Below, in pieces: positions 1 to 41,404 of a stretch of DNA of 41,404 nt. The stretch's first letter is position 1; each line of letters opens with the position of its first letter. The position numbers and the translations under genes were made by a program. Source of the DNA: a virus; the IMG/VR virus record IMGVR_UViG_3300021090_000056, positions 1 through 41,404 of that record. One strand, given 5' to 3'. The notes below the pieces were generated by a model. That model was not told where the DNA came from. It ran no database searches and was given only the letters and a program-made list of their open reading frames with translations.

Positions 1-324
1 AGTGCATTTTCATTCTTCATTCAACAGGGAGTCCCTGCCGACAAACTCAATCTCGCTGATGGGTACGATACAGTTGTGAACGCAGGGTGGGAACACCTAA
101 CCAGTGAACTCGCTGCATTGCGTCAGTCTAAAGCGAACCCACAACCACAACAGCCCGCCGAACCCACGCAATTGAAGCAAGCGCCTGGGGTAGTAACTGA
201 TAAAGGAACACCTGCAACAGGAACGACCTGGGCTGCACTTCGCGCACAGTTTGGGAATGACGAGCTAATCTATCGGGCAGTAGAAGAAGGACGACTTGAT
301 CCTTCGATTATCCCAACTAATTAG
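1..324 (+). CDS. C-terminal part of a pre-capsid protein (scaffold-like?), partial
   Basis: The reading frame is open from base 1, so the gene begins outside the window; the first in-window start-like codon (GTG at 76) is internal. About 107 residues are visible: a helical stretch, a Pro/Gln-rich linker (PQPQQPAEP), then a compact helical C-terminus ending in DPSIIPTN. It lies 55 bases upstream of the major capsid gene, where tailed phages often keep a scaffolding or capsid-maturation protein. The position and low-complexity linker fit a scaffold but no diagnostic motif is present, so the function is an inference from context. Confidence 0.6.
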   Translation, partial: SAFSFFIQQGVPADKLNLADGYDTVVNAGWEHLTSELAALRQSKANPQPQQPAEPTQLKQAPGVVTDKGTPATGTTWAALRAQFGNDELIYRAVEEGRLDPSIIPTN

Positions 325-379
325 TTTGCCGCTAATGGGGGAACTGCTCGACTAATAATCCAATAGGAGGAAATTTATC

Positions 380-1396
380 ATGGCAAACAACACTCAAGCT
401 ACTTTAGCTGATGCCATCAAAACTCAGTATGAGCGTCGGCTTTTGACCCGCGCACTTCCCCGACTTATTCATGGTCGATGGGGTATGCAAGCCCGTCTAA
501 ATAAGATGGGATCGTATGAACTTCGTAAGTATGGTGGATTGTCCGCTGTCACTTCGGCTTTGGTCGAAGGTGCAACACCCTCAGAACAGTCAGCCATTTC
601 TGTCACTCTCGTCACTCTCACGCCTTCATTCTATGGTGCGTGGCTTGGCTACACCGATGAACTGGAAATGACCGCCTTTGATCCGATCATCAGTGAATTT
701 TCATCTATCCTGGGCGAGCAAACTGGTCTGTCTGCTGACACGATTATTCGTAACGCTCTGACTGACGGTGCTACCAAAGACTATGCTGGTTCAGCTACAT
801 CCCGCGCGACCCTGGATGCGCCTGCTCATAATTTGAGCTACGCTGATTTTATCAAGCAGGTTGCGGCGCTGGAAGCAAACAATGCGCTGCCTGTGGAAGG
901 TGATGACTTTGTTGTCATTATGCATTCTTTCACCTGGGCTTCGCTCATGCAAGACCCCACCTTCGTAAATCTCTTTACTGCTGCGGGCGAAAATGGGGCC
1001 AATGGCCCATTGCGCTCCGGCTATGTGGGCCGCATTCTGCGCTGCAAAATCTTCGTCTCATCGAACTCCCGTGAATATGCCGACGAAGGCGTAGGCTCAA
1101 CAACTGATGTGTATTCCATGTTGTTCATTGCCCGTGAATCGCACGGCTTTGTCGGCATGGCTGGCTCATTCCCGAACCTGAACGTTGATGGTGCGCCAAA
1201 TACCAATATGTCCGGTATGACAGGACAGCAAGTCAAGCCCGTTGAAGTTATCGTAAAACAGCTTGGTTCGGCTGGTTCTGCTGATCCACTCAATCAACGT
1301 GCTACTATTGGTTGGAAGATGTCTCTCGGTTTAGCTGTGACCAACTCAGCCTGGCTATTTGACCTGGAACATACCAACGTAGCATCAGACGACTAA
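380..1396 (+). CDS. major capsid protein, N4-gp56-like (HK97 fold)
   Basis: 338 residues; probably forms the icosahedral shell. The order of blocks resembles the N4-gp56 family: an N-terminal helix (LLTRALPRLIHGRWG), a segment around residues 85-125 (FYGAWLGYTDELEMTAFDP followed by EQTGLSADTIIRNALTDG), a central domain with HSFTWASLMQDP and GRILRCKIFVSSN, and a C-terminal strand block (VKPVEVIVKQLGSAG, then TIGWKMSLGLAV and a final acidic tail). A strong ribosome site, AGGAGG, precedes ATG 380. It is followed by two decoration-like genes. Family assignment rests on recalled sequence pattern, not a search. A separate scaffold or protease is not encoded within the gene. Confidence 0.88.
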   Translation: MANNTQATLADAIKTQYERRLLTRALPRLIHGRWGMQARLNKMGSYELRKYGGLSAVTSALVEGATPSEQSAISVTLVTLTPSFYGAWLGYTDELEMTAFDPIISEFSSILGEQTGLSADTIIRNALTDGATKDYAGSATSRATLDAPAHNLSYADFIKQVAALEANNALPVEGDDFVVIMHSFTWASLMQDPTFVNLFTAAGENGANGPLRSGYVGRILRCKIFVSSNSREYADEGVGSTTDVYSMLFIARESHGFVGMAGSFPNLNVDGAPNTNMSGMTGQQVKPVEVIVKQLGSAGSADPLNQRATIGWKMSLGLAVTNSAWLFDLEHTNVASDD

Positions 1397-1451
1397 TCTC
1401 AATATGGGTGGGGAGATTATCCCCACCCTGTAATCTAGGAGGAAATAGACT

Positions 1452-1880
1452 ATGACCGCTAAATTTATTCCTGGCGTTGGACAAGCCTTTTTGGGTGACA
1501 TCCCCGCCGTAAAAAAGGTTCTTCACGTATCCTATGGTGTATCATCCGCCAATCCCGATGTGGTTGCAAGTGACATTGGTGTTGTAAACTTGGTGGATAT
1601 AACTGTCCCTGTTGTCATCTTTGGTGCATGGGTGCAGACCGAGGAAGCGTGGACGACTTCTGTAACTGGCACAATCGGAGATACGGGTGGTGCTGATCGT
1701 TACTTCGCAGATACGACCATAAACATGGCCGCAAGTGGAGCGATCCTAATTGCTTCGACTGGCCTGACCATTCCGTATGTCGATCCGCTTGGCTTGAATG
1801 TTGATGTAACCATCGGCGGAGCAACGGCTGCCGCAGGGCTTACTCACGTCTACATTGAGTACGCTGAACTTGTGGACTAG
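1452..1880 (+). CDS. beta-rich capsid decoration or head-fibre-like protein
   Basis: 142 residues, dominated by alternating hydrophobic/Thr/Gly/Ala strands and no catalytic motif. The central part (INLVD-type strand, then a valine-rich strand, TGTIGDTGGADRYF, and an Ala-rich run ending in HVYIEYAELVD) has the same order of elements as the next gene, which suggests two distant copies of one fold. Start follows an AGGAGG site. Position directly after the capsid gene fits a small surface or cement protein of the head. No cysteine, signal peptide or membrane segment. Confidence 0.5.
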   Translation: MTAKFIPGVGQAFLGDIPAVKKVLHVSYGVSSANPDVVASDIGVVNLVDITVPVVIFGAWVQTEEAWTTSVTGTIGDTGGADRYFADTTINMAASGAILIASTGLTIPYVDPLGLNVDVTIGGATAAAGLTHVYIEYAELVD

Positions 1881-1889
1881 GAGGGTGAC

Positions 1890-2336
1890 ATGGCTCAAGT
1901 TGCCGTAATAAAAATCGCCCCTTCTGTTCCTGTAATTGCTCCAGGGTTCGGCATGACCGAGATCATCAAGCGGATGCCGCTGGTGGTGAAATCGGATGCG
2001 GTTGGCTTCGGTGATACCGCTGCAATCAACCTGATCGAACTGCCTGGTAACTCTCTGATTTTGGATGCGCGTGTAAATGTTACTACAGCATTTGATGCTT
2101 CTGGCACATCTGCTGCGGCTACGGCCACCCTGACAGTTCCCAATGATACGGGTGCATTTGTGTTGTTTGACTCTAATCTAACACAACTCCAAACCGTAGG
2201 ACTTTATTCTGCAACGGCTCTAACCCGTGTGTCTGCATCAGGTGGCTTTGCCATTTTGAACCTGACACCTGGTACAGCTGTAGCCGGAAGTCTCGAAGTT
2301 TACCTGTCATACATTCCCAATGCTGACAGGCTCTAA
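1890..2336 (+). CDS. beta-rich capsid decoration or head-fibre-like protein, second copy
   Basis: 148 residues. It contains the strand series INLIELPGNSLILDARVNVTT, then a Ser/Thr/Ala-rich segment (SGTSAAATATLTVPND) and a final GSLEVYLSYIPN strand. The pattern 'small strand, Leu-Pro, DA.V.V.TAFD.SGT, ATLTV' is frequent in small virion proteins next to capsid genes. It starts 9 bases after the previous stop with a GGAGG site inside the spacer, so the two are translated from one message. The strong stem-loop after it may end or protect the capsid transcript. Decoration or appendage role inferred from position and composition. Confidence 0.5.
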   Translation: MAQVAVIKIAPSVPVIAPGFGMTEIIKRMPLVVKSDAVGFGDTAAINLIELPGNSLILDARVNVTTAFDASGTSAAATATLTVPNDTGAFVLFDSNLTQLQTVGLYSATALTRVSASGGFAILNLTPGTAVAGSLEVYLSYIPNADRL

Positions 2337-2368
2337 GTAAATAGGGATGGGGGATACCAGAGGAAAAG

Positions 2369-2398
2369 GCGGGCAGTAGGTGGAAGTCTACTGCCCGC
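2369..2398 (+). terminator. strong stem-loop after the capsid cluster
   Basis: A perfect 11-bp inverted repeat (GCGGGCAGTAG at 2369-2379 and its complement at 2388-2398) with an 8-nt loop. Only TCTTGAT follows, so it lacks a good U-tract and may be a weak terminator, a pause site or a 3' end that stabilises the abundant capsid message. A TATAAT hexamer sits at 2405-2410, just after the stem, but no convincing -35 box is found 16-18 bases upstream, so restart of transcription here is only possible. Confidence 0.5.
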
Positions 2399-2432
2399 TC
2401 TTGATATAATTGTCTTTGAAAGGAAAATTTTT

Positions 2433-2759
2433 ATGGACATATATTATTTATCAGCCACCAGTGGAGTGCCGATGGCGGCATCATCGACAGGAGATTGGGC
2501 AAGTGAGTCTGAGAATTGGATGTATCAGTCCTATATTCATAAGTCTCCTGTTAGCCCTACCGTCCCTAGAAGTCTAATTCGATGTAAACATTGTGGAGTA
2601 AAGAACGAATGGGATGAACCATTTTGTACATCGTGCGGTGCACCACTGCCTGATGCTAATGAAACAAAAAATCATCAAACGGGGAAAGTGATTTATACAG
2701 AATACAAAGAACCCGAAGGACTAATCGCCAAAATAAAAGCAAGTCTATTTGGAAAATGA
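2433..2759 (+). CDS. small zinc-ribbon protein
   Basis: 108 residues of unknown function. Residues 51-68 form a clear CxxC-x10-CxxC zinc ribbon (CKHCGVKNEWDEPFCTSCG), preceded by an uncharged, Ser-rich N-terminus and followed by a charged tail. Such ribbons in virion blocks can help protein-protein contacts or assembly. Start at ATG 2433 is preceded by GAAAGGAAA. It lies after the capsid stem-loop and just before the large Rossmann-like protein, which also has paired cysteine motifs. Confidence 0.65.
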   Translation: MDIYYLSATSGVPMAASSTGDWASESENWMYQSYIHKSPVSPTVPRSLIRCKHCGVKNEWDEPFCTSCGAPLPDANETKNHQTGKVIYTEYKEPEGLIAKIKASLFGK

Positions 2760-2778
2760 AAGGAACACGTGAAAGGAA

Positions 2779-3942
2779 ATGACACGAAGAAAAAAAGAGT
2801 CCACAAAAATCTTTTTGCCGGAGAGCGCAAAGCCCGATAAAGAAGCCACCCCGCAAAGTCTTTCAGCGGCCATCGCCGCCCTGAAACCTAAGACCTGGAA
2901 AGATTATCCCCGCACAAAAGACAAATTAGCCATTATCGGATTTGCGCCTGCCACTCGCCATCTTGCCCCATATGATGATCTCGACTATGAAATATGGGGA
3001 CTCAATGAAGAATATAAATTCGATTGGCTAAAACGATTTGATCGCTGGTTTCAAATACATCCCAAGTGGGACGTTATGCGATCAAACAATATGAATGATC
3101 GCAATCACCCACACTGGCTAAGCAATACATCTGGAGATTGTCTCAGATGTGCAGGGAAAGGCAATTGGGAAACCAAAACCAAAAATAAAGAAGGCGTGGA
3201 GGAATTGTTTATCCACATCTGCCCTGATTGTAATGGATCAGGAACTTATCGGCCGCCCGAATATCGTAGTTCCCTACCGATCTATATGCAAGAACATTGG
3301 GACGACATTCCCAATTCCATCGCATATCCCCTGGAGGAATCAATGGCACTACTGCCTGCCACCCTTCACCAGCGAGACTACTTCACATCATCTGCGGCCC
3401 TGATGCTATCCCTGGCATTTTTGATGGGATATAAACGAGTTGAATTTTATGGTTTTGAAATGGGAACAACTACAGAGTATCACTACCAAAGATCGGGGTT
3501 TGAATATCTGGTAGGGTTATTCTCTGCTCAAGGGATGGAGATTTATGTTCCACTTGAAAGCACTCTCCTAAGAGGAGAATTATACGGCTTCAAGAACATG
3601 AAAACAGGCTTCCGCCAAAACCTTGAAATGCGCAATGCGATTTTGGACTCCCAGGAAAAGAAAGCTCAGAAGGATGTGGACATCCACACGGGCAAAATTC
3701 AACAGCTACAATCTCTTGCCACAGAACTACAATCAGAAAAGATGCAAAGTAGAGTGGAAGATTCAATGCGAGAATATCAAGTCATTATCGGCAGACATAA
3801 TGTGGTCAAGGGCGCACAAGCCGAAGTCAGAAATCTAATCAGCCTGTACGATAGTTATTTCCTGGCTGGATCAGAAGAAGGAGCAATAACCAATGGCGAG
3901 AAAGTCCAAGAATTTGTCAACCTCGAATACAAATCAGGCTGA
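2779..3942 (+). CDS. Rossmann-like protein with inserted DnaJ-type zinc motifs
   Basis: 387 residues. Residues 50-95 (KLAIIGFAPATRHLAPYDD, EIWGLNEEY, RWFQIH) resemble a phage family with a nucleotide-sugar-binding-like Rossmann core of the MptE/DUF115 type; this is recalled similarity only. Two CxxCxGxG motifs (C121/C124 and C148/C151) are inserted in the loop between core halves, as in DnaJ zinc centres. A later block (RVEFYGFEMGT) returns to the core, and residues 275-345 are a charged coiled coil. The end overlaps the next gene by 50 bases. It lies among structural genes; virion, assembly or modifying-enzyme roles are all possible. Confidence 0.55.
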   Translation: MTRRKKESTKIFLPESAKPDKEATPQSLSAAIAALKPKTWKDYPRTKDKLAIIGFAPATRHLAPYDDLDYEIWGLNEEYKFDWLKRFDRWFQIHPKWDVMRSNNMNDRNHPHWLSNTSGDCLRCAGKGNWETKTKNKEGVEELFIHICPDCNGSGTYRPPEYRSSLPIYMQEHWDDIPNSIAYPLEESMALLPATLHQRDYFTSSAALMLSLAFLMGYKRVEFYGFEMGTTTEYHYQRSGFEYLVGLFSAQGMEIYVPLESTLLRGELYGFKNMKTGFRQNLEMRNAILDSQEKKAQKDVDIHTGKIQQLQSLATELQSEKMQSRVEDSMREYQVIIGRHNVVKGAQAEVRNLISLYDSYFLAGSEEGAITNGEKVQEFVNLEYKSG

Positions 3943-4657
3943 ACAACTAAACAAGATTGTAAATATGTCAGGAGGTAATCCCGATCCTGCCATCAATGCC
4001 CTGGTATCACAAGATTTTATTCAGATGTCTAATCTGGATGCTTCACAGATCGCCCTGATACTTCAACAGCTTGTTCGTGGGCAGGATTCTTTATTGTCTC
4101 TTGCTCAACAAAACAGTGAGGAGATCGTCAAACTCAAAGAGAAACAGGATAAGATCGACAAGGAAGCTGAAGCCCGTTTCCAATCCCAGCGGGGTGAGAT
4201 CGAGGACATTCTCAATCGAGCAGAAAAACTAAAAGTAAAAGGGGATAAGAAAGACAAGCTAATTGCCAAAGGCGTCGAACAATATCAAAAGGCCGTTCAA
4301 AACGCCCGTGCCAATAAGACACTTGACCGTCTGTCCTATGAGAAAAAACTGGCCGCCGAACCTCAGGAGTTTGTGGTCGCACACGGTCAACTAATTACTA
4401 CAATAGAACACGGTCAGCAAGTTGCTAAAATTCTTCCTGAAGAAATTAGGATCAAACATAAGGTGTGGTTCTTACAACCTGGTATTCCCACCAAACTTCC
4501 ACAGTCCGTAGCACAGGTTCTCAGAGATAGATATAAGTCTCAGGAACAGACCAACAAACTCAAAGAGATGCTCGGTAAGAATATGAATGCCAATCAACTG
4601 GCTCAGGAGTGGAATGATAGTAAAGGTTCAGGCTCTATGCCATTAGTGCCTGGATAA
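3893..4657 (+). CDS. coiled-coil structural-region protein, unknown
   Basis: 254 residues. The first 50 are Asn/Ser-rich and polar, residues 60-145 are strongly charged heptad-like helix (EEIVKLKEKQDKIDKEAEA and similar), and the last 100 are mixed with the segment FVVAHGQLITTIEHGQQVAKILPEEIR. It overlaps the preceding gene by 50 bases in another frame, which points to translational coupling. No enzymatic motif is visible. The position between head and adaptor genes suggests an internal virion or assembly protein, but nothing in the sequence proves it. Confidence 0.55.
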   Translation: MARKSKNLSTSNTNQAEQLNKIVNMSGGNPDPAINALVSQDFIQMSNLDASQIALILQQLVRGQDSLLSLAQQNSEEIVKLKEKQDKIDKEAEARFQSQRGEIEDILNRAEKLKVKGDKKDKLIAKGVEQYQKAVQNARANKTLDRLSYEKKLAAEPQEFVVAHGQLITTIEHGQQVAKILPEEIRIKHKVWFLQPGIPTKLPQSVAQVLRDRYKSQEQTNKLKEMLGKNMNANQLAQEWNDSKGSGSMPLVPG

Positions 4658-4692
4658 AATTCATAAGCATAAGAATAAGGAGGAAATAAACA

Positions 4693-5121
4693 ATGGCACA
4701 AAATTTACTCAAGTTGGAAAGTCAGGATAAGACCCATCAAAAAACTGATTGGTTCGAAGTCCTGCCCGCAGCATTGGCCAGCGATGCGGATCGCACCAGC
4801 GGATTATTCATTGCTAGATTTGCGCATGGACTAATGTTCCAGATTGTCCTGGCAAACGAAGCGGGTGCGGCAGGTTTCACCCCAAAGGTACTTGTCCCCA
4901 ATGCTGTTACAGGTGGGGCAGACATTTTGCTACAGTCCTTTACAGCACTAACTGCAAATGGAACGGTGATCCTGACCCTATCGCCCTATACTCTTACAGG
5001 TTTTGGAACAGAATTCAAACTTGGCATGATTCCACGCGAATGGAAATTCCTGTTGGACTACACCACAGGTACGCCTGCCACCGATTCCTTTGACACTCAA
5101 GTTTTTGCCAGATACTTATAG
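4693..5121 (+). CDS. third decoration-like beta-rich protein
   Basis: 142 residues with Ala/Thr/Gly-rich strands (GLMFQIVLANEAGAAGF, GTVILTLSPYTLTGFG) and a C-terminal FDTQVFARYL. Overall size and strand pattern match the two proteins at 1452-2336, although residue identity is low. An AAGGAGG site precedes ATG 4693. It ends 9 bases before the adaptor gene. A small head or neck surface protein is the most likely role. Confidence 0.45.
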   Translation: MAQNLLKLESQDKTHQKTDWFEVLPAALASDADRTSGLFIARFAHGLMFQIVLANEAGAAGFTPKVLVPNAVTGGADILLQSFTALTANGTVILTLSPYTLTGFGTEFKLGMIPREWKFLLDYTTGTPATDSFDTQVFARYL

Positions 5122-5130
5122 GAGTCTCGT

Positions 5131-6231
5131 ATGAGCGAGCCTACTGTAAGTCTAACTACATTACGCAGGGCTATTGCCCGTGAGTTGGAGATGCCATTCT
5201 TTAGGAGATATAAGGCTGGTTTCTTGGACGTAGACAGTGGAAGCACCACCAGCCTGGTTGATTCTGAACTCACACAAAAAGATAAGTTCTGGAATGGCGC
5301 ATGGGTTTATCGTGTTGCCACTCAGGAATCCAGTCTAATCACTAACTTCAATGTAAGCACAAACGAAATAGTTCTTGAAGTTCCCATTACCACTTTTGCT
5401 TCTGGCGATGATTATGAAATCCATTCCATCTGGAATGCCTATGATATTCATGAAGCGATCAACCAGTCAATACGGGACAGTCGGCGTATATTTTTCGAGA
5501 ACGTAACTGATGAAACCATTGTTATCGAGGAGGACAAACTTGCCTATGTCCTCACATCATTAGCCGCTGTCCCCCAATTCATCCATAAAGTCTGGCTGGA
5601 ACAGCCCACATCCGTCAAGCGTGGAACAGTGGTCTCATCTACCAGCACAGCGACTACTCTGGAAAACTCAGGTATTCTTTCAGACGTGGATAGCAACTGG
5701 AAAATTTCCATCTACGCAGGTACAGGCAAAGGACAGATCAGATCAGTCGTGTCTGTTGCTTCTGCAATTGCTACTGTCGCTGCCTGGACAACCACCCCCA
5801 ATAGCACAAGTAAATATGCACTGTGGAATCCCACCCAACAGAGAAATGATTGGTATCCCTGGCACGCCTTGAGATATGACAGCACAAAAGAATTTCCCGA
5901 TCTTCTATACTTCTCCAGAAGTCCCATTGATTTCCAGGGCTTGCGTATCCGCCTGGAATATACAGCGATGCCTGCGGAACTTTCAGACGAAGATGATACA
6001 ACCATAGTTCCTGAGAGTTACCTTGTCCCTGCTGCAATCTCGAAACTCCACTCACGAAAAGTAAAGGATACAAAAGTAGACCGAGAACTTCACTTCGCTG
6101 AAAGCAAAAGATATTTGGAGATGGCTGAGTCGTGGATGGTACGCAATGCTCCTCACCGACCCGATAGCAACATATTGGATCAACACTCCGGTGTCTATCA
6201 GCCTGACACAATGAACCCGCTGAATTGGTGA
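5131..6231 (+). CDS. putative head-tail adaptor protein
   Basis: 366 residues. The N-terminal helix (TTLRRAIARELEMPFFRR) and the later helices (YDIHEAINQSIRDSRRIF; SYLVPAAISKLHSR; ESKRYLEMAESWMVRN) resemble the helical-bundle adaptors that sit below the portal of short-tailed phages. Between them is a beta-rich insertion (about residues 155-225) rich in Ser and Thr. Position between the capsid cluster and the large tail protein supports the call. The portal itself is outside the window, so the partnership cannot be confirmed here. Confidence 0.5.
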   Translation: MSEPTVSLTTLRRAIARELEMPFFRRYKAGFLDVDSGSTTSLVDSELTQKDKFWNGAWVYRVATQESSLITNFNVSTNEIVLEVPITTFASGDDYEIHSIWNAYDIHEAINQSIRDSRRIFFENVTDETIVIEEDKLAYVLTSLAAVPQFIHKVWLEQPTSVKRGTVVSSTSTATTLENSGILSDVDSNWKISIYAGTGKGQIRSVVSVASAIATVAAWTTTPNSTSKYALWNPTQQRNDWYPWHALRYDSTKEFPDLLYFSRSPIDFQGLRIRLEYTAMPAELSDEDDTTIVPESYLVPAAISKLHSRKVKDTKVDRELHFAESKRYLEMAESWMVRNAPHRPDSNILDQHSGVYQPDTMNPLNW

Positions 6232-6235
6232 TCTT

Positions 6236-6436
6236 ATGGATACTCATATAATGACTTTGGTTGGAGATCACGAAGGATCACAAGAATGGGTTTGTCCGAT
6301 TTGTGGACATGTGCTCTTGATTGAAACTAATCCATCTCATATAGAGATTGCAATTGAGGGAGATCGAACAGTAAGCCACAGCGGTGGCATAGGGGGACTG
6401 AGAGTTGCTGGTGTAAAGGCGGACACTGATGGCTAA
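6236..6436 (+). CDS. mini zinc-knuckle-like protein
   Basis: 66 residues with one CxxCG motif (CPICGH) near residue 20, and a Gly/Ile-rich C-terminus. Only one cysteine pair is present, so metal binding would need histidines (several occur) or dimerisation. It starts 5 bases after the adaptor and overlaps the next gene by 8 bases, so it is part of the same translation unit. Function unknown. Confidence 0.55.
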   Translation: MDTHIMTLVGDHEGSQEWVCPICGHVLLIETNPSHIEIAIEGDRTVSHSGGIGGLRVAGVKADTDG

Positions 6437-8234
6437 TATTGAACTAGGAGACATTACCCTCGATGGAAAACCCTACAGGATAGATTTTAGTTCCTGGCAG
6501 GGAAAGGATGTGATTGACTTTGCTCCCCGTGCCACTGTGCCTGGGGGTGCTGCGGTCATGAGCGATCTTGGAATGTTCCAGCCGCTTCTGCAAACAGATT
6601 GGCGACATGGTTTTGGTTTCCATTGGTACTCGGATAGCATGGGGTATCTAGCCACCACCGGAAATATTGACACCAGGCAGGATGGTCTAACCATGTTGTT
6701 CTCCAAGTCAACTTCCTCTGATACACAAAATAGCACCAAAGAAGGAATGACCATCTTCAATGGTAATCTTTATACCTGGGGATCGGGGGGACTTCGCAAG
6801 TTCACAGTCTCAAGTCAAACATGGTCAAATATCTACACCACAGCCGCTGTCAACTTTGCAATGTCTGCCGGAGCATATTTATTCTTCGCGCCCAATGGCT
6901 TACGCATCCAAAAGATAAACACTTCCGATACCATCACAGACGCAGGTCTCGATGTGAATGCCACCGATTACAAATGGCTGATCCTGCACAATGGTTATAT
7001 CTATGCAGGCAAAGACGGAACGAACGCAATTCACTTCGACAACAGTGACACCCTGGCAACTCTCCAGGGCAATAGCTCAGATACCAATCGTATCCTGGTA
7101 GGAGTGGGAGATACACCAACATTGGGTGCTATTGTCTATAATGGAAATCTATACATAAGAAAAGCCGATGGGGTTTGGATTGTTGGCGAAGATCGCATTG
7201 CACGACGCATGTTGGATTTTACTGCGGAGGAAAGCTCAAACAATTTGAGATCGTGGGCGGTCATCAATGGTTACCTGGTCATGCCCCTGCGGGATCGCAT
7301 CTTACAATGGAATGGCGCACGTGTGAGTGACATTACACCCCATAAGATCAACGATGACTTTCCTTATTTGACCTATGGTCGTTTCGATAACTTTGTGGCA
7401 GTGGGTGATTTTTTGTATATTACGGCTCGCACGAACGAAGCCACCTATGACGAAGATTTGCTGGTGTTCGATGGCGTGGGATGGCATAAGCTAATGACAT
7501 TGCTGGACGGAGTTGCCGCAGGCGAGGTTACCATGCTATCCTATGAAGCTGAGAACAACAGGCTTTGGTATCACAGGGACGAGACAGCCGATAGCACGTA
7601 CTATATTCCTTTTCAGAACAACTCAACTTTTCCGTATGCAGATTTCCCCACCACAGGCACACACAGCCTGGTAACGTCCCGCATTGATGCGGGGTTCAGA
7701 CGAGTGACCAAATCAATGGACAGAATTTATTTTGAGGCCAGGAATTGTTCTGCCACCGTTTATCTCAAAGTGTACTTCGCTCTGGATGGTGGAGATTGGA
7801 TATTTTGGAGAGACATAAAAGAGAACGGGATCATCACGCTAAAAAACCCTGGCGGATCATTTACGCGCGAATGGAATTATCTCCAGCTTCGGATTGATTT
7901 TATAACCGCATCTGCTACACAGTCCCCCATTCTGGAAGGCTATTCGATTTCATTCATCATGCGACCTGAAACTCGTATGGGCTATAATTTTAGTGTAATT
8001 GTTGCCACTGAATATGAACAGGGGATGCACAAGGATGATCGAACTAGTCAGGAGATTCACGACGACCTCATGGACGTTCGAAATTCTGCTGCCCCTGTTG
8101 AATTGATTGACATCTATGGCCTTACACACAGAGGTTATGTTACTGCCATTAGAGATCAGCCTGTCTATCGTCAAGTAGAGGGGGATAGTTACAATGTGGA
8201 AGCCATGTTCAACGTCAATTTTGTGGAAATATAA
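6429..8234 (+). CDS. probable tail nozzle/knob protein, beta-propeller-like
   Basis: 601 residues. The middle 400 residues show repeated short blade-like strands (NGNLYTWGSGG, HNGYIYAGKDG, YNGNLYIRKADGVWIVG, INGYLVMPLRDRILQWNG, VGDFLYITAR), a pattern typical of propellers in podovirus nozzle proteins and related tail stabilisers. The C-terminal part (GHxLVTSRIDAGFRRV-like strand, then LYLKVYFALDGG-like strands) looks like a carbohydrate-binding-style sandwich. Order adaptor, nozzle, fibres matches short-tailed phages. No enzymatic tail-spike motif was recognised. The alternative is a receptor-binding protein. Confidence 0.5.
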   Translation: MANIELGDITLDGKPYRIDFSSWQGKDVIDFAPRATVPGGAAVMSDLGMFQPLLQTDWRHGFGFHWYSDSMGYLATTGNIDTRQDGLTMLFSKSTSSDTQNSTKEGMTIFNGNLYTWGSGGLRKFTVSSQTWSNIYTTAAVNFAMSAGAYLFFAPNGLRIQKINTSDTITDAGLDVNATDYKWLILHNGYIYAGKDGTNAIHFDNSDTLATLQGNSSDTNRILVGVGDTPTLGAIVYNGNLYIRKADGVWIVGEDRIARRMLDFTAEESSNNLRSWAVINGYLVMPLRDRILQWNGARVSDITPHKINDDFPYLTYGRFDNFVAVGDFLYITARTNEATYDEDLLVFDGVGWHKLMTLLDGVAAGEVTMLSYEAENNRLWYHRDETADSTYYIPFQNNSTFPYADFPTTGTHSLVTSRIDAGFRRVTKSMDRIYFEARNCSATVYLKVYFALDGGDWIFWRDIKENGIITLKNPGGSFTREWNYLQLRIDFITASATQSPILEGYSISFIMRPETRMGYNFSVIVATEYEQGMHKDDRTSQEIHDDLMDVRNSAAPVELIDIYGLTHRGYVTAIRDQPVYRQVEGDSYNVEAMFNVNFVEI

Positions 8235-8237
8235 ATT

Positions 8238-8948
8238 ATGAGTCCAGCCAAACGAACAGGATATTCATCTTATATTGACAAATATCCAAAGTTCAAAACC
8301 ACCAAGCGCATTGTTATGCCTGGCATTCCCAGGCGTCCGTTACGATTTCAGATTCGTACCCTTCTAAGACATGAGTTTATTCAAGGTAAACTGCCCTGGT
8401 GGCTGACGGTTCATCGTCGGGGCATCCCTCGTCCGAAGGTTGGCCAAAATATATTGGAGTCCCGTGCTGTCCCTCACAGCCTTGTCCCTGGATATTTGAC
8501 TGAGCGTTTACTCTATGCCGCTTTGGTCAATCTTTTTCATTTTGTTCCTGGTGTGGATTTCCTTTACCAGTCATCCCAGGAGGGAGGACGACTGGAGATG
8601 GGGGGTCTGGTGGCAGACTTCTTATTTCCGATCCTGAGAATTGTTATCAACCCCCTCGGCCCACAACACTATCAATTTAGAAACATGGCAAAGGACGAAG
8701 AACAAATTTTGATCCTGGCTGAAATGGGTTATCAGGCTTACCTGGTAGACGAAGAAGTTATGTATGATGAACACAAGTTGGAAGAATTTCTACGACGTAT
8801 TTTTGTCGGCAATGGTTCTGCTGGTGGTGATGCAGGTGCTTATCCTTCACAGATGACATCATCGAATGAAATCAGTGCCCTGGACATAGATGATCTATTC
8901 AACTCAATAAAAGACGTAGAAGTATTTATATACGGAGTCCTTAGCTGA
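8238..8948 (+). CDS. PD-(D/E)XK-nuclease-like fold protein, probably inactive
   Basis: 236 residues. Residues 86-180 follow the layout of DUF559/Vsr-type nuclease folds: a helix with Glu (LTERLLYAAL), a strand region, then GGLVADFLFPILRIVINPLGPQHY, a helix, and GYQAYLVDEEV. In active members the second strand carries Glu (IEVDG..H); here that position is Asn-Pro, so the catalytic Asp-Glu pair is incomplete. The N-terminus is basic and Pro-rich. It sits between the nozzle and fibre genes, an unexpected place for a nuclease. It may be a structural protein built from a nuclease fold or an ejected protein. Confidence 0.45.
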   Translation: MSPAKRTGYSSYIDKYPKFKTTKRIVMPGIPRRPLRFQIRTLLRHEFIQGKLPWWLTVHRRGIPRPKVGQNILESRAVPHSLVPGYLTERLLYAALVNLFHFVPGVDFLYQSSQEGGRLEMGGLVADFLFPILRIVINPLGPQHYQFRNMAKDEEQILILAEMGYQAYLVDEEVMYDEHKLEEFLRRIFVGNGSAGGDAGAYPSQMTSSNEISALDIDDLFNSIKDVEVFIYGVLS

Positions 8949-10393
8949 TGGCTAGTATTGCTGAAATCCAAGCCCTAGTTGAGCAAATCAAGGCTGACCT
9001 TCCTCTGCTCATCAACCGCAGCCAGATCGCCCCAAAACAAGTAGTAATCATCAACGGGCTATCTGACATGTCTGAACGCTTGGGACTTATCCAGGCCGGA
9101 GAATTTCGTTCGGGGAATGGCAAAGAGCCTGGATTTTTATTCTCCGGTGTACGCATTGGCTATCCTGCTTTTGCATATGCTGGAGATACCTATAATTTCG
9201 TAGGCGTCAACGCTGATGTTCTCCAGATCGGAATTAGTGCAGACGACGGGAAATTATATTTTGGGGCGGGGGCAGGAACTTTAGAGTCTGCGGGTATTGT
9301 CATTGTCGCAGACTTGACAGCTTTTTCAGATTCAAGGGCCTATAAATTCAAAGATAGTGATGGCGATATTATGGGCGGCCTGTGGGGAGTTTCCACCGCA
9401 GGCGCTAATGATATTCTTGTCATGTCCACTAACACCAACAATGCAAAAGGAACAAATCGTCTTTATCTTTCAGCACTTGGCGGAACTGCTCAAGTTAGAT
9501 TAGAAGCTGACAACAGCGGAGCGTCACTGAATGCTGTATTCTATATTGAGCAAACAGCCTCAGCCCAACGCGCATTTTTTCAAGATATTGATACTATAGA
9601 CTTCAATGCGGGTATACCTATTCTAACCGAACAGGGCAGTAATCCATCCACTCCCCCTACAAGCGACTGGAAACTCTACTTCAAATCAGATGGACTTTAT
9701 ATTATGGATGATGCTGGATTAGCAACAGGGCCATTAGCTAAAGCCGTGACAACAGACGGATGGACAGCAGACACAAATACGTGGACAAGAACTGGAAATC
9801 ATGTCTTTACATTATCAGTAGATGCAACTGCCTATCTAACCACAGGTACACTTATTAGATATAAGGATGGGGGTGCATACGAATATGGAGTAGTTTTCTC
9901 ATCCGCCTTTGCCGCTGGAACAACTACGGTAACTCTAATCACGAACACAAGTTATACGATGGCAGCGGCAACGATTACAGACACATATTTTTCCCATGAC
10001 TTTCCAACGGGCTTTCCATCGAATTTTTCATATACTCCTGCCTGGGTGGCATCAGGCACACAACCTGCCATTGGTAACGGAACACAACAGGGTTTCTTTT
10101 CCACAAACGGAAGAACTATGGTCGTAACTATCTTTTTTTCAATGGGGTCTACGACTACGTATGGAACAGGTACTTATACATTTGGACTTCCCTGCGTTGC
10201 AACTGCGCAAGCTACGGGCGCAACTGTCGGATTTGATGCCGGAACTGCCATCCACATTGGAACTGCGTATTTGGCAACCACGAGCGCGGTGAACATTGTT
10301 TCGGAAGCCGCAGCTAATGTTTGGGGACAACTAGTCCCTCACACATGGGCAAACACAGATTACATACGAACTAGTACCATTTTGTTGTTTTAG
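8948..10393 (+). CDS. tail fibre or virion appendage protein
   Basis: 481 residues, long and beta-rich with many Gly, Thr and Ser. A short N-terminal helical segment (IAEIQALVEQIKADLPLL) could be a trimerising or anchoring coiled coil. The middle holds GDIMGGLWGVSTAG and WKLYFKSDGLYIMDDAG, typical of fibre shaft and head repeats, and the C-terminus (FSYTPAWVASGTQPAIGNG, then GTYTFGLPC) resembles phage fibre tip modules. The start ATG overlaps the previous stop by one base (TGATG). Host-recognition function inferred. Confidence 0.6.
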   Translation: MASIAEIQALVEQIKADLPLLINRSQIAPKQVVIINGLSDMSERLGLIQAGEFRSGNGKEPGFLFSGVRIGYPAFAYAGDTYNFVGVNADVLQIGISADDGKLYFGAGAGTLESAGIVIVADLTAFSDSRAYKFKDSDGDIMGGLWGVSTAGANDILVMSTNTNNAKGTNRLYLSALGGTAQVRLEADNSGASLNAVFYIEQTASAQRAFFQDIDTIDFNAGIPILTEQGSNPSTPPTSDWKLYFKSDGLYIMDDAGLATGPLAKAVTTDGWTADTNTWTRTGNHVFTLSVDATAYLTTGTLIRYKDGGAYEYGVVFSSAFAAGTTTVTLITNTSYTMAAATITDTYFSHDFPTGFPSNFSYTPAWVASGTQPAIGNGTQQGFFSTNGRTMVVTIFFSMGSTTTYGTGTYTFGLPCVATAQATGATVGFDAGTAIHIGTAYLATTSAVNIVSEAAANVWGQLVPHTWANTDYIRTSTILLF

Positions 10394-10420
10394 ATTCACA
10401 AAACAGAAAGGAAATAAGAA

Positions 10421-10600
10421 ATGGAAAAAGACATGAAAGAAGAAGGGGTCGCACTGAAAGACATCAAAAAAGAACCGCTTACCCAGGAGGAAAAAGAACT
10501 TATCGTCAAGATACTAACGAATGTACCTCTCCAGGGCAATATCCAAACCCTTCCAAAAACAATGGAAGGTATACTTAGTATACTTCGCAAACTAAGTTGA
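10421..10600 (+). CDS. small charged protein, unknown
   Basis: 59 residues: an N-terminal half rich in Lys and Glu (MEKDMKEEGVALKDIKKEP) and a C-terminal amphipathic helix (MEGILSILRKLS). ATG 10421 is preceded by AAAGGAAATAAG, the same kind of site as its neighbours, and the gene fills the gap between two appendage genes. No motif identified. It may be an assembly helper for the adjacent fibre. Confidence 0.6.
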   Translation: MEKDMKEEGVALKDIKKEPLTQEEKELIVKILTNVPLQGNIQTLPKTMEGILSILRKLS

Positions 10601-10646
10601 ACTTCAACTACACGAACGGATACAATAAAGCTGGAGGGAAATAATA

Positions 10647-11306
10647 ATGGCTTGGGTATTTGATGCTGCCAATACAGGCGCTACAGAAAACGATGTCAAT
10701 GCAACGGTAACGATCTCTCACACTGTTGGTTCACTGACCAACGGGATACTGTTCGTCACAATGGCGTGGTCAACAGTAGGGTCTACTATTACGGGGGTTA
10801 CCTACAATGGCGTTGCCATGACACAGGCAATCCACCAGGCGACCAATCGCTCAACTGATATTTGGTATTTGGTTGCTCCTGATAGCGGCACACACAACGT
10901 TGTCATTAGTGGATCAGGAAATTTTGGGAGAGCCAATGCAGGTTCTCAATCGTGGGATGGGGCAAATGCTTCACAGACGCCCACCACAATTACAGGCAAC
11001 GGCACAAGTGCAACCCCATCCGTCACAGTAACAACTGCCGCAGGTGAGCTAATTATAGATTGCCTGGGCCAATCCTTTACAGCGGGAGATACTTTGGCAG
11101 TGAATGCAAACCAAACCGAGCAATCAAAAATTTCGGGCGGAGCAACTATCTTGGGATCATCTTCACAACTCGGTTCAGATGGCGGCGTGATGAGTTGGAC
11201 AAACTCCAACTCGCGCGCATATGGCTTTGTCGCTGCGTCGTTTGATCCAGCAGCAGCAGGCGGGACAAGCATCCTACGCCAAATGATGCAACATCATGGA
11301 GGATAA
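10647..11306 (+). CDS. beta-sandwich appendage protein
   Basis: 219 residues, Thr/Ser/Gly/Asn-rich, starting with a strand (MAWVFDAANTG) and containing SGNFGRANAGSQSWDGANAS and a run of Thr-Val strands (SVTVTTAAGELIIDCLG). The last residues are basic/His-rich (LRQMMQHHGG). It resembles Ig-like or lectin-like virion proteins of phages that are placed among fibre genes. Preceded by GGAGGG. Carbohydrate binding is plausible but not shown. Confidence 0.5.
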   Translation: MAWVFDAANTGATENDVNATVTISHTVGSLTNGILFVTMAWSTVGSTITGVTYNGVAMTQAIHQATNRSTDIWYLVAPDSGTHNVVISGSGNFGRANAGSQSWDGANASQTPTTITGNGTSATPSVTVTTAAGELIIDCLGQSFTAGDTLAVNANQTEQSKISGGATILGSSSQLGSDGGVMSWTNSNSRAYGFVAASFDPAAAGGTSILRQMMQHHGG

Positions 11307-11309
11307 TAA

Positions 11310-12809
11310 ATGGTAACCTATTCAATAAAAGCAGGCACAACAGATGTTTCGGTGGTGATCCGTATCATTGACTCAACGGATGGTACACCGGAAACAGGCG
11401 TTGTGTTCAACACATCGGGGATCGACCTCGAATATAGACGCGAGGGGGCAGTATCTACTGACATCACAGAAGCAACCTTATCCGCCTTGAGCGATGCTCA
11501 TGCCGATGGTGGCTTTTTACATATTGGAAATGGTTATTATCGTCTTGATCTGCCTGATGCTGCGGTTGCCGCAGGTTCAGTGGGCGTATTGGTGCACGGC
11601 ATAGTGACGGGCATGGTGGTAATAGGATGCTATGTCCAGCTTGTTGCCTACAATCCATTTGATACCATTCGACTTGGATTGACCGCCCTTCCCAACGCAG
11701 CCGCAGATGCAGCAGGTGGGTTGCCAATCTCAGATGCGGGTGGACTGGACTTGGATGATCTGAAAGCAGACATCAACACCATAGACGACTTTCTGGATAC
11801 CGAAGTCGCCGCGATCCTGGCAGATACAAATGAACTTCAAACTGATCTAGCCGATGGAGGTCGTCTCGATCTTCTAATTGATGCCATTCTTCTCGATACG
11901 GGAACAACCCTGGATGATTTGATTGATACTGAAATCGCATCCATAATTACTACACTTGGCACACCAGCGGGCGCAAGCATATCCGCAGACATCGCAGCAA
12001 TCGAAGCACAGACCGACGATATTGGGGCAGCAGGCGCAGGTCTTACGGCTGTTCCCTGGAACGCAGCCTGGGATGCAGAGGTGCAGAGTGAAGTTGCTGA
12101 TGCTCTTGCTGTATATGATCCACCCACCAATGCAGAACTCGTCAGCGAAATTGATGCAGTACAAACTGACATCGCGGCCCTGCCTACAGCCGCCGAAAAC
12201 GCTGATGCTATATGGGACGAGGACGCAACAGGACACCAGACCCAGGGATCATTTGGACAGGCCATTGGTGATCCAGGTGCGGACGCGGATACTATTTGGG
12301 CACTGGCAAATACAAATCTAAATGCTACGGTTTCATCCAGGGCATCACAGACTAGCCTGGATACCGTTGATGATTTCCTGGACACAGAAATTGCTGCAAT
12401 TCTGGAGGACACAGGAACAACTTTGGATGATCTGATTGACACAGAAATTGCGGCGATCAAAGCAAAAACTGATAACCTGCCAGCCGATCCAGCCGATGCA
12501 AGCGACATTGCTTCTTCCTTCACCACCCTCAGTGCAAAGGTAGACACGATTGATGACTTCCTGGACACTGAAATTACTGCAATCAAAACAGTCACCGATC
12601 TTCTAAACGCAGCACAAGCTGAACCTACAGGCGCACCTGACGCCAATGAAACACCATTGGAGAAACTAGGCTATATCTTTATGGCCCTGCGCAACAAACT
12701 AACTGTGACCAGTTCAGCCAAGAGTTTCTACGATGATGGAGGAAACGTCGAATGGAGCAAATCACTATCGGACGATAGTACAACCTACACAGAGAACGAA
12801 GGCGCGTAA
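11310..12809 (+). CDS. repeat-containing tail fibre shaft protein
   Basis: 499 residues. An N-terminal beta-sandwich domain of about 115 residues (attachment-like; includes GNGYYRLDLPDAAVAAGS) is followed by an acidic Asp/Ala-rich shaft with the repeating unit T(I/V)DDFLDTE(I/V)(A/T)AI and its relative TLDDLIDTEIA(S/A)I. Units occur near residues 157-170, 201-212, 352-365, 374-385 and 413-425. Such units occur in trimeric fibre shafts. The last 70 residues are a distinct domain (NKLTVTSSAKSFYDDGG). The TAA stop overlaps the next ATG. Confidence 0.65.
   Translation: MVTYSIKAGTTDVSVVIRIIDSTDGTPETGVVFNTSGIDLEYRREGAVSTDITEATLSALSDAHADGGFLHIGNGYYRLDLPDAAVAAGSVGVLVHGIVTGMVVIGCYVQLVAYNPFDTIRLGLTALPNAAADAAGGLPISDAGGLDLDDLKADINTIDDFLDTEVAAILADTNELQTDLADGGRLDLLIDAILLDTGTTLDDLIDTEIASIITTLGTPAGASISADIAAIEAQTDDIGAAGAGLTAVPWNAAWDAEVQSEVADALAVYDPPTNAELVSEIDAVQTDIAALPTAAENADAIWDEDATGHQTQGSFGQAIGDPGADADTIWALANTNLNATVSSRASQTSLDTVDDFLDTEIAAILEDTGTTLDDLIDTEIAAIKAKTDNLPADPADASDIASSFTTLSAKVDTIDDFLDTEITAIKTVTDLLNAAQAEPTGAPDANETPLEKLGYIFMALRNKLTVTSSAKSFYDDGGNVEWSKSLSDDSTTYTENEGA
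11778..12590 (+). repeat. in-frame shaft repeats of the fibre gene
   Basis: Imperfect in-frame copies of a unit encoding (I/V)DDFLDTE(I/V) and LDDLIDTEI, at about 11778, 11911, 12363, 12421 and 12546. The sequences diverge mostly at third positions, for example GATGACTTTCTGGATACC versus GATGATTTCCTGGACACA, so selection acts on the protein. Repeats of this kind can recombine and change fibre length. A long antisense open frame over the region is a by-product of the Ala/Asp-rich composition. Confidence 0.6.
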
Positions 12810-13138
12810 TGGCAATTGACACTGCTGAGAGACGCAAAGCCCTTTCATATGTTGTGATCGTCAGCCCTGGTGTCACGCCCAACGTTTTACAGGATGCGGA
12901 GTGGAGATCGGAAGTTGGCTACGGCTATCCTTTCGGAGATGTTCCCGTGTTACCCGCCTTCGCTGTGGATCACGATAGGCTAATAATAAAAATAGATGAC
13001 CTGGGTCTGCATCTACTGGCAGTTGATCTGTCGCTATCAGTATCCAGCAGTGATCTGGATCGTCTCAATCTGGAAAACACTGACCTGGGACGTAAGATCG
13101 TTCAAGCAGGCGTTCAACTAAACATACAGGAAGGATAA
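12809..13138 (+). CDS. small virion-region protein, unknown
   Basis: 109 residues, begins with a helix (IDTAERRKALSYVVI) and a GVTPNVLQDAEWRSEVGYGYPFG segment, then alternating Leu/Asp strands. The start overlaps the stop of the fibre gene by one base and the next gene starts 2 bases after its stop, so it belongs to one fibre operon. It might be a fibre-assembly or attachment protein. No motif supports an enzymatic role. Confidence 0.55.
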   Translation: MAIDTAERRKALSYVVIVSPGVTPNVLQDAEWRSEVGYGYPFGDVPVLPAFAVDHDRLIIKIDDLGLHLLAVDLSLSVSSSDLDRLNLENTDLGRKIVQAGVQLNIQEG

Positions 13139-13140
13139 CT

Positions 13141-13464
13141 ATGGCAACACTCAATAAGGTCACTGGCATTGTCGCAGGACAATACGGATCAACAATTCCC
13201 CTTACGGTGGTTGATGACGTAGGGACGGGGATTGATCTGTCTGTCTATACTACCATCACGGTCAGGGCAATGTCTCCAGATGCCCGAACATCGTTTGACT
13301 TTTCATCTTCCGGTGGCGATTCCAGTGGAAACTTTTCAATTCTTCCTTCTTCCGGCAATACGTTTGATCGAGACGGGACATGGATGGCCCAGGTGATCCT
13401 TGAAGCTACTGGCATTCTTGCATTGTCTGTGGTTTTTGAGATGGAAGTGGAAAGGAAATTATAA
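13141..13464 (+). CDS. Ig-like / baseplate-upper-protein-like domain protein
   Basis: 107 residues. The sequence VAGQYGSTIPLTVVDDVGTGIDLSVYTTITVRAM has the layout of the N-terminal beta-sandwich used by phage receptor-binding scaffolds (BppU-type: a Thr-Ile strand, Asp-Gly turn, Asp-Leu-Ser, then strand), and DGTWMAQVILEATG resembles the later strands. It is probably a small attachment domain for the fibre. It starts 2 bases after the previous stop. Assignment is by pattern only. Confidence 0.45.
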   Translation: MATLNKVTGIVAGQYGSTIPLTVVDDVGTGIDLSVYTTITVRAMSPDARTSFDFSSSGGDSSGNFSILPSSGNTFDRDGTWMAQVILEATGILALSVVFEMEVERKL

Positions 13465-13466
13465 TA

Positions 13467-13916
13467 ATGTCACAAGAAACAATCAATATACTCCTGGCAA
13501 CTATGACGCCCCTTCTTCTATTTGTTCAGTTTCTTTTGAACAAATACTTTTCACGCAGAAAAGACAAAACAGAATACTCCACCGAACTATTGAAATTGGC
13601 TAATGATGCCACCGAAGCACTTCATAAGTCCAGAGAAGAACAAATCGCCACAGAAGAAATCAATGAACAAACAATAAACGCCATCAGGTACGAACATGAG
13701 ACGGCCATCAAATCCATACGAACTGAATATGATGCCCGCCATTCCAGACTCAAATCAAGAATTTTAGACTTGGAAAACATTCAAAAAATATATAAAATTA
13801 CATTTGATTTGCTCACCCATCCCAATGTTGAAATCAAAAATATGAGCGCAACTGCCGTAGATAATCCTACTGCGCCCCCACCCGTGCCGCCTTCTGATCC
13901 TCCTACCCCCACATAG
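13467..13916 (+). CDS. membrane-anchored coiled-coil protein (inner-spanin-like?)
   Basis: 149 residues: one hydrophobic segment at about residues 6-24 (INILLATMTPLLLFVQFLL), a basic stop-transfer (RRKDK), a long charged coiled coil (about 35-110), and a Pro-rich tail (PTAPPPVPPSDPPTPT). One N-terminal membrane anchor plus coiled coil fits an inner-membrane spanin, but no outer partner is seen and no lysis enzyme is adjacent. A virion membrane protein is an alternative. It is the last gene before the first internal + strand promoter. Confidence 0.5.
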   Translation: MSQETINILLATMTPLLLFVQFLLNKYFSRRKDKTEYSTELLKLANDATEALHKSREEQIATEEINEQTINAIRYEHETAIKSIRTEYDARHSRLKSRILDLENIQKIYKITFDLLTHPNVEIKNMSATAVDNPTAPPPVPPSDPPTPT

Positions 13917-13951
13917 CCTACTCATCTGATTCTCATAATTGAGTTAGGTAA

Positions 13952-13963
13952 CTGTCCTATAAT
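13952..13963 (+). promoter_or_regulatory. probable promoter -10 box with CTGTCC extension
   Basis: TATAAT at 13958-13963 preceded directly by CTGTCC. The same 12-base block CTGTCCTATAAT recurs at 14975-14986. No standard -35 lies at 16-18 bases (ATAATT at 13935-13940 is the best at 17), so recognition may depend on the extension. It would drive the exonuclease-like gene that begins 34 bases downstream. Confidence 0.45.
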
Positions 13964-13996
13964 AATCCCAATAACTATATATTGAAAGGAGCATAC

Positions 13997-14953
13997 TTGC
14001 TACCAATTTTGAAACCACATTGCCCATACTGTAGAAGCAACATTGTACACCCGCGCGGAAGTCGTAATCGTCCTGACAGATTTCAATGTGCGGAATGCAA
14101 AAGACATTTTGTAGATAGAGGATCACCCAAAGTTCTGGTCATGGACATCGAAACTTTACCGATCATTGGAACATTTTGGGACACGGGAAAACAATACATT
14201 GGTCACGATAACATTTTAGAGGATTGGGTTGTGTTGTCCTGGTCAGCCAAAGGACTGTTTGATAATCATACTATTGGAGACATTCTAACTCCAGACGAAA
14301 TCAAACGCAGGCTGAATACTGTCATTGATCCCAACCCCGATCCTCATTATGCAGACGAGCGCATTATCTACCGCATGTGGAAACTCATAGATGAAGCTGA
14401 TGTTGTAATCCACCAGAACGGTAAGAAGTTCGACATGCGAAAACTCAATGCCCGTTTCATCTACTATAAACTTCCACCTTATCGGTCTGTTCATCAGATC
14501 GACACTCTGGAAGCATCCCGCGCCGCCTTTGGAACGTCATCCCATAAACTTGATTACATGACTAAGTTTTTATCCCTGGAACACAAACATCCCACTGACT
14601 ATGATTTGTGGAAACGATCCACGTATGGTGACCCTGATGCACTAAAAGAAATGTATGACTACGGCATCAATGATACAGTCATTCTGGAGGAGTATTATGC
14701 AACGATTAGGGCATGGATACCCAATCATCCTAACTTTTCAGCTTACACGCACAACTACGTTGATCTGACCTATAACGCCGTTGCTTGCCCAATCTGCCGA
14801 CATCCCATACATAAAAGCCTCATTACTGATATTTACCGAACGCCCATCGGTAATATCTACGATCAGTTCCGTTGTCCCCACTGTGGAGCATTAGGGCGCA
14901 TATCGAAAAAGAATCCAGGTATGCCCAAAGTAAGACAATCGGGGGGAAGGTAA
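13997..14953 (+). CDS. DEDD 3'-5' exonuclease-like protein with zinc ribbons at both ends
   Basis: 318 residues. A TTG start at 13997 is chosen because AAAGGAG lies 5 bases upstream. The N-terminus has a ribbon resembling IS1/COG3677-type fingers (C9, C12, C31, C34; CPYC and CAEC). The RNase H-like core has motif I DIE (D50, E52), motif II NGKKFD (D146) and motif III YGIND (Y222, D226), which matches DEDDy exonucleases. The C-terminus carries a second ribbon (C264/C267 and C293/C296). Likely role: nuclease acting on DNA or RNA in late infection. It has its own promoter box and lies in the virion block rather than with replication genes. Confidence 0.7.
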   Translation: MLPILKPHCPYCRSNIVHPRGSRNRPDRFQCAECKRHFVDRGSPKVLVMDIETLPIIGTFWDTGKQYIGHDNILEDWVVLSWSAKGLFDNHTIGDILTPDEIKRRLNTVIDPNPDPHYADERIIYRMWKLIDEADVVIHQNGKKFDMRKLNARFIYYKLPPYRSVHQIDTLEASRAAFGTSSHKLDYMTKFLSLEHKHPTDYDLWKRSTYGDPDALKEMYDYGINDTVILEEYYATIRAWIPNHPNFSAYTHNYVDLTYNAVACPICRHPIHKSLITDIYRTPIGNIYDQFRCPHCGALGRISKKNPGMPKVRQSGGR

Positions 14954-14956
14954 AGA

Positions 14957-14986
14957 TTGAACTTTATGTCTTACCTGTCCTATAAT
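14957..14986 (+). promoter_or_regulatory. sigma70-like promoter
   Basis: TTGAAC at 14957-14962, an 18-base spacer, then TATAAT at 14981-14986. The spacer ends in CTGTCC, making an identical 12-base box to the promoter at 13952. It would start transcription just before the holin-like gene at 15033, giving it separate control. Confidence 0.65.
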
Positions 14987-15032
14987 CATATAGGAATAAC
15001 ACCATTTTATCCCAAAAGAAAGGAGCACGAAA

Positions 15033-15263
15033 ATGAATTTGCCTAATTTAGTCCATTCCGTTTTGATCCTGATTGTAGCTGCGCTACTTCGGCTCGCGTT
15101 TCTATTTCTTCAGATCGAAATCCCCGAAGAAGTATTCAATGTCATTGTGTTGGGTATTGTGACATGGATCGTCAGTTTGATCTTCAAGCCTGCGGTAGAA
15201 CTTGCCGTATTCAAGGCCACGTTCAACCTACTCAAACTACGTTCTTTGTTGTTAGGAAGATAA
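15033..15263 (+). CDS. holin-like two-segment membrane protein
   Basis: 76 residues with two hydrophobic segments (about 7-27, LVHSVLILIVAALLRLAFLFL, and 34-54, EVFNVIVLGIVTWIVSLIF) and a basic C-terminus (KLRSLLLGR). Size and topology fit small class II holins that open the inner membrane for lysis. It has its own promoter and is followed by a terminator, as expected for a timed lysis gene. No endolysin was found in this window. AAAGGAG precedes ATG 15033. Confidence 0.5.
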   Translation: MNLPNLVHSVLILIVAALLRLAFLFLQIEIPEEVFNVIVLGIVTWIVSLIFKPAVELAVFKATFNLLKLRSLLLGR

Positions 15264-15280
15264 TAGTCAAGCCTTGACAT

Positions 15281-15318
15281 AAAAATACCCACACTTATTT
15301 ATAAATGTGGGTATTTTT
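15281..15318. terminator. bidirectional rho-independent terminator
   Basis: Perfect 13-bp inverted repeat AAAAATACCCACA / TGTGGGTATTTTT around a 12-base AT-rich loop. The A-run on one side and T-run on the other give a U-tract in both directions. It lies between the convergent + strand late genes and the - strand early genes and should stop both. Confidence 0.93.
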
Positions 15319-15335
15319 ATTGAAATTCCAAATTT

Positions 15336-15878
15336 CTATTTACATGTGCTCGATGCCAGTGGCATACCAAAGATTTCGACCTTCTTATGTTTTGCGTGTT
15401 CGGTGGTACTAACATCCAGTGTCCAATGGATAAGGTCGCTGCCTATGAGACCTAAGATCAATTCATAATGGGATAGAATTAGATTGATCCACCACTGAAA
15501 TTCCAATCTGATATTCAGCTTGTCAGGAATAAAAATTACCAGAACCACATAAGGAATAACAATCAAAAAGAAAAAGAGATAGGCAAGTCTAAACAACGTA
15601 GATACAACAGGAAAATGTGATAGCTCTGATCCGTGCTTGAGCGATCTCCTATAAAAATGCCAAAGCATGTCCCATCCTTTTTCGACCCAATGTCCCAATT
15701 TATTACGTATGATTTTATTCCCAATATATCCATTATCGACATCCAAATCTGGAGTGAGCATGATCCCGATTAGCGCGCCAGCGGCATACTCTATCCCTGG
15801 GCCAAATACCAATGATCCCAACAGGAAGCCGCCTGCCAGGATCACTGATGCTTTCTGGTGTACACATCCAGCACTCAT
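15336..15878 (-). CDS. DUF2227-like metal-binding membrane protein
   Basis: 180 residues. The start at 15878 is chosen because ATG overlaps the preceding stop (ATGA); a longer in-frame upstream extension would cover that gene. Motifs match the DUF2227 group: MSAGCVHQKAS (N-terminal His), hydrophobic helix ASVILAGGFLLGSLVFG, TPDLDVD, W.KGWDMLW, SLKHGSELSHFPVVST, and a late HWTLD. His/Asp residues in these motifs probably hold a metal, and at least three membrane segments are seen. The family is known from cyanobacteria and Chloroflexota chromosomes, and its presence in a phage early block is unusual. Biochemical role unknown. Confidence 0.7.
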   Translation of the reverse strand: MSAGCVHQKASVILAGGFLLGSLVFGPGIEYAAGALIGIMLTPDLDVDNGYIGNKIIRNKLGHWVEKGWDMLWHFYRRSLKHGSELSHFPVVSTLFRLAYLFFFLIVIPYVVLVIFIPDKLNIRLEFQWWINLILSHYELILGLIGSDLIHWTLDVSTTEHAKHKKVEIFGMPLASSTCK

Positions 15879-16108
15879 TTTCTTTTTGGAGGTTTGATCC
15901 AGGGAAATACAAGCCTCATCTCCTCTGTTGGTTCTAGGTGCATAGGACGAAAAATAGCCTGTTCTATTCCATCGTCCCACTTCACCGTAATAAAGTTTTT
16001 GCCCATTCGAGTAATCGTACCAACAGAACCGGATAGATTCCAGTTCTTTGTAAATCCTTTGCCACTCGGACAGACACGCAATCCAATCCACATATTTTTA
16101 CGTTCCAT
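15875..16108 (-). CDS. small beta-barrel-like protein, unknown
   Basis: 77 residues. The start at 16108 is preferred because AAGGAG lies 6 bases upstream; an ATG six bases earlier is too close to the site. The sequence SGSVGTITRMGKNFITVKWDDGIEQAI has the strand-turn-strand form of SH3-like or KOW-like small barrels. C-terminus is basic (PPKRK). It overlaps both neighbours. Confidence 0.55.
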   Translation of the reverse strand: MERKNMWIGLRVCPSGKGFTKNWNLSGSVGTITRMGKNFITVKWDDGIEQAIFRPMHLEPTEEMRLVFPWIKPPKRK

Positions 16109-16310
16109 GTCCATCTCCTTGTCCTAGTGCATTGTGGAAATATTCTCCCCACTTCGCTTCTGAGCATTCCTCACTGCAAATATAGGCCATAAAATTTATG
16201 TCCATCATTTGTGTAGGCTGACCACAGTGCCAGCACTTTCCTTGATGGTAAGTATTGAGCATCTCTGTTCCGTGATAATCAATACGATCTTCTCGATCAT
16301 CAAATTTCAT
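16098..16310 (-). CDS. small zinc-finger protein
   Basis: 70 residues with CWHCGQPTQMM..YICSEEC, a CxxC plus CxxxC pair similar to short FCS/MYM-like fingers. The N-terminus is acidic (MKFDDREDRID). GAGGAAAAAG precedes the start. It overlaps the 77-residue protein by 11 bases. Function unknown, perhaps a protein-binding finger. Confidence 0.6.
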   Translation of the reverse strand: MKFDDREDRIDYHGTEMLNTYHQGKCWHCGQPTQMMDINFMAYICSEECSEAKWGEYFHNALGQGDGHGT

Positions 16311-16470
16311 TCTTTTTCCTCACATTCTCTGGAGAACAGTCGTAAAAAGAAATGGGCTGACCCGCAGTAATAATGATTGGGCCATTATGTAATATCATAT
16401 ACACATGGCCCGTCATCCATAGGCTTGTTCCATCTATGCGGAACTCAACCAGTTCGCCCACCTCAAACAT
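16300..16470 (-). CDS. small unknown protein, translationally coupled
   Basis: 56 residues (starts MFEVGELVEF, ends ENVRKKNEI). The start overlaps the preceding stop by 8 bases (ATGTTTGA) and the end overlaps the next start, so translation probably passes between them without a strong site of its own. The VGELVEFRIDGT..W..GHVY pattern suggests a small SH3-like barrel. Confidence 0.55.
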   Translation of the reverse strand: MFEVGELVEFRIDGTSLWMTGHVYMILHNGPIIITAGQPISFYDCSPENVRKKNEI

Positions 16471-16708
16471 TTAGCTGTACTTTTAGGTGCATTTGAAGTC
16501 CAACCGGATCGTCCCATATGATAATTTCTTTTGTTGTATCCTGTTCGGTCATCCACAGAAGATGAGGCAGAACAATCTCTCCGCCCGCCTCATGAATAAC
16601 CGCCCACAATAACTGATGTGACTGATCGGCTTCCTTCTTGAATTTTGCAATTGCAGCCAGGACATTATCCATGTCATTTTGACTGTAGAGGGCTTCATTA
16701 TTGGACAT
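16463..16708 (-). CDS. small unknown protein
   Basis: 81 residues, mixed helical; begins MSNNEALYSQNDMDNVLAAIAKFKKEA and has an HEAGGEIVLPHLLW segment. AAAGGAG precedes the start. No recognised family. It belongs to the same tightly packed cluster downstream of the RuvC-like gene. Confidence 0.55.
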   Translation of the reverse strand: MSNNEALYSQNDMDNVLAAIAKFKKEADQSHQLLWAVIHEAGGEIVLPHLLWMTEQDTTKEIIIWDDPVGLQMHLKVQLNV

Positions 16709-16721
16709 ACATACTCCTTTC

Positions 16722-16925
16722 TTATTCGCCCGTAGAATTTACCAGGAAAAACATTTCAATGGCACGATCAAGATCGTCTAAATCATTCAATCGAAATTCA
16801 ATTGGAATTTCTGCGATGTCAAAATGAACACCAGGATTCATATATCTAGCCCGCATAGTCAATAGGAAATCCAATTGCTCATATTTCTTTTTGTGATTGG
16901 GCTTGGATGGGTATAGTCGTATCAT
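16722..16925 (-). CDS. small unknown protein
   Basis: 67 residues. Its basic N-terminus (MIRLYPSKPNHKKKYEQLDFLL) is followed by an acidic helix (RLNDLDDLDRAIEMF). The start overlaps the end of the RuvC-like gene by 4 bases (ATGA), so the two are probably co-translated. Confidence 0.55.
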   Translation of the reverse strand: MIRLYPSKPNHKKKYEQLDFLLTMRARYMNPGVHFDIAEIPIEFRLNDLDDLDRAIEMFFLVNSTGE

Positions 16926-17473
16926 TTTGCCTCTGTCATTCCATATTGTGCTGCATAAAAGGCCATCGCCAAACTATCTGCTGCATTATGGTTCAAGAGT
17001 GGCCATTCGTCCGATCCCTTGATAGTTCCATCTCCAAACACAACCTTACGGATATTTTTAGGTGGCTTGATTTCAACAACAGAAAACAGGGGAGACAACG
17101 CAGACGCCAAATAAAATCCCGTGCGCACTTCGGACAAGCCCACCTGCCATGATGATGTAGCGCCATAGGCTGCGCCCTCGATTATCATATGAGCATGAAA
17201 ATAATGGAGAGGGGCAAAAATAGTTTGGAGAAACCTGAATGCGGTTAGTCCGTATCTGCCTGGCTTGTCCTCAGCGATCAGCGCACCGTTGAACACCAAA
17301 ATCTTTTCGCCCATAATAATAGTAAGACCAAAATTCACCCCAGGATCAATGCCCCACGCGGGGACATGAGGGACGATCCCACGAATAGTCCCATGCACAA
17401 CTCTCAGTGATTTTGTAAATGGAGTGGTAATCTTCTGAGACTTTGTAGACAGTTGGATTTGGCTACTCAGCAT
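16922..17473 (-). CDS. RuvC-like Holliday junction resolvase
   Basis: 183 residues; start at 17473 because ATG overlaps the recombinase end and GAGGAAACGGG lies upstream. The RNase H-like fold shows WGIDPGVNFGLTII (D43), MIIEGAAYG (E99) and the C-terminal NHNAADSLAMAFYAA (D166), with KVVFGDGTIKG as the usual loop before it. These acidic residues would bind metal to cut four-way junctions. It lies directly downstream of the RecA-like recombinase, so it likely resolves recombination intermediates made during phage replication. Confidence 0.8.
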   Translation of the reverse strand: MLSSQIQLSTKSQKITTPFTKSLRVVHGTIRGIVPHVPAWGIDPGVNFGLTIIMGEKILVFNGALIAEDKPGRYGLTAFRFLQTIFAPLHYFHAHMIIEGAAYGATSSWQVGLSEVRTGFYLASALSPLFSVVEIKPPKNIRKVVFGDGTIKGSDEWPLLNHNAADSLAMAFYAAQYGMTEAK

Positions 17474-18551
17474 CGTTACCCGTTTCCTCGGACACTTCAA
17501 CCAATCCCTTTTCCACGTCACTGGTAAACCGTTTCATGACTTCCTCAAACGGATAAAACTTACGTCGCTTGCCCTCAGCAGCATATACTAATAAGTCCTT
17601 TTTCAAGAAACCGAGGCTCTTGCCTTGTAACTTTACCACGCCTTTTCTCTCTGCCTTGAGATAGGAGATCGGTTTCTTTTTTGTCTTATCTGTAAGATCA
17701 AACGCATCGAACATGGCCGTAACACCAGTATGTACACCATAGCCAGGAACGATATAAAATTGAAACTTGCGACCCCTTCCCCCAAATCTCAACTTCTCCA
17801 CCTGACCCTTGACGAGAAATCCCAGGGCAGGCGATGACGGATCGTCATCGTTTTCATAAAACACTTCTCCTGACCACAGCATAAGACGAACACCAGCAAG
17901 ATATTTTAGCTGTTCCCCTCCTGGAGTAATGTGACCGCGACCCCCAATGACCTGATGAACATGATTGACCGCCAGGGCCGCCGAAGGTATTTCTTTCGAG
18001 ATCAAAGCAGTGCGAAGGGCAAGAGATACATCTCCCACCAGCTTGGCACGCTTGCCCATAAATGCCTCTCCAAACTCTGCCTTCGGATCGGTAAGGACAT
18101 TCTGTTGTACCATTGACTGTGTAGCTCCAACGCTGTCCCAAATGATCGCTCGAATTTCTTCTTTGAGCAAATCTTTTGCCATATCCATAAGCATTTTTTC
18201 GTGTGTCCTGATCTTGCCTTTCTCGTCAGTAACATCAATCATGCGGATATTGCCTTTGAACCCTGACATTGAAACGGCCTGGGTCATATATCCCTGGGAG
18301 TCATTCATCTCCAGATCGGCTACTGTGATTTCTTTGTCTGCAATCTTACCCCCCAGGAAATAGGACAGAGTTGATTTTCCTACATTGGGGTATCCATATA
18401 TTTCAGTAATAACCCGCAGCGGAAGGCCCAAGTCTCCTCGATGAGACAACGCAAAATCCAAAGAAAATAATCCAGTCTTGACTCTGGAGAGAGTTGGATA
18501 ACGACCTGTGACTGTCACCTCCGGTATGAGTATGCCCTCGTCCCTAATCAT
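17463..18551 (-). CDS. RecA/UvsX-like recombinase
   Basis: 362 residues. The ATPase core has Walker A GYPNVGKST (about 53-61), a VADLEMNDS strand with the position of the catalytic Glu, and Walker B RAIIWDSVG (about 134-142), followed by a loop 2 region and a LAVNHVHQVIGG segment. Its size and N-terminal region fit phage UvsX-type proteins that coat single-stranded DNA and exchange strands. The C-terminus is charged (EKGLVEVSEETGNDAE). It starts within the end of the preceding gene (4-base overlap) and overlaps the resolvase by 11 bases. Confidence 0.85.
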   Translation of the reverse strand: MIRDEGILIPEVTVTGRYPTLSRVKTGLFSLDFALSHRGDLGLPLRVITEIYGYPNVGKSTLSYFLGGKIADKEITVADLEMNDSQGYMTQAVSMSGFKGNIRMIDVTDEKGKIRTHEKMLMDMAKDLLKEEIRAIIWDSVGATQSMVQQNVLTDPKAEFGEAFMGKRAKLVGDVSLALRTALISKEIPSAALAVNHVHQVIGGRGHITPGGEQLKYLAGVRLMLWSGEVFYENDDDPSSPALGFLVKGQVEKLRFGGRGRKFQFYIVPGYGVHTGVTAMFDAFDLTDKTKKKPISYLKAERKGVVKLQGKSLGFLKKDLLVYAAEGKRRKFYPFEEVMKRFTSDVEKGLVEVSEETGNDAE

Positions 18552-19228
18552 CTAATGTCCTCCAGCCCCAGGATGTTCTTGGCTCGCTCTACATACTTCC
18601 TACCATGTTCGGTATGAGCCTCAAGCAGAAGATAGCCAACCGCTTCGCTGTGACCCTCTCCATCGAATGCAACAATTGTTCCCTTTCGATAAACTGTATG
18701 TTCTCTTTGAACCAAGCGAGCATAAATATGGGTCTTGGAACTTGTCGCATCTCCCCTGGACTTTCGGACTACATCCCGCACTCCCTTATGATCCAAAATA
18801 ACAACGTCGGCTAGCTGTTCATCATCAAGGCTACCTTCACGTACAGCAGCAGTAAGCAGAAGCAAAGACTCTACTGGCTTGTAGAAAAGTTGTTTCCTAA
18901 TTGCTGGAGAAATGTTTGCTGTGACAAAAACAGCTTCATACATATTAGCATATTTGATCGCTGTTTTTCCTTTGACCAACATGTGCGCGTCTACGAAATC
19001 AGGAAAATCTTCTTCAATGCCAGACGTGCGAAATAATTCCCAATTGTCTCTCATTCCGAAAAACAACTTGGCGAGCGCAACTCCCCTCAGTGTGATCGCT
19101 TTGCTTATGCTATTACCATACTCGGATGCAATCAACGGATCACCTGCCGCGATTGCTCTGCCTAGAATGGTGTCTATGTCTGCCAAATCTCTTGAGTAAA
19201 ATGGCAAAGACATTTGAACTGATGTCAT
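18548..19228 (-). CDS. unknown protein of the recombination cluster
   Basis: 226 residues, mostly helical. The first half (LADIDTILGRAIAAGDPLIASEYGNSISKAITLRGVALAKLFFGM) and the late segment (TVYRKGTIVAFDGEGHSEAVGYLLLEAHTEHGRKYVERAKNIL, read in parts) do not match a family I recognise. It shares 4 bases with the recombinase start. Association with recombination is inferred from position only. Confidence 0.6.
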   Translation of the reverse strand: MTSVQMSLPFYSRDLADIDTILGRAIAAGDPLIASEYGNSISKAITLRGVALAKLFFGMRDNWELFRTSGIEEDFPDFVDAHMLVKGKTAIKYANMYEAVFVTANISPAIRKQLFYKPVESLLLLTAAVREGSLDDEQLADVVILDHKGVRDVVRKSRGDATSSKTHIYARLVQREHTVYRKGTIVAFDGEGHSEAVGYLLLEAHTEHGRKYVERAKNILGLEDIR

Positions 19229-19246
19229 AAAATATACTCCTCTCTA

Positions 19247-19807
19247 TTATTTTTTCTTCTTGCTTATATCCTCCGAAAATCGTTGAAATGCCAAACGTAA
19301 TTCACCGACTGGTTGACTGAATGCCAGGGCCGGATTAGGGGAGACCCAAAAACGTACCTTCGAAAAGCCTGAGACCTTGACATTCAACCCTGATACTTGT
19401 GTATACTTGACATCCAAAAGTGCTTGGGTCACTGCCGATCCCATCAATAGGACATGAGTTTTATCTATAAACATACGAGCCAAATGATCGAGATGATAAC
19501 TTAGTGGGCAGGCTTCGACCTGCCTGGATTTCTTCCCAATCGTCTCGGTCACATAGCTCTTTTGGTGTCTCCAAAGATTTGTGACCAGGACTGTAGATAA
19601 CACAATCCCAACCCGAAGAAGTTCTGCTTTCAAAATATCCCCTGCGATTGATGTTCGGCTATGCTTCTGCTGGAAGGCAAAGGGAAGTCCCTGAATTGTT
19701 TCATGATACCCTGGCGTCTCCCCTACCAGCAAATAAGGTGACAATCCATTTCCCATTGGATGAATAAGTAGTTTATTGCACTTGTCACAACGATCATGTG
19801 TACTCAT
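19247..19807 (-). CDS. uracil-DNA glycosylase superfamily protein (family 4-like)
   Basis: 186 residues. The active-site strand YLLVGETPGYHE..QGLPF (about 25-43) and the segment VTNLWRHQKSYV..VEACPLSYHLDHL..HVLLMGSAVTQALL match family 4-type glycosylases. The final motif is VSPNPALAF where the classic enzymes have HPS. Only three cysteines that could serve a 4Fe-4S cluster are seen (C7, C10, C100); the fourth is missing. It probably removes uracil from phage DNA, or recognises DNA without cutting. It has its own ribosome site (AAAGGTAAAC) in the spacer and belongs to the replication block. Confidence 0.7.
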   Translation of the reverse strand: MSTHDRCDKCNKLLIHPMGNGLSPYLLVGETPGYHETIQGLPFAFQQKHSRTSIAGDILKAELLRVGIVLSTVLVTNLWRHQKSYVTETIGKKSRQVEACPLSYHLDHLARMFIDKTHVLLMGSAVTQALLDVKYTQVSGLNVKVSGFSKVRFWVSPNPALAFSQPVGELRLAFQRFSEDISKKKK

Positions 19808-19854
19808 ATAAGTTTACCTTTCTGTGAGTTTCAATTATGAGAATAAGATGAGAA

Positions 19855-20082
19855 CTAAAATCCCATAAGCTGCCGGATACGCGCATCACGATCCAGCTTA
19901 CTGGCAATAGCATCATAGTCGCTGGCCTGGATCAAAATATGTACCAGCCTCTCAAGATCAATTTCCTGCTCTTGGGCCATCAACCAGGCAGCGACTAATA
20001 CCTGCTCTATAGTGGGGGTGCGGCCCGACGATTCCATTTTTCTCTTGAGTAGCAGACCTCCGTGATAAGTTAGATTATCCAT
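19855..20082 (-). CDS. small helical protein, unknown
   Basis: 75 residues from the ATG at 20082, which overlaps the preceding stop by 8 bases (ATGGATAA). A longer frame from 20154 has no ribosome site. The sequence is helical (TIEQVLVAAWLMAQEQEIDLERLVHILIQA) and acidic. It might bind a partner of the replication machinery; nothing more is visible. Confidence 0.5.
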   Translation of the reverse strand: MDNLTYHGGLLLKRKMESSGRTPTIEQVLVAAWLMAQEQEIDLERLVHILIQASDYDAIASKLDRDARIRQLMGF

Positions 20083-20269
20083 CGTTAGCCTGCACTTCTT
20101 GGGAACAAAATTCTTTCGCTTGCTCGTCGCCTGATAGAGGGATAAGTTGGACATAATAACCCATCGACGCCGCGACGCCTTTGATCTTCAAAGCATGTTC
20201 GAGACAGCAAAAACTTTCACCCCGCCCTGCCCATGTATAACGGAATAGCGCTTGCTGATTACATTTCAT
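20075..20269 (-). CDS. small cysteine-containing protein, unknown
   Basis: 64 residues. ATG at 20269 (AAAGGAAACCAAAATG) is the preferred start. CNQQ..RY.WAGRGESFCCLEHALKIKG gives a C...CC..H array that might bind zinc. Followed without a gap by the 75-residue protein. Function unknown. Confidence 0.5.
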   Translation of the reverse strand: MKCNQQALFRYTWAGRGESFCCLEHALKIKGVAASMGYYVQLIPLSGDEQAKEFCSQEVQANDG

Positions 20270-20293
20270 TTTGGTTTCCTTTCTTTTCATTGC

Positions 20294-20497
20294 TCATCTT
20301 CTAGGCCATTTTCCTTCATTGACTTCTTCAATCCATTTCTTAGTATCAATAAATCCATCTGGTCTCAGTGGGCGATCCATGCTGTCTCTGACGGGTGGAA
20401 TTGGATTATCGAAGGGAGACCAGGACTTACATCCACTTTTGCCTGGTCTCCACTGATTCCATTCTTCTGATGCTTTGCGACGTTGTGCATCATTCAT
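20294..20497 (-). CDS. small basic Trp/Pro-rich protein, unknown
   Basis: 67 residues from the ATG that overlaps the polymerase stop (ATGAATGA). Contains EEWNQWRPGKSGCKSW and SPFDNPIPPVRD, with many Trp and Pro and a basic end (EGKWPRR). It directly follows the polymerase, so it could be a polymerase partner; this is inference from coupling only. Confidence 0.5.
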   Translation of the reverse strand: MNDAQRRKASEEWNQWRPGKSGCKSWSPFDNPIPPVRDSMDRPLRPDGFIDTKKWIEEVNEGKWPRR

Positions 20498-22232
20498 CAG
20501 TATCTTCTTCGTCCAAGCTAATGCGTTCGGTTTCGATGGACTTAGCAGCCCATGTGTTTCCATATTCATATTCAACCGCAAAGGGAATATTCTTATAAAG
20601 AAATTCAGCCGTTTCGTTGAATGCTTCCTGAATGATCGGCTTCATCTTTTTTGCAATCTTCCTGGGTGTATCATAGACTGTTTCATCGTGAACAAAAGCA
20701 ACCATCGTGTGTGGTAGACCAGCCGCCAAAGTTTTTTCCCATGTCTTACGTCCCCATATTTTTGTGAAGTCGGCAGCACCACCCTGGATGGGCGAATTGA
20801 TTGCATTGTTCTCCCACTTGTGATCCCAGGGGTTGATATACGATCTGCGTCCCAGGGCTGTAGTGATGTATCCATCGCGGGCCGCCTTCTGCCTTTGTGT
20901 TTGAATGTATGAGTGCACCCCACTGTACTGCATAAAATATTTGTGGATCATGGACTCAGCCTGCTCGACAGTCATGCCAGTGCGCTTCGCAAGTCCATGA
21001 ACCGTAAGTCCATACGTGAGACCCAGGTTGATCGCTTTACCATGACTATATTCCATCTTGTTCTCGGACTTTGTAAGAGTGGGGCAATCATAAATTTCTC
21101 TGGCTACTGCAAGATGCAAACTCTCTCCAGCACGCAGGGCATCCAACAATCTACGATCCTGGGAATGATACGCCGTGATGGAAGGTTCTTGTTGTGATAC
21201 GTCCCACACACCAATGATGTTTCCATCCGATGCCTTGAAACGTTCGCGGTATTGGGGCAGTTTACGCTGCGGAATGTTCTGCATGTTTGGGCCGGAACTG
21301 GACATGCGCCCTGTAGTGTCTGCACCCGTGATTTTATAGTCCGAATAAACTTTGCCATCTGCTTCCACGTGTTTCTCCAACCACTTCATTCCATAAGTAG
21401 ATGAGGCCCTTCGATACATGCGGGCTTCGATAATCCTCTGAACCAGTGGAACTTCCATAAACTCCTCAAGCGTTTCCTTCTGTGTATTCAATAGTTTGAT
21501 ATGCTCGCGCTTCTGCATTGCACTGAGAACTTGGGCTTGAGAATAAACATTGAAACCAAGTTCTTCTTCGATCTCTTTTCCGTAACGTTCAAACTCCTTG
21601 ACCATGATCTCCCACCCCTCCACATCCACACGAAACCCCTGTAGATCAAGGATGGGGAAGATCATTGGCTCGTCTGCCAACATGTACGCCCTCATGCCTG
21701 CGTCACCCTGGTATCTCCTACTCTGGAGAATGGCAATCTCCTCTGTGTTGATGACATCAATAGCCGCATATTCTTTTTCCTGTGGGCCAAGTTCCCGCCT
21801 CTGATAAAAATGTTCGCGGGTTTCTTTTTCCATTGATCGTCCCAACCATCTACGGGTCAGATCGGCCAGACCGAAATTTTGATAGAGACCACCATTCATT
21901 GCTTGCTCAACAAGCATGGTGTCCCAAATGAAACGGGGATCAACAGTCGCATAACGTCTGAATTGACGAAGATCGTAGAGTGCATTATGAAATGTCCACG
22001 TGCCAGCCTTGACTACTTTGACCAACTTACGCAAATCTTTCTCATCATAAAGCTGATAGACAGTCGGATCAGTCTCCAACTTCACAGAGATCAGGGCAAA
22101 CGATCCATTAGGACGATGCAGCTTGCCCTGGATTTGATCGAACATCTCAAAATCCATTGTGACCTGCTGTCCCTTTTTGGCAACCGGAGGAAGGCCCGCC
22201 ACGATGTTGATATTATTCTTCTTCATATTCAT
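20490..22232 (-). CDS. polA: family A DNA polymerase with 3'-5' exonuclease domain
   Basis: 580 residues. The DEDD exonuclease has motif I MDFE (D27, E29), motif II FHNALYD (D87) and motif III YAAID (Y155, D159). The polymerase domain has TGRMSSSGPNMQNIPQR, motif A WDVSQQEPS (D344; usual form DYSQIELR), motif B GKAINLGLTYG (K399, Y407) and motif C VHDE (H515-E517). The residue equivalent to E. coli Phe762 is Leu403, a variant common in viral polymerases. No 5' nuclease domain. It is the replicative polymerase of the phage and lies in the same block as helicase and primase. Confidence 0.9.
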   Translation of the reverse strand: MNMKKNNINIVAGLPPVAKKGQQVTMDFEMFDQIQGKLHRPNGSFALISVKLETDPTVYQLYDEKDLRKLVKVVKAGTWTFHNALYDLRQFRRYATVDPRFIWDTMLVEQAMNGGLYQNFGLADLTRRWLGRSMEKETREHFYQRRELGPQEKEYAAIDVINTEEIAILQSRRYQGDAGMRAYMLADEPMIFPILDLQGFRVDVEGWEIMVKEFERYGKEIEEELGFNVYSQAQVLSAMQKREHIKLLNTQKETLEEFMEVPLVQRIIEARMYRRASSTYGMKWLEKHVEADGKVYSDYKITGADTTGRMSSSGPNMQNIPQRKLPQYRERFKASDGNIIGVWDVSQQEPSITAYHSQDRRLLDALRAGESLHLAVAREIYDCPTLTKSENKMEYSHGKAINLGLTYGLTVHGLAKRTGMTVEQAESMIHKYFMQYSGVHSYIQTQRQKAARDGYITTALGRRSYINPWDHKWENNAINSPIQGGAADFTKIWGRKTWEKTLAAGLPHTMVAFVHDETVYDTPRKIAKKMKPIIQEAFNETAEFLYKNIPFAVEYEYGNTWAAKSIETERISLDEEDTDE

Positions 22233-22590
22233 CCACCAGCACCTTCACAGGCTCACCCACACCCATCACCCACACTCCTGACAAGCGAGCTAATTCGCCC
22301 TCCGGCGTTTCGATCACATCATGCACACTGCCAGGAGTAAGATTATCAAATGCCTTTCCGATAGCACGGCATTGGGTGATCCTTATTCTTTGTGGTATTT
22401 TTGACTTTGGACACATTGCCGATGTGGACTTGATCCGATCACTAACTGTAACTATGCCCATGAAATATTGTTTTCCGGTAAGGCCACAAAGAGAACATTT
22501 ATAAAAATCATACGTCCCCGTTCGATCTCTTACCGTTACCAGATTTTGCTTTTCGAAATTGTGCGTTGTTTGTCGTCTGTCAATTCTCAT
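22213..22590 (-). CDS. small zinc-site protein, unknown
   Basis: 125 residues from ATG 22590 (AAAGGAAAACCA upstream). Contains CSLCGLTGKQYFMG and a later CPKSK plus a C in ITQCRAIG, which may form a zinc site, and a final acidic segment (LVDEYEEE). The end overlaps the polymerase start by 20 bases, so polymerase translation may depend on it. The charged VHDVIETPEGE region looks like a small barrel. Confidence 0.55.
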   Translation of the reverse strand: MRIDRRQTTHNFEKQNLVTVRDRTGTYDFYKCSLCGLTGKQYFMGIVTVSDRIKSTSAMCPKSKIPQRIRITQCRAIGKAFDNLTPGSVHDVIETPEGELARLSGVWVMGVGEPVKVLVDEYEEE

Positions 22591-22951
22591 TGGTTTTCCT
22601 TTCTTGATTTTCAACGGCGCGGCTATACCTATCCTTCCACTCGTATACTTCGGAACGATACTCTTTTAGGGTCTCCAAGATGCCATGCAATAATACTGTC
22701 GTTGCGTGGTCACTAATAATCAATGGCGAATAACTTCCCCTTAGACCCATGTGCATATCATCCAATAGAACCGTCTTGAGTTTCTTTCCTGTTTGCTGTT
22801 CCATGTATCTCTTATCATCCAGATCAGCAACTATTACCACAACATCATCAGTACGAATGAGACCCTGGGTTAGGGCCAACGTATGACCTACTCCACGTCT
22901 GGTGGAGTAGTAAGCCACAAGAAAAGCAATTTTTTCTTCTGCATTATTCAT
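22580..22951 (-). CDS. unknown protein, P-loop-like strand pattern
   Basis: 123 residues. AFLVAYYSTRRGVGHTLALTQGL, then DDVVVIVADLDD, recalls a degenerate P-loop (RGVGHT in place of GxxGxGKT) followed by a strand with Asp. No Walker B-containing motor is complete. The C-terminal half is a charged helix (SEVYEWKDRYSRAVENQ). It overlaps the next gene by 11 bases. Confidence 0.5.
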   Translation of the reverse strand: MNNAEEKIAFLVAYYSTRRGVGHTLALTQGLIRTDDVVVIVADLDDKRYMEQQTGKKLKTVLLDDMHMGLRGSYSPLIISDHATTVLLHGILETLKEYRSEVYEWKDRYSRAVENQERKTNEN

Positions 22952-22953
22952 GC

Positions 22954-23133
22954 TTACTCCTCCAACATTTTTGTGTTGAGGGCTTCGATCTTTATCACTT
23001 CGGCGGCGTCATCAATAGATTTGACAATTTTATCTGCTTTGTTGGCCGCCTTGACAATATCCAAAGCCGTAACCTGAAACGCAGGATGTGTCCGCAATGT
23101 TGATGTTACCGAAAACACTTTAGTTTCTCTCAT
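22954..23133 (-). CDS. small helical protein, unknown
   Basis: 59 residues: a short strand region (KVFSVTSTLRTHPAFQVTAL) and a long helix (DIVKAANKADKIVKSIDDAAEVIKI). ATG at 23133 follows AGGAG by 6 bases. The next gene starts 2 bases after its stop. It lies between helicase and polymerase clusters. Function unknown. Confidence 0.55.
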   Translation of the reverse strand: MRETKVFSVTSTLRTHPAFQVTALDIVKAANKADKIVKSIDDAAEVIKIEALNTKMLEE

Positions 23134-23147
23134 TTCATTCTCCTTTC

Positions 23148-24371
23148 TTAGACGAATACGTCAAAATAATGATACCCAATGTTCCCCCATCCAGTCTCGC
23201 CATAGAAATCAGTTTGGATCGCTCCAGGCTTGCCCATCTTGAAACCGAAGCGGGATTTTCCTATGATGATATATCCTTTATCTTGATAGAATGGCAGGAT
23301 CGCATTGGCATTGACATCCGCCACAGTAGAGGATGGGTTATAAAGCAACAGGATCAGCGATGACATCATCTCCGCCATACCACTGTATCGAATATGATTG
23401 ATCTTGGGAATGCCGCCTGTGTATTGTGTGCGGTTCAATTGGCAGACCAGGATCACAGGCACGCCTGTTGTCTTGGCAAGCACAGCCAGAGAGCGATAGA
23501 TCACACCCATGACCGCTTCGCTCTGTTCCCCTTCCACAAGCATGTCAGCAAAATCAATGATGATTGCTTTGAGATTTTCATTGGCCGCAGTGCGTGCTGC
23601 AACTGCGTAAATCTCGCCTACTGTATACGCGCTTTCAGTTGCCAAAATGCGGGATCGTTCTTCTTTGGTGATCGTTTTGTCAAGATCAAGATAACGGGCC
23701 ATAACCTGAGAAAGAAGCATCTCCAATGAAAAGATAGCAATCTTACCTGCTGGTTCGGCTGCGGTGGTTTTAGTTTTCCGTTTCCCTTTATAAAGTCTCA
23801 CCATATCCAGACCAATTCGGAGAGCCAGGGTAGTCTTACCAATTCCTGTGCCACCAGCAACAGTAATCAGGCCAGCTTTCGGAATGCCACCCACATAATA
23901 ATCAATAGGGGCATAACCCGTTTTGATCCACTGTCCAGCTTCGGGTTCGACCTGGCTGAGTGGTGTGAGCGTTCGATGGCCTAAGTCAAGTCCACTAACA
24001 AACTGGAGCAACTTCCCAGGATCAATGGCTTGTCCCATAATGAGGTAATCGGCCATCTTTGCGAGTTCCTGACCATACTTATAGTAGGATGCAGCTTGCT
24101 CCAGCAGGATCAGCCAATCAATTGGTTTCCTCTTAGCTTGTTCCTTATCGGCTGTGACCGCATTGGCTGCCATCGTTGCCGCTTGGTAATAGCTAAAGCC
24201 ATGTTTCGCAACAACATCCTCTGTTGTGCCTCCTTTGCGAAGTGTGGGAATGATTTCATTATAAGGAGGATAGAAATCATCGGCGTTGACCAGGTTTGCG
24301 TCCAGGTCTCCGTTGAAAATCAAACCTGTGACAATCTCACTCCGATCCAGCCAGACCATCTTATCTCCCAT
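23148..24371 (-). CDS. DnaB-like replicative helicase
   Basis: 407 residues. After a helical N-terminal domain (about 1-140) comes a RecA-type motor: Walker A VAGGTGIGKTTLA (about 171-183), the strand IAIFSLEML with the catalytic Glu, Walker B AIIIDFADML (about 269-278), then VILVCQLNRTQ (sensor strand) and a late basic segment GKSRFGFKMG. This is the DnaB/gp4 helicase module without a primase domain. GAGAGGAGC precedes the start at 24371. It would work with the separate primase at 24934. Confidence 0.85.
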   Translation of the reverse strand: MGDKMVWLDRSEIVTGLIFNGDLDANLVNADDFYPPYNEIIPTLRKGGTTEDVVAKHGFSYYQAATMAANAVTADKEQAKRKPIDWLILLEQAASYYKYGQELAKMADYLIMGQAIDPGKLLQFVSGLDLGHRTLTPLSQVEPEAGQWIKTGYAPIDYYVGGIPKAGLITVAGGTGIGKTTLALRIGLDMVRLYKGKRKTKTTAAEPAGKIAIFSLEMLLSQVMARYLDLDKTITKEERSRILATESAYTVGEIYAVAARTAANENLKAIIIDFADMLVEGEQSEAVMGVIYRSLAVLAKTTGVPVILVCQLNRTQYTGGIPKINHIRYSGMAEMMSSLILLLYNPSSTVADVNANAILPFYQDKGYIIIGKSRFGFKMGKPGAIQTDFYGETGWGNIGYHYFDVFV

Positions 24372-24522
24372 AGATAGCTCCTCTCAATCCAACGAAAACA
24401 GATGCAGCCAGACAAGCCAGACCGATCATAACCAGCGGTGCTGACCATAGACTATCCACAAATGCGCCTGCGGCGACTACACTTAGTACACCCAGGACAA
24501 ACAACCTGCGTCCTCTACGCAT
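24361..24522 (-). CDS. small membrane protein
   Basis: 53 residues from the ATG that overlaps the upstream stop (ATGCGTAG). Basic N-terminus (MRRGRRLF), then two hydrophobic segments (VLGVLSVVAAGAFVDSLW and APLVMIGLACLAASVFVGL). The C-terminus overlaps the helicase start by 11 bases. It may anchor replication at the membrane or act separately. Unknown. Confidence 0.5.
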   Translation of the reverse strand: MRRGRRLFVLGVLSVVAAGAFVDSLWSAPLVMIGLACLAASVFVGLRGAIYGR

Positions 24523-24793
24523 TGGTGATCTCATCAGCCATCTCATCAGTCGTCGCATCAATGTTACTGACTGATAACTTTATAGGCTTGTTCATTTGAA
24601 TTGGAAAAGCAATGATCTGCCATCCCTGCTTGACCTGGCTCTTGAAATGATAGATCGTACCCACAGGGTTCTTAGCTCGCGCAGCAGAGACCGACGCATA
24701 TGGAATATAAATCCAGGGTAATTGTCCAATGTGACTGACAACCACAACCTCACCATTGTCCCCTTCGATTTTATTAGTATTGGTGTCTGGCAT
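24515..24793 (-). CDS. small unknown protein
   Basis: 92 residues, beta-rich, with VVVVSHIGQLPWIYIPYASVSAARAKNPVGTIYHFKS read in parts and a final acidic helix (TTDEMADEITNA). AAAGGAG precedes the start by 6 bases. No recognised family; lies between helicase and primase genes. Confidence 0.55.
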   Translation of the reverse strand: MPDTNTNKIEGDNGEVVVVSHIGQLPWIYIPYASVSAARAKNPVGTIYHFKSQVKQGWQIIAFPIQMNKPIKLSVSNIDATTDEMADEITNA

Positions 24794-24805
24794 GATGTGC
24801 TCCTT

Positions 24806-24937
24806 TCAATTTTTCAGTAAAGTGGATATGTATGAACCAATAGCCATCCCCATGAAAAACGTGGCTATCGGAAACCTGGGAGTTATTAGTCCCAGGAGAA
24901 GAAAAACGGACATGAAAATTAGTTGTTTCTTGTTCAT
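24806..24937 (-). CDS. very small membrane protein
   Basis: 43 residues, starting with a basic MNKKQ and containing two hydrophobic stretches (LIFMSVFLLLGLI and TFFMGMAIGSYISTLL). The start ATG overlaps the primase stop (ATGA), and the next gene has an AAAGGAG site shortly after its end. Too short for a family assignment. Confidence 0.55.
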   Translation of the reverse strand: MNKKQLIFMSVFLLLGLITPRFPIATFFMGMAIGSYISTLLKN

Positions 24938-25785
24938 CGGATAATGGTCTCCAATTGGGACAATAAATTACGTTCTTGTCCGGCTTTTAGAAAATCATTT
25001 GAATCTTTCATGCCCTCAGGATAGTCCAGGTGGATCAGCTTGCCTCTCCATCCCATATCACCGATTAGCTTCAAGCCTGCTCCCTCCTCTCCTTTGTCGG
25101 GCAGGACATAAATGGGCTTACGATAATCAGCCAACCAGTTTGGATCAAAAACATAACCGTGTGTGGGGGTAACAACAGGATAGCGAAATTTATTTAGAGT
25201 CAGGGCATCCAATATCCCGAACACAACGATCACATAGCTTCCCTTATCCAGCAGACTCCAGTCGGGAACATACATAGTAGGTTTCCCATCCGCCCAATAC
25301 CGAGTACCCAAAGCGTATTGGACATGCGGAGCAGCACGAAAGATCACAGTCTGAAATTTGTTGTCTCGATCCCATACGGGGAATGTGTACCAACCACGAT
25401 GATAGCCGATCTCATGAATATCAATTGCATCAACCAGGCCCCGCATCTCCAAGTAATATTGAAAAGTAGGAAAATGGATAAGATCAATATATGCCTGATA
25501 TGCCAACGCCTCTCTTGATTCATAATCGAACAATCCCTGGGGGGATTTATAATAAATGCTACGCTCTACCTGAACCTGAACAGGCTGACCCTCCATCTTA
25601 TTCCACAGGGTTTTCCATGTCCCACTGCGAGAACAATTTGCAGCCAGGCAGTGAAACCAACCATCTTTGAAGATCAACAGAGACGGGCTATTGTCTTGAT
25701 GAAACGGGCAGGACGCTACAATATAATTTCCCTTATCTTCTGCATTCCGAAATTTGCGCAAAAAATCTGAATATGCAATGGTCAT
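24934..25785 (-). CDS. DnaG-like primase with altered Toprim site
   Basis: 283 residues from ATG 25785 (GGAGG upstream). A CHC2-type zinc finger is seen (C26, H29, C46, C51: CPFHQDNSPS and WFHCLAANC). The catalytic core segment YLEMRGL...IGYHRGWYTFPV follows. In the Toprim region the usual Glu (EG..DA) is replaced by Phe189 (VVFGILDAL) and the DxD motif reads DKG (D230), while KDSNDFL is kept. Such changes would weaken metal binding, so catalysis may differ or be lost. It primes DNA synthesis together with the separate helicase. Confidence 0.75.
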   Translation of the reverse strand: MTIAYSDFLRKFRNAEDKGNYIVASCPFHQDNSPSLLIFKDGWFHCLAANCSRSGTWKTLWNKMEGQPVQVQVERSIYYKSPQGLFDYESREALAYQAYIDLIHFPTFQYYLEMRGLVDAIDIHEIGYHRGWYTFPVWDRDNKFQTVIFRAAPHVQYALGTRYWADGKPTMYVPDWSLLDKGSYVIVVFGILDALTLNKFRYPVVTPTHGYVFDPNWLADYRKPIYVLPDKGEEGAGLKLIGDMGWRGKLIHLDYPEGMKDSNDFLKAGQERNLLSQLETIIR

Positions 25786-25805
25786 TGGTGATGATCCTCC
25801 AGAAA

Positions 25806-25833
25806 TGGGTTTCGCTATTCCTAACGAAACCCA
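25806..25833 (-). other. intergenic stem-loop before the primase gene
   Basis: A perfect 9-bp stem (TGGGTTTCG / CGAAACCCA) with a 10-base loop, located in the 72-base gap between the preceding gene and the primase start. On the - strand the loop has AGGA. No U-tract, so an RNA processing or stability site is more likely than a terminator. Confidence 0.45.
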
Positions 25834-25857
25834 CTCCACTAAAAGGTCAGTCTTACT

Positions 25858-26658
25858 TTATTTCCGTGCTTTCTTTGCTGTTGGTTTCTTCGTTGCGGCC
25901 ACTTTGGACTTGGCGGGTTTCTTCTTAGCGGGAGTTTTCTTCGTGGTCTTTACCACATCCTCTCCCAACATTTCTGGAGTTAGGAGATAGGAAGAAATGG
26001 ATGACAGACCATCCTTGTCCACGAAACCCTTTTCATTCAGGCGCATGGTAAAAATCTTATTTGCCGCCTGCTGCCTGGCTTCCAGAAAAGGTAGAACGTT
26101 TCCGGCCCAGGCGATTTCGTCCTTGACCATATCGTAACCAGTCAACTGCAAAAAGGTTTCGACTTTCCTGCGCTCACCTGACGTACCCTCAAGCATAGAG
26201 ATCATTGTGCCAGGATATTGAGCGAAGATGTAGGGGAGTTTGTGTGGGATATTGAGGCCCTTGTATGCACCCTTTTCCGCAACGACCAGCTTGGCAGTAA
26301 AGATCAACTTGTCGGCTTCATAGTATGGGCCAGTGCGACCCTGCCGCCATCCGCCTGCTTCGACCTTCGGTTCGGGCACGCCTGGATTGTCGTCTGTGAC
26401 ACCGATCCGGTTGGCGTATTCTTCGAACCTGACCAGGTAAGGTTCGGCGCGGTATGGAGGAGAAGCAAATTTGATTTCATCGTTGGTTTTGGAGAGGGTG
26501 ATGTTGTATAAGCCGGACGGACGCTCCCATCCGTTCTTATTCACCGTGTAGGTGTCACCATCGGCAAAGATCACACGAAGGGTGTCTTCGGCCAGGACTC
26601 GCACTTCGGCTGCGCCGCGCATACCAGTATATGATTTGTTCTTAGTAGGAATTGACAT
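25858..26658 (-). CDS. unknown protein with histone H1-like basic tail
   Basis: 266 residues. The first 220 contain beta-rich segments (VRVLAEDTLRVIFADGDTYTV and KLIFTAKLVVAEKG read in parts) and a helical part; the last 35 are Lys/Ala/Pro-rich (TPAKKKPAKSKVAATKKP) like the tail of bacterial H1-like proteins. It lies next to the primase. Nucleic-acid binding is likely from the tail; a single-stranded DNA-binding role is a guess from position, although typical SSB proteins have acidic tails. Confidence 0.55.
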   Translation of the reverse strand: MSIPTKNKSYTGMRGAAEVRVLAEDTLRVIFADGDTYTVNKNGWERPSGLYNITLSKTNDEIKFASPPYRAEPYLVRFEEYANRIGVTDDNPGVPEPKVEAGGWRQGRTGPYYEADKLIFTAKLVVAEKGAYKGLNIPHKLPYIFAQYPGTMISMLEGTSGERRKVETFLQLTGYDMVKDEIAWAGNVLPFLEARQQAANKIFTMRLNEKGFVDKDGLSSISSYLLTPEMLGEDVVKTTKKTPAKKKPAKSKVAATKKPTAKKARK

Positions 26659-26677
26659 TGGAATTTTCTCCTTTTGA

Positions 26678-26974
26678 TTAGTAGGATTTATAGGGTTTAT
26701 AAGGTTTGTTGGGTGGTATTTGTTTGCTCAACGTCCATCGTTCATTCATCTTCTCGACAGCGGACGTATAGGTATCGAGGAAGATTGTCCAACCTTCCAG
26801 ACTGAGTATGATTTGGCCTCCTTTCGCTATTTCGACAACATGTTCAACAGGGATAGGGATTTCAATGAACAGGGTATCATCAAAGGTCAATGTAGCCGCA
26901 TAAGGCTTCCATTGGGTACGATCAGGGGTTGCACTTTCCACCTTCGCGCGGATCATAACTACTTTTGATGACAT
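26678..26974 (-). CDS. unknown small beta-rich protein
   Basis: 98 residues from ATG 26974, which overlaps the preceding stop by one base (TGATG) and has AAAGG upstream. Strands VVMIRAKVES, AATLTFDDTLFIEI and IILSLEGWTIFL suggest a barrel or sandwich. Ends in Pro/Lys/Tyr repeats (PYKPYKSY). Function unknown. Confidence 0.55.
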   Translation of the reverse strand: MSSKVVMIRAKVESATPDRTQWKPYAATLTFDDTLFIEIPIPVEHVVEIAKGGQIILSLEGWTIFLDTYTSAVEKMNERWTLSKQIPPNKPYKPYKSY

Positions 26975-27132
26975 CAGCGCACCTTTATTTCCTGACCAAA
27001 ATCCCACCCCTCAAACCATGCGTTTCTTTCCGACCCATCCGCATAGGGATTACTAAACCTGGAATCGCCCTCACGAAACGCCTGGTATCCTTTTTCATAT
27101 GCGATGGTTTCTTTGTCCAGTACAGTTCTCAT
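26974..27132 (-). CDS. RMF-like small protein
   Basis: 52 residues. The segment AYEKGYQAFREGDSRFSNPY, then ERNAWFEGWDFG, matches the layout of ribosome modulation factor and its phage relatives: GY.A...G...NPY......R..W..GW. The family contacts ribosomes or other partners; phage members are uncharacterised. It starts with GGAGTACGA upstream, overlaps the coiled-coil gene by 4 bases and the next gene by one. Confidence 0.7.
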   Translation of the reverse strand: MRTVLDKETIAYEKGYQAFREGDSRFSNPYADGSERNAWFEGWDFGQEIKVR

Positions 27133-27302
27133 TCGTACTCCTTTTCTTCTGCTAATGCAAGTTTTCTTCGCAGACTCACAATTTCCTGATATGCCTTTTT
27201 CGCAATCAGGTTACGTCGCAAATCACGATCAGTAACCCAAACCTCCAGCGACAGGCGGTCGAGGGACTCTAAAATATCAACAACTTCCAATTCTTCTTCC
27301 AT
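27129..27302 (-). CDS. small coiled-coil protein
   Basis: 57 residues from ATG 27302 (AAAGGAGTCTA upstream). Acidic N-terminus (MEEELEVVDILESLDRL) and a charged helix (KKAYQEIVSLRRKLALAEEKEYE). Overlaps the RMF-like gene by 4 bases (ATGA). Unknown function. Confidence 0.55.
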   Translation of the reverse strand: MEEELEVVDILESLDRLSLEVWVTDRDLRRNLIAKKAYQEIVSLRRKLALAEEKEYE

Positions 27303-27312
27303 TAGACTCCTT

Positions 27313-27444
27313 TCATTCCAGAAAATAAAGAATAAATGAACCAGCCAGGGCATAGCCAAGTACACCCACATCTTTCATTACTATGGCTATCGCTCCGCTA
27401 ACAATCCAAATCACAGAAATTACAATAACTTTTCCTGCGCTCAT
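27313..27444 (-). CDS. very small membrane protein
   Basis: 43 residues with two hydrophobic segments (VIVISVIWIVSGAIAIVM and VGVLGYALAGSFILYFL). AAAGGAG precedes ATG 27444, and the next gene has another AAAGGAG that overlaps its end. Topology fits a small inner-membrane hairpin. Unknown function. Confidence 0.6.
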   Translation of the reverse strand: MSAGKVIVISVIWIVSGAIAIVMKDVGVLGYALAGSFILYFLE

Positions 27445-27464
27445 TTTGACTCCTTTCACTTTCA

Positions 27465-29087
27465 TCATTCCATCATCTCCATATAGATTTCTTTGATGAT
27501 GTCCGTCTCGATCAGGTTGGCGAACTGACTACGTTTGGTTCTAACAATTTCGTCCAGTCTTTCATCCACTGTTCCCTGGGCTACCAGGTAGTGAGATGTA
27601 ACCGCGTTCTTTTGGCCATTGCGATGCAGGCGGGCTTCTAGTTGTTCTTCATCGGCTGATGTCCACAGGCGCTCGGCAAAAATAATGTGGCTGGCACTGA
27701 ATAGATCAATTCCTTCCTTGCCTGCACTAGAGATAATCATCACTTGGATGCCATACTCATAAGCACCAGGGGCATTGAAGGCTTCTGCCAAGTCCTGACG
27801 ATCCTTTGGCTTCGTGCCCCCATCAATGACCCCTGTGGTATATCTTTTGGCCTGTAGTGCCTTCTTCAATTCTTCAACCACTGCTCTGTGATGGGCAAAG
27901 ATCACAACCTGGTTACCTGTCTCCAGGACATCCTCGGCCAATTCGATAGCCGCTTGTGTCTTGCCCATCCCGACCACCTGACGTAATTTGTTGAGCAAAG
28001 TGAGCGCGCGCGCGGGCTTATAGCCTTCAAGGCGGGCCTGTTCTTTGACAGAACGTAGGGTCTGCTTATACTCTTTTACATTGTCAATGGTGATCGGGAT
28101 GGAGACGCGGGTTATATCAGGCAGGTCAATAGCCACCTGTCTCTTGGTTCGCCGTAGCATAATAGGGGCAAGCCTGGCCTGTAACTCCTCTGTATTTGTT
28201 TCCTGATTGGGTGGCACGATCCAATGGCCCTGGCCAAATACGCCGCCGCAGTAACGCTTACCAAACTCTATGGCATTACTCCAGGTCTTTGGGTTGAGCA
28301 TATGGAGAAGCGGATACATTTCCATCCGGCGATTTTTGAAGGCCGTTCCAGTCAAGAATAAAAGATTAGGCACACCCCTGACCAGCTTGCGAGCAACGCG
28401 ATTACGTTGACTTTTGTTGCTCTTGAGATAGTGTGCCTCATCTAAGATAATAGTATCAAAAGGAATAGTAGATAATTCTTCATAGCGTGAAACCATAATC
28501 CCATAGCTCATGATAATAATACTTACGTCTTTGATAGGTTTCTTTCCATCTTCGATCACTTGCCAAGTTCGATCCGCGGCCCACATCTTGATCTCTTTCA
28601 AGGCCCACTTCCAGATTACATTTGCTGGAGCAACGATTAGGACTTTTGTCCCTCCAAAAAGATTTGCCCACGCCAGGGCTTCGGCGCTCTTGCCCAGGCC
28701 CATATCATCGGTCACCAGGGCACGGCCTTTCGCAGCATGGATAAATTCAACCCCTGTCTTTTGGTATGGATATAATTCTTTGGGCAATTGTTTGCTCAGG
28801 TTGGGCCTTTCAGCTTTTGCATCTGCACACTGCCTGATCTTGGGATCAATATAAAAACCAATGCTCATAAGAGTTTCGATTACCTGTGCGCAATGCCAGG
28901 CTGAATTGGGAACAGACCACACTCCTTTGTGAGTCTTGTAGTTCCATTCTCGATCAGGAATAGTACGCACCACTTCAATTAGCACAAGATCAAAAGGAAA
29001 CGAGATTACTACTCGATCACCCTGGAGAGTGGCCGCATGATCTATTCTTGGGGGTACTGATTTGTTGAATGTCATTGGTAGTCTCAT
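27465..29087 (-). CDS. SNF2-family helicase, SMARCAL1-like
   Basis: 540 residues. The N-terminal HARP-like strand (WNYKTHKGVWSVP) is followed by motif I VTDDMGLGKS (about 125-134), the DEAH box (216-219), LFLTGTA motif III, and the C-terminal lobe with VVIFAHH, ISSAGKEGIDLFSA and the motif VI RLHRNGQKN. This arrangement is typical of phage SNF2 translocases that anneal or remodel DNA forks. AAAGGAG is just 1 base before ATG 29087; a second ATG 12 bases later has 13 bases of spacing, so the start is uncertain. The upstream spacer holds a three-way-junction structure. Confidence 0.85.
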   Translation of the reverse strand: MRLPMTFNKSVPPRIDHAATLQGDRVVISFPFDLVLIEVVRTIPDREWNYKTHKGVWSVPNSAWHCAQVIETLMSIGFYIDPKIRQCADAKAERPNLSKQLPKELYPYQKTGVEFIHAAKGRALVTDDMGLGKSAEALAWANLFGGTKVLIVAPANVIWKWALKEIKMWAADRTWQVIEDGKKPIKDVSIIIMSYGIMVSRYEELSTIPFDTIILDEAHYLKSNKSQRNRVARKLVRGVPNLLFLTGTAFKNRRMEMYPLLHMLNPKTWSNAIEFGKRYCGGVFGQGHWIVPPNQETNTEELQARLAPIMLRRTKRQVAIDLPDITRVSIPITIDNVKEYKQTLRSVKEQARLEGYKPARALTLLNKLRQVVGMGKTQAAIELAEDVLETGNQVVIFAHHRAVVEELKKALQAKRYTTGVIDGGTKPKDRQDLAEAFNAPGAYEYGIQVMIISSAGKEGIDLFSASHIIFAERLWTSADEEQLEARLHRNGQKNAVTSHYLVAQGTVDERLDEIVRTKRSQFANLIETDIIKEIYMEMME

Positions 29088-29115
29088 GCTCCTTTATAGT
29101 TTGTGACGAAGGGGA

Positions 29116-29175
29116 GGGCGGGTGTTTCAGAAGGATGCTCAATCCTGCTAAGATTACTCTTTCGCACACCCGCCC
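29116..29175 (-). ncRNA. three-way-junction RNA structure before the SNF2 gene
   Basis: A perfect 10-bp outer stem (GGGCGGGTGT / ACACCCGCCC) encloses two small hairpins: AAGA/TCTT at 29150-29161 and AGGAT/ATCCT at 29132-29146. It occupies most of the 107-base gap upstream of the helicase. There is no U-tract after it. It may be a leader that controls translation, or a processing site. Direction is assumed from the flanking genes. Confidence 0.45.
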
Positions 29176-29194
29176 ACGAACTCTGCGATTATTG

Positions 29195-29578
29195 TTATGG
29201 ATACGGCAAAAAATTCTTTGCGTCCCACTGCTCGCGGATAACACGCGCAATGGTTTTGAAGCGGGCCTGCCCATAGTCATTCAAGTCAATGAGACTCGTA
29301 AATGAGACTCCATTGTGCTCAACGTGCTCAATAAAACTGCCGCTGACGGTAACATTCAATTTTTTTGCCAAAGGAATAGGAAGTCCTCCCTCGTGAAGGT
29401 CATTGTCGTAAATATCAATCCCCCCGACGTAACCATTGTTATTGGAAACAACGCAAGCAACACCCAGGCAACAATAAGATGGATTTTTTCTTCCTTTTAC
29501 CAGCCTATCACGTGCCTGTCTATAATCACCACTATTGAGTGCAGCAATCCATGAGTTTACAAATTCATTGCGAGTCAT
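29195..29578 (-). CDS. conserved phage protein with YCCLGVAC motif
   Basis: 127 residues. FVNSWIAALNSGDYRQARDRLV, then NPSYCCLGVACVVSNN, resembles a widespread small phage family (W..AL.SG.Y.Q....L....YCCLGV). The C-terminal part (VSFTSLIDLNDYG, FKTIARVIREQW) is also typical. Family function is unknown. AAAGGAAAAAAA precedes the start at 29578. Confidence 0.65.
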   Translation of the reverse strand: MTRNEFVNSWIAALNSGDYRQARDRLVKGRKNPSYCCLGVACVVSNNNGYVGGIDIYDNDLHEGGLPIPLAKKLNVTVSGSFIEHVEHNGVSFTSLIDLNDYGQARFKTIARVIREQWDAKNFLPYP

Positions 29579-29603
29579 ATTTTTTTCCTTTCAAACATAA
29601 ATT

Positions 29604-29634
29604 GGGTGAGACTATACAGTAGGTAGTCTCACCC
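29604..29634 (-). other. intergenic hairpin, possible weak terminator
   Basis: An 11-bp perfect inverted repeat (GGGTGAGACTA / TAGTCTCACCC) with a 9-base loop in the 79-base gap. On the - strand AATTTATGTTTG follows, a mildly U-rich tail. It may attenuate or stabilise the message ahead of the YCCLGV gene. Confidence 0.45.
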
Positions 29635-29657
29635 CTACCACTGTCCTCAGTTTATAC

Positions 29658-29843
29658 TTATCGGACTACGACTTCTTCCCGCCTCGGAACGAATACATCG
29701 GGCGCGGGGATCGCTTTTTCTTCGTCAGGTATCACAGGTTCGCTATCATCATCTTCTTCAAGTTCACGAAGAATGCGCTCAATCTCTGATTCCACGTCAT
29801 CGTCGCTTTTGCTTCCACAGCCACAACTAAAAAAGTCACTCAT
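29658..29843 (-). CDS. small acidic protein with CGCG motif
   Basis: 61 residues from ATG 29843 (AAAGGAGG upstream). N-terminus FFSCGCGSKSDDD, then an acidic helix (ESEIERILRELEEDDD) and a Pro/Val-rich end with PRREE. The cysteines may bind metal or form a disulphide. Function unknown. Confidence 0.55.
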   Translation of the reverse strand: MSDFFSCGCGSKSDDDVESEIERILRELEEDDDSEPVIPDEEKAIPAPDVFVPRREEVVVR

Positions 29844-29848
29844 GGTTC

Positions 29849-30307
29849 TTACCTCCTTTCGTATATTGTAGATTTTTCTGGTGTTGCATCCCACTTTGGA
29901 TTTGTCATAACCTGACTATTTAGTTTCAGGTGTGTTTGGTTTTGCTGATCCAAGCGGGTATCAATGCTCTTGATAAGAAAGACAATATGTTTGATAAGAA
30001 TTGCTCCAGTAGATAAAGCCAATGGAAATGCCAGGGCAATTGCAACCTGCGGATCAATAAAATAAACAACAGCAAAAAAGATTCCGAACCAAATGCTGTT
30101 GCAATATTCACAGTTGACTCCTTCATGCAGATGCAACTTAGAAAGCAATCCATTCTTTTTTCTGCTTCGAACCTCCGCTCGTGCAATGCGTGAACGTAAT
30201 TTCAGAAACAAATGGAACGGGCCGTTTTCGTTGGCAAACAAATTGGACAAACGCCACACAGCAGCGAAAAGGTAGATGACAATGAAGGGCGTCATGATTT
30301 CACTCAT
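29849..30307 (-). CDS. DUF1360-like phage membrane protein
   Basis: 152 residues: an N-terminal hydrophobic segment (PFIVIYLFAAVWRLSNLFA), NENGPFHLFLKLR, then CEYCNSIWFGIFFAVVYF and a second hydrophobic pair. This combination (WRLSNLL..E.GP, then C..C.SVW) is seen in DUF1360-like phage proteins. Start ATG overlaps the previous stop (ATGA). Probably sits in the inner membrane; role unknown. Confidence 0.6.
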   Translation of the reverse strand: MSEIMTPFIVIYLFAAVWRLSNLFANENGPFHLFLKLRSRIARAEVRSRKKNGLLSKLHLHEGVNCEYCNSIWFGIFFAVVYFIDPQVAIALAFPLALSTGAILIKHIVFLIKSIDTRLDQQNQTHLKLNSQVMTNPKWDATPEKSTIYERR

Positions 30308-30525
30308 AAGGTACGTCGGGCTTTGAATCTGATTGGGAAACCCTGCGGAGCAAACCCCTCATAACCAATGACATGGGCTTGTCCATAGGCAGGAGAAAAA
30401 CTTGGCTTATCTGTCTTTAGATCAACTACATCCCCAATACTCAGCTGATCTCTGGACTGGAAGATAATATCCTCATCAAGATCGGCTTTACCAATAGTAC
30501 GAATAGTAGTAATTTTTCTGGACAT
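30304..30525 (-). CDS. small basic beta-rich protein, unknown
   Basis: 73 residues from ATG 30525 (AAAGGAG upstream, 8 bases spacing). KITTIRTIGKADLDEDI, then IGDVVDLKTDKPSFSPAYGQAHVIGYEGF, suggests a small barrel. Ends RFKARRTL. Function unknown. The long inverted repeat lies immediately upstream. Confidence 0.5.
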   Translation of the reverse strand: MSRKITTIRTIGKADLDEDIIFQSRDQLSIGDVVDLKTDKPSFSPAYGQAHVIGYEGFAPQGFPIRFKARRTL

Positions 30526-30551
30526 CTGGACGACTCCTTTCAAACTATGTT

Positions 30552-30672
30552 AGGTAGACTTGGCAGGAGTAGGGAGATTTGTTTAGCGTACTACGAGTTG
30601 CGGGTCACGCTTGCTTCTTCTCGTCAAAGTAACTCCCTTACGCTTACTGTGACACTCCTGCTACCTCTACCT
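30552..30672. ncRNA. 121-base long imperfect inverted repeat, possible structured RNA
   Basis: Arms AGGTAGA + GCAGGAGT (30552-30570) pair with 30654-30672 over 15 of 19 bases with a 4-base internal mismatch; further nested pairs are AGGGAG/CTCCCT and ACGAG/CTCGT, with GCG/CGC inside, and an alternative AGCGTA/TACGCT pairing. This fills half of a 265-base gap without a credible gene (30526-30790). It might be a small RNA, a leader, or a DNA structure beside the putative origin. The strand of any transcript is not known. Confidence 0.45.
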
Positions 30673-30790
30673 AGATCGGAAACAGACTTCAACATGAAAA
30701 TTAGACATACGCCAAGTGTACCAGAAATATTAGAAATAATGTTAGAGCAAAATAAGAGAACGCAACCTACATATTAGGTCAAGGTAAGGC

Positions 30791-31432
30791 TTACTTCACA
30801 AATAGTTTGGCAATCGGAGGCACATACGGTTGTTGCGCATAACCGCCTTGTGTATGTTTATTTACATCAGGCAGTTTGGTGGAGTGGAGAGGAAATACTT
30901 TTACTTCTTTTTTCTTTGGATTTTCCTTGACTCTATTCATAGACTCTACTATAAGACTCTTATTCTCTACTCTGTAGCCGTTCTGTCCACCTTTTTTGGT
31001 CATTCTGTCCACCTTAGATGATTTTCTGTCCACCTTAGATGATTTTCTGTCCACCTTAGCTTTGTCATATTTTGCATAATGTAAGGTGGTCGTTCTGTCC
31101 ACCTTCCACTCTTTGCGTGGACGTGTGACGTAGTGACTGGCATCCTTCGGGCCGTGCCCACCACGATAAACGCGTAGAATAACTGACCAGATTTCCAGTT
31201 GATCGAGGGAGCGACGTACTGCCTTTATATTTGCTCCAAGTTCATAGGCAATTCGGCTGGCTGATGCTGTGGACTTCTTTTCTTTCATCAGTTCCATGCG
31301 TCTGATAAATCCATAGACAGCCCGATCAATGAGAACCACTTCTGGAGGGAAGTTTACAAAGATGGGGTTATATGTTTCGCCTTTATAGGCAATGTTTGGT
31401 GATTTTAGTTTGGTGGGTTTTGTGCTTGTCAT
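30791..31432 (-). CDS. replication initiator-like winged-helix protein with internal iterons
   Basis: 213 residues. Residues 25-95 (FPPEVVLIDRAVYGFIRRMELMKEK, SRIAYELGANIKAVRRSLDQLEIW, VILRVYRGG read in parts) form a winged-helix module as in phage O/DnaD-type initiators. Residues 110-152 are encoded by iteron-like DNA (KVDRKSSKVDRKSSKVDR). The C-terminal third is Lys-rich and may bind helicase or DNA. GAGGAG precedes ATG 31432. Its position upstream of the replication block suggests it starts replication at its own gene, like lambda O. Not confirmed by search. Confidence 0.65.
   Translation of the reverse strand: MTSTKPTKLKSPNIAYKGETYNPIFVNFPPEVVLIDRAVYGFIRRMELMKEKKSTASASRIAYELGANIKAVRRSLDQLEIWSVILRVYRGGHGPKDASHYVTRPRKEWKVDRTTTLHYAKYDKAKVDRKSSKVDRKSSKVDRMTKKGGQNGYRVENKSLIVESMNRVKENPKKKEVKVFPLHSTKLPDVNKHTQGGYAQQPYVPPIAKLFVK
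30981..31105. repeat. iteron array, candidate replication origin
   Basis: Five direct copies of TTCTGTCCACCTT: 30981-30993, 31003-31015, 31024-31036, 31045-31057 and 31093-31105, plus an inverted AAGGTGG core at 31083-31089. The first four are spaced by 22, 21 and 21 bases, about two helical turns. Copy 30981 lies in a different reading frame (encoding KGGQNG) from the others (encoding KVDR), so the DNA, not the protein, is conserved. The array inside the initiator gene matches lambda-type origins. AT-rich stretches flank the array. Confidence 0.75.
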
Positions 31433-31488
31433 GTGAACTCCTCATGTTTTGTGATCGGTGCTAATCATTTATAGACTCTGAATTCTTC

Positions 31489-31546
31489 GGGATGGGCAGG
31501 CAGGAGTTCAAACTGCTTTTTCGGGGGCGCTTCCCTAGCCCATCCC
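31489..31546 (+). other. three-way-junction structure upstream of the + strand island
   Basis: Outer stem GGGATGGGC / GCCCATCCC (9 bp) encloses two hairpins, GCAG..CTGC (31499-31513) and GGGGG..TTCCC (31523-31535). The second pairs fully only as + strand RNA because it needs G-U pairs. It lies in the 209-base gap between the initiator gene and the island, which otherwise shows only a possible weak promoter (TTGTGA, 15 bases, TATAGA near 31450-31476). The role may be regulatory. Confidence 0.45.
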
Positions 31547-31628
31547 TGGTCTGTAAGTGTATCAAGGTTGAAAAAAGAATTATGAGTAGAATATGAGAGG
31601 ACTACAAGAAAATAACATACGAAACTGT

Positions 31629-31634
31629 TATAAT
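31629..31634 (+). promoter_or_regulatory. possible -10 box giving a near-leaderless message
   Basis: TATAAT at 31629-31634 lies only 7 bases before ATG 31642, so a transcript started here would begin close to the start codon. There is no good -35 box at 31606-31611 (AAGAAA). No Shine-Dalgarno precedes ATG 31642, which fits a leaderless start. Weak evidence. Confidence 0.35.
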
Positions 31635-31641
31635 TTTACCT

Positions 31642-31794
31642 ATGAAAAGAGCGATCAACCATTCCAAAAAAGTAGATCGAACCTGCCGTAATAATGGATC
31701 ATGTTCTTATTGCCGCCGACCCCGCCTGCATAATTCTACAAAGAGAAAGCTGGAGAGCAGGCTGCAAATAAAGGAGTTTATGCATGATAGATAA
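31642..31794 (+). CDS. CRNNGSCSYC mini-protein of the + strand island
   Basis: 50 residues: basic N-terminus (MKRAINHSKKVDRTCRNNG), the motif CRNNGSCSYCRRPRLHN, and a basic helix. Short proteins with a C.NHGSC.YC motif occur in many phages and probably bind a zinc ion or nucleic acid. It overlaps the HNH-like gene by 11 bases. Start is chosen on reading-frame continuity, not on a ribosome site. Confidence 0.6.
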   Translation: MKRAINHSKKVDRTCRNNGSCSYCRRPRLHNSTKRKLESRLQIKEFMHDR

Positions 31795-32074
31795 GTCTCT
31801 CTGGAGCGCAGAAGAACTTATGGTTTTCGAAGAATATGATTATCGGTGTGTGCTCTGTGTGTTTCAGAGTGCTGATACACTTCATCATGAGCCACCGAGA
31901 TCACTAAATCCTAACTGGAAAGATCAGCCCTGGACGCAATATCCTGTATGCAATGCCCATCATGATGCTTTGCATAATATGAATAGAGATGATGCTTTAT
32001 CGACTCTGGATTCTCATGTGGATGTTTCTTCCCCTGGGGCCTATGAAAGGATATTACTAAAATATGGACACTGA
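31784..32074 (+). CDS. HNH-nuclease-like protein
   Basis: 96 residues. YRCVLCVFQSADTLHHEPPRSLNP, then YPVCNAHHDALHNM, has the order of an HNH core (C..C, HH, P..C..HHD..H). One zinc knuckle and the histidine pair are present. AAAGGAG lies 7 bases before ATG 31784. Small HNH proteins beside phage packaging genes can nick DNA; here packaging genes are not in view. Alternatively it is a mobile-type nuclease. Activity is inferred. Confidence 0.65.
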   Translation: MIDKSLWSAEELMVFEEYDYRCVLCVFQSADTLHHEPPRSLNPNWKDQPWTQYPVCNAHHDALHNMNRDDALSTLDSHVDVSSPGAYERILLKYGH

Positions 32075-32336
32075 GATTGAGATACCGCGTCTCACCTGTG
32101 GCGTAGTTGTCGAGAAGTCGGAATTGGAAGAAATCATTTGTTCTGAATTTGCTATGGATCAGGTGACTTTGGTAGACCCCGACGAACAAACAAGAGTAAG
32201 TGAAATTTTGTTTGTGTGTTCTAAACATTCTAAACTCCTTGACGAAGGAAACTCTTTGATTTTTCTTTCTAACAATGGAGTGGATCATATCGCTGTACAA
32301 TTTTCAATAAATAAGGAGGAAGAAAATGTTACCTAA
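32064..32336 (+). CDS. unknown small acidic protein
   Basis: 90 residues, acidic (MDTEIEIPRLTCGVVVEKSELEEIICSEF), with a VDPDEQTRVSEILFVCSKHSKLL segment and a strand (IAVQFSI). It overlaps both neighbours by 11 bases, so translation in the island is coupled. Function unknown. Confidence 0.55.
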   Translation: MDTEIEIPRLTCGVVVEKSELEEIICSEFAMDQVTLVDPDEQTRVSEILFVCSKHSKLLDEGNSLIFLSNNGVDHIAVQFSINKEEENVT

Positions 32337-32598
32337 TCAACCCCAGGGAATAGGCCCAGGTGCAGGCCCAATGATGCCCCCAGGTGGCCCACCGCCAGGC
32401 GCAGGGCCAGGTGTGCCTGTTGGCCCACAGGAGGGAGCAAATCCCGATACGGTAAAGCAGCAGCTTGTTATGCTCTTACAAAAAGCAAAGCAAGTTGCAG
32501 AACAGAACGGAGTAAATTTCTCAGAGGTGCTGAGTGAAGTCGAGGGAAATAAGTCTCGCTCAGACGTTCCGTTACCTAGACCCCCCTCAGGCCCTTGA
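32326..32598 (+). CDS. Pro/Gly-rich protein ending in VPLPRPP
   Basis: 90 residues: a Pro/Gly-rich N-terminal half (PGAGPMMPPGGPPPGAGPG), then an amphipathic helix (QQLVMLLQKAKQVAEQNGVNF) and a C-terminal RSDVPLPRPPSGP. The helix and terminal motif resemble small proteins or tails near phage portal genes. AAGGAGG precedes the start. The gene is last before a strong terminator. It may be a virion or packaging accessory protein. Confidence 0.55.
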   Translation: MLPNQPQGIGPGAGPMMPPGGPPPGAGPGVPVGPQEGANPDTVKQQLVMLLQKAKQVAEQNGVNFSEVLSEVEGNKSRSDVPLPRPPSGP

Positions 32599-32610
32599 TA
32601 CAACAACATA

Positions 32611-32645
32611 AAATAGAAATGGGCCTTTCCGGCCCATTTCTATTT
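32611..32645. terminator. bidirectional rho-independent terminator
   Basis: Perfect 15-bp stem AAATAGAAATGGGCC / GGCCCATTTCTATTT with a 5-base loop TTTCC, followed by GTTTGT. It separates the + strand island from the convergent - strand genes and should stop both. Confidence 0.93.
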
Positions 32646-32654
32646 GTTTGTATC

Positions 32655-33281
32655 TTATGCTAGTTGAAATTTGCTTCTTTGATCTTTGATGGATGACATT
32701 GCCATCTTCAAGAGTATTGCTCGGTTGGCTTCTTCAAATGTTTTTACCACTGACTCGCGTACACTGTTGCCTTTGTTGCGCAGGTCATAAAAAGTCTTGA
32801 GCAGGGCGTCTTTGAACATCTCCTCTGATTTTGTGTTACCGCTCACCGTATTGAGATAAGCGATGGCGTCGGCTTCGTCCATGTCATGAGTATCATTCCA
32901 TTCTTGTTCGCCTGCCATTATCCCCATTCTGAATGATAGATAAACATCTCCACCCCATGCGCGGCAAAGGGTATACCACTTCAATACGATGTCTATCTTT
33001 TCGTCGGCTGTGCCATCGGCATCGCTGTGCATCAGGCTATCAATCACGCCCTGTCTTACCTCATCGTCGTCTTTCAATTTGAAGCCTGTCCTGGGTAAAA
33101 GAGAGAGTCCATCATGATCGTCAATCAGATGGGTAAGTTCTGCTTTCCAGTAGGCTTCGCGGTTGTTCAGCCCTTCATCTTGGGCCGCGTAGAAAAGATT
33201 TGTTAGGGCAACAACACAATCTGGTTTTTTGCTGTCGGTGAGCGTTGCAATAGTGGTTTCGGTCGTATCAAATTTATTCAT
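32655..33281 (-). CDS. unknown helical protein
   Basis: 208 residues from ATG 33281 (AAGGAG 4 bases upstream). Mostly acidic helices (DCVVALTNLFYAAQDEGLNNREAYW; SLMHSDADGTADEKIDIVLKWYTLCRAWG). The repeating 'aqdegLnn' and FEEANRA segments may be interface helices. First - strand gene after the terminator and thus last in its transcript. Unknown. Confidence 0.6.
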   Translation of the reverse strand: MNKFDTTETTIATLTDSKKPDCVVALTNLFYAAQDEGLNNREAYWKAELTHLIDDHDGLSLLPRTGFKLKDDDEVRQGVIDSLMHSDADGTADEKIDIVLKWYTLCRAWGGDVYLSFRMGIMAGEQEWNDTHDMDEADAIAYLNTVSGNTKSEEMFKDALLKTFYDLRNKGNSVRESVVKTFEEANRAILLKMAMSSIKDQRSKFQLA

Positions 33282-33297
33282 TTTTCTCCTTATGGTG

Positions 33298-33510
33298 TTA
33301 TGTTTCTTCGTTATCATCCACGCTGATAAGTTTTCCATCAACGTACCTGTAGTTGACGGGCTGATTGCTTTCTACGGCCCGATGATCCTCTGCCGCTGTC
33401 CAATTTTGGTAGGTTTTTTCGGCGGCAGCCTCGCCTTCTTCTTTTGTGGAAAAGGCGAGACCATTGGGATACCACTTACCTTCCGTAAAAATCTCTGGTT
33501 TCCAACTCAT
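33298..33510 (-). CDS. small conserved-type phage protein
   Basis: 70 residues. GKWYPNGLAFSTKEEGEAAAE, then NWTAAEDHRAVESNQPVNYRYVDGKLI, has the W...ED.RA.ES..PVNYR..DG.L layout of a common small phage protein. AAAGGAGTCAC precedes the start. Function unknown. Confidence 0.65.
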   Translation of the reverse strand: MSWKPEIFTEGKWYPNGLAFSTKEEGEAAAEKTYQNWTAAEDHRAVESNQPVNYRYVDGKLISVDDNEET

Positions 33511-33539
33511 GTGACTCCTTTCTTGAATAGCGGTTTGCG

Positions 33540-33791
33540 TTACCCGCTGGTGGGTGGGACGAGATAACGCTGATTTACCCGTTGTCTAGGACATCCTATG
33601 AAATGTGCTTCATATTTGCCGCTAGGATACGGCGACCCACAATCGGGGCAATTCGTCTCTACCGAGCCTTGTTGGTGAGCGGCCTTATAGCCAGCTTTGA
33701 ACGCCTGAAACAAAGAATAATTGTCGGGGTCTTGAACTGGTTGGGCAGATAGCCATTTATCAAATTCAATTTTTTCTTGTGATGAGTCCAT
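33540..33791 (-). CDS. small zinc-ribbon protein
   Basis: 83 residues from ATG 33791 (AAGGAAGCG upstream). FQAFKAGYKAAHQQ precedes NCPDCGSPYPSGKYEAHFIGC, a CxxC...H...C zinc site. The GYKA helix has a faint likeness to RMF-type helices. Function unknown. Confidence 0.55.
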   Translation of the reverse strand: MDSSQEKIEFDKWLSAQPVQDPDNYSLFQAFKAGYKAAHQQGSVETNCPDCGSPYPSGKYEAHFIGCPRQRVNQRYLVPPTSG

Positions 33792-33839
33792 CGCTTCCTT
33801 CTTTCTGTTGGGTTTGCCCAACGTTGGGGAATGTTGCCA

Positions 33840-34274
33840 TTATACTCCTTTTCGTCTAATATTCATAAGGATCAGGATTTGATATTCCTGGCTTGATAGG
33901 CCGGAGGGCAGTAGCACAAATGGGATGCCCCGTTCTTTTAGTTCGATCTGCTTGGTCTCCAGGTATTTCTGTTCGTATTTGTGCATACGCTTTTGTGGGT
34001 CATCCAATAGCAGCACGAATGGACGTTTGCCTCGTTTGCGTATAACAAAGTCAACCCACTGTAGACCTCCGTCCAGATTACCATGCTTGCCCTTGTGATG
34101 GTTGCTCCAGAATGAGACTTCATCACAATAGGATAGTTTTAGGGCACTGAGTGCAGTACGAACAGACAGGATGCCGCGCTTCGCTCTGCCCGCACGTTTG
34201 CGCGCTTTGCCTTTGGCTTCGATATTGAAGTACCAGGGCAGGTAGTGACCATCGGGCTTTTTTCTTATTGTCAT
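33840..34274 (-). CDS. PD-(D/E)XK nuclease-like protein
   Basis: 144 residues from ATG 34274, which overlaps the preceding stop (ATGA). The basic N-terminal half (RARKRAGRAKRG-like) precedes a possible nuclease core: GGLQWVDFVIRKRGKRPFVLLLDDPQKRMHKYEQKY, then KERGIPFVLLP, where VDF, LLDD and K would be the metal-binding set. The layout resembles Vsr/DUF559-type endonucleases but the pattern is short and should be treated as a hypothesis. It may degrade host DNA or process phage DNA. Confidence 0.45.
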   Translation of the reverse strand: MTIRKKPDGHYLPWYFNIEAKGKARKRAGRAKRGILSVRTALSALKLSYCDEVSFWSNHHKGKHGNLDGGLQWVDFVIRKRGKRPFVLLLDDPQKRMHKYEQKYLETKQIELKERGIPFVLLPSGLSSQEYQILILMNIRRKGV

Positions 34275-34417
34275 TTTTCCCATACCCTGATTTCTATTGA
34301 TGATACATCCGGCTGATCTGACATATCCAATAAGATGGCAGCCAGGATGTCTGCTACCTTTTCGGATGTAGTCATGTCTTTCCAATAGACTGTGACTAGG
34401 ACTAAAAATCTATCCAT
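34271..34417 (-). CDS. very small unknown protein
   Basis: 48 residues (MDRFLVLVTVYWKDMTTSEK...). Its stop overlaps the nuclease-like start by 4 bases and its start overlaps the upstream stop (TAATG), which supports real translation. The strand-helix-strand layout suggests a compact alpha/beta unit. Unknown function. Confidence 0.5.
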   Translation of the reverse strand: MDRFLVLVTVYWKDMTTSEKVADILAAILLDMSDQPDVSSIEIRVWEK

Positions 34418-34545
34418 TAGCGGACAATGCCATTGACGATCAGTGCGAGTAACAAAGCAAGACCCAGGACAATCAGGGTTTTTGCGATATGTTCGGATCG
34501 TTTGATTATGTGAGAATGGGTGGGTTTGTTTTTGGTGGTGGGCAT
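34417..34545 (-). CDS. very small single-span membrane protein
   Basis: 42 residues: basic N-terminus (MPTTKNKPTHSHIIKRSEH), then one hydrophobic segment (TLIVLGLALLLALIVNGIV) and a final Arg. AAAGGAG lies upstream. The TAATG overlap with the next gene indicates coupling. Unknown function. Confidence 0.55.
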   Translation of the reverse strand: MPTTKNKPTHSHIIKRSEHIAKTLIVLGLALLLALIVNGIVR

Positions 34546-34561
34546 TCTGGATGACTCCTTT

Positions 34562-34747
34562 CTATTTGGTTTTGGTTGCTTTTGCGATGGATGATCTTAC
34601 ACAGTCCTGTAATTGTTTGATGACTTTTTCCGGTGATGTTCCTGGTCGGGTTGTGCTAGAGCAACTAAATTTTTTTTGCGCTCCGTTTACTATCACAATG
34701 ACCAGTGCTCCGGCATTGATTTCAACTTTTGGTTTTGTTTTCTTCAT
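34562..34747 (-). CDS. small basic unknown protein
   Basis: 61 residues, Lys-rich (MKKTKPKVEINAGALVIVIV...), with CSSTTRPGTSPEKVIKQLQDC giving two cysteines. GAAAGGAGGATC precedes the start. No family recognised. Confidence 0.5.
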   Translation of the reverse strand: MKKTKPKVEINAGALVIVIVNGAQKKFSCSSTTRPGTSPEKVIKQLQDCVRSSIAKATKTK

Positions 34748-34757
34748 GATCCTCCTT

Positions 34758-35018
34758 TCAATCTAAGACTGTTACTGCCTGTCTGTGCATCTGGATTTTT
34801 ACTTGCTTGCGATCTTTCTCCAGTTCGATTTCCAGAATGTCATGCACACCATTGGCTAAGTGATGACGTTCTGTGCCTACGACTTTGCCAGTCATCTTGT
34901 GACTTGCAAGGTTGAAAGAGACACGATGACCCAGGTACTTGTTTTCATCATCGTCCCATATGGGAAACTGGCTCTTGCTGTAGTCTGGCTTGCCTGAAAT
35001 AATCATTGTTGTTTCCAT
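34758..35018 (-). CDS. small beta-barrel-like unknown protein
   Basis: 86 residues. GHRVSFNLASHKMTGKVVGTERHHL, then DILEIELEKDRKQVKIQMH, shows the alternating strands of a small SH3-like barrel. AAAGGAAAACCG precedes the start at 35018. The next gene shows a similar barrel-like pattern; they may be related. Confidence 0.5.
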   Translation of the reverse strand: METTMIISGKPDYSKSQFPIWDDDENKYLGHRVSFNLASHKMTGKVVGTERHHLANGVHDILEIELEKDRKQVKIQMHRQAVTVLD

Positions 35019-35030
35019 CGGTTTTCCTTT

Positions 35031-35243
35031 CTATGTGATTCCTTTTCGAAGAATGGTAAAGTACGTTGGAATGTTCCAGGTATACATGCGCCTGTTCTTG
35101 TTGTTCTCCAGGGTGACTGTGTACCATCGGTAGTGATAATCTTTCGGTGGATGTATCTTGGTAATTTTCCCCTTCATTTTCTTTTCAATATCCCACACTT
35201 CTGTATATAACGGGAGATCATAGATGTTCATATGGGTGGGCAT
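35031..35243 (-). CDS. small beta-barrel-like unknown protein
   Basis: 70 residues from ATG 35243 (TGGAG 7 bases upstream; the longer frame to 35330 would overlap the next gene). TEVWDIEKKMKGKITKIHPPKDYHYRWYTVTLEN has the strand order of the previous gene. Ends basic (TILRKGIT). Unknown function. Confidence 0.5.
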   Translation of the reverse strand: MPTHMNIYDLPLYTEVWDIEKKMKGKITKIHPPKDYHYRWYTVTLENNKNRRMYTWNIPTYFTILRKGIT

Positions 35244-35247
35244 AACA

Positions 35248-35412
35248 TCACTCCAGGGTATGGGTTGTTCTGATAGCCATGTTTGCATCCACGACTTGAT
35301 AAATAATACCTTCCCATAAAATATATTCATAGCCCAATCTGTTGACTAGGGCAACCGCAGACGCGAATGATAGTTTCCTTATGGGTTGGATGGTGTTTTT
35401 CCAATTGGGCAT
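35248..35412 (-). CDS. small alpha/beta unknown protein
   Basis: 54 residues (MPNWKNTIQPIRKLSFASAVALVNRLGYEY...). AAAGG lies 8 bases before the start. It ends 4 bases before the next gene begins. It follows the pseudoknot-like RNA structure at 35438-35537, which could control it. Unknown function. Confidence 0.5.
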   Translation of the reverse strand: MPNWKNTIQPIRKLSFASAVALVNRLGYEYILWEGIIYQVVDANMAIRTTHTLE

Positions 35413-35437
35413 AGTTTGTTACCTTTCTGAATGAAAT

Positions 35438-35537
35438 CCCAGGCGGGACACGATCTGTCACGGAATGATTTGCAACGGTACTTGTATAGTGTAGGGGCTA
35501 TTTTTCAAGTTTGCCCATCACATTACCGCCGCCTGGG
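35438..35537 (-). ncRNA. pseudoknot-like structured RNA candidate
   Basis: Outer stem CCCAGGCGG (35438-35446) / CCGCCTGGG (35529-35537), 9 bp. Next to it CGGT/ACCG (35476-35479 / 35525-35528), then ACTTG/CAAGT (35480-35484 / 35506-35510), and a possible H-type pseudoknot GGGC/GCCC (35495-35498 / 35513-35516). It fills the 132-base gap before the 54-residue gene, which otherwise shows only a poor promoter match. Function could be a leader, sensor or small RNA. Written here as - strand because neighbours are. Confidence 0.45.
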
Positions 35538-35544
35538 TTTATGT

Positions 35545-36051
35545 CTAAAACATGTCCCAAAATGATCGGACATGCGGTTTAGAGTGCTGTGCTGTCCATC
35601 CATTTTTGATGGTGTCCGTCTTGGGATTATAATGACGATAAACGCCCAGGATGACATCGGCGGGGAAATCTGCTGAGCAGGAGTTCAGTAGGGCGATCAG
35701 GCGGATGGGCTTGGTTCGGTGCGCACAGTATAACCCTTTGCGCAGGCGATCTGGATCAATGCTCTTGGTGGAGTAATCTTCTGCAACTCGATCAACAATT
35801 TGCTTGATGACTTCGGCAAGCTGCGCCTTCGTAAAGTCAAAGGTATGAATATCCAGATCATCCAGGTCAGCGGTTTCTCCGCTGACCACGAACACGAGTT
35901 TCTGTGGATGGATGCGAATGTGTCCGTTCCCATCATGTGCGTACCCTTTGCTGGTTTTGGTAAGAACTGGATCATTCAAGGTCAATCGAAGTTTCTTCCC
36001 GATGGGGATGCGATGAAAATAATTGATGTTATAGGTTGGAATTGTGGACAT
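35545..36051 (-). CDS. unknown alpha/beta protein
   Basis: 168 residues. KKLRLTLNDPVLTKTSKGYAHDGNGHIRIHPQKLVFVVSG contains long strands, and the helical part (FTKAQLAEVIKQIVDRVAED) and C-terminal SFWDMF follow. AAAGGAATATG lies upstream. No family recognised; gene precedes the structured RNA gap. Confidence 0.55.
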   Translation of the reverse strand: MSTIPTYNINYFHRIPIGKKLRLTLNDPVLTKTSKGYAHDGNGHIRIHPQKLVFVVSGETADLDDLDIHTFDFTKAQLAEVIKQIVDRVAEDYSTKSIDPDRLRKGLYCAHRTKPIRLIALLNSCSADFPADVILGVYRHYNPKTDTIKNGWTAQHSKPHVRSFWDMF

Positions 36052-36071
36052 GTAAACATATTCCTTTCTGT

Positions 36072-36362
36072 TTACTTTGTTTGAGAATAGCGAGGACTAA
36101 AGAAATCCTCAAGTTTGCCTGTGCTGCGGTTGATGTGGCGACGGATGCCAAATACGTCATGAGCAAAGTTGGCGTCATCTGCATCCAAAAGTTCCTGGAG
36201 TTTGAGTGGATTGCCATTCAAATGAGTGACAAGGATGTCCGTTTCTGCGGTGAGCAAGTTATATACAAAGTCTAATTCCCTCCAGGCAAATTCAGAGGCG
36301 CGCTTGGCAATTTGATATGCCAGGATGTGTTCTTCGCGGTTGTTGGCTTTGAGATTTATCAT
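36072..36362 (-). CDS. conserved phage protein, DUF6874-like
   Basis: 96 residues. TDILVTHLNGNPLKLQELLDADDANFAHDVFGIRRHINRSTGKLEDFF (read in parts) matches a common phage family with 'DD.NF.HDVFGI.RH..R.TGKL.D.F.PR'. The family name is recalled, not searched. AAAGGAAAAACAA precedes the start. Role unknown. Confidence 0.7.
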   Translation of the reverse strand: MINLKANNREEHILAYQIAKRASEFAWRELDFVYNLLTAETDILVTHLNGNPLKLQELLDADDANFAHDVFGIRRHINRSTGKLEDFFSPRYSQTK

Positions 36363-36448
36363 TTGTTTTTCCTTTCAATGCTTCCGATAACATAGGGTAG
36401 AATTGAGACACATAAAAAGATAGTGATGCCGATGACGATCAGGGTCAT
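36359..36448 (-). CDS. 29-residue single-span membrane peptide
   Basis: A 29-residue peptide: MTLIVIGITIFLCVSILPYVIGSIERKNK, read in parts, a single hydrophobic segment plus a basic end. AAGGAGG lies 8 bases before ATG 36448, a strong site for so short a frame. It overlaps the next gene by 4 bases. A TATAAT at 36468-36473 on the same strand may be a weak -10 box in the 68-base gap upstream. Confidence 0.5.
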   Translation of the reverse strand: MTLIVIGITIFLCVSILPYVIGSIERKNK

Positions 36449-36516
36449 ATTCAAACCTCCTTGCTTGATTATATTTGAATTATCGGTTTCCAATCTTAGA
36501 GCAAGATGAGAAATTA

Positions 36517-36960
36517 TTATATCAAGACGATCCCCCAATCTTCGTCCCAATCTGGAAATAAGTCTACAATTTCTTGTAGGTCTCCACGTTTCAGTTCGAT
36601 TTCTTCCACTCGATCAATGTAACGGTGAAACTCTTTGCCGTTGCTATCTTCAAAGGTCATGTGTCCACCGTCCTGTTTGAGATAGGCTTCAAATTCGTTG
36701 GCCGTGCCATTGGCTTGGGTGTAATAATATTCCCCGTTGGTGTAGATGACTTTGAAATTATGGCTCATCCTCTCCAGTAAGGCTATCAATTCTTTGCCCT
36801 CGTCGGTTTCATTCCATCTTATCTCGGCTTCGCTTTGTGCATCTGCCACTTCCCCCCACGATGGATTTTTGTCAGCAAATACGGACTCGTTCAGAATAAA
36901 TTCATCTTTCTTTTCCAGCAGTTCTTCTGTGCGGTTTTTCCATTTTTTTGATTGTGTCAT
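36517..36960 (-). CDS. acidic unknown protein
   Basis: 147 residues, strongly acidic, with FADKNPSWGEVADAQSEAEIRW, FKVIYTNGEYYYTQANG and a final LFPDWDEDWG. The acidic C-terminus could mimic DNA, but no test is possible from sequence. GAGGAAACC precedes the start. No family recognised. Confidence 0.5.
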   Translation of the reverse strand: MTQSKKWKNRTEELLEKKDEFILNESVFADKNPSWGEVADAQSEAEIRWNETDEGKELIALLERMSHNFKVIYTNGEYYYTQANGTANEFEAYLKQDGGHMTFEDSNGKEFHRYIDRVEEIELKRGDLQEIVDLFPDWDEDWGIVLI

Positions 36961-36971
36961 TTTGGTTTCCT

Positions 36972-37181
36972 CTAGTTGAGATTCAAGTCATAGTCGGCAG
37001 GGTTGCCAGGGTTTTTTATATGTTGATCGTCAGGTGTGACTAGCCTGATAAGTACAGAGAACAGAATATTTGGATGGTCTGAGATGGTTTTCATGGCTTT
37101 GTTCCAGGTGGCGGCCTGGATGGGGATCAAAGATTTATTTCTGGCATAATTGAGTTTGACTTCAAAGATATAGAGGTTCAT
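36972..37181 (-). CDS. small unknown protein
   Basis: 69 residues from ATG 37181 (AAGGATTTATAAT upstream). MNLYIFEVKLNYARNKSLIPIQAATWNKAMKTI (read in parts) resembles an RNA-binding-like alpha/beta unit. It starts 1 base before the upstream stop. Function unknown. Confidence 0.5.
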   Translation of the reverse strand: MNLYIFEVKLNYARNKSLIPIQAATWNKAMKTISDHPNILFSVLIRLVTPDDQHIKNPGNPADYDLNLN

Positions 37182-37182
37182 A

Positions 37183-37473
37183 TTATAAATCCTTGACATA
37201 GGCGGCATTGGGATAGCTGTCTATGTAGATGCGCCCGATCTCATTGGGGCAGTTGGTTCGATTGAAATCATTGTCTACAACGCGGGCGGCTTTGCTGACT
37301 TCTCGGACAAGTTCTAGTTCTATTCCCTGTAACTTGATTGACTGTAGTTCTGTTCCCTTGCTATTCTTCCACAGTTCCAGGCGACTAGTGGCGATCTCCC
37401 TAATCAGGTAGTAATTCAGTTCAGGGATACGCCCGACAAATTGATGGGTTGGCTTGGTGGTGGGTCTGAACAT
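37183..37473 (-). CDS. unknown small protein
   Basis: 96 residues. FVGRIPELNYYLIREIATSRLELWKNS and LELVREVSKAARVVDNDF are helical; the end (IGRIYIDSYPNAAYVKDL) is a strand pair. The start overlaps the preceding stop (TAATG). No family recognised. Confidence 0.5.
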   Translation of the reverse strand: MFRPTTKPTHQFVGRIPELNYYLIREIATSRLELWKNSKGTELQSIKLQGIELELVREVSKAARVVDNDFNRTNCPNEIGRIYIDSYPNAAYVKDL

Positions 37474-37682
37474 TATGACTCCGCTTTGGGGAAAAGGTCG
37501 GCAAGATCATCAATCAGATCACGATCAAACTCTGAGAAATAAATTTCGAACAGTTCCGCCGCATGTAGGGCGGAGACTAGTGTATTGGGATAGGTCTCTG
37601 TCTGTTTATGGATAAATTCCAATTCATACAGGTGTCGAGCAATCCAAACTTTTGCAGCAACGGGAATTGTGTTTTTGCTCAT
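37473..37682 (-). CDS. small helical unknown protein
   Basis: 69 residues, helical and acidic (HKQTETYPNTLVSALHAAELFEIYFSEF read in parts; DDLADLFPKAES end). GAAAGGATCATAAGCC precedes ATG 37682. It overlaps the next gene by 1 base. Function unknown. Confidence 0.5.
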   Translation of the reverse strand: MSKNTIPVAAKVWIARHLYELEFIHKQTETYPNTLVSALHAAELFEIYFSEFDRDLIDDLADLFPKAES

Positions 37683-37685
37683 GGC

Positions 37686-37976
37686 TTATGATCCTTTCTT
37701 GTAAGATAGTCCAGCAATGAAGGCTCGCAATTGATCTGCCAACTCTTTTTTGGAGTGGTATTCGGTACTGAGTGGGCAAGTCACTGCATCACTCTCATCT
37801 ATTGTTTGGTTTAGCTGGACTCCGCTATAGTAGGCGTAGTAGACGTGATAGTTTCCGATGTTTGCTTTGAAGCGCCCATCTGTCCCTTTGGTGTATTGCG
37901 TATTTGGGTTGCCCGTCAGTTTATTGATTCGATCAACGAGAGATTGCAGTTCTTTTTCGGTGGTTCGTTTGCTCAT
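37686..37976 (-). CDS. unknown small protein
   Basis: 96 residues from ATG 37976 (AAAGGA 8 bases upstream); an ATG 6 bases earlier is closer to the site and a longer frame from a TTG would run into the hammerhead-like RNA. LQSLVDRINKLTGNPNTQYTKGTDGRFKANIGNYHVYY suggests an alpha/beta unit with a Gly/Asn-rich hairpin. Function unknown. Confidence 0.55.
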   Translation of the reverse strand: MSKRTTEKELQSLVDRINKLTGNPNTQYTKGTDGRFKANIGNYHVYYAYYSGVQLNQTIDESDAVTCPLSTEYHSKKELADQLRAFIAGLSYKKGS

Positions 37977-38009
37977 GGTCATATTCCTTTCGTATAAGGT
38001 AATTGATTT

Positions 38010-38064
38010 GGACTTATTCAAGCAGCGTCATACGCTACGACCCACCCCCTGTGGGTTTCGTCCT
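38010..38064 (-). ncRNA. hammerhead-like RNA element 1
   Basis: On the - strand: GGAC (stem II, 5' half), GAAA, stem III CCCAC/GUGGG with loop AGGGG, UC, stem I GUAGCGU/ACGCUGC with loop AUG, then UUGAAUAAG and GUCC (stem II, 3' half). Order, GAAA, the U-C junction and stem geometry follow type II hammerhead ribozymes; predicted cleavage would be between 38039 and 38038. The core (UUGAAUAA) differs from CUGANGA by one insertion and two changes, so this copy may be inactive. It lies 6 bases after the stop of the 54-residue gene, before the start at 37976. Confidence 0.55.
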
Positions 38065-38070
38065 GTTTCA

Positions 38071-38235
38071 TTAGGATTTTTTCGGTTTGGTTTTGCCTCT
38101 CTTGATTTGGATACCAGATGCTCCAGCTTGCCGAAGTAATTTGACCCAGGACTCGGCGCGTGTTGCTGAAACTATTCGGCTAAGATGAATACCATTGACC
38201 CAATATGTTATGGTGACTTGTTTTTCTCCATACAT
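38071..38235 (-). CDS. small basic unknown protein
   Basis: 54 residues: MYGEKQVTITYWVNGIHLSRIVSATRAESWVKLLRQAGASGIQIKRG (read in parts), strand-strand-helix with a Lys-rich end (KTKPKKS). It begins 4 bases after the previous stop (GGAG upstream) and ends 6 bases before the hammerhead-like element. Function unknown. Confidence 0.55.
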   Translation of the reverse strand: MYGEKQVTITYWVNGIHLSRIVSATRAESWVKLLRQAGASGIQIKRGKTKPKKS

Positions 38236-38238
38236 CGG

Positions 38239-38640
38239 TTATCTCCGGCCTGCGACTTTACGAAGTTCTGATTCTGTGAGTGCGCCCGTGTGTGTGAAGT
38301 CACGGGGGTCGGGTCGATATATGGCAACCACGACTTGAGATGGGCCCTGTTCTCGAACACCATAAGCGTAAACATCGCCTGACAGCACAAAGTTTCGGGC
38401 TTGCTTGCGTAAGGCGTCCTGTGTCCAGGCGAGTTCGGTTTCATATCCGCGCCCTGTTGCATCTACCATGAAGGGTTCGATGTTGGGGTCTTGCACCCAT
38501 CCCTTCGGTACATAATCTCCCAGGAACGGAATGGTCTGCCCATCTATAAAATCCTGTGCCTTGACGGGTAATTTATGTTGTCTCTTGGCTTTGCGGCTTG
38601 CCTCCCTGCGAATGTCTAAAATAGTTGCTGTTGACCACAT
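38239..38640 (-). CDS. unknown small protein with basic N-terminus
   Basis: 133 residues from ATG 38640 (AAAGGAATAAATATC upstream). The N-terminus is basic (LDIRREASRKAKRQHK), then PFLGDYVPKGWVQDP and an alpha/beta region (NFVLSGDVYAYGVREQG). The final residues are basic (RKVAGRR). No family recognised. Confidence 0.5.
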   Translation of the reverse strand: MWSTATILDIRREASRKAKRQHKLPVKAQDFIDGQTIPFLGDYVPKGWVQDPNIEPFMVDATGRGYETELAWTQDALRKQARNFVLSGDVYAYGVREQGPSQVVVAIYRPDPRDFTHTGALTESELRKVAGRR

Positions 38641-38674
38641 GATATTTATTCCTTTCTTTTTGGGTAGTTGGGGT

Positions 38675-38947
38675 TCACAACTCATCACGGATGTATCCAC
38701 ATGCAATCCATAGGATGCGTTTGCGATTGAGATCATCGTCTTTTAGTTCTTCTTCATCCCATGCCCCATATTTTTGTAATTCAGCGGCAATGTCCTTAGT
38801 GGAGATAGCATTCAATTGTCTGGCAATGTTGGGCACAGTCAGAAGATAACGAATGTCATGATCGGCGTCTTTGCCAGGTATGCTTCCTCGGAGAGCCTGT
38901 TCTGTTGTTAGTTCGATAACGAAACTATCAAAGTATGCTTTGTGCAT
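38675..38947 (-). CDS. small conserved-type phage protein
   Basis: 90 residues from ATG 38947 (GGAAAGTAACC upstream). MHKAYFDSFVIELTTEQALRGSIPGKDADHD, then LQKYGAWDEEELKDDDLNRKRILWIACGYI (read in parts), matches a layout I have seen in many phages (YFDSF.IELT.EQA, YGAWD..EL.D...N..RI.WIA.). Function unknown. Confidence 0.6.
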   Translation of the reverse strand: MHKAYFDSFVIELTTEQALRGSIPGKDADHDIRYLLTVPNIARQLNAISTKDIAAELQKYGAWDEEELKDDDLNRKRILWIACGYIRDEL

Positions 38948-38949
38948 GG

Positions 38950-39267
38950 TTACTTTCCTTTCCAAAGATCGTTCAATTCTTTGCGGCGGATAAGACGGAC
39001 AGGATAATCCTGATTGTCACAATATTCTTTGCGCCGTTGTCTGGCTTCGTACAGGGTTTCTTCCTGAGTCACATCTTCCCATGTGCCATAGTAGACTTGG
39101 ATCACAAAGAGCGTGATATATTTCTGATGGTTGGAGATAATCCCATCCAGTAGGAAGATGCGCCCATCGTCCAGTTGGACTCGCCAGGGTTTCCATAATT
39201 GGATGACTGTGTGAGTTCCTGTTTCGTCCTTGACTCTGATTTGTTCACCAATTTCAGGATATTTCAT
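38950..39267 (-). CDS. unknown beta-barrel-like protein
   Basis: 105 residues. MKYPEIGEQIRVKDETGTHTVIQLWKPWRVQLDDGRIFLLDG is a strand-rich SH3/KOW-like opening, followed by a basic, Lys/Arg-rich helix (EARQRRKEYCDN) and RLIRRKELNDLW. AGAGGAGCATAAA precedes the start. May bind RNA or DNA; not proven. Confidence 0.5.
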   Translation of the reverse strand: MKYPEIGEQIRVKDETGTHTVIQLWKPWRVQLDDGRIFLLDGIISNHQKYITLFVIQVYYGTWEDVTQEETLYEARQRRKEYCDNQDYPVRLIRRKELNDLWKGK

Positions 39268-39278
39268 TTTATGCTCCT

Positions 39279-39401
39279 CTATTCTTCCGCTATGCGGATA
39301 GCCTCTAGCTTGGCCTTTTGCGCTTTTCTGCGTGCCTTGCTTTGGGCTTTGGATTTTTTATTGCGTGACTTGTCTTTGTTGTGTTGAACTTTCTTGCTCA
39401 T
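39279..39401 (-). CDS. 40-residue very basic protein
   Basis: 40 residues, Lys/Arg-rich with Gln, Asn and Ser (MSKKVQHNKDKSRNKKSKAQ...). AGGAAAATAAGCC precedes ATG 39401. It may bind nucleic acid. It ends 12 bases before the next gene. Too short to classify. Confidence 0.5.
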   Translation of the reverse strand: MSKKVQHNKDKSRNKKSKAQSKARRKAQKAKLEAIRIAEE

Positions 39402-39404
39402 GGC

Positions 39405-39737
39405 TTATTTTCCTGATGTTAGAAAGAATGTTTCTTCTGTGATGACTCTTGCATCCACAACATCGGGTCGGCTGAGATCATTAGCTTGAAAGACGTGACC
39501 GGCTTCGATCAGGCTTTGGGCAGTACGTCCGTAAAAGCCTTGCAGTGACCAGGCGCGTCCTGTGTCAACTAGATATTGAAACAGGGCGATCACGTCATCA
39601 TCGTCCAGGTCTCCCTGCTCAAAGTCTATAATATAGTCTACGTGATTTCCTGCGTTGATATGGTTGCTGACTTGAAAATTTGCAACGTTCGTAAAGGTGG
39701 CTAGATTATGCAGCTTTTCCTTATTTGTAGTTTTCAT
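39405..39737 (-). CDS. conserved phage protein, DUF7417-like
   Basis: 110 residues. [54 protein letters not shown] (read in parts) matches a family frequent in phages (ES/EQGDL...VIALFQ.L.DTG.AW.LQG.YGRTA..LI..G). Family name recalled. CGAGGAGTAAAAAC precedes ATG 39737, directly after the hammerhead-like element 2. Function unknown. Confidence 0.7.
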
Positions 39738-39769
39738 GTTTTTACTCCTCGAAAATTAGTTGGCTGATG

Positions 39770-39825
39770 GGACTCATTCAGATAGCGTCACACGCTATGA
39801 CCCTTGCCCCCAGGGGTTTCGTCCT
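39770..39825 (-). ncRNA. hammerhead-like RNA element 2
   Basis: On the - strand: GGAC, GAAA, stem III CCC.UG/CA.GGG with loop GGGG, UC, stem I AUAGCGU/ACGCUAU with loop GUG, then CUGAAUGAG and GUCC. This copy keeps CUGA and GA of the hammerhead core with one extra base (CUGA-AU-GA). Flanks AAAATTAG / CTAATTTT extend stem II across a bulge. Predicted cleavage between 39799 and 39798. Stem I differs from element 1 by compensatory changes (G-C to A-U, U-G to U-A). It lies 9 bases after the kinase-like gene stop. Confidence 0.6.
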
Positions 39826-39834
39826 AATTTTTTT

Positions 39835-40254
39835 TTACAGTCCATAGTCAAAAATGATGGGCTGTCCGTTGTGCAATGCCCAATTGTGATCGTTATCAAC
39901 ATCAAACAGGTGATATTTTTCACATAAGTCATAAACAGTTGTTTTGTCGTCGTCAGTGGCATAATCAAACTTCAGTTCTACATATGGCTGAATAATCCAT
40001 CTGTCCCCTTTGTCTGTTTCACCTTCTGCAATGACAGGAACAAAATACTTTCGATCTTGTTTTTTGATTCTTTTCAATGTGCTTACGTCGTCGTGAGAGT
40101 AGCCACGATCATCTACTTTTAGAACGTAATTATCAGTGATATAGATGCTACGCCCATTGCTGAGATTGTGTTGAGGAAAAGCAGACTCGCCGTTGATGAG
40201 GGCTTCGCCTGTGTCAAGAAACTTGGGGGTGATTTTCTTTTTGGCAGGGAACAT
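39835..40254 (-). CDS. mini protein-kinase-like fold protein
   Basis: 139 residues. YVLKVDDRG (K46) resembles the beta3 Lys, RWIIQPYVEL the hinge, and VDNDHNWALHNGQPIIFDYGL the catalytic loop and DFG-like strand (DxxxxN and D136). The N-lobe is short and the usual C-lobe is reduced, so this would be a compact kinase or pseudokinase. No activation loop can be placed. RBS is weak (GAGATAGAGGTATAAA upstream). It is followed by the hammerhead-like element 2. Confidence 0.5.
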   Translation of the reverse strand: MFPAKKKITPKFLDTGEALINGESAFPQHNLSNGRSIYITDNYVLKVDDRGYSHDDVSTLKRIKKQDRKYFVPVIAEGETDKGDRWIIQPYVELKFDYATDDDKTTVYDLCEKYHLFDVDNDHNWALHNGQPIIFDYGL

Positions 40255-40263
40255 TTTATACCT

Positions 40264-40737
40264 CTATCTCAATACATCCGATAAATCAATGTTCAATTTG
40301 TTTTCAATCTCAGGGATTTGACGGGCGCGTCGGAAAGATGAGTTCCAACCCCCATTAGGCCGATTTATGACGGCCAATAATTCTTTTTCATTTAGTTTGT
40401 ATTCTTGATGGACTATGAATGGATGGCAATTATCGTTTTGTTGGCCATTTGAGTCATACAGTCCTTTATACAATTCTATGACTATGTGATTTGGCACTTC
40501 CACGAGGTCAAGTTCTCCATTCTCAAGTAATTCATCGTTATTACTGGATTCCCATTCATTCCCGTTTCGCCAAACGAAAGTAAATGGGCGATCAGATACA
40601 CAAATATCATTGGCTCTGCACCAGCGATAAATGGCCAGGGCGGAGATACCACAGCCGCCCGTGTTGATAGCAGGGACGCAATTCAGAAATTTCAGGGTGG
40701 ATTTGAGAGATTGGAGAGATTGAATATTTTTGGTCAT
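40264..40737 (-). CDS. GGCG cysteine-enzyme-like protein
   Basis: 157 residues. INTGGCGISALAIYRW (C29) has the Gly-Gly-Cys-Gly nucleophile setting of papain/transglutaminase-like phage proteins; PNHIVIELYKGLYDSNGQ supplies a His (H84) and Asp (D95) at the spacing expected for the triad. It may be a protease or transglutaminase-like enzyme acting on host proteins. The CGISALAIY helix is the nucleophilic elbow. GGAGCGTATATT precedes the start. It is followed after 9 bases by the kinase-like gene. Activity untested. Confidence 0.5.
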   Translation of the reverse strand: MTKNIQSLQSLKSTLKFLNCVPAINTGGCGISALAIYRWCRANDICVSDRPFTFVWRNGNEWESSNNDELLENGELDLVEVPNHIVIELYKGLYDSNGQQNDNCHPFIVHQEYKLNEKELLAVINRPNGGWNSSFRRARQIPEIENKLNIDLSDVLR

Positions 40738-40834
40738 AATATACGCTCCAGAGAAAAAATAGGTTTTGATAGCAAGCTAATGTTACAAGAAAATTCTTAG
40801 AGATAAATGAATTCTATCGTATAGCCATAGGGAC

Positions 40835-40876
40835 GCCTTGCTTTTCTTCATTAGAGATACATTAGAAAAGCAAGGC
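40835..40876 (-). other. intergenic hairpin with 12-bp stem
   Basis: GCCTTGCTTTTC (40835-40846) / GAAAAGCAAGGC (40865-40876), loop 18 bases. It lies in the 151-base gap (40738-40888) that contains no gene. There is no U-tract on either side, so a processing site or attenuator is more likely than a terminator. Confidence 0.5.
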
Positions 40877-40888
40877 TTGCTTCGATCA

Positions 40889-41089
40889 TTACGGGATTTG
40901 GTTACCTTCAATCTCTAACAGCTTCTGCTTTAGCCGATAATTTACAATTATAAATATGGCCTGTTTGGCGAATTCATAGGTCAGTCCATTATCGAGGGCA
41001 TATTGCTCGATATGCCATCGGACAATGTGCGGCTGAACCTCTTGACTAGACAGGATTGTACTGACGATCAGTTCGAATTGACTATTCAT
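40889..41089 (-). CDS. small helical unknown protein
   Basis: 66 residues, helical (SQFELIVSTILSSQEVQPHIVRWHIEQYALDNG read in parts; a second helix FAKQAIFIIVNYRLKQKLLEI). AGGAGTCCAAA precedes ATG 41089. No family recognised. Confidence 0.5.
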   Translation of the reverse strand: MNSQFELIVSTILSSQEVQPHIVRWHIEQYALDNGLTYEFAKQAIFIIVNYRLKQKLLEIEGNQIP

Positions 41090-41098
41090 TTTGGACTC

Positions 41099-41293
41099 CT
41101 ATTCAACATCAGGAAAAATTAGGACATGGGGATTGACGATTTTCCAGTTTTCCGTTTTGGTCGGGTCATCAAAATCCACTACTAGGGCGGCGTGCAGGGG
41201 TGTGATTTTGATAAATAGTCGGCTGGAATTGCCGCCAAAATAAAATTGACGGTCAACGGGCAATTGTGAAAATAGATATAACTTTTTATTCAT
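41099..41293 (-). CDS. small unknown protein
   Basis: 64 residues, beta-rich (SRLFIKITPLHAALVVDFDDPTKTENWKIVNPHVLIF read in parts). AAGGAGTCCAATC precedes ATG 41293. It is the most upstream - strand gene in the window; the 111 bases to the right edge (41294-41404) show no gene or clear promoter. Confidence 0.5.
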   Translation of the reverse strand: MNKKLYLFSQLPVDRQFYFGGNSSRLFIKITPLHAALVVDFDDPTKTENWKIVNPHVLIFPDVE

Positions 41294-41404
41294 GATTGGA
41301 CTCCTTTATAGACAAACGAACTTATATGATTTTTCATGAAGCAACAGTTCACTTACAGGACTCTGATATTTTCTTGGCCTGTTGGGATTGCAGCATGGAC
41401 AATA

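Follow-up and report, generated by a model that had tools for sequence, protein, structure and literature searches.

Two type II hammerhead-like elements with a recurrent extra core base between genes of a phage genome

The DNA analysed here, referred to as the window, is a virus record of 41,404 bases (IMGVR_UViG_3300021090_000056), which carries at its right end, amid short minus-strand genes, two small elements noticed earlier in a sequence-only reading as a pair of hammerhead-like RNAs with a non-canonical core. The locus raises the question whether these elements represent a divergent class of active ribozymes, a degraded pair or a variant of a known family, and what their role between the neighboring genes may be. 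A nucleotide-level search for the nearest phages of the window phage found none, and at the protein level the nearest annotated phages are only distant, with at most about 31% identity for the major head protein, which places the phage in an undescribed group.

The presence of two hammerhead-like elements is confirmed, and their positions were borne out except for the upper ends, which had been placed one base too high at 38064 and 39825 (Table 1). Element 2 reads GGAC GAA ACCC(CUGGGGGCAA)GGGU C AUAGCGU(GUG)ACGCUAU CUGAAUGA GUCC and element 1 reads GGAC GAA ACCCAC(AGGGG)GUGGGU C GUAGCGU(AUG)ACGCUGC UUGAAUAA GUCC. In element 2, stem II is formed by GGAC/GUCC, stem III by ACCC/GGGU (4 bp with a 10-nt loop) and stem I by 7 bp with a GUG loop; stem III of element 1 consists of ACCCAC/GUGGGU. 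The succession GGAC-GAA-stem III-U-C-stem I-(CUGAAUGA or UUGAAUAA)-GUCC is the type II order that had been claimed, the cleavage-site C and the GAAA box are in place in both elements (GAAAC...GUC), and the proposed cut positions coincide exactly with the sites predicted from the hammerhead alignment. The two compensatory changes reported for stem I are reduced to one, because only the change from G-C to A-U between elements 1 and 2 is two-sided, the other being one-sided (U-G to U-A). Both copies indeed contain an extra core base, an A between A6 and U7 when aligned to the core C3 U4 G5 A6 N7 G8 A9 (an A6a insertion). Neither element therefore has the core exactly as CUGANGA, which counts among the defining features, and the two are termed hammerhead-like and regarded as an A6a variant of type II. 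The segments AAAUUAG before and CUAAUUU after element 2 (39818-39830 and 39745-39757, minus strand) may form an outer helix, which is taken as an individual trait because no such enrichment is seen in the class.

Table 1. Positions of the two elements, their parts and the genes discussed, numbered along the window.
Feature	Position	Strand	Basis or remark
Element 2, type II hammerhead-like RNA, A6a variant	39770..39824	-	grammar scan and model R1
Core of element 2, CUGAAUGA	39781-39774	-	extra A at 39777
Predicted cleavage site, element 2	between C17 (39799) and 39798	-	hammerhead alignment
Anti-core of element 2, CAUCAG	39764..39769	-	complements CUGA[A]UG with the extra A bulged; sequence, MFE, class covariation
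Element 1, architecture as in element 2	38010..38063	-	grammar scan and model R1
Core of element 1, UUGAAUAA	38021-38014	-	extra A at 38017; U3 at 38021, A8 at 38015
Predicted cleavage site, element 1	between C17 (38039) and 38038	-	hammerhead alignment
Possible weak anti-core of element 1, AUCAA	38003..38007	-	complements UUGA[A]U; tentative
139-aa ORF	39835..40254	-	upstream of element 2; stop 10 nt before the element (ORF list)
110-aa ORF, DUF7417	39405..39737	-	downstream of element 2; start 32 nt past the element, ribosome site GAGGAG
54-aa ORF	38071..38235	-	upstream of element 1; stop 7 nt before the element
98-aa ORF	37686..37982	-	downstream of element 1; start 27 nt past the element, ribosome site AAAGGA
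Major head protein gene		+	
Genes for family A DNA polymerase, DnaB-like and SNF2-type helicases, primase, UvsX-like recombinase		-	

Within the window, these two elements are the only places that satisfy a hammerhead-like grammar, and the best comparable stem score in 60 dinucleotide shuffles was 14 (reached once), below the scores of 15 and 17 obtained with the actual elements. Independent evidence comes from a covariance model (R1) built from 29 equal-length canonical type II elements of other phages and containing no window sequence; its training elements were picked for perfect stems, so its own covariation arises partly by selection. R1 matches element 2 with 40.0 bits (E 6.4e-13) and element 1 with 32.4 bits (E 6.3e-10), the E-values being rough ones from a short calibration, and these significant matches place both elements in the short-loop GGAC class of phage type II hammerheads. 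The U opening the loop of stem I, invariant in the 29 class members (A1), is likewise present in both. Small as the motif is, a chance resemblance is scarcely conceivable in view of the E-values, the shuffles, the occurrence in two copies and their same intergenic placement. A third, weak R1 match at 39177-39229 on the minus strand (15.3 bits, E 0.003), reading GGACGAAAC..GUC..CUGGCGAGUCC, was rejected, as its stems I and III are unpaired and it lies inside a reading frame (105-aa ORF, 38950-39267); it is probably a chance match or a remnant. A reading of the hairpins as terminators was also dropped, since no U run follows them.

A search of the window with Rfam 15 returned no hammerhead at curated thresholds or at E<=10, and neither element reaches the gathering threshold of RF02276. 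Canonical members of the same short-loop class also fail there (28-34 bits vs 37 in the two loci tested), and other A6a elements pass (46.1 bits for L223 and 38.6 bits for L184), which means that the deviation from CUGANGA does not alone exclude an element from the RF02276 family. In the loci tested, the short-loop class, including its A6a members, stays below the Rfam threshold, so that many of these RNAs probably escape standard annotation. Loci such as L336 and L027, among others, belong to a large phage type II class with a 7-bp stem I and the opening U in a loop of 3-5 nt, and a single locus can contain five or more short-loop hammerheads (e.g., L014, L022, L066, and L336).

The extra base was followed up by pattern scans of IMG/VR, which covered only parts of the contigs, so that all counts are lower bounds. 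At least 23 further non-redundant CUGAAUGA elements with good stems were found, and the same extra base thus recurs in ribozymes of unrelated phages. In an unbiased control scan leaving both core letters free (CUGANNGA with a GAC/GUC stem II, giving 16 possible cores), hammerhead folds were obtained for eight of the nine loci with AU, two of which represent the same element, and for none of the 18 loci with other letters; among these 27 loci listed, CUGAAUGA is the only one of the 16 possible cores seen in hammerhead folds. Canonical CUGANGA elements are far commoner, with more than 170 distinct folded examples among the matches listed, and the two types occur side by side: one record (L007) holds four hammerheads, of which one is an A6a element and at least two are canonical, the A6a element being one variant amid normal copies. 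Perreault et al. (2011; PMC3088659) showed that type II activity depends critically on a pseudoknot between loop I and the 3' tail, and the one A6a variant that they assayed had low activity, explained by a lost contact from U4 to the A6-N7 phosphate. Among A6a elements, those whose loop I is long have retained this pseudoknot, with a mean of 4.95 bp vs 3.46 in shuffled controls (0 of 1000 shuffles). In bacterial genomes, the pattern gave two matches, neither of which folds, and R1 finds nothing in those two genomes; canonical class members were present in 5 of 291 bacterial genomes of one class, too few for a replicate.

The two further core changes attributed to element 1 are present as C3U and G8A, which pair with each other. 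The Watson-Crick pair between positions 3 and 8 is kept as C-G in element 2 and as U-A in element 1; the two changes compensate each other and support function rather than decay. The same source describes the covariation from C3-G8 to U3-A8 as natural and active in vitro (PMC3088659). It is rare: when viral contigs were scanned for UUGANAA with a GAC/GUC stem II, only one further hammerhead fold was seen among the matches listed. This element (L305, 5968-6033, minus strand) has the core UUGAUAA, with U3-A8 and without the extra base.

Judged from the sequence, the extra base is a defined variant and not damage. The notion of a degraded pair is not supported, given an extra A common to at least 23 other phage elements, the failure of any other two-letter core to fold in the control scan and the compensating changes of element 1. 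The proposal of a divergent active class went too far in the other direction, as the pair represents a core variant found in a minority of ordinary type II hammerheads. Since A6a and U3-A8 were both reported in 2011, the elements should be seen as a recurrent variant and not as a new class. The earlier interpretation is therefore partly supported.

Placement between a stop codon and the next start codon is shared by 177 of 217 canonical and 19 of 25 A6a elements, vs 20% of random positions, in collections that are lower bounds; the stop lies at a median of 2-3 nt before the element, and the start with its ribosome site follows at 23-26 nt. In the window, each element likewise occupies the space from a stop codon to the ribosome site that follows, so they probably split a polycistronic mRNA, and the suggested mRNA processing between genes fits this exact stop-to-start position, which is common to most phage hammerheads. 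Among the neighboring genes, the 139-aa ORF has no Pfam match, and the DUF7417 protein has relatives in five other viral contigs with 42-64% identity.

The best explanation for these observations is that the two RNAs cleave themselves as type II hammerhead-like ribozymes carrying an A6a insertion and lie between genes of one operon, a reading to which we assign a probability of about 70%, cleavage itself being predicted from the sequence. It is favored by the independent R1 matches, the specific extra base, the kept 3-8 pair, the placement and the core-tail covariation described below; structure, class assignment by covariance model, specific conserved extra base, placement and covariation are directly established. 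Against it count the short loop I of both elements, which leaves no room for the pseudoknot, and the MFE fold of element 2 with its flanks, which is not the hammerhead but an alternative with the anti-core hairpin discussed below; the MFE fold of element 1 is the hammerhead. The absence of hammerhead copies from 12 distantly related records, found as relatives via the DNA polymerase and DUF7417, also counts against it, close relatives not having been found. Because the A6a insertion lowers activity according to the literature, both copies may be slow or conditional cutters.

Alternatively, the elements may descend from canonical hammerheads but be inactive or cut very slowly, crippled by the insertion and kept for their hairpins as mRNA-end or spacer structures. 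The low activity reported for the A6a variant would agree with this, as would the short stem III and the different MFE fold of element 2. Decay, however, would be expected to yield mixed insertions and broken cores, whereas both copies retain the rest of the core requirements, with the 3-8 pair preserved even via a double change, the identical insertion and no other recurs in at least 23 other elements, and the long-loop A6a elements keep their tertiary pseudoknot. We therefore consider inactive descendants unlikely.

If the two elements are self-cleaving ribozymes, they would act inside a single minus-strand operon of a dsDNA phage, between its genes. Once the polycistronic transcript is made, each element would fold and cut after C17, between the hairpins of stem III and stem I, probably co-transcriptionally, and thereby divide the operon mRNA. 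As follows from the type II order, the upstream mRNA would then end in the stem III hairpin just past its stop codon, and the 7-bp stem I hairpin would form the 5' end of the downstream mRNA, ahead of the ribosome site of the following gene; these terminal hairpins may set the lifetimes of the mRNAs.

An additional feature is found just 3' of about one sixth of the short-loop phage hammerheads, namely a segment that is the reverse complement of the element's own core and is called anti-core here. UCAG occurs within 12 nt after stem II in 28 of 167 canonical elements, vs 2 of 167 further downstream, and the base preceding it complements N7, the variable base of the core. UCAG stands at this site in 73 of 251 non-redundant elements, some of the 73 coming from a scan that required UCAG, and in 67 of these 73 the preceding base pairs with N7: with U at N7 (n=51) it is A in 43, G in 5 and U in 3 cases, with C (n=21) it is G in 19, A in one and C in one, and with A it is C once (Fisher p 1.8e-10). 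The covariation holds in the set collected irrespective of UCAG (p 5e-4), in the scan requiring UCAG with both bases left free (p 4e-7), and within single phages that contain both types (L336, L329, L346, and L122). The anti-core is concentrated in elements whose loop I is too short to engage the tail in a pseudoknot (22 of 129 vs 1 of 24 others). A fully complementary case is the A6a element of L007, where GUUCAG matches CUGAAU including the extra A. In element 1 of the window, AUCAA matches the C3U change, yet this pairing is weak and energetically loses to the hammerhead fold.

The hairpin CUGANG-AGUC-CN'UCAG takes up bases of the core and of stem II and so is incompatible with the active fold. 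Nearest-neighbor energies favor this alternative in each of the 54 examples with six pairs (mean -27.5 vs -24.7 kcal/mol for the hammerhead secondary structure, tertiary contacts not counted), and the MFE structure of the predicted 3' product pairs core with anti-core in these 54 members as well as in the product of element 2. We tentatively propose, at slightly less than even odds, that a subset of type II hammerheads including element 2 encodes a covarying anti-core whose hairpin, being incompatible with the active fold, confines cutting to a brief period or makes it irreversible. In element 2, CAUCAG would either refold the downstream product after the cut, preventing re-joining, or limit the time available for cutting.

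The same covariation of N7 with the tail, the same energies and the median distance of only 2 nt between stop codon and ribozyme would also suit a bistable RNA switch, in which the anti-core competes with the core and cutting depends on transcription speed, on a ribosome at the upstream stop or on a bound factor. Such a switch seems doubtful, since nearest-neighbor energies omit the tertiary contacts of the hammerhead, only about one in six short-loop elements has the anti-core, the version in element 1 is weak, and a one-way role after cleavage accounts for the covariation equally well. It is unlikely that the anti-core is unrelated to RNA folding and reflects a DNA palindrome, serving as protein-binding site or arising where inverted repeats undergo templated mutation. 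In DNA, CTGANG-AGTC-CN'TCAG forms such a repeat, and templated correction of imperfect palindromes can create matches without selection, but the repeat coincides exactly with the ribozyme core, is confined to the first nucleotides after stem II and occurs mainly where the tail is free. As proposed above, a brief or irreversible cut controlled by the anti-core would, if true, tune the splitting of phage operons into single-gene mRNAs. The anti-core appears to be new, as no mention of it was found in the hammerhead literature surveyed, which was covered incompletely.

The role of hammerheads in phages has been an open question since 2011, which this pair and the surrounding class make testable. 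The ribozymes lie exactly between stop and start codons, one core variant persists although poor catalysis would be expected of it from published data, and many elements contain a segment which covaries with the core and may be able to switch the core off or lock the product. An extra core nucleotide has a parallel outside phages in the viroid ribozyme of CChMVd, where the additional base follows A9, beside stem II, and not A6. This hammerhead is also a natural one with a single extra nucleotide in its core (De la Pena and Flores, 2001, as cited in PMC6155905). Of the known systems, the one nearest to the pair is type II (RF02276; Perreault et al., 2011, PMC3088659), which shares with it the circular order of the segments, closed stems I and III with an open stem II, the GAAA box, A15.1-U16.1, the C17/NUH site, the stems, the position between genes and the occurrence of several copies per phage. 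Relative to RF02276, the window pair has a core (CUGAAUGA in element 2) one base longer than CUGANGA, has no loop I pseudoknot and stays below the Rfam threshold. The natural U3-A8 variants described in the same source contain the double change of element 1, which is here combined with A6a. The A6a variant shown there (Figure 5) has its insertion after A6 as in the window and is probably identical, but what appears in that study as a rare oddity of low activity is seen here as a single-sequence sub-variant repeated in at least 23 further phage elements.
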